Of a stretch of 42,848 nucleotides of DNA, positions 1 to 42,848 are shown piece by piece. Under the pieces are notes generated by a model. That model was not told where the DNA came from and ran no database searches. It was given only the letters and a program-made list of their open reading frames with translations. How positions within the stretch are numbered: position 1 is the first letter of the stretch; each line of letters begins with the position of its first letter. Position numbers and translations under genes: made by a program. This DNA comes from Ignavibacteria bacterium GWC2_36_12 (GTDB taxonomy: Bacteria; Bacteroidota; Ignavibacteria; Ignavibacteriales; Ignavibacteriaceae), in the NCBI GenBank assembly GCA_001802795.1, contig MGZZ01000162.1:2822-45669 (forward strand). Direction: 5' to 3'.

Positions 1-231
1 TTTACCAATTTCTTTTAACACAAAAGTCTCAAAAAACCATGTAACGTGCGCCAGGTGCCATTTGGCGGGGCTAACATCCGGCATAGTCTGCACAACAAAA
101 TCTTCAGTAACCAGGGGTTTGGTTAATTCCAAAGAAAAATTTCTTACAGAGGAAAATGTGTTTATTAATTCTTGTCTTTTGGTTTTATAATCGTTCTTAT
201 TGGTACTTAAAAGTTTCTTCTTATTATTCAT
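1..231 (-). CDS. egtB: EgtB-like ergothioneine-biosynthesis sulfoxide synthase, N-terminal part (cut by window edge)
   Basis: Only the first 77 codons are inside the window. The gene starts at the ATG complementary to 229-231 and runs off the left edge. The visible protein has a basic start, then a DinB_2-type helical segment with [20 protein letters not shown] followed by [11 protein letters not shown]. The [10 protein letters not shown] stretch fits the HxxxH iron-ligand motif at the N-terminus of EgtB-type non-heme iron sulfoxide synthases, which join hercynine to a thiol donor. A GAGGAC ribosome-binding-like stretch lies about ten bases upstream. The family call rests on this N-terminal motif only; the FGE-sulfatase domain that would confirm it is outside the window. 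Other DinB_2/FGE proteins are possible. Confidence 0.72.
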
Positions 232-693
232 AATAAAAACGTCCTCAATATTTCTAATAATTAAATCAAGAAATGAAAATATTATTTTATAGGGGTTTAA
301 TTATTTATTTAACTCGCCCTTTAATTATAATTAAAATCATTATAATAAATCATACTTTTTATATCTCTCAAAATAACTCATAACTTAGGTGATCAAAGGT
401 AAGCTAATTAATCTTAGTTTAAAAAGTCATATTATTTTAATGATATTAGGAATAACCATTTAGTAAACTTATTAAAATATCCTTATTTGGTTATTGAATT
501 TCTTCGCCCCTTTAGGATCTTGTCAAACAGTTTCTCTGTGGGATAAGTTATTGATTCTCCGAATGTCGTTAGTCAGGTTCTGCGGTTGGGTTGAGGAGTT
601 GCTCGGCTATAAGCAGAGAAAAGTGTACAGTGAGAATTAGGTTAAAATTCGAAGGTGGGTAAAAAAGTCAAACGAAAAGTTGCGTTAAAATTG
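232..693. other. Non-coding stretch upstream of egtB-like gene
   Basis: No convincing gene is seen in these 462 bases. The first 270 are very AT-rich and probably hold the egtB-like promoter. Positions 505-660 are noticeably richer in G+C and contain a short hairpin at 602-618 (CTCgGCT, loop ATA, AGCaGAG). All six frames there are broken by stops. A 12-base direct repeat (TAAGCTAATTAA) occurs at 400-411 and again at 784-795, on either side of the tRNA gene. Confidence 0.5.
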
Positions 694-767
694 TGGGCCC
701 AGATGGACTTGAACCACCGACCCGCTGATTATGAGTCAGCTGCTCTAACCAACTGAGCTATGGGCCC
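694..767 (-). tRNA. tRNA with CAU anticodon (Ile2 or elongator Met)
   Basis: The minus strand folds as a full cloverleaf of 74 bases. The acceptor is GGGCCCA paired with the 3' GGGCCC plus discriminator A, the D-arm is AGCTCAGTTGGTTAGAGC, the anticodon stem-loop is CTGACTCATAATCAG, and the T-arm contains GGTTCAAGTCC. The anticodon is CAU. The 3' CCA is not encoded. The CTCATAA loop is shared by tRNA-Ile2 (whose C34 is modified to lysidine by TilS) and elongator tRNA-Met, so the amino acid cannot be settled by eye. It is not an initiator tRNA, because the three G-C pairs at the base of the anticodon stem are absent. Confidence 0.96.
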
Positions 768-810
768 TGAAAAATTATCTAACTAAGCTAATTAACTTCA
801 CCCTTTCACC

Positions 811-860
811 TTGCTGCTCTAACTCCGCCATAGGCGGACAGGCAACTGAGCTATGGGTCT
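811..860 (-). pseudogene. Broken 5' half of a second tRNA, interrupted by a palindrome
   Basis: Positions 813-823 and 843-857 repeat the D-arm and 5' acceptor region of the neighbouring tRNA (gctgctctaac, then caactgagctatggg). In the intact gene these two pieces are contiguous. Here they are separated by 19 bases (824-842) that begin with the palindrome TCCGCC-ATA-GGCGGA. No anticodon arm, T-arm or 3' acceptor can be recognised on the 3' side of the fragment (below 811). It is therefore a partial tRNA duplicate carrying an insertion, and not a functional gene. Confidence 0.7.
824..838. repeat. Short palindrome inserted in tRNA fragment
   Basis: TCCGCC (824-829), loop ATA, GGCGGA (833-838) form a perfect six-base-pair, G+C-rich hairpin in an AT-rich intergenic region. 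It sits exactly at the break in the tRNA D-loop copy, with four further bases (CAGG) before the tRNA match resumes. It resembles small palindromic intergenic repeats. No second copy was seen in this window. Confidence 0.55.
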
Positions 861-948
861 TTGTTCTAAAAAAAACTTTTAGTAAAAATAATACTTCTCA
901 GAAGTTAATGCAAAAATACAAGGTTGATCATTCTGTAGTCATTTAATG

Positions 949-1022
949 GTCATTCAATAGTCATTAAGTTTTTATAAATATCATAATTGTAAAATAAAGC
1001 TATCAAATGACTATTGAATGAC
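949..1022. repeat. 17-bp perfect inverted repeat with 40-base spacer
   Basis: The 17 bases 949-965 (GTCATTCAATAGTCATT) are the exact reverse complement of 1006-1022. The left arm is embedded in a run of imperfect direct repeats of the type agtcatttaat/ggtcattcaat/agtcattaag (about 937-968). The element lies between the tRNA fragment and the 3' end of pepD. No T-tract follows either arm, so it does not look like a simple intrinsic terminator. Confidence 0.65.
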
Positions 1023-1070
1023 GGCGAAGCATAATAACAATAAATGACAATTAAGTATAAAACTTTAAAC

Positions 1071-2543
1071 TTAATTCATTCTCTGTTCTGCCAATTCCTT
1101 TAAAATACCTTTAAGTAAAGAATAGAACTTCTCAACAGTTTCAATGTTAACTCTTTCATCGGGTGAATGAGCACCCATAATTGTCGGACCGAATGAAATC
1201 ATATCGAGCCCGGGATTTTTTCCTTCGAGTATTCCGCATTCAAGACCGGCATGTATAGCTTTTATCTTAGGTTCTTTTTTAAACAAATTCCTAAATACAT
1301 TCTTCGATACTTTAAGAACTTCGGAATCCAAGTTCGGTTTCCAGCCTGGGTAACCGTCAGTCTTTTCAATATCCGCTCCCGCAAGAGAAAAAATTGAACG
1401 AACACTTTGAGCAATATATTTTTTTGCACTTTCTACAGAACTTCTCTGACTTGTTCCAATCGTCACTTTATCATTATCAGTCTTAATAGTTGCGAGATTT
1501 GTAGATGTTTCAACAAGATCTGGAATATCCCGGCTAATCATAATAATGCCATGAGGTAAAGCAAACAAAGTATTGACTACTTTATCAGAAAATTTCCTGG
1601 TAAACACTTTTGAGAAGGTTTGATCTATCTTACTTAAATTTATTTTTACTCCACTGTCCGAAGCTTTAAATTCATTAACCAGGGTTTTCCCGACATCTTT
1701 TATAATCTTTTCAATATCCTTTACATCCGAATCTTTTAAAAATATAATTGCCTCGGCTTCTCTCGGAATTGCATTTCTTAGACTTCCTCCATCGAGTCTG
1801 GCTATCCTGTAATCGAACTTACTTAAATGAACTAATGCTCTTGCTAGAATTTTAATTCCATTAGCTCTTCCCTGGTTAATATCCAAGCCGGAATGACCGC
1901 CTTTCAAACCTGTAGCCATCAATTCATAAGAAGTAAAACCGGATGGAGTATTCTCGAATTCAATATTAAAAGATCCCAACGTATCTACTCCCCCGGCACA
2001 ACCGACATAAAAAGCGCCGTCTTCCTCTGAATCCATATTGAGCAAGATTTTTCCTGATATAAATTCCGGCTCTACTTTTGTCGCACCTGTTAATCCTGTT
2101 TCTTCATCAATCGTTAATAATATTTCAACTGGTCCATGAATAACATTTTTATCAGTGATAACTGCGAGTGCTGCAGCAACACCGATTCCATTGTCACTTC
2201 CAAGCGTTGTACCTTTTGCTTTTATCCATCCGTTATCTCTTACCATAGTTATCGGGTCATTTTCAAAATCATGTTTTGTTTCTTTATTCTTTTCGCAAAC
2301 CATATCAACATGTCCCTGCAGAACAACTGTGGGAGAGTTCTCGTAGCCTTTCGTTGCCGGCACTGAAGCAACAATATTTCCAACTTTGTCTTCTTTAAAT
2401 GATATGTTTAATTCTTTGAATAAGTTTCGCATATGAGCCAGAATTTTCCCCTCTTTTTTACTTGGTCTCGGAACCTGTGTTATTTCATAAAATCTTTGCC
2501 AGAGAATTGACGGCTCTAATCCTTTAATTACTTCTGATGACAT
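1071..2543 (-). CDS. pepD: Aminoacyl-histidine dipeptidase (PepD, M20 family)
   Basis: A cytosolic di-zinc dipeptidase of family M20C that hydrolyses Xaa-His and other dipeptides. At 490 residues it has the normal length. The metal-binding motifs are all visible: GHVDMV (His78, Asp80), TLGSDNGIG (Asp117), the catalytic and ligand pair DEETG (Glu147-Glu148), GLKGGHSG in the lid region, and HAGLECG near the C-terminus for the last ligand. There is no signal peptide. The ATG at 2541-2543 is preceded by AAGGAG with six bases of spacing, a strong ribosome-binding site. The gene stands alone, with about 100 bases separating it from typA upstream. The family call is firm; substrate range is inferred. 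Confidence 0.95.
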   Translation of the reverse strand: MSSEVIKGLEPSILWQRFYEITQVPRPSKKEGKILAHMRNLFKELNISFKEDKVGNIVASVPATKGYENSPTVVLQGHVDMVCEKNKETKHDFENDPITMVRDNGWIKAKGTTLGSDNGIGVAAALAVITDKNVIHGPVEILLTIDEETGLTGATKVEPEFISGKILLNMDSEEDGAFYVGCAGGVDTLGSFNIEFENTPSGFTSYELMATGLKGGHSGLDINQGRANGIKILARALVHLSKFDYRIARLDGGSLRNAIPREAEAIIFLKDSDVKDIEKIIKDVGKTLVNEFKASDSGVKINLSKIDQTFSKVFTRKFSDKVVNTLFALPHGIIMISRDIPDLVETSTNLATIKTDNDKVTIGTSQRSSVESAKKYIAQSVRSIFSLAGADIEKTDGYPGWKPNLDSEVLKVSKNVFRNLFKKEPKIKAIHAGLECGILEGKNPGLDMISFGPTIMGAHSPDERVNIETVEKFYSLLKGILKELAEQRMN

Positions 2544-2646
2544 AAATACTCCTTAAGTAATAGAACTTAAATCTTTTATACAAATATAAAGAAATTAGAA
2601 GTTGGATTGAACCAAAAACAGGCAGGTTTAATTAGTAATTATTTTT

Positions 2647-4491
2647 TTAATTATCAGTTACAGCTTCACTTTGTTTAGCTGCAATCCTGGCATTTTTCCT
2701 TTGCTGTTCAGTAAGATATCTTTTTCTTATCCTGATATTTCCCGGGGTTATCTCAACATATTCGTCATCTGTTATCCATTCGATAGCCTGTTCAAGAGTT
2801 AATATAGTTGGCGGCTCAAGCCTGATTGCTTCGTCTGCTCCGGATGCACGCATATTTGTTAACTGTTTGGTCTTCGTAACATTAACATGCATATCGTTAT
2901 TTCGGGAGTTTTCTCCAACTACCATTCCCTCATAAACTTTTGTACCCGGCTCAATAAAAAATACCGATCTTTCCTGCAGCTTAAACATAGCATATGAAGA
3001 AGCAACGCCTGCCTCCATTGCAACAAGAGCACCCCGCTGCCTGTGAGTAATATCTCCTTTATAAGGCTCATAACCGTTAAAGTTGTGATGCAAAATTCCG
3101 TTGCCTTTTGTATCAGTCATAAACTCGGATCTGTACCCGATTAATCCTCTGGCAGGAACCACAAATTCAAGTCTCGTGTTGTCTTTGTATGTCAGCATAT
3201 TTTTCATTTCTCCTTTTCTTTTACCGAGCTTCTCAATCACAGTTCCAACAAACTCCTCTGGTACATCAATAATAACATGTTCAATGGGTTCGGAGAGAAC
3301 GTCAATTATCTTTTTCAAAATTACTTCAGGTCTGCTTACCTGCATTTCATAACCTTCTCTTCTCATATTTTCAATCAATATTGCAAGATGTAATTCTCCT
3401 CTTCCGCTAACTTTAAAGATATCGGGAGAATCGGTTATTTCAACCCGGAGACTAACATTTGATTTTAGTTCTTTTGAAAGCCTTTCACTTAAGTTTCTTG
3501 TTGTAACATATTTGCCTTCCAGTCCAGCAAAAGGAGAATTGTTGACCATAAAGTTCATGGTAATTGTAGGTTCATCTATTGCAGCAAAAGGAAGAGCTTC
3601 CGGTTTTTCAGGACTTGCAAATGTATCTCCTATGTCAACATCTTCAAACCCTGCTATAGCACCTATATCGCCGGCACTTAACTCTTTAACATCAACTCGC
3701 TTGATATTTTCGAAAGAGTACATTTTTGAAACTTTAGAATTAACCTTCTTTCCTTCACGTGTTAAAAGGACAATGTTATCCCCGGTTTTAATTACTCCGC
3801 TATGAATTCTGCCAATACCAATTCTTCCGAGATAATCGTTATAATCAATGGCAGAAATAAGCATTTGAAAAGGAGAATTTATATCGGCTACAGGCACGGG
3901 AACGTGATTAATTATATTATCGAGAAGCGGAATTAAAGATGTGCTTTCTTCTTTAAGATCGGATTTAGCAATTCCCTGTTTTGCGATGGCGTAAACAAAA
4001 GGAAAATCAAGCTGTTCTTCAGAAGCACCAAGGGATATGAAAAGATCAAAGACTTCATTTAATACTTCATTCGGACGTGCATCTTTTCTATCTATCTTAT
4101 TAATAACTACAATTGGTTTTAATCCTAAGTCGAGAGATTTTTTCAACACAAATTTTGTTTGAGGTAAAGGTCCTTCTGCCGCATCAACTAACAAAAGAAC
4201 GCCGTTCACCATCTTTAAAGTTCTTTCAACTTCTCCGCCAAAATCAGCATGACCGGGTGTATCAATTATATTAATTTTTATTCCCTTATAAGTGATGCTC
4301 AGATTTTTTGCAAGTATTGTAATTCCTCTTTCCCTTTCGAGTGCATTCGAATCCATGACTCTTTTTTCAACCTGCTGGTTCAGTCGAAAAGCCCCGGTTT
4401 GCTTTAATAAATGATCAACAAGAGTAGTTTTGCCGTGGTCAACGTGCGCAATTATTGCAATATTTCTGATTAGCTCTAACTTAAATTTCAC
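2647..4491 (-). CDS. typA: Ribosome-associated GTPase BipA/TypA
   Basis: A translational GTPase of the EF-G/LepA type that binds the ribosome and acts in late 50S assembly and stress or low-temperature growth. Its 614 residues match the family length. The G motifs are AHVDHGKTT near residue 15, RGIT in switch I, DTPGHADF, and NKID. These are followed by a domain-2 barrel, the EF-G-like alpha/beta domains (SGRGELHLAILIE, EPIEHVIIDVPEEFVG) and the BipA-specific C-terminal domain (ITDDEYVEITPGNIRIRKR). The start is a GTG at 4489-4491. The ribosome-binding site is weak and no ATG lies closer to the G domain. It is preceded by clpS on the same strand, 78 bases away. Confidence 0.96.
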   Translation of the reverse strand: MKFKLELIRNIAIIAHVDHGKTTLVDHLLKQTGAFRLNQQVEKRVMDSNALERERGITILAKNLSITYKGIKINIIDTPGHADFGGEVERTLKMVNGVLLLVDAAEGPLPQTKFVLKKSLDLGLKPIVVINKIDRKDARPNEVLNEVFDLFISLGASEEQLDFPFVYAIAKQGIAKSDLKEESTSLIPLLDNIINHVPVPVADINSPFQMLISAIDYNDYLGRIGIGRIHSGVIKTGDNIVLLTREGKKVNSKVSKMYSFENIKRVDVKELSAGDIGAIAGFEDVDIGDTFASPEKPEALPFAAIDEPTITMNFMVNNSPFAGLEGKYVTTRNLSERLSKELKSNVSLRVEITDSPDIFKVSGRGELHLAILIENMRREGYEMQVSRPEVILKKIIDVLSEPIEHVIIDVPEEFVGTVIEKLGKRKGEMKNMLTYKDNTRLEFVVPARGLIGYRSEFMTDTKGNGILHHNFNGYEPYKGDITHRQRGALVAMEAGVASSYAMFKLQERSVFFIEPGTKVYEGMVVGENSRNNDMHVNVTKTKQLTNMRASGADEAIRLEPPTILTLEQAIEWITDDEYVEITPGNIRIRKRYLTEQQRKNARIAAKQSEAVTDN

Positions 4492-4569
4492 TTGTGCTTT
4501 CTTAATAAAAATGAATTGTTAATATAGCAACAACGAGGCTATTTTTACAAAGTAATTCAGTGAGACTAT

Positions 4570-4860
4570 TTAAGAAACGATTTGTGTATTAAGTGCAATT
4601 TCTTCGAGAACAGAAGAAACTTTGAGACAATCTTTTATAGAGCCATTAAATACTATCGCTTTTCCTTTTACATGAACTTCAAAAGCATAAGAGCGGGCTT
4701 GATCAAAACTACACTTTGTTGCTTTAATTAGCTGAACAATAACTTCTTCAAATGTATGCCAATCATCGTTATAGAGAATTACACGGTTTTCTATTCCGAT
4801 AGTTACTTTTTCCTCTTCTAAAATATCTATAGAAGGTTTTTGTTCACTTATTTGTTCCAC
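4570..4860 (-). CDS. clpS: ClpS-type adaptor of the ClpAP protease
   Basis: A 96-residue protein matching ClpS, which delivers N-degron substrates to ClpA. The N-terminal 25 residues are a flexible acidic tail. The core then begins with VILYNDDWHTFEEVI, where the NDD segment is the conserved N-end-binding edge. It continues with the helix LIKATKCSFDQARSYAFEVH and the strand VKGKAIVFNG. The start codon is GTG at 4858-4860, with an in-frame TAA three codons upstream, so no longer form is possible. clpA is not in the window. The gene is divergent from etfB, and the 138-base gap should hold both promoters. Confidence 0.9.
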   Translation of the reverse strand: MEQISEQKPSIDILEEEKVTIGIENRVILYNDDWHTFEEVIVQLIKATKCSFDQARSYAFEVHVKGKAIVFNGSIKDCLKVSSVLEEIALNTQIVS

Positions 4861-4998
4861 AATGATTTAATTTATAAAATAAATTCTTAAATAAAAATAA
4901 GTTTAAAGTTTCAAGATAGGTTGTCCTAAATCGGTTTGATTTTATAGCAGTTATTCATATATTTTTTGAAAATAAATGCAGATTTAATTGGAGGCTCG

Positions 4999-5751
4999 AT
5001 GAATATAGCAGTTTGTGTCAGTCATGTTCCGGACACTGCTACAAAGATAAAGATTGGCGACGACAACAAGACAATCAACAAGGCAGGCGTTACATATATA
5101 ATTAATCCTTATGATGAATTTGCTGTTGAAGAAGCGCTGACGTGGAAGGAAAAAGCCGGAGGTGATAGTAAAATTACTATTTTAAGTGTCGGAGGAGACA
5201 GCAACAAAGAAACGATTAGGAAAGCGCTTGCCATGGGCGCCGATGATGGTATTTTATTGAAAGATGATAATCCACGAGATTCTATGGGTATTGCAAAAGC
5301 ACTTTCGAAAGAAATAAAATCACATAAGTTTGACGTGGTTTTTTGCGGAAAACAATCAGTTGATTATGATGCAGGAGCCGTACCTCAAATGCTGGCGGAA
5401 TTTCTTGATTATTCCTGCGCAACAGTTGTTGTAGCTTTGAAAATGGACGGAAACAAAATAATCGCGGAAAGAGAAGTTGAAGGTGGAAGAGAAGTTGTTG
5501 AGTTGGAACTTCCGGCAGTTATCGGTGCTCAAAAAGGCTTGAATGAACCACGTTACGCTTCTTTAAAAGGAATTATGTCTGCAAAGAAAAAAACAATTGA
5601 AGAGAAACCCGCTGCACAGGCAGAAAATCTGAGTGAAATTATCAAAATGTATTCTCCTCCGGCTAAACAGTCGGGTAGAATTTTGGGAACAGATGCTTCG
5701 GCGGTGCCTGAGCTAGTCAGGTTATTAAGAGAAGAAGCAAAGGTTATATAA
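4999..5751 (+). CDS. etfB: Electron transfer flavoprotein, beta subunit
   Basis: The AMP-binding subunit of ETF, which carries electrons from acyl-CoA and other dehydrogenases to ETF-quinone oxidoreductase. The start is set at the ATG at 4999 because GGAGG lies six bases ahead of it and the protein then begins MNIAVCVSHVPDTATKI as in the family. An upstream in-frame TTG at 4966 would add a poorly matching tail. The family signature EREVEGGREVVELELPAVIG followed by NEPRYASLKGIM is present, with KQSVDYDAGAVPQ in the core. The product is about 250 residues. Two bases separate its stop from etfA, so the pair is translated together. No ETF-QO or acyl-CoA dehydrogenase lies nearby. Confidence 0.95.
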   Translation: MNIAVCVSHVPDTATKIKIGDDNKTINKAGVTYIINPYDEFAVEEALTWKEKAGGDSKITILSVGGDSNKETIRKALAMGADDGILLKDDNPRDSMGIAKALSKEIKSHKFDVVFCGKQSVDYDAGAVPQMLAEFLDYSCATVVVALKMDGNKIIAEREVEGGREVVELELPAVIGAQKGLNEPRYASLKGIMSAKKKTIEEKPAAQAENLSEIIKMYSPPAKQSGRILGTDASAVPELVRLLREEAKVI

Positions 5752-5753
5752 GT

Positions 5754-6725
5754 ATGGCAAAAAAAATATTAGCTATTCTTGAACAAAGAGACGGTAAATT
5801 AAAAAAATCTGCTTTTGAGGCTGCTACTATTGCAGTAAGAATAGCCTCAGAGTTAAACTATGAAGTTGAGGTGGTTGCGGTTGGAAATGAAATAACTAAT
5901 CTAAGTGAAACCGGGGATTATGGAATAAAGAAAATAACTCATCTTAAAAGTGATAAACTCGAAAACTATTCTTCTTCCGGTTACTCAGAAGTTATTGCAA
6001 ACTTTGCTAAAGAAATTGATGCCGATTATCTCTTGATGGCAAATACGGCTTTAGGCAAAGATCTTGCACCTTACATCGCAGCAAAACTTAATGCGGGATT
6101 AATTATGGATGCAATAAATATTGATTCTTCATCGGGAGAAATAATTGCAACCCGCCCGGTTTATGCCGGTAAATCATTAATTAATGTTAAGTTTAATAGT
6201 CAGAAAAAAGTATTAACAATACGCCCGAATATTTTTAAACCTGCTGTTAAGGGAAAAAATGAATCGGAGATAATCGTTAAAGAAGTCGAACCTTCTAATC
6301 TAAAGTCTAAAGTGATTGATTTTAAAAAGTCCGATAGTAAACTTGATGTTGCTGAAGCAGACATTATCGTTTCAGGCGGTCGGGGGTTGAAAGGACCTGA
6401 GAATTTCCACCTTGTTGAGGAATTAGCAGAAGCTTTGGGAGGAGCGGTTGGAGCATCAAGAGCAGTTGTTGATGCCGGGTGGAGACCTCACAGGGAGCAG
6501 GTCGGACAGACAGGCAAAACTGTATCACCAAGCTTGTATGTTGCCTGTGGAATATCAGGTGCGATTCAACATCTTGCAGGAATGTCATCTGCAAAGTATA
6601 TTGTAGCTATTAATAAAGACAAAGATGCACCTATTTTTAATATCGCAGATTATGGTATTGCAGGAGATGTTTTCGAAATAGTTCCTGTTTTAACTAAAGA
6701 AATAAAAAAGATTAAATTACAATGA
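5754..6725 (+). CDS. etfA: Electron transfer flavoprotein, alpha subunit
   Basis: The FAD-binding partner of EtfB, 323 residues long, a normal length. The N-terminal half is the alpha/beta ETF fold. The C-terminal FAD domain is clear: SGGRGLKGPENF, then GASRAVVDAGWRPHREQVGQ, TGKTVSPSLYVACGISGAIQ, and the closing INKDKDAPIFNIADYGIAGD. The ATG at 5754 comes two bases after the etfB stop. There is no extra ferredoxin domain, so it looks like an ordinary, non-bifurcating-type short subunit. Bifurcation cannot be excluded by eye. Confidence 0.95.
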   Translation: MAKKILAILEQRDGKLKKSAFEAATIAVRIASELNYEVEVVAVGNEITNLSETGDYGIKKITHLKSDKLENYSSSGYSEVIANFAKEIDADYLLMANTALGKDLAPYIAAKLNAGLIMDAINIDSSSGEIIATRPVYAGKSLINVKFNSQKKVLTIRPNIFKPAVKGKNESEIIVKEVEPSNLKSKVIDFKKSDSKLDVAEADIIVSGGRGLKGPENFHLVEELAEALGGAVGASRAVVDAGWRPHREQVGQTGKTVSPSLYVACGISGAIQHLAGMSSAKYIVAINKDKDAPIFNIADYGIAGDVFEIVPVLTKEIKKIKLQ

Positions 6726-6740
6726 GTTAGGAGAGTTTCT

Positions 6741-7328
6741 TTGCAAAAAATTCAATGTGAAATTTTAGGATTATCATCAAGCCCTTCAACCGGGGGAGCT
6801 TATGCAATTTTGCTTAAAGAAATTAATGGAAACAGGAGACTACCGATTATTATTGGTGCATTTGAAGCACAGGCTATTGCATTAGAAATCGAAGGAATAA
6901 AACCACCAAGACCTTTAACACATGATCTTTTAAAACAGATTACCGATAATCTGGGAGCAACCATTCTTGAAGTAGTCATTGACGATTTAAGAGAAAATAC
7001 ATTTTACGCCAAAATTATTTTTGAAGTCTCAGCTCTTACCAATGAAATAGACGCACGCCCAAGTGATGCTATAGCACTTGCAGTTAGAGCGCAGGCACCT
7101 ATTTTTGTTGCCGAATCTGTTATGGAAGTTGCCGCTTTCGTTCCATCGGAAGAAGGGGAAAAAGAAGAAGCTGATGAGAAGGAAGAAAAAGATGAAAAGA
7201 TTCCACACACTAAAGAAGCAAAGCTCGCAGTTCTGCAAAATAAATTAAGAGAAGCAATAGATGCGGAAGAATATGAAAGAGCTGCAAAAATAAGAGACGA
7301 TATACAAAGATTGACCAGCAATAATTAA
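6741..7328 (+). CDS. Bifunctional nuclease (DUF151) domain protein with C-terminal UVR motif
   Basis: This 195-residue protein has two parts. Residues 1 to about 135 match the BFN/DUF151 fold: GGAYAILLKEINGNRRLPIIIGAFEAQAIA, the HDLL segment, and SDAIALAVRAQAPIFVAESV. An acidic Glu/Lys linker follows, and then a UVR (UvrB/UvrC-type) helical hairpin, LREAIDAEEYERAAKIRDDI. The start is a TTG at 6741, supported by AGGAG seven bases upstream and by the family's usual N-terminus (MQKIQCEILGLS). It lies 15 bases after etfA and is probably cotranscribed. BFN proteins have been reported to have nuclease activity, but the biological role in this group is not known. It ends one base before the oppositely oriented DUF2851 gene. 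Confidence 0.9.
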   Translation: MQKIQCEILGLSSSPSTGGAYAILLKEINGNRRLPIIIGAFEAQAIALEIEGIKPPRPLTHDLLKQITDNLGATILEVVIDDLRENTFYAKIIFEVSALTNEIDARPSDAIALAVRAQAPIFVAESVMEVAAFVPSEEGEKEEADEKEEKDEKIPHTKEAKLAVLQNKLREAIDAEEYERAAKIRDDIQRLTSNN

Positions 7329-7329
7329 A

Positions 7330-8811
7330 TCAATTAAAAACACTCTTTCCTATTACACATTCCATGCACTTTGCTTTGGAACAATAGCATCTGAAGAGCT
7401 CGATCATGCCCTGATATAAAATGCTTCTTTTAGAAGCATTGTTTAGGAGTAAAGTAGAAGATACCTCCTGAACCAAATTATTTTCACAATTTTGGAAATA
7501 GTTGACATATAAAGCTAAAACTTTCTTAGCCAATTCTTTTTTACCAAACATTTCAAAATAAACAGATGAAAATGGAAGTATTACATTTACAATAATTTCA
7601 TCTGCCCTGGACAGCCCAATAAAATATTTAGTATCCATTCTGATTTGCTGTCCAAAATTGTAATATTTCTTCCAATAACCTTTACTTTTTACAATGATGT
7701 GTGTTCTTAATTCTTTGTTTATCTTTTTATAATTATTTGAAGCATGAAATACATTAATTAATTTGGCAACAAGGTCTTCTTTTATCATTCTATAAATTAT
7801 TTCCGCTCCCCCGGCTATTCTGAGTGTAGGAAAATTAGCCGGTCTGTGCTTGTAAAAATGCCAGTCTTCCGCATTGAGTATTTTGCAGTCATATTCTGTT
7901 TGGATCTGAACCCGGCATTCTTTTAGTTTTTTTAAGTATTCAAGAGTTTCTTCATCTTCAAATGAATCTGAACCGGGGGTTATACCCGCTGCATGAAAAA
8001 GAATTGCTTCAATAAACAAGAAAAAGTTTTGCTGATCCGAAAATTTTTTAATAAATGATAATTCTGCATAAGTAGCGAGCTTGAAAAATTCCGCTTTATT
8101 ATTAGAATACCCGAGTGCTTCAAAAACCTGTTCATAAAATAGTTGTTTCCATATATCAGCATCCTTGAAGTCATCGAATGTAAATTTTCTGCTGTAAAAG
8201 TTTTCGTCAAGTTCGTATTTGATTACCGGCTCTTTAAGATTTAACTCCCTGAGATATTTTAGTTCTTTCAATCTCTCAATAATTTTTGCGCGTTTCTTCT
8301 TAAACCTGAGTATTCCAAGTTCAAAGATAAAATCAATTTTTTTCTTTTTATCCATCACATCGTTAATCTCTACACAGGGCATTTTGTTAATTCTGTTCTT
8401 TCTTTCCTTCAGTATTGCATCCTGAATTCTTGTTCTGATATCCCTTTCTAAAAAATCTCCGAGAGGTAATGAAAGAACTTTTCTGCCTTCCTGTGTATAA
8501 ACAAAAGAATGCCCCGAATCATTGTTGAGCGAGGCATGAAGAATAACGCTGTTATATCTTTTGTTTAAATTATGTCCGTGATTTTTCCAGTCGGAATAGT
8601 TGCTGTCAATTTCCACATCACCGTTGTAAGTTATATTCCCAATTTTAATTCTTACGTTCTTAAAATCTGGACCCCCAAGTTCTCTATTCTGCTGACCTGT
8701 ATCCAAAACATTTATCTTATCGCCATCCCTGGTTACAAGCTCATTTTCAAACTGCTGGTCTTTCCAGATTTCGTAAAGGAACTTCTCATAGATTTTAATA
8801 TTCTTTTCCAT
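7330..8811 (-). CDS. DUF2851 family protein
   Basis: A 493-residue soluble protein of the DUF2851 family, which is common in Bacteroidota and relatives and has no assigned function. Family features are the opening EKFLYEIWKDQQF, then GDKINVLDTGQQNRELGGPDF, GDVEIDSNYSDWKNHGH, and a C-terminal cysteine cluster (RCYCSKAKCMECVIG) that could bind a metal. The GPDF...GDVEIH-like pattern recalls nuclease folds, but that is inference. The start is the ATG at 8809-8811 with GAGG five bases upstream. The start region is embedded in a hairpin (see 8811-8827). The gene ends one base from the convergent nuclease-family gene, with no room for a terminator between them. Confidence 0.88.
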   Translation of the reverse strand: MEKNIKIYEKFLYEIWKDQQFENELVTRDGDKINVLDTGQQNRELGGPDFKNVRIKIGNITYNGDVEIDSNYSDWKNHGHNLNKRYNSVILHASLNNDSGHSFVYTQEGRKVLSLPLGDFLERDIRTRIQDAILKERKNRINKMPCVEINDVMDKKKKIDFIFELGILRFKKKRAKIIERLKELKYLRELNLKEPVIKYELDENFYSRKFTFDDFKDADIWKQLFYEQVFEALGYSNNKAEFFKLATYAELSFIKKFSDQQNFFLFIEAILFHAAGITPGSDSFEDEETLEYLKKLKECRVQIQTEYDCKILNAEDWHFYKHRPANFPTLRIAGGAEIIYRMIKEDLVAKLINVFHASNNYKKINKELRTHIIVKSKGYWKKYYNFGQQIRMDTKYFIGLSRADEIIVNVILPFSSVYFEMFGKKELAKKVLALYVNYFQNCENNLVQEVSSTLLLNNASKRSILYQGMIELFRCYCSKAKCMECVIGKSVFN

Positions 8812-8827
8812 CTAAACCTCGTTTAGA
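8811..8827 (-). promoter_or_regulatory. Hairpin overlapping the ribosome-binding site and start codon of the DUF2851 gene
   Basis: On the minus strand the leader reads TCTAAAC-GAG-GTTTAGA, a perfect seven-base-pair stem with a three-base loop. The GAGG ribosome-binding site spans loop and stem, and the last A of the stem is the A of the ATG. Folding would hide the initiation region. A chance palindrome is possible. Confidence 0.4.
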
Positions 8828-8851
8828 AAAGCCTGAAGATATGACCTCACC

Positions 8852-8870
8852 TTTATCGAGCCTCGGTAAA
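8852..8870. repeat. 19-base palindrome in the pyrF/DUF2851 gap
   Basis: TTTATCGAG-C-CTCGGTAAA is self-complementary over nine positions each side, with one G-T pair. It lies 41 bases upstream of the DUF2851 start, on the promoter side of that gene. It could be a dimeric protein-binding site or a degenerate intergenic repeat. No T-tract accompanies it. Confidence 0.4.
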
Positions 8871-8979
8871 CATGATTGAAAGGATTGCTTTTTGCCCATG
8901 TTACGAAGCTCCTCTCAATTTAAGCAATTTAGACTTACTTACGACAATTAAAATAAGTAATAAATTAAAAGATGTGAAA

Positions 8980-9792
8980 TTATTTTGTAAGAAGTTTCTT
9001 TACCAGGTTATTTAATTGAGTAATTTCTCCTTTCGCAGTTTCGGCAAAACCAGCACTATTGTCTTTATAAATTATTCCCCTGCTTATATTTACAAGCAAA
9101 TTCAACTTTCCCTGCTGAATAAAAACATTCATAATGTCTTCAAAATTACCCCCCTGCGTTCCCACACCTGGAAGTAAAACAGGTAAGTTATCAAAACCCG
9201 CTATGTTTTCCTGAAGTTCTTTTAAATTTGTTGCTCCAAAGACAATTCCACAGTTATTATTATCATTCCAAAGCCTGACTTTTTCAATTACTTTTTGAAA
9301 AAAATAACTTCCATCTTTTAACTGAAGCTTTTCAAAATCGTTTGCACCGGGATTAGAAGTTAAGGCAAGGATAAAAATCAGTTTGTCGGAATATTCAAGG
9401 AAAGGTTTAACGGAATCTTCTCCCATATAAGGATTGATAGTGATGGAATCGAATCCGAAATATTCGAAAAGAGATTCAGCATAGTATTTAGAAGTATTGC
9501 CGATGTCTCCCCTTTTTGCATCTCCAATTGTTAAAATATCACCCGGTATTAATTCAAGAGTCTGTTTTAGAATATCTAAACCTGATGAGCCGTACTTTTC
9601 ATAAAAAGCGAAATTGATTTTATATGCAGCTGCAAATTGAGATGTGGCTTCAATTATACTTCTGTTGAAATCCAGTATTGAACTTTTATCTTTTTTAAAA
9701 TGATGTGGAAGCTTTCCCGGATCGGAGTCTAATCCTACACAGATAAATTTATCTTCTTTATTTTTCTTTTGAAGTTTGAGAAAAGCCTTCAT
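8980..9792 (-). CDS. pyrF: Orotidine 5'-phosphate decarboxylase (subfamily 2)
   Basis: Catalyses the last step of UMP synthesis, decarboxylation of OMP. The 270-residue length and the motif TIGDAKRGDIGNT (Asp91, Lys93 and Asp96 being the catalytic charged network) put it in the longer type-2 subfamily. ICVGLDSDP at the N-terminus and PVLLPGVGTQGG near the C-terminus (phosphate binding) also fit. The ATG at 9790-9792 has no strong ribosome-binding site. It follows rodA by 71 bases on the same strand and may belong to the tail of the cell-shape transcript. pyrG lies about 9 kb upstream in the same orientation. Confidence 0.95.
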   Translation of the reverse strand: MKAFLKLQKKNKEDKFICVGLDSDPGKLPHHFKKDKSSILDFNRSIIEATSQFAAAYKINFAFYEKYGSSGLDILKQTLELIPGDILTIGDAKRGDIGNTSKYYAESLFEYFGFDSITINPYMGEDSVKPFLEYSDKLIFILALTSNPGANDFEKLQLKDGSYFFQKVIEKVRLWNDNNNCGIVFGATNLKELQENIAGFDNLPVLLPGVGTQGGNFEDIMNVFIQQGKLNLLVNISRGIIYKDNSAGFAETAKGEITQLNNLVKKLLTK

Positions 9793-9863
9793 TACTTACG
9801 AGAGAAAGTATGATTGTTTACCATTAAACTTTTACCGGGCTGAAATTCATTGAAATACACTGC

Positions 9864-11093
9864 CTACGCATAGCTCTTTCTTGTCCGGTAGATGTTTGCA
9901 GCTATTCCCAGCATAAAAATATTTACAAGTAGTGAACTTCCTCCATAACTAACAAAAGGAAGTGGAATACCTATAACAGGAAATATACCTATCGTCATAC
10001 CGATATTTATAAGGAAATGAATAAAATAAACTGCAAGTATTCCAATCAAGACGAGACTCATAAACTCATCTTTGGCTATGGAGGCAATCTTCAACAATCT
10101 TAAAAAAAGGAATAAGAATAGTGCTACTATAACAACACTTCCTATAAAACCAAATTCTTCCCCTATTACACAATAAATAAAATCCGTCCACTGTTCAGGT
10201 ATATATTGTAGCTGAGTTTGATTCCCGGAAAGGAATCCTTTTCCCAGGAATCCTCCCGAACCAATCGCAACTTTAGCCTGGATTGCATTATACCCTGAGC
10301 CAAGAGGATCAGCCATAGGATCGAGAAACGATTGAATTCTTCTCTGCTGATGCGGACTAAGAATTGAATAAGCATAATCTACCAGGAAACCTGCACCAAG
10401 ATTTAAAGCAAAGATTGATCCGCTAAAGAAAATATTTTTCTTAAATAAGAAAAGCGTTACGGCAATTATTATCAACGCCGCAATAAAATAATAAACACCA
10501 AATAAAGTTGAAACAGCTACAAAACCGGGGGACAAAACAATAAACAAACTAAAGAGACTTATTCCCTTCCAGAAGATTAATGCCAGTATCATTCCCCCAA
10601 AAACAATTGCTGTTCCCAAATCCGGTTCAAGTAAAATAAGTCCTACCGGAATAAAGCCAATAAAGATTGCAATCAAAATATCCACAAAGGAATCTATGTT
10701 TGCATTTCTTCTGCTCAAGTAAAATGAAAGCCCAAGTATAGTTCCAATTTTTGTGAGTTCAGAAGGCTGAAAGCCAAACGGACCAATATCAAACCAGCTT
10801 TTGGCACCAGATACTTGTTTTCCTGCAACAAGAACAACCACTAATAACATCAACGAAAAAACATACAATGGTATGGCAGCATACCGGAATGAATTCGTAG
10901 GTAAAAAATATGTTATAAAAAAAATGATCAATGCCACCGCAGCCCAAATTAACTGCTTTTCAAAATTGTTACCTGCTGACGGGTTATTTAATGTAGAACT
11001 GTATATTGCCATAAGACCTATACAGATCAATACAAAGGAAGGAACGAACAATCCAAAGTCAAATTTATCTTCAAGTTTATAATCAATTCTCAT
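9864..11093 (-). CDS. rodA: RodA, SEDS-family peptidoglycan glycosyltransferase
   Basis: An inner-membrane polymerase of lipid II that works with PBP2 in the elongasome. The 409 residues hold about ten hydrophobic segments. SEDS hallmarks are [26 protein letters not shown] (with the essential periplasmic Asp), [36 protein letters not shown] and [14 protein letters not shown]. The ATG at 11091-11093 lies inside the end of mrdA, so the two genes overlap by 11 bases, which implies translational coupling with its partner transpeptidase. Confidence 0.96.
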
Positions 11094-12903
11094 TTATAGC
11101 GCCAATCAATTTTTCTCTGATTTCGGGAACGGTTTTTATTTCTTTCTTCAATGTATCTTTCAGCAGATAAGCTTCGATCATTTTTTTAGCTATAGGAGCT
11201 GCATAGGTAGAACCAAAACCGATATTTTCAACTACAACCGCAATAGCTATCTTAGGATTTTCATAAGGAGCAAAACAAACAAAAAAGGCATGATCTTTAC
11301 CATGTGGATTCTGTGCTGTACCTGTTTTACCTGCAATTTTAATATCATTCATTCTAATCCTTGTTGCAGTCCCGGCTCCGTTTACAACAAGGAACATACC
11401 TTGTTTAACAATATCAAGAGCTTCTTTTTTTATGCCAGTACTAATTTCGTTAAACTTAAACGGAACAAGTTGTTTAGTTGCATCATCAACATATCCTTTT
11501 ACTAAATGCGGCACATATGATTTTCCGTTGTTGGCAATGAGAGCAACATATTGAGCTAATTGCAACGGCGTTACACTAACTTCACCCTGACCGATGCCTA
11601 AACTAGCCATAATGCTTCTGGGCCAATTAGCTCCATATATTTTTTCATAATATTTGGAATCAGGTATAAGCCCGGCAACTTCTTCTCCTATGTCAATTCC
11701 GGTTTTGCTGTTAAAACCTAATTTCCTTGCATATTCTGCCCATTTGTCAAGTCCTATTCTGTAAATCAAGTTATAGAAAAAAGTGTTGCAGGATTTCTCT
11801 ATCGCATGTACAACGTTTAAGGAGCCGTGAGCCCCGCCATGACATTTAAAAAATCTTCCGAACGTAAACCCTCCACCACAATAAATCGTGGTTTCAGTTG
11901 TGATAATACCCATATCGAGCGCAGCTACAGCTGCGAGCAGTTTAAAAGTTGAACCCGCAGGTTTTACCGACATTGTTGCCCTGTTGAATAAAGGCTTGTC
12001 GGGATCTTTATAAAGACTATTCAAAAAGTCTCTTGAGGTAACATATGAAAATCTGTTCAGATCATATTCAGGAGAACTTAAAATGGCAAGTATTTCGCCC
12101 GTGGTAGGTTCAATTGCTACAGCCGCACCTTTTTTGTCTTTAAATTCTTCTTCGGCAACTCTTTGTACATCGGCATCAATAGAAAGAAGCAAATCATGTC
12201 CTTTCCTCGATGCTACATCATCAGTTCCTTCTTTAAATTTCGCTATTTCTTTTCTTCTTGAATCAACAAGGATATAATTATAACCTTTTATACCCCTGAG
12301 AAATTTTTCATAAGTTTTCTCAAGACCGTTATTTCCAACATAGTCTCCCGGTTTATAATATTCATCTTCTTTTTCAAGCTGTTGAGGAGAAATTTCTTTG
12401 TTATATCCAAAAATGTGGGAGCCCATTATTTGTGCCGGGTATCCTCTCTGCATTTCAACTATATAATCTACTCCATGCAGGTGTTGAGAATTTTCTTCGA
12501 GCCAGGCAACAACTCTAAAATCAATTCCTCTTCTTATACGTATGGGAATGTACTTTGAGTATATTCTATTATTATAAAGAATTTTATCAATGTAACCCTG
12601 ATCAACTTCTAAGACAGTCTCTAATATTTCATTCAAAGATTTATCATAATTAGCAGGGGTTATTCTCAAAGTATAAGCAGGTATATTACTTACAAGAACT
12701 TCCCCGTTCCTGTCAAGAAAGACTCCTCGTAATGGTATTTGTTCTATCGCCTTAATACTGTTATCGGCAGATTTTTCATCATACGTTCTATGCTGAATAA
12801 TCTGCATCTGGAAAAGGCGGAAAACAAGAACAGCAAAAGTTATAATAAGAATAAAATATATTATTGTTCTTCTTTTTGAAGAAGCAAATGTAATACTGTT
12901 CAA
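11083..12903 (-). CDS. mrdA: Penicillin-binding protein 2 (elongasome transpeptidase)
   Basis: A membrane-anchored class B PBP of 606 residues. It has a single N-terminal anchor (about residues 13-33), a PBP dimerisation domain with [14 protein letters not shown], and a transpeptidase domain. The active-site motifs are STFK (Ser318-Lys321), SCN (371-373) and KTGT (526-529). The CGGGFTFG...CHGGAHG segment between the first two motifs is typical of PBP2. The start is TTG at 12901-12903. It is supported by AAGGAG six bases upstream and by a 4-base TTGA overlap with the mreD stop. It crosslinks glycan made by RodA, the next gene. Confidence 0.96.
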
Positions 12904-13388
12904 GAGAGTCTCCTTCCCGGTAAAAACACAATAACCGATATGCTAATAATAGCAGTATATAATCCGGGTAAAAAACCTTGTTCAAAGAAAAGAAGTAAGA
13001 AATTTCTTTGTAATTCAGTTGTAGAAAAGAATGAATACACAATCGAGTCCACGATAGCACAGAGCATAACTATAAAAGAAAATACGTAACTGCCGGCATA
13101 AATGTCTTTTTTATTCTCATTCGAGAAATATCCCGCAATAAAACCGGCTATAGTCTTCGAGAGCATGGCGCTGCCCAATAAACTACCCGTAATAAGATCG
13201 AAAAGAAAACCAAAAACAAATCCTAAAACAGTGCCATAAACCTGACCGTAGCTGATTGAGTAAAAAACAAGCAGAATCAAAATTAAATCAGGTGTTGCAT
13301 TATAAAAAGCAAAAAGCGGAATTATTGTGGTTTGTAATATCAACAAGGGGATAAAAAGAAGTATAGGGAAAATGTAGCGTGTTTTCAC
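12900..13388 (-). CDS. mreD: Rod shape-determining protein MreD
   Basis: A small integral membrane protein of 162 residues with about five hydrophobic segments. It fits the MreD family by the pattern TPDLILILLVFYSISYGQVYG and GFVFGFLFDLITGSLLGSAML, and by its position between mreC and mrdA. It links MreBC to the cell-wall enzymes. The start codon is GTG (13386-13388) in a 4-base GTGA overlap with the mreC stop. It ends in a TTGA overlap with mrdA. MreD sequences diverge strongly, so context carries much of the assignment. Confidence 0.9.
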   Translation of the reverse strand: MKTRYIFPILLFIPLLILQTTIIPLFAFYNATPDLILILLVFYSISYGQVYGTVLGFVFGFLFDLITGSLLGSAMLSKTIAGFIAGYFSNENKKDIYAGSYVFSFIVMLCAIVDSIVYSFFSTTELQRNFLLLFFEQGFLPGLYTAIISISVIVFLPGRRLS

Positions 13389-14224
13389 TTTCCGTCCCGC
13401 CTGTAAAAATTTAATTCAAGATTCTTTTTCTGTTTACTTTGTACAATACCCAAAACGAAAACATTTTCTACCGTAACAAAATCAACAAAAGGTTTTACTT
13501 TTACTTCATTAAAAATACCTTCTGCTACTTTACTTAAACCAAGTACAACTCCAACAGGCACAGGAATAGGTACAATTGAACTTAATTCCGAGGATATTAT
13601 TCTATCTCCTGGTTCTATATCAAAGGTTTTTGGTACATCAACAATCACAAGGTCTTCTCCGTTCCACTTCAAAATGCCATCAACCCTGCTTCTCTCATCT
13701 TTTACGGCAAGCTTCAGATCGATATTTTTCAATGTCCTTGCAATAGCATAATCCTGGGAAGTAGAGTGAACAATACCAATTAATCCCATGTCATTAATTA
13801 CAGGCATCCCGGGCTTTATACCATTCTTTTCCCCACCACTTATTGTAATAGTACTTTGCGATTTGGTTAATGATTTAGAAACTATTGTAGCAGGTATAAG
13901 AGGATAATTAAGAGTATCTTTTAGTGAAAGCAGTTTTCTTAACTCTTCATTAACAATTGCATGTTCTCTTAATTTGTTAACCTGAAGCATTAATTCCGCA
14001 TTAATTTTTCTGAGCCTCTCATTTTCACTTTCTACTTTAGCCGTATTAATAACATCCGATATAACTGATGTAATCGTGGCAAATGCACCAAAAGCTAAAG
14101 AGTGAACTTTTTTGATTCCCGGTTTTTCATTGGAGGAGAGAATTATGAGGCTAAGTATTAAGAGAAGGACTAAAATTATGTATTCTTTAAATTCGTTCCA
14201 GATTTTAGAAAAAAATCTAAACAT
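13385..14224 (-). CDS. mreC: Cell shape-determining protein MreC
   Basis: A bitopic membrane protein of 279 residues that forms periplasmic assemblies on PBP2. It has an N-terminal anchor (about residues 14-30), a coiled-coil stretch (roughly 65-95: ESENERLRKINAELMLQVNK), and a double beta-barrel domain with ISGGEKNGIKPGMPVIND and SSELSSIVPIPVPVGVVLG. Its ATG shares one base with the mreB stop (TAATG), so translation is coupled to mreB. Confidence 0.94.
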   Translation of the reverse strand: MFRFFSKIWNEFKEYIILVLLLILSLIILSSNEKPGIKKVHSLAFGAFATITSVISDVINTAKVESENERLRKINAELMLQVNKLREHAIVNEELRKLLSLKDTLNYPLIPATIVSKSLTKSQSTITISGGEKNGIKPGMPVINDMGLIGIVHSTSQDYAIARTLKNIDLKLAVKDERSRVDGILKWNGEDLVIVDVPKTFDIEPGDRIISSELSSIVPIPVPVGVVLGLSKVAEGIFNEVKVKPFVDFVTVENVFVLGIVQSKQKKNLELNFYRRDGK

Positions 14225-15249
14225 TAATATCTTCTGTTACGTATTAGCACTTTGCTGAAATGATTAAGGCTTTCAATTACTTTCCCTGTTCCGCGTACAA
14301 CAGCAGTTAAAGGATCTTCTGCAACATGAACTGGAAGATTCGTTTCCATCCTTATTCTTTCGTCAAGCCCTTTCAATAACGCTCCGCCGCCGGTTAACAT
14401 TACACCCCTGTCCAGAATATCCGCAGACAATTCAGGTGGAGTTCTTTCAAGCGATTGCCTCACTGCATCCACTATCTGAACGATTGACTCGTTTAAAGCT
14501 TCCCTGATTTCAACGGAACTGACTTCAGTAGTTTTAGGAACTCCTCCAACAAGGTCTCTTCCTTTAACCTGAATAGTTATCTCTTCTTTTAAAGGAACCG
14601 CGGATCCGACTTCACATTTAATTGCTTCACTTGTTCTTTCTCCAATAAGTATGTTATGATTTTTTTTGAAGAACTGCATTATCGCATAATTCATTTCATC
14701 GCCAGCAATCCTGATAGATTCTTCATTAACTATTCCCGACAGAGCTATAACAGCAATTTCAGTTGTTCCGCCACCAATATCAATTATCATATTTCCAACA
14801 GGAGCCTCAACGTCAATACCTATTCCAATAGCCGCAGCCATTGGTTCAGCAATCAGGTGTACTTCTTTTGCCCCGGCATGTTCAGCACTATCTCTAACGG
14901 CTCTCTTTTCAACTTCTGTAACTCCGCTTGGAACTGCAACAACAACTCTCCGGCTTGAAAGCATTCCGCCGCGGACTTTTTTAATAAAAGCTCTAATCAT
15001 TCCTTCGGCAATTTCAAAATCGGCAATAACACCATCCCGCATAGGGCGTGTAACTCTTATTTCCTTGTGTTCTCTCCCCTGCATTTCCTTTGCTTTGTTA
15101 CCGAGTGCAATTATTCTTTTTGTATTTTTATCGAAGGCAACTATAGAAGGTTCATTAAGGACAATACCTTTTCCCTTAACCCAGATGAGAGTGTTAGCCG
15201 TTCCCAGGTCTATAGCAATATCGGCTGAGATGAAATCAAATAATCCCAT
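14224..15249 (-). CDS. mreB: Rod shape-determining actin homologue MreB
   Basis: The bacterial actin that guides lateral wall synthesis, 341 residues. Actin-fold ATP motifs are DLGTANTLIWVKGKG near the N-terminus, AVPSGVTEVEKRAV, IAEPMAAAIGIG, IDIGGGTTEIAV and LTGGGALLKGLD. The ATG at 15247-15249 has GAGG four bases upstream. The gene follows purH by eight bases and starts the run mreB, mreC, mreD, mrdA, rodA. The protein is cytosolic and membrane-associated. Confidence 0.97.
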   Translation of the reverse strand: MGLFDFISADIAIDLGTANTLIWVKGKGIVLNEPSIVAFDKNTKRIIALGNKAKEMQGREHKEIRVTRPMRDGVIADFEIAEGMIRAFIKKVRGGMLSSRRVVVAVPSGVTEVEKRAVRDSAEHAGAKEVHLIAEPMAAAIGIGIDVEAPVGNMIIDIGGGTTEIAVIALSGIVNEESIRIAGDEMNYAIMQFFKKNHNILIGERTSEAIKCEVGSAVPLKEEITIQVKGRDLVGGVPKTTEVSSVEIREALNESIVQIVDAVRQSLERTPPELSADILDRGVMLTGGGALLKGLDERIRMETNLPVHVAEDPLTAVVRGTGKVIESLNHFSKVLIRNRRY

Positions 15250-15257
15250 AAATCCTC

Positions 15258-16775
15258 TTAATGTTTAAAGTGTCTAATGCCCGTAAAAACCATGGAAATA
15301 TTATTTTTATTAGCAGCATCAATCACCTCCTGGTCTCTAACAGAACCGCCTGGCTGAATAACTGAAGCAGCACCACATTTTATGATTTCAAGAAGTCCAT
15401 CGGCAAAAGGAAAAAAAGCGTCTGATGCAGCGACCGAACCTTTAAGCTCCAAACCGTTTTGCTGAGCTTTCATGTGGGCAATTTTTGAAGAATCAATTCG
15501 TGACATTTGACCTGCGCCTACTCCCAGCGTTGCTCCATTTTTTGCAAAAATAATAGCATTTGATTTTGTATGTTTTGATACAATCCAGGCAAATAATAAA
15601 TCGTGGAGTTCTTGTTCTGAAGGTTTTTTATCGGTAACAAATTTTAAGGAATTCCCGGATAGTGAAACAAGATCAGGCTCCTGTGATATTACTCCACCTG
15701 GAATATTTTTGAAATTCTTTCTTGTAGAACTTACCGACTTTAGCTGTCTCAGAAGCCTTCTATCCTTTTTCTTTTTAAGGATTTTAACAGCTTCTTCCGT
15801 GAACTCCTTGGCACATACAATTTCAAGGAATATATCGTTCAACTTCTGAGCCAATTGTTCATCAACAACAGAAGTGAACGCAACAATACCGCCGAAAGCA
15901 GAGACCGGATCGCACCTCAATGCTTTCCCGTATGCCTCAAAAGCAGATGAACCTTTTGCAGCACCGGCAGGATTGTTATGTTTAATTATTGTACAGGAAT
16001 TATTTCCAAGTTCTTCAACTAATTCGACAGCCGCCACAAGATCAAGAATATTATTATAGGATAATTCCTTCCCGTGGAATGTCTCGAAGTATTCATTGAA
16101 ACTTCCATAGATTTCAGCTTTCTGATGAGGGTTTTCTCCGTACCTCAAATTCTTTTCTAATTTATAATTCACTCTTATATAGGATGGTGGCAGAGAAAAT
16201 TTATTCTCGAGATAGTTGCTGATATACGTATCATAATTTGCAGTATGAGAAAAAGCTTCTACAGCAAGTTTCTTACGCGTATCTTCGGAAACCTCACCGT
16301 CTTTCAATTCGGAAATAAAAGTATCATATTGTAAAGGATTGGTAAGAATAGAAACATACTTGTAATTTTTAGCTGAAGCCCTGATAAGACTCGGTCCCCC
16401 GATATCAATCTGTTCAATTATTTCATCAATAGTAGACCGGGGATTCTCAGCAGTTCTTATAAAAGGATAAAGATTAACACACACAACATCGATCGGGAAA
16501 ATATTATTCTCTTTTGCTTCTTCAAGATCATTTTGATTTTCTCTTCGCATCAGTATACCACCAAATATCCTGGGATGAAGAGTTTTTACTCTTCCGCTAA
16601 ATATTTCGGGGAAGCCTGTGATGTTACTAATTTCAGTTACTTCTACCCCGGAAGATTTTAATAGATTTGCAGTATTTCCTGTTGCAATTATTTTATAACC
16701 GGATCCTGTCAAGGTTTTCGCAAAGTCAACAACATTTGTTTTGTCCGATACACTTATTAATGCAGATTTTTCCAC
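15258..16775 (-). CDS. purH: Bifunctional AICAR formyltransferase / IMP cyclohydrolase
   Basis: Carries out the last two steps of de novo purine synthesis. The N-terminal MGS-like IMP cyclohydrolase domain spans about residues 1-200 (ALISVSDKTNVVDFA, FSGRVKTLHPRIFGGIL, IDIGGPSLIRASAKN). The C-terminal AICAR transformylase domain carries NLRYGENPHQKA, the catalytic-loop IIKHNNPAGAA, DPVSAFGG and the closing DAFFPFADGL and GGSVRDQEVIDAA. At 505 residues it has the normal length. The start is GTG at 16773-16775 with a weak ribosome-binding site. purN is 19 bases upstream on the same strand. Confidence 0.96.
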   Translation of the reverse strand: MEKSALISVSDKTNVVDFAKTLTGSGYKIIATGNTANLLKSSGVEVTEISNITGFPEIFSGRVKTLHPRIFGGILMRRENQNDLEEAKENNIFPIDVVCVNLYPFIRTAENPRSTIDEIIEQIDIGGPSLIRASAKNYKYVSILTNPLQYDTFISELKDGEVSEDTRKKLAVEAFSHTANYDTYISNYLENKFSLPPSYIRVNYKLEKNLRYGENPHQKAEIYGSFNEYFETFHGKELSYNNILDLVAAVELVEELGNNSCTIIKHNNPAGAAKGSSAFEAYGKALRCDPVSAFGGIVAFTSVVDEQLAQKLNDIFLEIVCAKEFTEEAVKILKKKKDRRLLRQLKSVSSTRKNFKNIPGGVISQEPDLVSLSGNSLKFVTDKKPSEQELHDLLFAWIVSKHTKSNAIIFAKNGATLGVGAGQMSRIDSSKIAHMKAQQNGLELKGSVAASDAFFPFADGLLEIIKCGAASVIQPGGSVRDQEVIDAANKNNISMVFTGIRHFKH

Positions 16776-16794
16776 TAAATACTTTTTATAATTT

Positions 16795-17397
16795 TTAATT
16801 TACAACTAATCTATTGTTAACAACATTAATATTGCCATCTGCAAATTTGCTTATAACATACGGAAGCAATTTATGCTCAACCTGAAGGACTCTTTCTGCA
16901 ATCTCTCCGGGAGAAGTAACATCCGATATATCGACACACTGTTGTGCAATTATTCTGCCGGTATCATAAGTTTCATCTACAAAATGAACTGTTGCACCGG
17001 AAACTTTAGCCGACGATTCAAAAACAGCTCTATGTACATTTATTCCATACAACCCTTTTCCACCGAATGAAGGCAAAAGAGCAGGATGAATGTTAATAAT
17101 TTTGTTTTTGTATTCAGATACAATGGAACCTGGAATTAATTTTAGAAATCCTGCCAATACAACAAGTTCTGTATTATATGAAATAAGTATCCCGGCAAGA
17201 TTTGAATAACTAATACAGCCTTCTTTATCTCCTACTGTATAAGTCGGTATAGAATTTCTTTTGGCAATTTCAAAAGCGGCACATTGTAACTTATCACTGA
17301 AAACAGCTTTAATCTTTATTTTACCTTTTAGTAATTCCGAATTTAAAATTGCCTCAAGGTTAGAGCCTCGCCCGGAAACAAATACAACTATATTCAA
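16795..17397 (-). CDS. purN: Phosphoribosylglycinamide formyltransferase (folate-dependent)
   Basis: GAR transformylase, step three of purine synthesis, using 10-formyl-tetrahydrofolate. The 200-residue protein shows the phosphate loop VFVSGRGSNLEAI, the catalytic NIHPALLPSFGG (Asn102, His104) and VHFVDETYDTGRII with the catalytic Asp145. The predicted start is TTG at 17395-17397, which places the first strand MNIVVFVSGRGSN exactly as in the family, although the ribosome-binding site is poor. It heads the purN-purH-mre transcript. An AT-rich 84-base gap separates it from the TPR gene upstream. Confidence 0.94.
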   Translation of the reverse strand: MNIVVFVSGRGSNLEAILNSELLKGKIKIKAVFSDKLQCAAFEIAKRNSIPTYTVGDKEGCISYSNLAGILISYNTELVVLAGFLKLIPGSIVSEYKNKIINIHPALLPSFGGKGLYGINVHRAVFESSAKVSGATVHFVDETYDTGRIIAQQCVDISDVTSPGEIAERVLQVEHKLLPYVISKFADGNINVVNNRLVVN

Positions 17398-17481
17398 TTT
17401 TTAATACTAAAGTCGCTTAAAAATTAGTTAAATAGTGAAATATTGTCAATTAAAAGATAAAAAGGTCAATGTAATTAATTG

Positions 17482-18984
17482 TTATAGCTGTTCTTTCTGT
17501 CTAAGTGAATAAAGCAAAGTCTTCAACTTATTCTGATAATCATAATCATCGTAGTCCTCAGCCTGCTCTATAAAATAATTTGCAGCAACAATATCTCCTA
17601 AAAAGTAATTAGCTCTTGAAGCATAGTAACAGGCATATGGTAAAATCCACTTTTCCTCCATAACTTCTGTCTTTAGAGCAGCAGAGGCAAGACTAAGAGA
17701 CTCATTATATTTACCAAGGTTAAAGGCTGCTTCATTTAAGTAAAGATACGCTTCTGCTTTCAACTTGTTGCCTGTAATTTTTTTCAGAGCGGAAGTTAGT
17801 GAATCATAGGCACCACTGTAGTTCCCGCTCTCGATCATATTAGCAGCTTTAATAACAGTAATTTCATTTTCGGACAATGTTCTTTTAAAGTAAATACTCC
17901 CTTTGCGTTTTGCGTAAATATCATCATCCAGATCCATATTCCCGTTTTCACAGGAACCGAAATAAACTATGGCACTATCTCTTAAGTCCATTATTTCATA
18001 GCTCACTCCCAACCGGTATGCGGCAATACCTGTATAGTCATTATCCGGTGTAGTCTGAAGAAATTTTTTGTAATGGATAATAGCAGAATCATATTCATTT
18101 TTCTTATAAAAAACATCTCCTATTAAAAAATTGGAGAACGCAATAACCTGGTCAAATTTTTCATCATCCCTGTTTACAATTTTTATTAAAATTTTCTCAG
18201 CAGCATCAAGTTTTCTTTCCTTTATATTTAAAGATGCAAGAGAGTACTTAAACAAAATGTTCTCAGGATACTTATTAACAAGATTTGTTAAATAATATGT
18301 GGCGTCGGTATAATCCTGTGTAATCTGTGAATAATAATATTGAGCCTCTGTCTTAGTGTAATTCCCTTCATCTGCTGCTAATTTTATATACCTGATACCG
18401 AGCTCTTTATCTCCGCCCATACCGGTAAGCTTTAAAACCCATCTGAAAGCGCCCGGTGTTTGTCCAGCAGCAAAATTATACAGACCCAATCCCAAATAAG
18501 CATCATATCTCTCAGGGTTAATTTCAATTGCATCGTTAAGAAACGAATCTGATTTTTTACCCGCCCAAACTGCATCGAGATAATTTTCAGCAGAAGCAAA
18601 AGCAATTGCTCTATATGAATAATTTGAACCGACCAGGCAAAGGAGCACATCGTCATCGGGATTCAGTTCGAGCAGTTCGAGTCCCTTCTCTATCGCAGAA
18701 TCAGAATAAGTCGTAAAAATATTTAAGTCGTTTTTATCTTTGCTGCTGAGATAAAACCAAACGTAAATTCCGGAAAGATAATGATAGCCCTCCGGTCTGT
18801 CAGGATATTTCTTTATTACGTCTCTGAATATGTCTTCGGCTTTATCCCATCTGAAGTGATAACTTTGTTCCAGCCCCAGCATAATACTTCTTTCAAAGGG
18901 AATTTTTGATTGGGCAAAAACATTGACAGAAACAATTAGAAAAAATATTATTAAACAAATCTTTTTAGCAATAGTGTTTATCAT
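17482..18984 (-). CDS. Secreted tetratricopeptide-repeat protein
   Basis: A 500-residue protein with a Sec signal peptide (about residues 4-24, cleavage after VFA-Q). The mature part is helical and built from degenerate TPR units, for example WDKAEDIFRDVIKKYPDRPEGYHYL, YDSAIIHYKKFLQTTPDNDYTG and KYNESLSLASAALK. The LGLYNFAAGQTPG segment recalls the IML2/TPR39-like outer-membrane family. It is probably periplasmic, or on the inner face of the outer membrane, as a scaffold; no enzyme motif is seen. It sits 36 bases downstream of pyrG on the same strand and could be cotranscribed. The exact function is unknown. Confidence 0.8.
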   Translation of the reverse strand: MINTIAKKICLIIFFLIVSVNVFAQSKIPFERSIMLGLEQSYHFRWDKAEDIFRDVIKKYPDRPEGYHYLSGIYVWFYLSSKDKNDLNIFTTYSDSAIEKGLELLELNPDDDVLLCLVGSNYSYRAIAFASAENYLDAVWAGKKSDSFLNDAIEINPERYDAYLGLGLYNFAAGQTPGAFRWVLKLTGMGGDKELGIRYIKLAADEGNYTKTEAQYYYSQITQDYTDATYYLTNLVNKYPENILFKYSLASLNIKERKLDAAEKILIKIVNRDDEKFDQVIAFSNFLIGDVFYKKNEYDSAIIHYKKFLQTTPDNDYTGIAAYRLGVSYEIMDLRDSAIVYFGSCENGNMDLDDDIYAKRKGSIYFKRTLSENEITVIKAANMIESGNYSGAYDSLTSALKKITGNKLKAEAYLYLNEAAFNLGKYNESLSLASAALKTEVMEEKWILPYACYYASRANYFLGDIVAANYFIEQAEDYDDYDYQNKLKTLLYSLRQKEQL

Positions 18985-19020
18985 ATATCATACTATCATT
19001 TACAGTTAACAAAGCCTGAT

Positions 19021-20718
<1,698 letters not shown>

Positions 20719-20857
20719 TTAATAAAGATAAAGTTCATTAAAGATTTTCCAAGGCTATCATCAATTTTACAAAAACAGAAGGCAAAAGGCTTGGATAAAA
20801 TATTATTTTTCTTTACCTTAAAAACAAAATTACCGGCTATTAAAAAAGTGAGGAGTC

Positions 20858-23146
20858 ATGAGAATATCTATACTGCTCAGGGGAACTTTAATTTTTTCTC
20901 TTAATATTTTAATTCATTTAAGCTGTTCAGAAGAACCGCCTAGTTCTTCAGGAGAAGATCCAGGTAATACCGATTTCACGCTTGCAACAACGGTTAATAT
21001 TGGTGCCCAGGGAGGAAGCATCTCTACCGAAGAATTTTCCTTAACTGTTCCTGCAGGTTCCTTTAGCCAGTCAAATGAAATAAAATTATACTCTAAAGAA
21101 GATACTACTTTATTTGGCGAAGATGCGGCTACAAAAATGTTTAAGCTTGAAGGACTGCCTTCTGATTTCACAACTACAATAAGGGTTGCTCTTAAATATA
21201 ACAGACCACTTACCGATGAATCATACATAGCTGTCAGTGAAGATATTGCAGATCAGTTTACCGGCGAATCTTCAACAGTTTACGACTTAAAAGAAACTTC
21301 CGATTCCGCCGGGTTTTTAATTGGATATATAGAGCCTCCCCCGGATAACTCAAGTTTGTTTTATTTAGGTAAAAGCACTTCTGTAAAGGGTGAAGTGGAT
21401 AAGATTCTTCAGGGTTTGGATAAACATAAAACAACTGAAACCATCAATTTCAGATTTAAATATCCTATATCTTACGAACCTTTTATTCCGGAATTATCTT
21501 CTATTTTAGAAAAAAATTATGAATTACTTATAGATTCATTAGGATTATATTTTGGCAAAGATATTTACCAGGATAGTCTGTGGACTGTTGAAATAACCAA
21601 GTTTCCTGGTAAGAGCGCGGAATATATTTGGTATGAGGGGTGGAGAGCAGGATCTTTTTATGTAAACAGTGAAAGAATAAGCAATATTTCTATATTAAAA
21701 TCTGAACTTGAAATCGAATCGGGCTTGTCACTCTTATACATTGCTTCCGATGAACAAGTTGATTATGAATATTGGGATTCGGGCAACAGCTGGTTTTTTC
21801 ATACACTGCGTGTATGGTCATTAGAATTATTTTCCACATCCAAAAATTTACTTTACCCGGATGATTACTATCCATATTTTAGTCTCCGCCAAGGTGATTG
21901 GAATTACATTTATCCTGTATTTAGTGGTATTAAATATGGTGCCTTTACAGGATATGGATCTCTTGACTTTACTTCTCATGGTTTTGGTATGGCGGCATTA
22001 TTGAAATACCTGTTTGATTATAACAAGCTTCAAAAGTACCAGGTTGGAGAAATTTATAGGGCAATACAGGAAGGAAAAGATCCGTTAGCCACTTTAATAG
22101 AGAAAATTAATGGATTAAAAGCCGACTGGTGGCCCGATTTTTTTAAACATTATGTTGGCGGCGGAATATATAATATAAGCAGCTCAGTATTTACTAATAA
22201 TATTTACGGCGAATGGAGTATTAATAATGATGACGATACTTTAAGAGTATATGATTCCGATGAAGAATTGCGTTATGCCGACCTTTCCGCAAAAAGCTTC
22301 ATAATAAATCTCAATCATTCAACTATAGATGAATCAAAAAAATTACAAATTACGATTGAAGGAGACGGTGGAAGTGCGGGCTTAAGCACACTTGTTTTTA
22401 GCAATAACAATTCAACATTAGAATACCTTGGGCAAACTAATACAGGGATAATTGAAATCTCAGACCTAAAAGGTTTCTATGATAGTGGAATAAGACAATT
22501 TTTTTTAGTTGCAGTAAACAGCTTAGGCATACCGCCTTATGAAGACCATTCGGATATTAAATTAACGTTAAAAGTAGGAGGAAAACCGGATAACGGCGGC
22601 GGTAACGAACTGGATTATACACATTGCTGGGTTATTGTAACAGTTGGAGATGAAACTTATGAAGTAACTGATTTTGGAACAGGAAATACTTATGAAAGTT
22701 ATACCTGCTGCCAGGATTTCGGTGATGTAACCTATGAAGGATCGTTTTCGGGTAATACTTTTACAGGCAATTATAGCAATACAATCGAATCCGGAACTAT
22801 TACCCGTACGTGGGAAGGAACAATTACTATTGATATAGATGGAGCCCTGGAGTTTGCCAATGTGAGTTTCACTCTCAATTTTACCCATTATGATAGCAAC
22901 AATTCTCAGGAGACTAAGATAGATGAAAAATTCATAGCAGCAAACATACCTTTGAATGGTTCCCTTGGAACTACAGGTACTTATGCAGTTGAAGGAAACC
23001 AAACCTGTGACCATATACTTTCACTTGAAGTATATCACAAAAGTGGTCTTGCAAATGATCCTAATACTGGCTCTGAAGAAAATTTAAAAAGCTTTGATTG
23101 TGATGTTGGCGGAGAGAGAATCACAATCTTCTTTTCAAAAGAATAA
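20858..23146 (+). CDS. Large lipoprotein of unknown function
   Basis: A 762-residue predicted lipoprotein with a hydrophobic leader ending at LSC (Cys23). Residues about 40-170 contain a ZU5-like beta-sandwich pattern (GAQGGSISTEEFSLTVPAGS). The middle, about 180-440, is a mixed alpha/beta region with many Trp and Tyr (WFFHTLRVWSLELF, SHGFGMAALLKYLFDY, WWPDFFKHYVGGGIY). It vaguely recalls secreted metallopeptidase-like folds but has no HExxH motif. The C-terminal 170 residues are a beta-rich domain with cysteines at CWVI, CC, TCDHI and the final DCDVGGERITIFFSK. AGGAG is only two bases from the ATG, an unusually short spacing. A decayed copy follows directly. I do not recognise the family. 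Confidence 0.75.
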   Translation: MRISILLRGTLIFSLNILIHLSCSEEPPSSSGEDPGNTDFTLATTVNIGAQGGSISTEEFSLTVPAGSFSQSNEIKLYSKEDTTLFGEDAATKMFKLEGLPSDFTTTIRVALKYNRPLTDESYIAVSEDIADQFTGESSTVYDLKETSDSAGFLIGYIEPPPDNSSLFYLGKSTSVKGEVDKILQGLDKHKTTETINFRFKYPISYEPFIPELSSILEKNYELLIDSLGLYFGKDIYQDSLWTVEITKFPGKSAEYIWYEGWRAGSFYVNSERISNISILKSELEIESGLSLLYIASDEQVDYEYWDSGNSWFFHTLRVWSLELFSTSKNLLYPDDYYPYFSLRQGDWNYIYPVFSGIKYGAFTGYGSLDFTSHGFGMAALLKYLFDYNKLQKYQVGEIYRAIQEGKDPLATLIEKINGLKADWWPDFFKHYVGGGIYNISSSVFTNNIYGEWSINNDDDTLRVYDSDEELRYADLSAKSFIINLNHSTIDESKKLQITIEGDGGSAGLSTLVFSNNNSTLEYLGQTNTGIIEISDLKGFYDSGIRQFFLVAVNSLGIPPYEDHSDIKLTLKVGGKPDNGGGNELDYTHCWVIVTVGDETYEVTDFGTGNTYESYTCCQDFGDVTYEGSFSGNTFTGNYSNTIESGTITRTWEGTITIDIDGALEFANVSFTLNFTHYDSNNSQETKIDEKFIAANIPLNGSLGTTGTYAVEGNQTCDHILSLEVYHKSGLANDPNTGSEENLKSFDCDVGGERITIFFSKE

Positions 23147-23154
23147 TTTTTGGT

Positions 23155-23817
23155 ATGAAAACTAAACGATTATTATTTATTCTGATAGCAGGTATATTTT
23201 TATTCCAGTTCCGATAAAAACCCTGTAAACCCAGAACCAGAACCGGCAGCAACTAAAATTATCGGAGCTACCGGTGGTTCAGTTACAACCGATAACAGTA
23301 TTACACTCACCGTACCTCAGGGTGCTTTAAAGCAGGATACATAGATTTTACAAAATGCTGGTTTCAGGTTAAAGTAGGATCAAGTACTTTATCAGTCACT
23401 TTTTTCGACGATAGCATTTCAGTATTAGCTGCAACAAGCGGTATAAGTTTTATAGGATCTTTTAGAGGAAGTTTTTCAAATAATACATTTACAGGATCGG
23501 TGGATACTTCAGTTTACTATGACTCAGTATCAGGCTCGATAACAGTAGAATTAAATGAAGCCCACGACGCAGTTACAAATGTGAGTGTTTCCTTAAATAT
23601 TGGCAACCAATTTTACAATAGTAATAATCAATTCATCGGAGATAATATTCAGTCGGTCGGGTCTTCTTCAAGTACTTTCAAAATTGAAGGTACACAAACC
23701 TGCGATCAAATAAGTTCATTTACCAAACATACTGTTTATGAAGACCGCGAAGAAACGTTAGAAAGTTTTGAGTGTGATGTCGGTGGCGAACATATAACTA
23801 TTTATTTTTCAAAATGA
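23155..23817 (+). pseudogene. Decayed, internally deleted copy of the preceding lipoprotein gene
   Basis: Starts ATG at 23155 with a hydrophobic leader but hits TAA at 23215-23217. The sequence resumes one frame over near 23201 with SDKNPVNPEPEP and GATGGSVTTDNSITLTVPQG, matching the N-terminal beta domain of the 762-residue protein. It reaches TAG at 23342-23344. From 23341, back in the first frame, IDFTKCWFQV onward matches the last 170 residues of the neighbour (LDYTHCWVIV), through TCDQISS to the end, ECDVGGEHITIYFSK. The roughly 500-residue middle is missing. An expected lipobox cysteine is not seen. The last part is open from 23341 to 23817, but I see no ribosome-binding site for it. 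Confidence 0.8.
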
Positions 23818-23951
23818 TACACTTGCCTGCTTACATAACTTTAATTTACACAAGCCGGTTATTCTTGTTGCTTAAATTAGTTATTTTGTGTAAAATATAG
23901 TGACTCAAAAAATTTAGAAAGGGGAGTCTTTTCTATGAAGTGGGTAGTCTA

Positions 23952-24101
23952 ATGAATAGCTTTCCTAAATGGACACCCTATAATAATCCTTGTCCATTCA
24001 TCAGAACTAAAAATTTATTTGGGAATACTTTATTCCACCTGCAGAAACGCTGCCCGCTCAAGGAAGCTTATACCGGATTTTGCAGAAACAATTTTTGTTG
24101 A
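23952..24101 (+). CDS. Possible 49-residue cysteine-containing small protein
   Basis: An ATG at 23952 opens 49 codons ending in TGA at 24099-24101. The product has four cysteines (NNPCPF, KRCPLKE, GFCRN and a terminal Cys) and several basic and aromatic residues, with no signal peptide. GGGGAG at 23921-23925 precedes a five-codon ORF at 23935 that ends TAATG exactly at this start. The TGA overlaps the GAGGAG ribosome-binding site of the next gene. This tight packing argues for translation; the short length and lack of a known family argue for caution. Confidence 0.35.
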   Translation: MNSFPKWTPYNNPCPFIRTKNLFGNTLFHLQKRCPLKEAYTGFCRNNFC

Positions 24102-24112
24102 GGAGAAATCTA

Positions 24113-25732
24113 ATGAATATTTCTACATCCAATCCCGGTTTTAAAAAAAGAATCCTTAAAGATATAATTTTTAGTTTCAGCATAATTATAATTATATCTT
24201 TAATGGGAGGCTGCGGACCAAGTGCGGGGTTTCTGAACGTTATTCCAAACGACAATAATATTGAATACCAAAATAAAGAATATCCATTGCCGGATGGAAG
24301 CATCATTAATGAAACAGAATATACGTTGCCGCAATCATTAAAAATACAACAAATTGATTACGAGAATTCAACTGATGCAGTCTTTATTAAATATACTGAC
24401 ACCAAATATTCTGATGAAGAACATGGATTTCTTTTGTTCAATAATGAGGATAATAAAACATTATGGACCGCAAAAACCAATATGTCCTATACATTAATGA
24501 GGAATAATGACTTAATACTTAAAGATCCGCTCGGCGGTAAACTGTATGATGCACCTTCAGGGCTTTTCGTACGAGACATAGAACCTTATTTAGTTCTTGC
24601 AGATGATCGGAATACCTTAATGATAAGCCCTGATACTTTTGCGTTGGTTGACATACACAGCGGGGAAAAAATCTGGGAACGACCCGGACACGAGTGGGTC
24701 GGATTCAGACAACATTATATTATTGAAGACAGGTGTTACGTTGTTGCCGAAGGATTACATTCTTTGGAACTTAACGAAGGAACTACCTGGGAATATTTAA
24801 CTCCTACCAGTTTCACAAATGTAGGGAAAGAAATAGCGAAAGAAGTTGCCCTCTCTTGTTTATTTGCTTTAGCCGGTGGCTATAATACATCAACCTATAA
24901 ACCGGATATTACTATGAACATGAATTCCGACCCATTGGTTAGCGACGATAAAGTTTATTTTGCCGCACGGGATAAGTTAGTATGCCTCGACAAACTTACC
25001 GGGAAACTAATTTGGGAAAGTAATATAGACCCCGAACTGGAATCAATGTCGTTATATGAAATATCCGACAATGAAATTGCATTGGTAGGAAAAGGTATGA
25101 AGATTTTAAATTATGTTTATCAAAAATCCGATCCGCCTTCAATAAGAATAATTCAAAAAAACGATGGGAAAATAACCGGCGTCTTCATGATGGATAATGA
25201 AGCTATCGTCCAGGGTTTTACAAGTACGGACGAAAACTTGTTTCTACTTACGGCAGACCAATTATTGGTCTTTGATAAAGAACTAAAACTATTGGGTATT
25301 TCTGAGTCGACACAGGAATACGGAAATTTTTCTAATATTCTTATTGCCTCAGATACTCTGGTTATCCGCACCTCTAAAGGATTATTAGGTTTTTCGAAAG
25401 AGACTTTTTCCGAAGTATGGTTTCAATACTGCGAGTTGCCTCCTGTCGATACTAAAGAAGAATGGATAAAACCTCTTTTTGAGAAAAACAAAATTAATGA
25501 ACAAAGCCTTTATCAATGTGGGTTTTATTGGACTCCTAATGAAACCTATGGAATAACTGCCTATGATTTAAGTAGTGGAAAGGAAGTTGCTAAAGTAAAA
25601 TTGCTTAGCAAAAATATTAAAACCTTCAATGACCAATACTATATTGATTTCGACAGCAATAAAATTAAATTCATCTCATTCAAGGATAATACAGAGCTGA
25701 TTTTAAATGATATGGAGGAGCCATGTTATTGA
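24113..25732 (+). CDS. Beta-propeller (PQQ-like repeat) lipoprotein
   Basis: The start is placed at ATG 24113, preceded by GAGGAG with seven bases of spacing. A TTG at 24080 in the same frame is less likely. The 539-residue product has a basic N-terminus, a hydrophobic span, and a lipobox ending at LMGGC (Cys34). The mature part contains PQQ/WD-like blades with the recurrent pattern of a strand, a turn with DxxTGKxxW, and an aromatic: FALVDIHSGEKIWERPG, LVCLDKLTGKLIWESN, AYDLSSGKEVAKV. This fits a scaffold or binding propeller at the outer membrane rather than a quinoprotein enzyme. Its end overlaps the next gene by 10 bases. Confidence 0.75.
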   Translation: MNISTSNPGFKKRILKDIIFSFSIIIIISLMGGCGPSAGFLNVIPNDNNIEYQNKEYPLPDGSIINETEYTLPQSLKIQQIDYENSTDAVFIKYTDTKYSDEEHGFLLFNNEDNKTLWTAKTNMSYTLMRNNDLILKDPLGGKLYDAPSGLFVRDIEPYLVLADDRNTLMISPDTFALVDIHSGEKIWERPGHEWVGFRQHYIIEDRCYVVAEGLHSLELNEGTTWEYLTPTSFTNVGKEIAKEVALSCLFALAGGYNTSTYKPDITMNMNSDPLVSDDKVYFAARDKLVCLDKLTGKLIWESNIDPELESMSLYEISDNEIALVGKGMKILNYVYQKSDPPSIRIIQKNDGKITGVFMMDNEAIVQGFTSTDENLFLLTADQLLVFDKELKLLGISESTQEYGNFSNILIASDTLVIRTSKGLLGFSKETFSEVWFQYCELPPVDTKEEWIKPLFEKNKINEQSLYQCGFYWTPNETYGITAYDLSSGKEVAKVKLLSKNIKTFNDQYYIDFDSNKIKFISFKDNTELILNDMEEPCY

Positions 25733-26598
25733 AAAGCATTTTTATTTTGATTTTATTTTTTGCTGCTGTTGTTGAAGCGCAGGATTATAATGTTAAGATA
25801 AATTTAAAAGACGGAAATATAATCGAAGGAAAATTATTAAAAATTTCCGCTCAGGGAGTAGATATAAACCCGGGAGGGAATGTAAAATACAGGTTTGTTT
25901 CTGCGGAAAGAATAAAAAATGTAGAAATTGTAGAATTAAATAAAACAATTGAATATCCATTATCAAATGCTGATCTACCGGAAGAAATTATGGATAATGA
26001 AATTGATTACGGTTCCGGGCAGCAGGCTGGTTTTCCTAGATTCATAGGTATCGGTTCGGGCGGATATTCTTCTGTTGGCGGAGATTATTATTGGGGTTTT
26101 AATTCCGGCTTTAATTTTCGCTTAGGTATGTATTATCTCTTTCATGATTCAAACCCTACCGCAAGCAGATACTTTATTGGGTTTACATATAGTCACTCTT
26201 CTGTTACAGGTGATAAGATATATACTTATGATCCTAAATTATTATTAAATGAATATAGTTTTGAATTCGGTACAACAACAGGACTCTTCAATGGCGGTCA
26301 TTATTTATATGGACTATTAGGACTTGTAATAGTATCAAACGAAGTCTCAATGGAAATTGAATCACAAAATGGAGTTACCTCTACGTTAAATGTAAATGAA
26401 ACAAAAGCAGCGATAAGAATAGAAGGAGATGGCTCTATCTCTCTTGGTTCCAAAATATCTATTTTAATTTCCTTAGGCTATGATATTGTTTTGGGTCCAA
26501 AAGAATATAAAACATATTATAATCCAAATGAACCAAATTTTTCAATTGCAGGAGGAATATTAAATTTATCTATCGGATTATCATACGGTTTTTTATAA
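25723..26598 (+). CDS. Secreted protein with a predicted outer-membrane beta-barrel
   Basis: A 291-residue protein. The signal peptide (about residues 1-19, cleavage at VEA-Q) is followed by a small barrel-like segment (YNVKINLKDGNIIEGKLLKISAQG) typical of short SH3/LSm-like domains found in Bacteroidota exported proteins. From about residue 100 there are alternating aromatic and glycine-rich strands (FPRFIGIGSGGYSSVGGDYY, FNFRLGMYYLF, GGHYLYGLLGLVIV), ending in SIGLSYGFL with a terminal Leu. This suggests a porin-like barrel. The ATG is inside the end of the propeller lipoprotein gene, with GGAGG four bases upstream. A terminator lies 73 bases after the stop. The specific function is unknown. 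Confidence 0.72.
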   Translation: MLLKSIFILILFFAAVVEAQDYNVKINLKDGNIIEGKLLKISAQGVDINPGGNVKYRFVSAERIKNVEIVELNKTIEYPLSNADLPEEIMDNEIDYGSGQQAGFPRFIGIGSGGYSSVGGDYYWGFNSGFNFRLGMYYLFHDSNPTASRYFIGFTYSHSSVTGDKIYTYDPKLLLNEYSFEFGTTTGLFNGGHYLYGLLGLVIVSNEVSMEIESQNGVTSTLNVNETKAAIRIEGDGSISLGSKISILISLGYDIVLGPKEYKTYYNPNEPNFSIAGGILNLSIGLSYGFL

Positions 26599-26671
26599 AA
26601 GATAGTTAATTTTTAATTAGCAGATTTTCCTGATTCTCAAATAACGGTTTGATATACACGGAGGGAATTTT

Positions 26672-26695
26672 ATGCTTTCTTTAAGCATTTTTTTT
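26672..26695 (+). terminator. Rho-independent terminator after the lipoprotein/barrel unit
   Basis: ATGCTT (26672-26677), loop TCTTT, AAGCAT (26683-26688), followed directly by a run of eight T. It is oriented for the plus-strand transcript and overlaps the last bases of the convergent citrate synthase gene. The stem is AT-rich and so only moderately stable. Confidence 0.6.
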
Positions 26696-27971
26696 ACTTC
26701 CCCTCTATTGCCCTTTTCATAAACTCGCTTGTAACGGATTTTGGTCTTATAAGCGGGAACATCATTCCCCTGTTAACAACGGCTTGCGCTGTTAAGCCAA
26801 GGCTTCTTGATACGGCAAATAAAACCGTATAGTAAGAAAATTCTTTCATTCCATAATGATAAAGCAGCGAGCCTGAGATTGCGTCAACATTTGGCCAGGG
26901 ATTCTTTATTTTCTCAATCTTCTTTAATTCTTCAGGAACGACTTCAAACAGTCTTGTTACTGTTAAAAAAACGGGATCGTCCGGCAGATGTTTTTTGCCA
27001 AACTTCATAAATGCATCGAACCTCGGATCAGTAACTCTTAAAACAGCGTGTCCGTAACCCGAAATTACTTTCCCAGCATCAATTGTTTCTTTGACAAAAG
27101 CTCTGATCTGTTCAGTAGATGGAGTTCCATTAAATTTATTCATCAGGTCGAGAATCCATTTTAACGTTTCCTGGTTTGCCAAACCATGTAAAGGTCCTGC
27201 CAGACCATTAAATCCTCCCGACAATGAATAATAAAGATCGGATAAAGCAGAATTGATTGTCTGTGTAGTAAGTGCGCTTACGTTTCCACCTTCGTGATCG
27301 CTATGAAGGACAAGATAAAGCTTTATCAGATTATAAAATTCTTCTTTATCTGTTTCTATACCGAGCATATGAACATAATCGCCGGCAATATCCATTTCAT
27401 GATCGGGCTCGATTATCTCTCCTTTATTAAAATGGTGCCTGTAAACAGCAGCGGCAACAGCAGGTATTCTTGCTACAATATTTAAAGCGTCTTCAAGAGT
27501 TGGTTTCCAAAAATCTTCTTTTTTCAATCCCATGTATTCTTTTGCAAAAACAGATTCACGCTGCATACTGAGTAAAGCAGTATCGAGCATTGTCATCGGG
27601 TGAGAATCCCCCGGCATTGCTTTTAAAACGTCCCATACATAACCGGGAACTTCTTTTCTCTTTCTTATTTCTGCGCTAAAATTTTCAAGTACATTTTTAT
27701 CAGGCAATTCACCTGTCAGCAGCAAATAATAAATCTCTTCAGGAGTTTTATCAACCAGGTCTTTAAGATATCTCCCCCTGATTATCAATCCCTCTTCCTT
27801 GGGAACTCTGGATGTATCGCAAATCAATGCTCTGATATCACGCATTCCACCATAAACCTGGCTTATAGTAACTTCGGATATTACTTTTTCCCCTGCTTTG
27901 TTTAATATTTCGTGTGCTTCTTTACGCCAGTAGGCAATTTTTTCGGAGAGTTTATCGAGTATATTTGACAT
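26694..27971 (-). CDS. gltA: Citrate synthase, mitochondrial-like type I
   Basis: Condenses acetyl-CoA and oxaloacetate. The 425-residue protein is closest by eye to the eukaryotic mitochondrial type: HSDHEGGNVSALTTQ, NGLAGPLHGLANQETL (catalytic His), GYGHAVLRVTDPRF (second His) and KNPWPNVDAISG (catalytic Asp). The RPKSVTSEFM tail also matches. The residue after VDA is Ile, where mitochondrial enzymes have His; the catalytic Asp itself is kept. The ATG at 27969-27971 has no strong ribosome-binding site. No other TCA genes are adjacent. It converges with the barrel-protein unit. Confidence 0.94.
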   Translation of the reverse strand: MSNILDKLSEKIAYWRKEAHEILNKAGEKVISEVTISQVYGGMRDIRALICDTSRVPKEEGLIIRGRYLKDLVDKTPEEIYYLLLTGELPDKNVLENFSAEIRKRKEVPGYVWDVLKAMPGDSHPMTMLDTALLSMQRESVFAKEYMGLKKEDFWKPTLEDALNIVARIPAVAAAVYRHHFNKGEIIEPDHEMDIAGDYVHMLGIETDKEEFYNLIKLYLVLHSDHEGGNVSALTTQTINSALSDLYYSLSGGFNGLAGPLHGLANQETLKWILDLMNKFNGTPSTEQIRAFVKETIDAGKVISGYGHAVLRVTDPRFDAFMKFGKKHLPDDPVFLTVTRLFEVVPEELKKIEKIKNPWPNVDAISGSLLYHYGMKEFSYYTVLFAVSRSLGLTAQAVVNRGMMFPLIRPKSVTSEFMKRAIEGK

Positions 27972-28272
27972 AAATTTAACACTAAAAAAGATAAGTTAAT
28001 TAAAGAAAATTGGTTTGTTAACATAGCCCTTTTTTGTTAGTATTTCAACTTATTTAAGCATTAATTGGTGTTGCCATTAATATTTTATTTAACAATTTTT
28101 TCGGTGAGGTTTTCAATTATTTACAGCAAGACTCCAACAGAACCGGAAGGATTATAAAGGGCTGGACAAAGTTTTTTATACTTCAGAAAAGAGTATTTTT
28201 TATAAAAGCTTCATCATCCCTTCTTGTTATCTATTTTAATTCAATAAAATCTAAACTTTGAAACTATAAAAA
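27972..28272. other. Divergent intergenic region between citrate synthase and D15-like gene
   Basis: About 300 AT-rich bases with no open frame of note. It must contain the promoters of both flanking genes. I could not identify convincing -35/-10 or TAnnTTTG elements by eye, and I see no strong hairpin. Confidence 0.4.
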
Positions 28273-29967
28273 TTGTCTAAGCTTAAACTAATACAACTGC
28301 TATTGATAGCCAGTTTTTTTACTAATTCATTTGCGCAGGATGCACCGGGTGAAAACAACTGGGATAAAAATCTCGAAGGGAAAATTATAAACAGCATTTT
28401 CTTAAAAACCTTAAATGTAGCCGGTGAGTCTGTCGATGGAACTATTTCCTCAGACAGTACCTGGATCAATAATCTTGCAAACTCATTCCACTATAAAACG
28501 CGAAACTGGGTTATCAGGGAGAGATTACTTTTTAGTAAAGGAGAAAAATTAAACTATCGTACTATTTACGAAACTGAAAGATTACTAAGAAGCAGTAATC
28601 TTTTTTTAGACGTGAAAATAAATGTGTTTCCTTCCCCTGTTTTCAGGGACGAGGTTGAAGTAGTAGTTATAACAAAGGATAAATGGACTCTTACTTATCT
28701 CGCTTCATACAAGCCGGGTGATAAATCGGGATACCTTGGCTTAAAGGATAACAATTTTGTCGGGCTCGGTCATTCCGCAAACGCAGTTATAACTTATAAT
28801 AACGATCCTTCAATCGGATGGGGCGGAAAAATCGGTTACACAGCAGCAAATATTAAAGGATCATACACAGACGCTCATCTGAATTTTGAAGCGAACAAAA
28901 AATACGATATTAAAAGTATAGGTCTGACAAAGCCTTTTATAACTTATGAAACAGAATGGATAGCAGGTTTCGAACTAAAGTGGGAAAGAAATACTTATGA
29001 AGCTTATAATGAGAATGATGAACTGATATCTTTACCGCTGAAGAAAAAGATACAGGATTTATGGGTAGGAAGGGCATTTCCTATTAATATTTCCAACGGC
29101 TTTAAAAAAAGTAATTCCAACCTGATTACTTCACTTAGGATTTTGAGTCTCAATCACTCGGAAAGACCGTACAACCCTATGCAGTTCAGAATTTTTGAAA
29201 ACAGTACTATGTTACTTTTGGGAATTGGATTAGTAAGCAGGAGTTTTTATAAGGACAAATTTGTTCAGCAGTTTGGAACAACAGAAGATATTCCTGTCGG
29301 AGGGATGATAAATCTTTCTACAGGTCCCGAAAAAAGAGAATTGAGCGACAGGTGGTACTTCGGTTTGGAAACTGTTTACTCAAATTGGTATGATGATTAT
29401 GGCTATTTTTCAGGAAGAGTTGGTATTGGAGTTTTCAGAGGCAAAAATAAGTGGGAACAAACTACATACAGGTTGAATTTATTATACAATACGTATCTCT
29501 ATAAATGGGAAATCTGGAAATACAGGATATTTATGAATTATGATCTCATGTTAGGATATAACAGAATATCCGGCGAACAAACATATTTATATTCCGGCAT
29601 CGGGTTACGTGGCATAAATAAAACTTCTGTTGCCGGAACAAAAAGGTTGGTGTCAAATCTCGAGGCAAGAATATTTAGTCCTTATGAACTACTTGGGTTT
29701 GTAATAGGCGGAGTTGCCTTTACTGATTTTGGACTTATTGCAGAATCAAACAGAGGCTTTTTAAGCAGCAGGTTTTACCAGGGCTACGGAGCTGGAATCA
29801 GGATAAAGAACGAGTCGATTATTAGCGCAGCGTTTGAATTGATTTTTGTTTTTAATCCATACAATCCTCAGAATAAAGGAGCAGCATTTTCCGTTTTACT
29901 CTCGACAAATTTTGCAATCGGAATAAGGGATATCGGGTATTCAAAGCCATTTGTCGAGTCATTTTAA
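28273..29967 (+). CDS. D15/BamA-like outer-membrane protein with one POTRA-like domain
   Basis: A 564-residue outer-membrane protein. It has a signal peptide (cleavage near NSFA-Q, residue 21) and one POTRA-like module (about 76-130: NWVIRERLLFSKGEKLNYRTIYETERLLRSSNLF). This is followed by a roughly 400-residue barrel rich in alternating aromatic strands (GYLGLKDNNFVGLGHSAN, YFSGRVGIGVFRG, GYGAGIRIKNES). It resembles short surface-antigen (D15) proteins rather than full BamA, which has five POTRAs. The start is TTG at 28273; an in-frame TAA two codons upstream rules out a longer form. It heads a plus-strand series with a Sel1-repeat protein 48 bases downstream. The client is unknown. Confidence 0.8.
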   Translation: MSKLKLIQLLLIASFFTNSFAQDAPGENNWDKNLEGKIINSIFLKTLNVAGESVDGTISSDSTWINNLANSFHYKTRNWVIRERLLFSKGEKLNYRTIYETERLLRSSNLFLDVKINVFPSPVFRDEVEVVVITKDKWTLTYLASYKPGDKSGYLGLKDNNFVGLGHSANAVITYNNDPSIGWGGKIGYTAANIKGSYTDAHLNFEANKKYDIKSIGLTKPFITYETEWIAGFELKWERNTYEAYNENDELISLPLKKKIQDLWVGRAFPINISNGFKKSNSNLITSLRILSLNHSERPYNPMQFRIFENSTMLLLGIGLVSRSFYKDKFVQQFGTTEDIPVGGMINLSTGPEKRELSDRWYFGLETVYSNWYDDYGYFSGRVGIGVFRGKNKWEQTTYRLNLLYNTYLYKWEIWKYRIFMNYDLMLGYNRISGEQTYLYSGIGLRGINKTSVAGTKRLVSNLEARIFSPYELLGFVIGGVAFTDFGLIAESNRGFLSSRFYQGYGAGIRIKNESIISAAFELIFVFNPYNPQNKGAAFSVLLSTNFAIGIRDIGYSKPFVESF

Positions 29968-30015
29968 TTTTTCTTATACCGGGTCATATAGACAATTTTT
30001 TTTTATTTTTAAGTA

Positions 30016-31566
30016 ATGAAATCATCAGGAATAAAAATATTAATACTCTTTTTAGCCGGGATTGTTTTCTTAAATAATTCTTTTGCACAGGATACAACAT
30101 CGAGCTTAGCTTATAAAAAAAACAAACCTAACAAGAGACCGACTCCCTTTTATCAACCCGATTTAGCTTACAGATTATGGCAGCAATTCAATTTAATAAG
30201 AGAAGCAAACTCAGGCAATGCTTTTGCTCAACACGAACTCGGACTCAGATATTTGTTGGGAGACGGGGTTGTTGCAGATACTACACTCGGAGGTACATGG
30301 ATTAAAAAAGCCGCCGATCAGAATCTAACATCTGCAATTTTTAATTATGGTATTCTACTGCTTAATGGGTGGGGAGTAAAGTGGAATCCTTTTAATGCTT
30401 TCAAATATTTTTATAAGGCTGCAAGCGATGGTATGGCACAAGCTGAACACATCGTCGGATTATTACATACGGATAACCTCGTTGTTAAAAAAGATTATCT
30501 CCAGGCTTATAAGTGGGTTAAAAAGGCTGCCGATCAAAAGTATGAACCTGCCGAAGAATCTCTTAAAGAATTAATGAGTAAGATACCCGCAGGTACTCTT
30601 GATACTTTGTCTGACAAAGAAAAATTACGTTTAGATAATTCTATCGATAAAGATAATTCATTGTCTTCAACTCTCGGGCTCGTGTTTATAGATTTCGATT
30701 CTATTTCAGATTCTGCAGAGCAAATTACAGATAAAATGCTGGTCGATGATCTTTCAAATCCCGGGAATAAAGAAACTTCTGATACTCTAACGGAAGCAGC
30801 AAAATCGTTAGAGGACATAGATAAAAATAAGATTGCGAATTTACTGCAGCTTGCAGATTACGGAAGTCCGGAGGCTTTAACCTTCCTCGGAAAATTATAT
30901 GAAAAAGGGATTTACTTTCCAAAAGATGATGTTACAGCAGCTTCTTATTATATAAGAGCAATAAGATTTGATTCTCCACGGGCAAGCAGATTGATTTACG
31001 ATCTTTCTAAGGACAATGAATTTCAGAAAAATGTTCAGACACTTTCCGAAAAGAATGATCCCGAAGCATCTTTTGTCTGGTATTCTTTAACGGCTCTCGG
31101 TTTCGATTACAGGATTGCAGAAAGCGATGCCGTTAACCTTTTACATAAATCGACGGCATCCGGTTATTTGCCTGCAATAAATGAACTGGCTCTAAATTAC
31201 TATACAGGTAATCACGTTAAAAAAGATAGACAAAAAGCTTTAGAGTTATGGCACTCGGCAGAAAAGCTTAATAACCCCGAAGCTAAGATTCAGATTGCAG
31301 CAGGAATTATTTTTGGAGAAATAGAATCGGATGATGTTACAGAAATTATAAAATACCTGATGGAATCCGCTGAAAAAGGTTCGGTTCTCGCTCAGGTCGC
31401 ATTAGGTTTTGCATACGAGAACGGAACGGGTCTGGACAAAGACATGGCGCAGGCAGTAAAATATTACAGGTTCGCAGCGCAAAGAGGCAACAGGTTTGGC
31501 TATAGGGAACTAAAGAGAATGTACGATGAAATCCGACCTGATGATACGTTATTCAGAATTAATTAA
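30016..31566 (+). CDS. Secreted Sel1-repeat protein
   Basis: A 516-residue protein with a Sec signal peptide (cleavage near NSFA-Q, about residue 24). It has Sel1-like repeats at both ends: AQHELGLRYLLGDGVVADTT and KYFYKAASDGMAQAEHIVGL near the N-terminus; EALTFLGKLYEKGIYFPKDD, AINELALNYYTGNHVKKDRQ and AQVALGFAYENGTGLDKDMA in the second half. A low-complexity Asp/Ser linker of about 70 residues separates them. Such proteins are usually periplasmic protein-protein adaptors. It lies 48 bases after the D15-like gene and 23 bases before the phosphatase gene, suggesting one transcript. Confidence 0.82.
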   Translation: MKSSGIKILILFLAGIVFLNNSFAQDTTSSLAYKKNKPNKRPTPFYQPDLAYRLWQQFNLIREANSGNAFAQHELGLRYLLGDGVVADTTLGGTWIKKAADQNLTSAIFNYGILLLNGWGVKWNPFNAFKYFYKAASDGMAQAEHIVGLLHTDNLVVKKDYLQAYKWVKKAADQKYEPAEESLKELMSKIPAGTLDTLSDKEKLRLDNSIDKDNSLSSTLGLVFIDFDSISDSAEQITDKMLVDDLSNPGNKETSDTLTEAAKSLEDIDKNKIANLLQLADYGSPEALTFLGKLYEKGIYFPKDDVTAASYYIRAIRFDSPRASRLIYDLSKDNEFQKNVQTLSEKNDPEASFVWYSLTALGFDYRIAESDAVNLLHKSTASGYLPAINELALNYYTGNHVKKDRQKALELWHSAEKLNNPEAKIQIAAGIIFGEIESDDVTEIIKYLMESAEKGSVLAQVALGFAYENGTGLDKDMAQAVKYYRFAAQRGNRFGYRELKRMYDEIRPDDTLFRIN

Positions 31567-31589
31567 TGTTATAATTTAACAGCAGTCAT

Positions 31590-32687
31590 ATGAAAAGAAG
31601 AATATCCACTAAAGCAAAAAAGCTTTACGATTTCTACAAAAGCGATTTAACAATTAAAGATGTTGAAAAGCTTATTGTAAGAGATGTACCTGAGTTATAT
31701 GATTTTTATGCCGGTAGAATGGAAAAACCCGGGAACACAAAAAATAAACCCCACAGGATAATTCTTTTCATAAAAAATCTTTTTATTGAATTCCTCGAGC
31801 AGCTAACTCCTATCCGGAGGATAATCTTTTCCGGCGCTTTGGTAATTTATCTGCTTTCTTATCTGAACAGTGACTGGCAGTGGGCAACGATAGCATTTGT
31901 TCTTGTTTGCCTTTTAATAGCATTCGAGCTTGCGGATAAATTGACTGCAAAAGATGAGCTCGCTGTTGCACGGAAAATTCAAAAATCGCTGATGCCTAAA
32001 GCTCCACCGTACAATGATCAATATGAAATAAGCTGCTTTATGGAAAACGCAAAGGAGGTCGGCGGAGATTACTACGATTTTATTAAATGCGAAAATACAA
32101 CCGGGAAATTATATGTTGTTGTTGGAGATATTTCCGGCAAAGGTATGGCGGCTGCCCTGCATATGGTTCAGGTTCAATCAATCCTTCATCAAACAATCTA
32201 TAATTGCAGGACTCCGAAAGAAATCCTTTCATCAATCAATAAAAATATTAAAAGAATACTGCCGCTTGGTTCTTTCTTTACGGTTTGTATTGCTTCTATC
32301 AATCCTGATGGAAGTCTTTTGTTATCAAGAGCCGGTCATCTTCCTGTTCTTTATTATCAAAAGAATGAAAATACTTTTAAAAACCTTTTGCCAAAAGGTA
32401 TCGGTATCGGGATTGCGGAAAACGGATTGTTCGACAGTACATTAGAAGAAATTTGTATTAAACCTTCTAAAAATGATATCCTGGTTTTTTATACCGATGG
32501 TGTTATTGAAACAAGGAATAAATTCAAACAGGAATATGGAGAAGAAAGGCTGAGACAAATTATAAGTAAGTACAAAGATTTTTCGTCAAATGAAATTATA
32601 AATTCAATCATTGAAAATATATCTCTTTTCAGAGATGACACCCCTTCTCATGATGACTTTACACTTGTAATATTGAAAGCTAAGTAG
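31590..32687 (+). CDS. Membrane-anchored SpoIIE/RsbU-type serine phosphatase
   Basis: A 365-residue protein. The N-terminal ~75 residues are basic and helical. Two membrane spans follow (about 78-91 and 97-114), then a PP2C-like SpoIIE domain. Signature positions are ARKIQKSLMPKAPP (the linker helix of RsbU-type enzymes), KEVGGDYYDF (metal-binding Asp160), VVVGDISGKGMAAALHM (Asp180), LLSRAGHLPVLYY, VFYTDGVIETRN and the final HDDFTLVIL. It should dephosphorylate an anti-sigma-factor antagonist or similar STAS protein; no such partner is visible in the window. No PAS, GAF or response-regulator domain is attached. It converges with the MFS gene. Confidence 0.88.
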   Translation: MKRRISTKAKKLYDFYKSDLTIKDVEKLIVRDVPELYDFYAGRMEKPGNTKNKPHRIILFIKNLFIEFLEQLTPIRRIIFSGALVIYLLSYLNSDWQWATIAFVLVCLLIAFELADKLTAKDELAVARKIQKSLMPKAPPYNDQYEISCFMENAKEVGGDYYDFIKCENTTGKLYVVVGDISGKGMAAALHMVQVQSILHQTIYNCRTPKEILSSINKNIKRILPLGSFFTVCIASINPDGSLLLSRAGHLPVLYYQKNENTFKNLLPKGIGIGIAENGLFDSTLEEICIKPSKNDILVFYTDGVIETRNKFKQEYGEERLRQIISKYKDFSSNEIINSIIENISLFRDDTPSHDDFTLVILKAK

Positions 32688-32707
32688 TATTTCTTATTTC
32701 TGTCTGT

Positions 32708-32726
32708 TAATCCTCTACGAGGATTA
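32708..32726. repeat. Palindromic repeat copy 1 (CCTC-TAC-GAGG core)
   Basis: TAATCCTC-TAC-GAGGATTA, an eight-base-pair perfect stem with a three-base loop, followed by TAAATT. It begins 20 bases after the phosphatase stop and could act as an RNA hairpin at the 3' end of that transcript, although there is no T-tract. Confidence 0.65.
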
Positions 32727-32760
32727 TAAATTCCGGGGAGTCTCATTTGTTACAATAATA

Positions 32761-32777
32761 TTACCTCTACGAGGTAA
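32761..32777. repeat. Palindromic repeat copy 2
   Basis: TTACCTC-TAC-GAGGTAA, a seven-base-pair perfect stem with the same CCTCTACGAGG core and loop as copy 1 and different flanks. Confidence 0.6.
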
Positions 32778-32864
32778 AAACAAGCCTGAGCAAAACTATT
32801 TATTAGAAATAAAACCATCGTAGATAGTTAATCATTGTAGAATAATCTTATCCACGTTTTAATT

Positions 32865-32883
32865 AAATCCTCGTAGAGGATTT
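32865..32883. repeat. Palindromic repeat copy 3 (inverted core)
   Basis: AAATCCTC-GTA-GAGGATTT, an eight-base-pair stem. The core is the reverse complement of copies 1 and 2 (CCTCGTAGAGG), yet the right flank (ATAAATT) is in the same orientation as in copy 1. It is 26 bases from the 3' end of the MFS gene. Confidence 0.6.
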
Positions 32884-32909
32884 ATAAATTTGTGATAAAA
32901 TATTTTAAG

Positions 32910-34151
32910 TTAAGAATGATTTTTTAACGGTGGTACAACTACCTTCTGCAAAACAAAAAATCCAACAACGAAAAAAATACCTATTGCCAGAGCAGCAAAT
33001 CTTTCATTAGAGATATCCGATACAATGCCATAAATCAATGGTCCTACAACAGCAGAGGATTTACCGAAGAGCCCGTCATAAAAACCAAAAAATTCAGCTT
33101 CCCTTTCTTTAGGAGTCAGCAACGCCATCAAACTGCGGCTACACGATTGAGACGACCCGATTGCCAGCCCTGCGAGCAAACCAACAATATAAAATTCAGA
33201 AACGGTTTGAACAAAAAAGGCGCCTATAACAACAACAATCCATACAACCAACGTTATGGAAATAGTTTTTTTAGGACCGATATGATCCGAAATTATTCCG
33301 AAAATAAAAGATCCTGCAATAGCAGTACTTTGAACGATAACAAAGAAAATAATTACCTGCTCGTCACTCATATTCAATATATTCGAAGCAAAAATAGAAG
33401 CGAAAGCAATAATTGTAATTATAGCGTCGTTATAGAGAAAAAAAGCAAACAGAAACCTCGATATGGGAGGATACTTTTTCCTGAAGAAAATATTTTTAAG
33501 TGTTTCAAAACTTTTATTTATGCCGTTCCTAATCAAATCTGTTTTAATAACTTCAGAGGTTTGCGGTTCCCTCACAAAAAGAAAAAGTGGAATTGAAAAA
33601 ACAAAAAAGAAGAGAGCAGCAACAACAAAAGTTAGTCTTATATAATAATAGTAGTCTGGAGAAGTGCTCTCAGGCAGCATAAACATTACTATTAGCAAAA
33701 CGGCAAGAGCACCGACATAACCCATAGCAAAACCATAGCCTGATACTCTGCCAAAATTCTTTTTTTCAGTCAGGTTGGGCAAAAATGCATCGTAGAATAC
33801 AAGCCCGGCTTCAAAGCCAATATTAGCTAAAACAAAAAGTGCAAAACCTAAAAGGATATCTCCGCTTTTCACAAAGAACATCAGCAGAGTGCAGCAAACC
33901 GAAAGTAGAGTAAATATTAATAAAAATCTTTTCCTGTTGCGGGATACATCGGCAATTGCCCCGAGAGGCGGACTTAAAAAAGCTGCGATTACCATGGAAA
34001 CGCTTACTGCAAGTCCCCAAATCCAGTTTTGACCGCCTGCTACATAATTGGAAAAATATTTAGAGAATACAACCGTAACTATGATAACGGAGAAAGATGT
34101 ATTTGCAAAGTCAAAGAGGGTCCAGACAAAGATTTTTCCTCTATCTTTCAT
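32910..34151 (-). CDS. MFS transporter, UMF1/Atg22-like family
   Basis: A 413-residue inner-membrane protein with about twelve hydrophobic segments. The opening WTLFDFANTSFSVIIVTVVF and the loop SPPLGAIADVSRNRKR are characteristic of the UMF1 family, named after fungal vacuolar Atg22 amino-acid effluxers. AFLPNLTEKKNFGRVSGYGFAMGYVG and GSSQSCSRSLMALLTPKEREAEFFG also fit. The substrate is unknown. The ATG at 34149-34151 lies three bases after the nusB stop, so it is probably translated from the same mRNA. Confidence 0.88.
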   Translation of the reverse strand: MKDRGKIFVWTLFDFANTSFSVIIVTVVFSKYFSNYVAGGQNWIWGLAVSVSMVIAAFLSPPLGAIADVSRNRKRFLLIFTLLSVCCTLLMFFVKSGDILLGFALFVLANIGFEAGLVFYDAFLPNLTEKKNFGRVSGYGFAMGYVGALAVLLIVMFMLPESTSPDYYYYIRLTFVVAALFFFVFSIPLFLFVREPQTSEVIKTDLIRNGINKSFETLKNIFFRKKYPPISRFLFAFFLYNDAIITIIAFASIFASNILNMSDEQVIIFFVIVQSTAIAGSFIFGIISDHIGPKKTISITLVVWIVVVIGAFFVQTVSEFYIVGLLAGLAIGSSQSCSRSLMALLTPKEREAEFFGFYDGLFGKSSAVVGPLIYGIVSDISNERFAALAIGIFFVVGFFVLQKVVVPPLKNHS

Positions 34152-34154
34152 CCG

Positions 34155-34637
34155 CTATTTTTTCGTATCTATTTTGGAAATTGTTTCTTCAACCAGTCCC
34201 CTGCCGGATTTATTTAGTGTACCACTTTTTTTCAATTCGGAAAGAATAGCATCCAGTATTCCGTTTATAAATTTTCCGCTGCGTGCCGTACTATATTCTT
34301 TAGCAATTTCTATAGATTCATTAATAGAAACTTTAGGAGGAATATCGGGAAAATATAACAGCTCACAGATTCCCATTCTTAAAAGTATTTTGTCAATTAA
34401 AGCAATCCTGTTCATTTCCCAGTTAGCAACGCGTTCCTGGATTTTTTTATCCAGCTCGCTGCTGAACTTTATGACCCTTGAGATTAATTCATCTGCAAAC
34501 TCTTTATCGGTTTCATCGTCAACGCCTTCGAGCAAAGACTGCACTGTTGCCTTATGCCCTTCATGATTCATTTCGTATGCATAAAGAATCTGTAAGACTT
34601 TTTCTCTTATTATTCTTCTTTTAAAAACTTGCGCCAT
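34155..34637 (-). CDS. nusB: Transcription antitermination factor NusB
   Basis: An all-helical RNA-binding protein of 160 residues that, with NusE (S10), binds boxA in rRNA leaders. Family features are RRIIREKVLQILYAYEMNHEG at the start, FADELISRVIKFSSELD, NWEMNRIALIDKILLRMGICELLYFPDIPPKVSINESIEIAKEYS, and GKFINGILDAILSEL (each matching a NusB helix). The ATG is at 34635-34637. It is followed immediately by the MFS gene and preceded by the YdcF-like gene with a 21-base gap. Confidence 0.94.
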   Translation of the reverse strand: MAQVFKRRIIREKVLQILYAYEMNHEGHKATVQSLLEGVDDETDKEFADELISRVIKFSSELDKKIQERVANWEMNRIALIDKILLRMGICELLYFPDIPPKVSINESIEIAKEYSTARSGKFINGILDAILSELKKSGTLNKSGRGLVEETISKIDTKK

Positions 34638-34658
34638 ATTATCTTAAGACATTATTAA

Positions 34659-35678
34659 TCATATAGCAAAACACCAAAAAAGAACCATGGCTTCACATTC
34701 CCTTATTCTGTAATAAAGCATATTATCAAAGCTGAGTTTTAGCTCGGAGGCAACTACCTTAACCTTAAGATCGTAAAACCTGCTTATTTCCTGCACTCTT
34801 ACAAGATGATATTCATCTGAGATAATAAATATATTATCGAAATTTCCGTTTGGAACAAGTTCCTGTTTAACAAACTTAATTTGTTCATTTGTAGAGGTAG
34901 TCTTTTTTTCAATCAATATATCCGAAGAATCGACACCTTTTTTTAAAATATAATCAAATGCAACTTCAGCTTCGCTTAACTCACCAGGCGCATTGCTACC
35001 TGTTAATTGTATCTTGTTAATAATTCCTCTTTTATAAAGCTTAACAGCTTTGTCTATCCGTGATGCAAGTGTCGGGCTCGGTTGATTTTTTGACCATACT
35101 GCGGCGCCCAGAACAACCCCCATATTTTCCTCTTTTCCTTCTTTCCAATTCTCATAATAATTTTTCATTTTTACATCTATATAGAAATATGCAAACAAAA
35201 GTAATACAATAACAATTATTAATGAGTTAATAATTACCCTGATAAATATTAAATCCCTGGCAGTAAGCAGTCTTAACCATACAACCGATATAAACATAAA
35301 CATAACAAACTGGTAAGTAGCAAATACAACTCCAACAATAAATTTATTTAATGTTTGTCCGAAAATATAAATATTATTTGTGGGAAACTTAATTAACGAT
35401 GCAATTATGCATAGGGAAAGCAGTATAGATAAAGCTACGCTATATATCACAAGCGTAACAGGCTTCAGGTTGTTTTTCTTTCTAAAAAAATAGAACAAAA
35501 TACCTACGATAAGAACTGATGTAAAAACAAGATTGAGAATATTCCCCGTGTTTAAGATTCTGAAATCGGAAAGAAGAAGGCTTTGGTTTTTATATTTTGT
35601 ATAGTATAAAAGTAACAGGTGAATTATTAAAACAAATATTACCGAAGTAGCGACTACCCTTTTAGCCCCGGCAGACAT
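34659..35678 (-). CDS. YdcF/SanA-like (DUF218) membrane protein
   Basis: A 339-residue protein with about five hydrophobic segments in the first 170 residues. A DUF218 domain follows: MGVVLGAAVWSKNQPSPTLASRID, then KLYKRGIINKIQLTGSN, SEAEVAFDYILKKGVDSSDILIEKKTTSTNEQ and IIFIISDEYHLVR-type strands. DUF218 proteins act in envelope maintenance (SanA, ElyC) or have no known role. It begins the series ydcF-like, nusB, MFS on the minus strand. The C-terminus is short, ending MVLFWCFAI. Confidence 0.85.
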   Translation of the reverse strand: MSAGAKRVVATSVIFVLIIHLLLLYYTKYKNQSLLLSDFRILNTGNILNLVFTSVLIVGILFYFFRKKNNLKPVTLVIYSVALSILLSLCIIASLIKFPTNNIYIFGQTLNKFIVGVVFATYQFVMFMFISVVWLRLLTARDLIFIRVIINSLIIVIVLLLFAYFYIDVKMKNYYENWKEGKEENMGVVLGAAVWSKNQPSPTLASRIDKAVKLYKRGIINKIQLTGSNAPGELSEAEVAFDYILKKGVDSSDILIEKKTTSTNEQIKFVKQELVPNGNFDNIFIISDEYHLVRVQEISRFYDLKVKVVASELKLSFDNMLYYRIRECEAMVLFWCFAI

Positions 35679-35827
35679 AAATAACTATTGTTTTATATTT
35701 CAAAGAAAACATAATTAAGAACTCTATTCCCATATTCTAATGAAAACAAACGGCTTTATCACTAAAATCAAATTAAATAAAAAAGGTATTCCCTACAAGA
35801 AAAGACCAAAAAAATGAAACAAAGTAG

Positions 35828-38800
35828 CTATCTTATCCTGATTATCCGCTTTTTTACAAAATTAACTATCCCTTCTTTAGCTTGTCTTAAAGCTGCCGGA
35901 AGATCATCAAGAGTTGAATAGATAACAGGCACAATTACAAGAGTAAGAATTGTAGCAAAAGCAAGACCGAATATTACGGCTATTCCCATAGACTTCCAGA
36001 ATTCCTGACTTTCGCCACCCTCAGCAAATGAGAAGGTGTAAATATCAAATCCAAAACCGAAAGACAATGGTATTAATCCAAGTATTGTTGTAATAGCAGT
36101 TAGTGTAACAGGGCGGAATCTTCTTAATCCTGCAGCAACCACAGCCTCTCTTCTAGAAAGACCTCTTCGTCTGAGTACATTGGTATAATCAATAAGAACT
36201 ATATTATTATTAACAACAACACCAGCAAGGCTTATTACTCCAATACCGGTCATAACAATCCCGAACGGCATCTGAAACACAATTAAACCTATGAATACAC
36301 CAACCAGGGAAATAATTACTGCACTTATTATAATGAGCGGCTGGCTTAACGAGTTAAATTGTATTACAAGTATTAAAAAGATTAATAAACAGGCTATTAA
36401 AAAAGCTTTGGAAAGGAATGCCGCTGCTTTTTCCTGTTCCTCATCCTGCCCTGTAAATTCTATCGAATACCCCTGTGGCAATTGAAAATTACTTAATTCA
36501 GCTTTAACATTTTCAAGAACTTCATTAGCATTATAACCTTCCTCAGTATTTGCAGAAACAGTTATAACTCTTTTAAGATCTTTTCTTCTGATTGCACCAG
36601 GACCAGTCGATTTATCCACACTTGCTATACTGATTAAAGGGACTGAAAGAGTTTTACCCTTGTCATTATTATAAATAATTCTCAGGTTATCCAAAGCATT
36701 TATATCGGTTCTCTGATCTTTTTTTAAGCGGACAGTAATATCATATTCTTCCTCATCAACTCTGTACTTAGATGCTTCTGCACCATTAATAGCCGTACGA
36801 ACAGAATTGGCAATAAGACCTGTATTTAATCCATAAAGAGCAGCTTTTTCTCTGTCTATTTCAACCCGCAATTCAGGACGACCGGCATCAAAATCATCAT
36901 TCAGATCAACGATCCCCGGAATGTTTTCAATTTCCTGCTTTATTTTATTTGCAAGCAGTCCTAATAAGTGGTAATCTACACCACTGATTTCGATATTAAC
37001 CGGCAGACCTACGGGTGGACCACCCGATTCTTTAGCAATTGTAACCTCTGCTCCGGCAGTTTTTAATACTATATCCCTGATCTCATCAGTAGTAATGTGA
37101 GATGACTCTTCTCTATCGGCATAATCAATATACTGAATTGTAATTGTGCTTTTGTTCGGAGTCGATGAACCCGCATCGAAAGGATTATTAGATGAACCCA
37201 CAACAACAAGAACATCTTTTATATTTGAGCTGTTATATTTTTTTAATCTTTCCTCAATACTTTGAGCAATTCTATTAGACATTTCGATATTAGTACCGCT
37301 TGGACTTTCTATTGTTACAAAAATTCTTGGGGGCTGGGCATCAGGAAAAAATTCAACGCCGTATCCAAACAATCCGTAAACTTCTGTAATAAAGAATAAG
37401 AAGAAGAAAGTGCCCCAGATAACTTTTAGTTTGTTATTTGTGAATAACAAAATTATTCCTATACCGACCGCTAATGAAACAATAAGAGATATACCTGAAG
37501 GAATAGCTGCCAACGCAGGTACAATTAATATGAAGAATCCCAGTATTGCTGCAACACCAAACCAGTTTCTGCGGTTAATTTTTTGACCTGGCTCTCTGTG
37601 AGTACCTAAAGCAAACTGTAAAAGCCTTTCATAATTATATAATACTTTAGGAAGCATTACATCAACGAAGAAATAAGTTACTTTATTGAAAGGATGAATA
37701 ATCTTCTGAAACATCGTTTGCGGTTTATCATCAGGATGTTCTAATTTCATAAAGGCTGAAGCAATAACGGGATTTATAACAAGAGCAACAAATAAAGATG
37801 ATGAGAGAGTGATAATACATACCAAAGGTATATACAGCATAAATTCCCCAACGATTCCGGGCCAGAATAACATCGGGAAGAAGGCGGCTACTGTTGTTAA
37901 AGTTGAAGTTGTAACAGGCCATGCCACTTCGGCAGTTCCTAGTTTTGCAGCTTTAATTAATGAATTGCCTTCCTCAAGGAATTTGTAAATGTTTTCAATT
38001 ATAACTATTGCGTTATCTACAAGCATACCCAAAGCAAGTATTAAAGCATAAAGCACTACAAAGTTTAGCGTAACACCCAATGCCTGTAATACAAAGAAAG
38101 AAATAAGCATGCTTAATGGAATTGAAATTGCAACAAAGAGCGCATTCCTTACTCCGAGGAAAAAGAAGAGCACCATAACAACAAGTACAAGTCCTGAGAA
38201 TATATTATTCTCAAGCTCTCTCACGGTATCCTTAATTTCCTTAGATTGATCAGCGGTTACATATAGCTTGAGATCTGCGGGTAATTCTTTTTTCTTCACA
38301 TCAAGAATATTCTTTACTTTATCTGCAATCTCAATAATGTTTTTGCCGACACTTTTAGAAATACTAATTGAAACTGCTTCCTCTCCGTTTATCCTCGCAT
38401 AGCTGTTTTTTTCTTTAAAGCCATAGCTTACTTCAGCAACATCTTTTACATAAACAGGTTTGCCTTCTTTCAATTTAATAATTATATCTTCAATTATATA
38501 TGGCTTATCGAACTCGCCGGGAACACGAACGATAAAGCTCGATTTATTTACATCAATTGTACCGCCGGGAATAGTTTTGTTCTCATCATTGATCGAATTA
38601 ATTATATCATCGAACCTGACATTATAATGTGCAAGCTTGTTTAGGTCCACATCAACTTTAACTTCTCGCTCCATTCCCCCGCTTATCTTCGCTTCAAGAA
38701 CTCCATCTAACTTTTCAATCTCATCCTGAAGATCTTCTGCAATATCCTTAAGCTTAACAAGACCATACGGACCGGAAACATTCACAGTCATAATCGGGAA

Positions 38801-39205
38801 TTCAGAGAAGTTTATTTCAATTATTTCAGGTTCTTCTGCGTCAGGTGGTAGTTCAGTCTTAGCCTTATCAACTTTCTCTCTTACTTTCTGTAATGCATCA
38901 TCGATATTGTAACCGCTTTCAAACTCAACTCTTACTAAAGAATATCCTTCGAAAGAAGAAGATGTAATCTCCTTTACTTCACCTATAGTGTTTAATTCCT
39001 TTTCAAGCTTTTTAGTAACCAGACTTTCAACATCTTCCGGTGATACCCCAAAATAAGGAGTTGATACAATTACAAGTGGGATAGAAATATCGGGAGCAGC
39101 CTCTCTTGGTAAAGAAACGTACGCAGTAATACCAAGGATTGCTATAATTATAATAAGAATAAAAACGCTTGTCTTATTGTCTATAGAAACATCTGTTATT
39201 TTCAT
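35828..39205 (-). CDS. RND-family efflux pump, inner-membrane transporter
   Basis: An AcrB-type proton-driven exporter of 1125 residues. Signatures are LPREAAPDISIPLVIVSTPYFGVSPEDVE at the start of the porter domain, GMLVDNAIVIIENIYKF in TM4 (Asp397), and PVTLTAITTILGLIPL near the end. TM10 reads GVVVNNNIVLIDY, so the lysine found in AcrB is Asn here, as in several other RND clades. Between TM6 and the second porter loop (FFPDAQPPRIFV at about 619) there are three hydrophobic stretches (about 548-568, 571-588, 596-613) where one is expected. The ATG has AAAGGA upstream. The substrate is unknown; the adjacent lipoprotein and TolC genes complete the pump. Confidence 0.93.
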   Translation of the reverse strand: MKITDVSIDNKTSVFILIIIIAILGITAYVSLPREAAPDISIPLVIVSTPYFGVSPEDVESLVTKKLEKELNTIGEVKEITSSSFEGYSLVRVEFESGYNIDDALQKVREKVDKAKTELPPDAEEPEIIEINFSEFPIMTVNVSGPYGLVKLKDIAEDLQDEIEKLDGVLEAKISGGMEREVKVDVDLNKLAHYNVRFDDIINSINDENKTIPGGTIDVNKSSFIVRVPGEFDKPYIIEDIIIKLKEGKPVYVKDVAEVSYGFKEKNSYARINGEEAVSISISKSVGKNIIEIADKVKNILDVKKKELPADLKLYVTADQSKEIKDTVRELENNIFSGLVLVVMVLFFFLGVRNALFVAISIPLSMLISFFVLQALGVTLNFVVLYALILALGMLVDNAIVIIENIYKFLEEGNSLIKAAKLGTAEVAWPVTTSTLTTVAAFFPMLFWPGIVGEFMLYIPLVCIITLSSSLFVALVINPVIASAFMKLEHPDDKPQTMFQKIIHPFNKVTYFFVDVMLPKVLYNYERLLQFALGTHREPGQKINRRNWFGVAAILGFFILIVPALAAIPSGISLIVSLAVGIGIILLFTNNKLKVIWGTFFFLFFITEVYGLFGYGVEFFPDAQPPRIFVTIESPSGTNIEMSNRIAQSIEERLKKYNSSNIKDVLVVVGSSNNPFDAGSSTPNKSTITIQYIDYADREESSHITTDEIRDIVLKTAGAEVTIAKESGGPPVGLPVNIEISGVDYHLLGLLANKIKQEIENIPGIVDLNDDFDAGRPELRVEIDREKAALYGLNTGLIANSVRTAINGAEASKYRVDEEEYDITVRLKKDQRTDINALDNLRIIYNNDKGKTLSVPLISIASVDKSTGPGAIRRKDLKRVITVSANTEEGYNANEVLENVKAELSNFQLPQGYSIEFTGQDEEQEKAAAFLSKAFLIACLLIFLILVIQFNSLSQPLIIISAVIISLVGVFIGLIVFQMPFGIVMTGIGVISLAGVVVNNNIVLIDYTNVLRRRGLSRREAVVAAGLRRFRPVTLTAITTILGLIPLSFGFGFDIYTFSFAEGGESQEFWKSMGIAVIFGLAFATILTLVIVPVIYSTLDDLPAALRQAKEGIVNFVKKRIIRIR

Positions 39206-39217
39206 AATTTATCCTTT

Positions 39218-39236
39218 GGGTATGGGGTATAAGATG
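39218..39236. repeat. Left imperfect inverted repeat flanking the four-helix-bundle gene
   Basis: GGGTATGGGGTATAAGATG. The reverse complement of 39755-39776 reads GGTATAGGGGTATAATGGTATG. The two share GGTAT, GGGGTATAA and a final ATG, with small gaps. The arms bracket the inserted gene and its short leader and trailer. An additional CCTTCATA occurs at 39252-39259 and 39751-39758. Confidence 0.45.
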
Positions 39237-39269
39237 TAAAGATTTAACTATCCTTCATATTCTTAACAA

Positions 39270-39719
39270 TTAAGTTTTCTTTTTTACAAAATTTATATAT
39301 CCATTTAAAATAATCTTTGCTGATTCAATCAATTTTTCACCTTCATTTTTGATCTCGCTATGGATGTAACCAATATCATAACAACTTATAAGATGATCTT
39401 TGAGTTCAAATAATGAACCTCTCGAAATCCTGTAATACTGTATTCCTTCCTGGTAGTGAAATCGTCCGTACCCTTCTGAAATATTTGAGGTGATACTGAT
39501 AGCTGCTTTTCTTATTTGAATATCCAAATTAAACTTTTCTTCTTTTGGTAAGAGGGGTAATATTTTTTGATAAAAAAAAAGTTTAACATCACGACATTTA
39601 ATCCAAGCTTCTAATGAAGTGAAATCTCTATTTCCATTATAAAATTTATATGGTTCATTTACAGTTAAAGCATCATTTTCAGGATTTGAAGAAAGTGATT
39701 CCTTTTTATCATATATCAT
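39270..39719 (-). CDS. Four-helix-bundle protein (23S rRNA intervening-sequence protein family)
   Basis: A 149-residue protein. After a non-conserved 30-residue N-terminus comes the IVP-type four-helix bundle: FTSLEAWIKCRDVKLFFYQK, LPKEEKFNLDIQIRKAAISI, SNISEGYGR, YYRISRGSLFELKDHL, YDIGYIHSEI. The family was first seen encoded in intervening sequences of 23S rRNA genes and is scattered through genomes; its function is not established. It lies between the membrane-fusion and RND genes of an efflux operon, in the same orientation, with 66- and 64-base gaps. A pump role is unlikely and it reads as an insertion. The ATG is at 39717-39719. Confidence 0.88.
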   Translation of the reverse strand: MIYDKKESLSSNPENDALTVNEPYKFYNGNRDFTSLEAWIKCRDVKLFFYQKILPLLPKEEKFNLDIQIRKAAISITSNISEGYGRFHYQEGIQYYRISRGSLFELKDHLISCYDIGYIHSEIKNEGEKLIESAKIILNGYINFVKKKT

Positions 39720-39754
39720 TTTTTATCTCTCAATAAAATTGACCAAAACACCTT

Positions 39755-39776
39755 CATACCATTATACCCCTATACC
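39755..39776. repeat. Right imperfect inverted repeat flanking the four-helix-bundle gene
   Basis: CATACCATTATACCCCTATACC, the partner of 39218-39236 (see that entry). It is followed by a further TTATACC unit at 39778-39783, so the arm is part of a short TATACC-rich tract just before the 3' end of the membrane-fusion gene. Confidence 0.45.
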
Positions 39777-39785
39777 TTATACCTT

Positions 39786-40850
39786 CTATTCCAGTACTTT
39801 CACTTTTTCTCCATCAACAAGATTCTGAAAACCGACGAGAATAAGGTTTTCTCCTTCTTTCAGCCCTTCGGTTACGGCAGCTTTATTTTCATACCTGCTT
39901 TCAATCTTAACTACTCTCATTTTCGCAACTCCATTTTCTTCAACAAATACGATACTGCCAAGATCTGTTTTGCTCACAATATCTTCCGGTATTATGGCAA
40001 TTTTATTAAATCTTTCTTTCTCGATTTTTACAACAGCATTAAGCTCCGGCTTAATTTTCTTGTTTCTGTTATTTATAATCACTTCAACAGGAAACGTCCT
40101 GTTATCAATATTAATTGATGAACCTACATAGGATACTTTTTCATCGAAGGTTTCACCTTCAAGATCATTAAAAATTATTTTGACTCCGTCACCGGGATTA
40201 ACGACGTCTACATAATTTTCCGGCACGCCGGCTTCAACTTTTATTCTGTCAATATTTAATATAGAAATAATCGAAACTCCCGGTGCAGCAAACTCTCCTT
40301 CTTCAATATATTTCATATCAATGATCCCGGGAAAAGGAGCTTTTATAAAAGTCTTATCATACCTGCTTTTAATTAACTCATAATTTGCTTTGGCAGCGTC
40401 TCTCTGATATTTTGCTTCAAGATACTGAAGTTCACTTGTTACTTTTTCACTATAAACTTTTTCCTGTTTCTGAAAATTTACTTCAGCTAATTCATATTGT
40501 GCTTTAGTAGCATCAAGGTTTGCTTTCAAAACATCGTTCTCAATCGTTAATATTACATCCCCCTCTTTTACATACTCACCTTTATCTTTAACAAATTGTT
40601 TTATCCTGCCGCCTTCGTCTGAGGCTACATTAGCTCTTTGATATGCTTTTGCAACACCGATTAAAGTTATATAATTTACAAAAGGTTGAAGCTTTACCTT
40701 TTGAATTTCCACATATACAAACTGACCCGGTTCTTCTTTTTGCTTTTCATTACCACCTGTATCCGAACAGGAATAAAATAGGAAAACAAAAGTTACCAGT
40801 GTAAAAGAGATTACTACTTTATAAAATATATTTTTCATTTTAATTACCAT
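39786..40850 (-). CDS. RND efflux periplasmic adaptor (membrane-fusion lipoprotein)
   Basis: A 354-residue HlyD/AcrA-type adaptor. It has a hydrophobic leader with a lipobox ending FYSC (Cys28). The lipoyl-like half motifs are GRIKQFVKDKGEYVKEGDVIL and TFIKAPFPGIIDMKYIEEGEFAAPG, with the helical hairpin (about 110-165: ATKAQYELAEVNFQKQEKVY) between them. A beta-barrel domain follows, then a membrane-proximal domain ending in GLKEGENLILVGFQNLVDGEKV. It bridges the RND pump and the TolC channel. The AGGTGA ribosome-binding site overlaps the tolC stop codon. A second in-frame ATG four codons later is a possible alternative start. Confidence 0.92.
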   Translation of the reverse strand: MVIKMKNIFYKVVISFTLVTFVFLFYSCSDTGGNEKQKEEPGQFVYVEIQKVKLQPFVNYITLIGVAKAYQRANVASDEGGRIKQFVKDKGEYVKEGDVILTIENDVLKANLDATKAQYELAEVNFQKQEKVYSEKVTSELQYLEAKYQRDAAKANYELIKSRYDKTFIKAPFPGIIDMKYIEEGEFAAPGVSIISILNIDRIKVEAGVPENYVDVVNPGDGVKIIFNDLEGETFDEKVSYVGSSINIDNRTFPVEVIINNRNKKIKPELNAVVKIEKERFNKIAIIPEDIVSKTDLGSIVFVEENGVAKMRVVKIESRYENKAAVTEGLKEGENLILVGFQNLVDGEKVKVLE

Positions 40851-40862
40851 TTAATTTTAAAC

Positions 40863-42206
40863 TCACCTTGTGTTCGATAATTCTATTTCATTAGCTAAAA
40901 GCTGGTCTAACTGGGCATGAAGAATATAATAATCATAAATAGAATTGTAATAATTAACCTTTGCCCTCGTTAGAGAAACCATTGCATCTATTGTTTCTAA
41001 CTGGGTACCTACTCCGCTTGAATACCTCTTCTGCGATATATCATAAGCCAATTCCGCTTCTTCTATAGTTGCTTTATAAGAATCCAATTTCTTTTTTGCT
41101 TCATCAATAGAAAGAAAAACATCTTTTAGATTATTCTTAAGAAGTTTCACTGTTTTATCATATTCTTCTTTTGCTTTGTAAAAATCTACTCTTGCCTGCT
41201 CTACTTTAGATGTTGTCTGGAAACCGTCAAATATTGGAATTTTGAGATTAAGTCCTACGTAAACCGAGTTTTTATAACGCCAGTTATTAAACGATCTCGG
41301 ATCATTTTCCTGAGCCTGTGTTTGCCAGTTTCCGTTAAAATAAAGCTCGGGAAAATGCTTTGTAAACTGGTAAGAAATGGCATCATCCTGCAATTGCATT
41401 TGCAATCTGAGCTGAAGCAACGAATGATTTTTTTTCAACAATATTTGGTCTAATTCTTCCTCGCCGGACAGAGTAATTTCTTTAAGAGAAAGAGAATCGT
41501 TAATTACTAATTCGCTGGATAGATCAAGACCTGTTACAAACTTCAGCAGATTTTTTGCAAGCACCAAAGAGTTCTCGGAATGCTGTAATTCCGGAATTAA
41601 ATTTTTTACCTGAACTTTGGCACGCACATAATCATACTCAGGAGCTATTCCCGCTTTATATAAAGATTCTGTATTTCTAAGATTATCTTCAGCCAGCTTT
41701 AAATTCAATTTTGCAAGTTCCAGGGCTTCATTTGCAAACAGCACAGAATAATATGCCTTCTTAACATTAATAATAACTTCAGAAGTTGTGGCATCTACAA
41801 ATTTTTCCTGTATATCAGCATATGTTTCTGCAATTCTTACTGCAAGAAATACTGCACCAGTAAAAAGCGGCTGCTCAAGAGTAGCACCTACAGTCATAGT
41901 ATTTTCTGTTCCCGAAGGAAATGACCCGCTAAAAAAAGGAGTCTCAATAGATATTTCTCCTCTTTTAATAGCTCTGTTGTAGTTAACGAAACCTGATATC
42001 TTAGGAAAAACTGAAGAACCCCATGCTTCTGTAACCTGCTCATCAGCTTTTAGTTTATCCAGTTTAACAATTTTCAAATCGTGATTGTATTCCAGAGCAA
42101 GTTCAATACTTTTTGTTAGATCTAATTGCAAAGTATCATTTGTTTCTTCCTGAGCAAATAAACTTTGTAAAGAAACCGATAACACAAATAGCAGAATGAA
42201 TTTCAC
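40863..42206 (-). CDS. TolC-family outer-membrane efflux channel
   Basis: A 447-residue outer-membrane factor with a signal peptide (cleavage at LFA-Q, about residue 18). It has two OEP repeats, each of a strand pair and long helices: LTKSIELALEYNHDLKIVKLD with ISGFVNYNRAIKRG, and LKKNHSLLQLRLQMQLQDDAI with LYFNGNWQTQ. The IPIFDGFQTTSKVEQARVDF and SYKATIEEAELAYDISQKRYSSGVGTQLETIDA segments are typical. The start is GTG at 42204-42206, with AGGAAGG about ten bases upstream. It is the first structural gene after the regulator. Confidence 0.92.
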   Translation of the reverse strand: MKFILLFVLSVSLQSLFAQEETNDTLQLDLTKSIELALEYNHDLKIVKLDKLKADEQVTEAWGSSVFPKISGFVNYNRAIKRGEISIETPFFSGSFPSGTENTMTVGATLEQPLFTGAVFLAVRIAETYADIQEKFVDATTSEVIINVKKAYYSVLFANEALELAKLNLKLAEDNLRNTESLYKAGIAPEYDYVRAKVQVKNLIPELQHSENSLVLAKNLLKFVTGLDLSSELVINDSLSLKEITLSGEEELDQILLKKNHSLLQLRLQMQLQDDAISYQFTKHFPELYFNGNWQTQAQENDPRSFNNWRYKNSVYVGLNLKIPIFDGFQTTSKVEQARVDFYKAKEEYDKTVKLLKNNLKDVFLSIDEAKKKLDSYKATIEEAELAYDISQKRYSSGVGTQLETIDAMVSLTRAKVNYYNSIYDYYILHAQLDQLLANEIELSNTR

Positions 42207-42283
42207 TGAATTTATACCTTCCTAATGTTATTTTATTAGCTGTTCTATTTTTTTATCATTTCAGAGTATCCGAAAATTTCAGC

Positions 42284-42295
42284 AGTAAACTTACT
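42284..42295. promoter_or_regulatory. Candidate TetR operator 1
   Basis: AGTAA-AC-TTACT, an inverted repeat in the 182-base gap between the regulator and tolC. It resembles the second site at 42347-42360 in sequence and symmetry. Assignment to the TetR protein is inference from position and palindromic form. Confidence 0.35.
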
Positions 42296-42346
42296 TAAAT
42301 CTTAAATAGTGAAGAAAAAATATTCGGTGAAATAAGGTTATTAATA

Positions 42347-42360
42347 GGTAAACACTTACT
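42347..42360. promoter_or_regulatory. Candidate TetR operator 2
   Basis: GTAA-ACAC-TTAC with G before and T after, 51 bases from operator 1. The reverse strand reads AGTAAGTGTTTACC, a pattern of the kind often seen upstream of TetR-controlled efflux genes. Confidence 0.35.
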
Positions 42361-42388
42361 TTCTTCCTGCATTAATATTTTTTATCAT

Positions 42389-42848
42389 CTATTTAGATTT
42401 AATTCCATCGAATAATACACTAAGAATAAAATTGATTTCATCCTCAACATTAATTTCTGCCGGAGAGCAGAATAGAATATGATGCAGGTGCGGAAACACC
42501 AGGTGCTTATATAAAAGCATTACTTTTTCAGGATTAAAATTCCTTATTTCCTTTGCCTTTATTCCGGCTTCAACTCTTTTAACAAAAATTTTTCTGATTA
42601 CTGAAAGTGATTGAAACAATTCTTCATAATTAACATTCCTATAATCCCTGTCTAAACGAGCCACCTCCCTGGCAAAAATCAAAAAGGCATTTTTATTTTT
42701 AACACAATAATTGAATAACTCACTTGTACATAACTCAACGAATTCAATAAATGTTTTTGAACTATTATCTGCTTCTTTAATAATTTTTTCCTGGTTTACA
42801 ATTACATCATTGATTATCGCTCTATAAATTTCTTCCTTACCCTGGAAA
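42389..42848 (-). CDS. TetR/AcrR-family regulator, C-terminal part (cut by window edge)
   Basis: The open frame continues to the right edge of the window. From 42847 it reads FQGKEEIYRAIINDVIVNQE, which is the end of the TetR DNA-binding domain (the YHYF-x-xKEEIY region) entering helix 4. It then runs through a helical ligand-binding domain (FIEFVELCTSELFNYCVK, ...FAREVARLDRDYRNVN) to the stop at 42389. About 152 residues are visible; the first ~45, with the helix-turn-helix, lie outside. It is oriented as the first gene of the efflux operon and is presumably an autorepressor of it. Confidence 0.85.
   Translation of the reverse strand, partial: FQGKEEIYRAIINDVIVNQEKIIKEADNSSKTFIEFVELCTSELFNYCVKNKNAFLIFAREVARLDRDYRNVNYEELFQSLSVIRKIFVKRVEAGIKAKEIRNFNPEKVMLLYKHLVFPHLHHILFCSPAEINVEDEINFILSVLFDGIKSK

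Follow-up and report, generated by a model that had tools for sequence, protein, structure and literature searches.

Between the adaptor and pump genes of an efflux operon of Ignavibacteria bacterium GWC2_36_12 lies a small gene of the IVP four-helix-bundle (4HB) family, flanked by short repeats. Does this gene belong to the operon, or did it arrive there, and in the latter case what are the repeats for? Decades after the IVP family was discovered, its function is, to our knowledge, still not agreed upon. The stretch that we analysed as a whole (the window) is 42,848 nt long, and its relevant features are the following.

The gene, its operon and its ends

39206..39785, minus strand: whole inserted interval, adaptor stop to pump start, 580 nt, recognised from orthologous operons with a short spacer; includes the short host spacer
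39270..39719, minus strand: IVP 4HB gene, 149 aa (PF05635 and TIGR02436 profiles, AlphaFold model, dN/dS)
39755..39783, minus strand: 5' array with four GGTAT(A/G) units at a spacing of 7-8 nt; the coding strand is G-rich here (sequence and pattern match)
39218..39233, minus strand: 3' array made up of two units in inverse orientation to those of the 5' array; the coding strand is C-rich here (sequence)
39782..39788, minus strand: left junction, adaptor stop codon (39786-39788) followed by AAGG, the start of the array (sequence)
35828..39205, minus strand: AcrB/ACR_tran pump gene of the interrupted host operon (profile match)
39786..40850, minus strand: HlyD-type adaptor gene of the interrupted host operon (profile match)
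40863-42206, minus strand: OEP gene (profile match)

Gene coordinates and profile matches bear out that the 4HB gene splits the adaptor from its pump; the element sits between these two genes and not inside an rRNA gene. The encoded protein matched PF05635 with E = 1.4e-24 (86.7 bits, curated cut-off 33.8) and TIGR02436 with E = 4.9e-22 (78.2 bits, curated cut-off 24). A preliminary description of this DNA had placed the gene in the family known from 23S rRNA intervening sequences (IVS); by profile the family is indeed the same, but the copies studied here reside in spacers between operon genes instead of in 23S rRNA. The AlphaFold model (pLDDT 88.5) matched PDB 2GSC (E = 4e-6), 2RLD and Avd in Foldseek, i.e., the four-helix fold of the solved members. 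Ser75, Asn79 and Glu105 were invariant across 30 4HB sequences, and dN/dS was 0.03-0.13 in 8 of 11 pairs, the non-saturated ones (0.13 for the window gene against L078): the 4HB protein is under purifying selection. Its gene is the sole ORF of at least 80 aa listed in the window element, where no known nuclease or transposase is encoded.

We searched 59 genomes and found the adaptor, at E <= 1e-40, in 16, the window genome among them. At the orthologous site in all 15 relatives, the pump gene starts after a short spacer (TAAGGAT begins several of these) and the 4HB gene is absent. Such a comparison with operons lacking the gene had been proposed in the preliminary description, and it identifies the gene as an insertion rather than a fixed operon member. 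An empty site at the nucleotide level is lacking for the window, because the two nearest genomes (G001 and G002, 68% and 78% complete) gave no match for the orthologous adaptor. The layout TAG-AAGG-[element]-AAAGG-ATAAATT-ATG implies that the simplest empty site has one AAGG. The recurrence of AAGG at the right junction (39213-39217 region) is a possible short target duplication or, equally in keeping with the letters, a possible array unit.

On the plus strand, the array at 39218-39233 reads GGGTATGGGGTATAAG and that at 39755-39783 reads CATACCATTATACCCCTATACCTTATACC; GGTAT and GGGGTATAA are common to both, in inverted orientation, and a GGTATA pattern match falls inside the 5' array (G000:C162:42584-42604). 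These shared letters had been described as imperfect inverted arms. They are present, but the window's own arms, taken alone, stay within chance (inverted score 12.0, rank 19 among 74 possible 3' partners). The arms become credible because the GGTATA unit recurs beside relatives of the window protein at other sites, and through the class statistics given below. Paired and inverted as supposed, they are arrays of a ~7-nt unit rather than classical terminal repeats. The direct repeat CCTTCATA likewise occurs twice (39252-39259 and 39751-39758), but each time on an array's inner flank, and it is therefore not a target-site duplication; it may be an inner array unit or a chance recurrence.

Arrays across the family

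From loci of relatives and public MAGs we took 105 HMM domains, of which 74 were kept after 31 (edge, partial or duplicate) had been dropped. The inverted match of a copy's own two flanks averaged 19.75, against 11.14 for random pairing of flanks, whose highest value in 5000 permutations was 12.52. The direct orientation also gave an excess (14.03 against 10.96; highest permutation 12.32), with 10 of the 74 copies beyond the control's 99th percentile, and therefore some copies repeat directly too. An inverted score of at least 16 was reached by 51 of the 74 4HB copies versus 1 of 26 ordinary window genes, for which the own mean (10.96) was not above the cross mean (11.33). In the window genome, where TIGR02436 gave 20 matches at E <= 0.01, the own 3' flank ranked first as inverted partner in 13 of 20 copies and first or second in 18; the exceptions were the window copy, whose own 3' flank ranked 4 of 20 by alignment, and the divergent L023 (rank 17).

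The strongest flank periodicity was at 7 nt (253 vs 76 ± 8 and 191 vs 23 ± 8), then at 8 nt, with harmonics at 14 and 21, and the matched arm had a median length of 40 nt, or five to six units. Across 51 elements, the coding strand was G-rich in the 5' arm in 84% and C-rich in the 3' arm in 82%. In 64 of 66 copies the 4HB gene read in the same direction as its upstream neighbour (8 of the 74 fell outside this count); the window baseline is 20 of 26 adjacent pairs.

Within the window genome the array letters varied by copy (by eye, TTCTACA, CATCAAC, ATGACTA, AGTCTCA, AATTCGA, CATGCAA and so on). Across 2,701 pairs of loci, in which the 5' flank of one was compared with the 3' flank of the other, arm similarity correlated with protein identity (r = 0.437, a value reached by none of 2000 permutations). 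We then set aside 55 pairs whose members came from one locus or had homologous neighbours. In the remainder, the cross-locus score averaged 10.3-10.8 in all bands under 60% identity, 17.1 (n = 78) for proteins 60-70% identical and 20.0 (n = 36) for those beyond 70%. Without the window's 15-member subfamily, the pairs above 60% were only 18, of which the 12 at 60-70% averaged 14.6 and the six above 70% averaged 19.0. At 14 loci in named Bacteroidota, Chlorobiota and KSB1 MAGs we found proteins 60-71% identical to the window protein; the genes of these relatives adjoin unrelated genes and have arms of GGTATA or GGGAATA type, some in direct orientation. L001 and L002 share arms and are saturated at silent sites, so that the common arms are either ancient or were gained on two occasions.

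Classical terminal repeats shared by the whole family are ruled out by these data, since the arms differ between subfamilies and a unit is common only above ~60% protein identity. In the preliminary description, a lack of the window's arms on other 4HB copies was to count against a mobile unit. Most copies do have arms of their own instead, and that argument is misleading because each subfamily has its own unit.

Arrays also occur apart from the gene. The pattern GGTATAN{1,3}GGTATA had 15 matches in the window genome, two gene-bearing copies included, versus 2 for a reversed-pattern control. This genome contains gene-less compact inverted GGTATA pairs (L213 and L227), a gene-less GGTATA mini whose arm order is reversed, C-rich first, relative to the host genes (L221, G000:C41:13389) and a GGTATA array at a contig end (L225); the L004 unit also forms solo arrays in it, and the L022 unit a mini. 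The solo array L228 lies just before a start codon, between fabH-like and fabD-like genes. A second motif scan yielded 31 matches versus 12 for its reversed-pattern control, hence only ~2.6-fold over control. We counted 39 noncoding arrays in 92.3 kb from six 4HB-rich genomes (shuffles 2.2) versus 2 in 91.7 kb from seven 4HB-less genomes (shuffles 2.6), in samples of 0.72 and 0.78 Mb from the two groups that consist mostly of contig starts in both and may be repeat-rich in drafts. Away from any 4HB or GxxExxY gene the counts were 32 and 2; the 32 were clustered, with 13 in locus L286, 4 in L268 and none in G046.

Turnover of sites and companion genes

The 59 genomes had 0-20 4HB copies each, with at least one in 51. 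G011 and G036, 93% identical over a common 4HB locus, have a single copy in common, of 4 and 3, respectively. Sites of 11 unshared elements from four genomes were sought in the sister genome; at all of the 10 recovered, the 4HB gene was absent from the sister, and seven of the sites were short or empty. The sister genome had a GxxExxY gene with its own arrays in place of the 4HB gene at the L117 site, gene-less GAAGGCTGAA and ACGGATTTCACGG arrays at the L112 site, and a 12.6-kb insert at the L121 site. An arm-like stretch was kept at some empty sites (the right arm at L173, GTTCTGAGGTTCCGAGG at L166), and such stretches, seen at several empty sites, could be a target or a scar. GTAATT stands at both ends of the filled site and once in the empty site at L132/L170, the one candidate target duplication among the sites compared, the others giving no clear picture. 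In the outgroup G045, consulted for polarising solo-arm sites, the L119 site was not found, the L132 site was found on one side only and the L114 site held a different gene-less array. Presence and absence at these other sites supports mobility of 4HB elements.

Several loci showed further peculiarities. The 12.6-kb insert of G011 (L212, G011:C1:609000-622100), at a place where the sister G036 has a 4HB element, contains large ORFs of 1093, 1640, 502 and 377 aa, with long inverted TATGAACTGTGATCTATAAG-type arrays on both sides; it appeared defence-like, by impression only. Downstream of the gene at L121 (G036), a ~72-nt unit with a AATGCAGT-type array occurs in about three repeats. At L042, L043, L045, L046 and L070, same-site 4HB genes were 54-79% identical in the listed pairs and their neighbours 80-96%, with arms unlike between genomes and matching within each; this divergence amounts to either very rapid change or in situ replacement. 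In several MAGs, elements of the window subfamily (L102, L103, L104, L105 and L108) seemingly occupy one spot, which by eye adjoins carA- and carB-like genes; neighbour homology was seen for L102, L103, L104 and L108.

No near-identical copies were seen within a genome: none of 203 pairs reached 95% identity (39 copies, 4 genomes). In the one-contig G003 no pair exceeded 53% (10 of its 20 copies compared); the other three genomes are draft MAGs, which can lose near-identical copies. In this respect the elements are unlike a bursting transposon, and the absence suggests that copies arrive from outside and that like may exclude like.

A spread driven by reverse transcriptase (RT), in the manner of diversity-generating retroelements (DGRs), was considered and ruled out: 4HB and RT copy numbers were uncorrelated over the 59 genomes (rho 0.015), and 7 of 13 genomes with at least 10 4HB copies were without RT. 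RVT_1 had no match at E <= 1e-5 in the window genome or in G003, despite the 20 4HB copies of the latter.

Copy numbers of 4HB and GxxExxY genes, by comparison, gave rho 0.52 over the 59 genomes and a presence table of 43/8/2/6 (Fisher p 0.0014), both uncorrected for kinship; eight 4HB-bearing genomes were without GxxExxY. The two flanks of GxxExxY genes matched in inverted orientation as well (own 18.1 vs cross 11.6; 28 usable of 30 loci). Around the GxxExxY (TIGR04256) genes L177-L206 and L167 we noted inverted ~9-nt arrays of CACAGAGAA and CGCAAAGA types.

Copies from cyanobacteria and related plasmids (15 loci chosen by hand from 11, 38 and 24 overlapping record matches) scored 21.7 for own and 12.6 for cross pairing, 11 of the 15 being at 16 or above. 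Arms of AGCAGGGG type were common to seven Nostocales relatives of L005 (L455-L461). L005 itself had no unit in common with its ~60% identical Nostoc relatives. On the Pseudanabaena plasmid pPg_01 (L463), a 4HB gene lies between cas6 and cas4 with long AAAGCT heptamer arrays alongside, which may be the reason why CRISPR surveys list the family. A cross-phylum likeness between L047 (TAGCTTTAAGCT) and L463 (TAGCTTTTAGC), perceived by eye only, scored 10.0-14.5 and was dropped for want of strong support.

What the protein may do, and related systems

On balance we favour the reading of a small mobile element, ~0.5-0.6 kb long, for which the 4HB gene supplies the specificity factor. The locus had been proposed to move as a small non-autonomous element; the insertion, the paired arms and presence or absence elsewhere agree with movement, but "non-autonomous" needs correcting: because array and protein are coupled, the gene is probably what confers specificity, and gene-less minis exist as well. 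The Avd-like protein, whose solved relative 2GSC is a pentamer, would bind its cognate array on DNA, perhaps with one array unit per subunit; an arm of five to six units would, at a guess, suit a five-subunit ring. DNA rather than RNA is the probable target because the arm mismatches (see below) show no RNA-pairing signature. Once bound, the protein would bring both element ends together and would mark them for insertion, either into operon spacers or next to array-like stretches that were already there; cutting and joining would presumably be supplied by an enzyme of the host or by a factor acting in trans. The 4HB gene would be read from the host operon and, for that reason, kept codirectional with it. 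That each genome has one copy per specificity suggests that like elements exclude each other. Speaking against this reading are the lack of near-identical copies within genomes, the old or twice-gained arms of L001 and L002, the want of a known nuclease or transposase in the element, target duplications that are unclear at all compared sites but one, the chance-level arms of the window copy and the mere 18 pairs behind the coupling outside the window's subfamily.

Other explanations have to be weighed against this one. The arms might pair in the transcript, as in an RNA-level IVS, so that RNase III excises the cassette from the operon mRNA and complementarity is kept for that purpose. The protein family is that of rRNA IVS, the gene is in sense orientation in 64 of 66 copies and, according to the available part of PMC4990558, RNase III cleaves a terminal stem of 28 bp in the Coxiella IVS. 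RNA pairing, however, should favour G.U over A.C mismatches, and the 51 elements had 101 of each type; this disfavours an RNA stem kept by selection. The direct-orientation excess in 10 of 74 copies and the arms being a repeated unit, not unique stems, also speak against excision, which we judge unlikely. We hold it just as unlikely that the protein is a regulator of translation or transcription acting at heptamer arrays genome-wide, its own arrays being autoregulatory. Some solo arrays do directly precede start codons (e.g., L228), and a similar role was proposed for TAACTGA heptamers (MacGregor 2015, PMC4679880, in the portion available); yet genes and arrays come and go among close relatives, the arrays are inverted around the gene, and an informal look at the insertion sites revealed no common host pathway.

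A slightly less probable idea is that the arrays are a passive by-product, made and homogenised by replication slippage and template switching at the inserted gene, with no role for the protein. Arm similarity within an element often exceeds that between orthologues, as homogenisation would give, and in many genomes repeats of 5-11 nt are most often heptamers, to go by the accessible part of PMC4679880. Against it, units are common to proteins >60% identical at unrelated sites, and arrays are rare in the sampled genomes without a 4HB gene. As for an ordinary fixed operon gene with an efflux-related role, codirectionality and purifying selection would be expected of it, but absence from 15 of 15 orthologous operons, and the unrelated genes beside relatives of the window protein, render it highly improbable.

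Going beyond the specificity-factor reading, we entertain more tentatively, as possible though on the less probable side, a new class of mobile elements in Bacteroidota, Cyanobacteria and others. A non-catalytic ring protein of Avd fold would read its own inverted heptamer word; words would diverge with the protein, like would exclude like, and other cargo (GxxExxY, perhaps the 12.6-kb island) would be carried. If true, this would account for many unexplained intergenic heptamer repeats and for the purpose of the IVP family. The coupling of a protein subfamily to a DNA word is a possible link to the intergenic heptamer repeats of several phyla, and it points to a class of small elements missed by annotation.

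Parts of this picture have precedents in the accessible portions of earlier papers. The 4HB family is known from rRNA IVS, and S23p of Xanthomonas was reported to be pentameric (PMC4990558); rRNA IVS have long been suspected to be mobile (PMC4990558; PMC11270868), rRNA insertions of CPR bacteria contain the family (PMC11270868), family members lie beside cas genes (PMC3936711; PMC10910872) and the family is a relative of Avd (PMC10053308). MacGregor (2015) described direct repeats of the TAACTGA heptamer in Beggiatoaceae, cyanobacteria and Bacteroidetes and suggested that a repeat-binding protein was possibly itself the mobile element (PMC4679880). What appears to be new here is the joining of 4HB genes with heptamer arrays, the IVP family in rRNA IVS and the heptamer repeats with their suggested mobile binding protein having been known separately; in the open-licence PMC literature, to which our search was confined (preprints being outside its scope), we found no description of 4HB genes bracketed by heptamer arrays.

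The TAACTGA repeats resemble our arrays in being intergenic heptamer runs, but they are direct repeats of one unit, and the available part of PMC4679880 makes no link to 4HB proteins. As arms of 4HB genes they were not supported: a 4HB gene occurred in 1 of 104 viral-contig stretches with TAACTGA arrays. The 23S and 16S rRNA IVS with an S23p/IVP gene are alike in protein family, in the gene lying within the insertion and, for Coxiella, in complementary ends; by contrast, the present elements occupy spacers of protein operons, have subfamily-specific ~7-nt arrays and show no sign of selection for RNA pairing. Avd of the DGRs (4DWL, 8UB7) has the same fold (Foldseek probability 1.00), but 4HB elements need no reverse transcriptase. 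In REPIN/RAYT systems, a protein goes with its own palindromic repeats and gene-less repeats populate the genome; protein-repeat pairing and gene-less repeats are found here too, albeit with 7-nt-array ends and no HUH transposase in the element. Ac/Ds and CACTA elements have subterminal repeat arrays, multiple short binding sites inverted at both ends, and encode a transposase; the inverted short-repeat arrays are shared with the window element, the transposase is not. Compared with insertion sequences and MITEs, the window element is likewise without a transposase and the family without terminal repeats common to all copies, but gene-less derivatives with the same ends are a feature of both (L213 and L227; L221 in reverse arm order).
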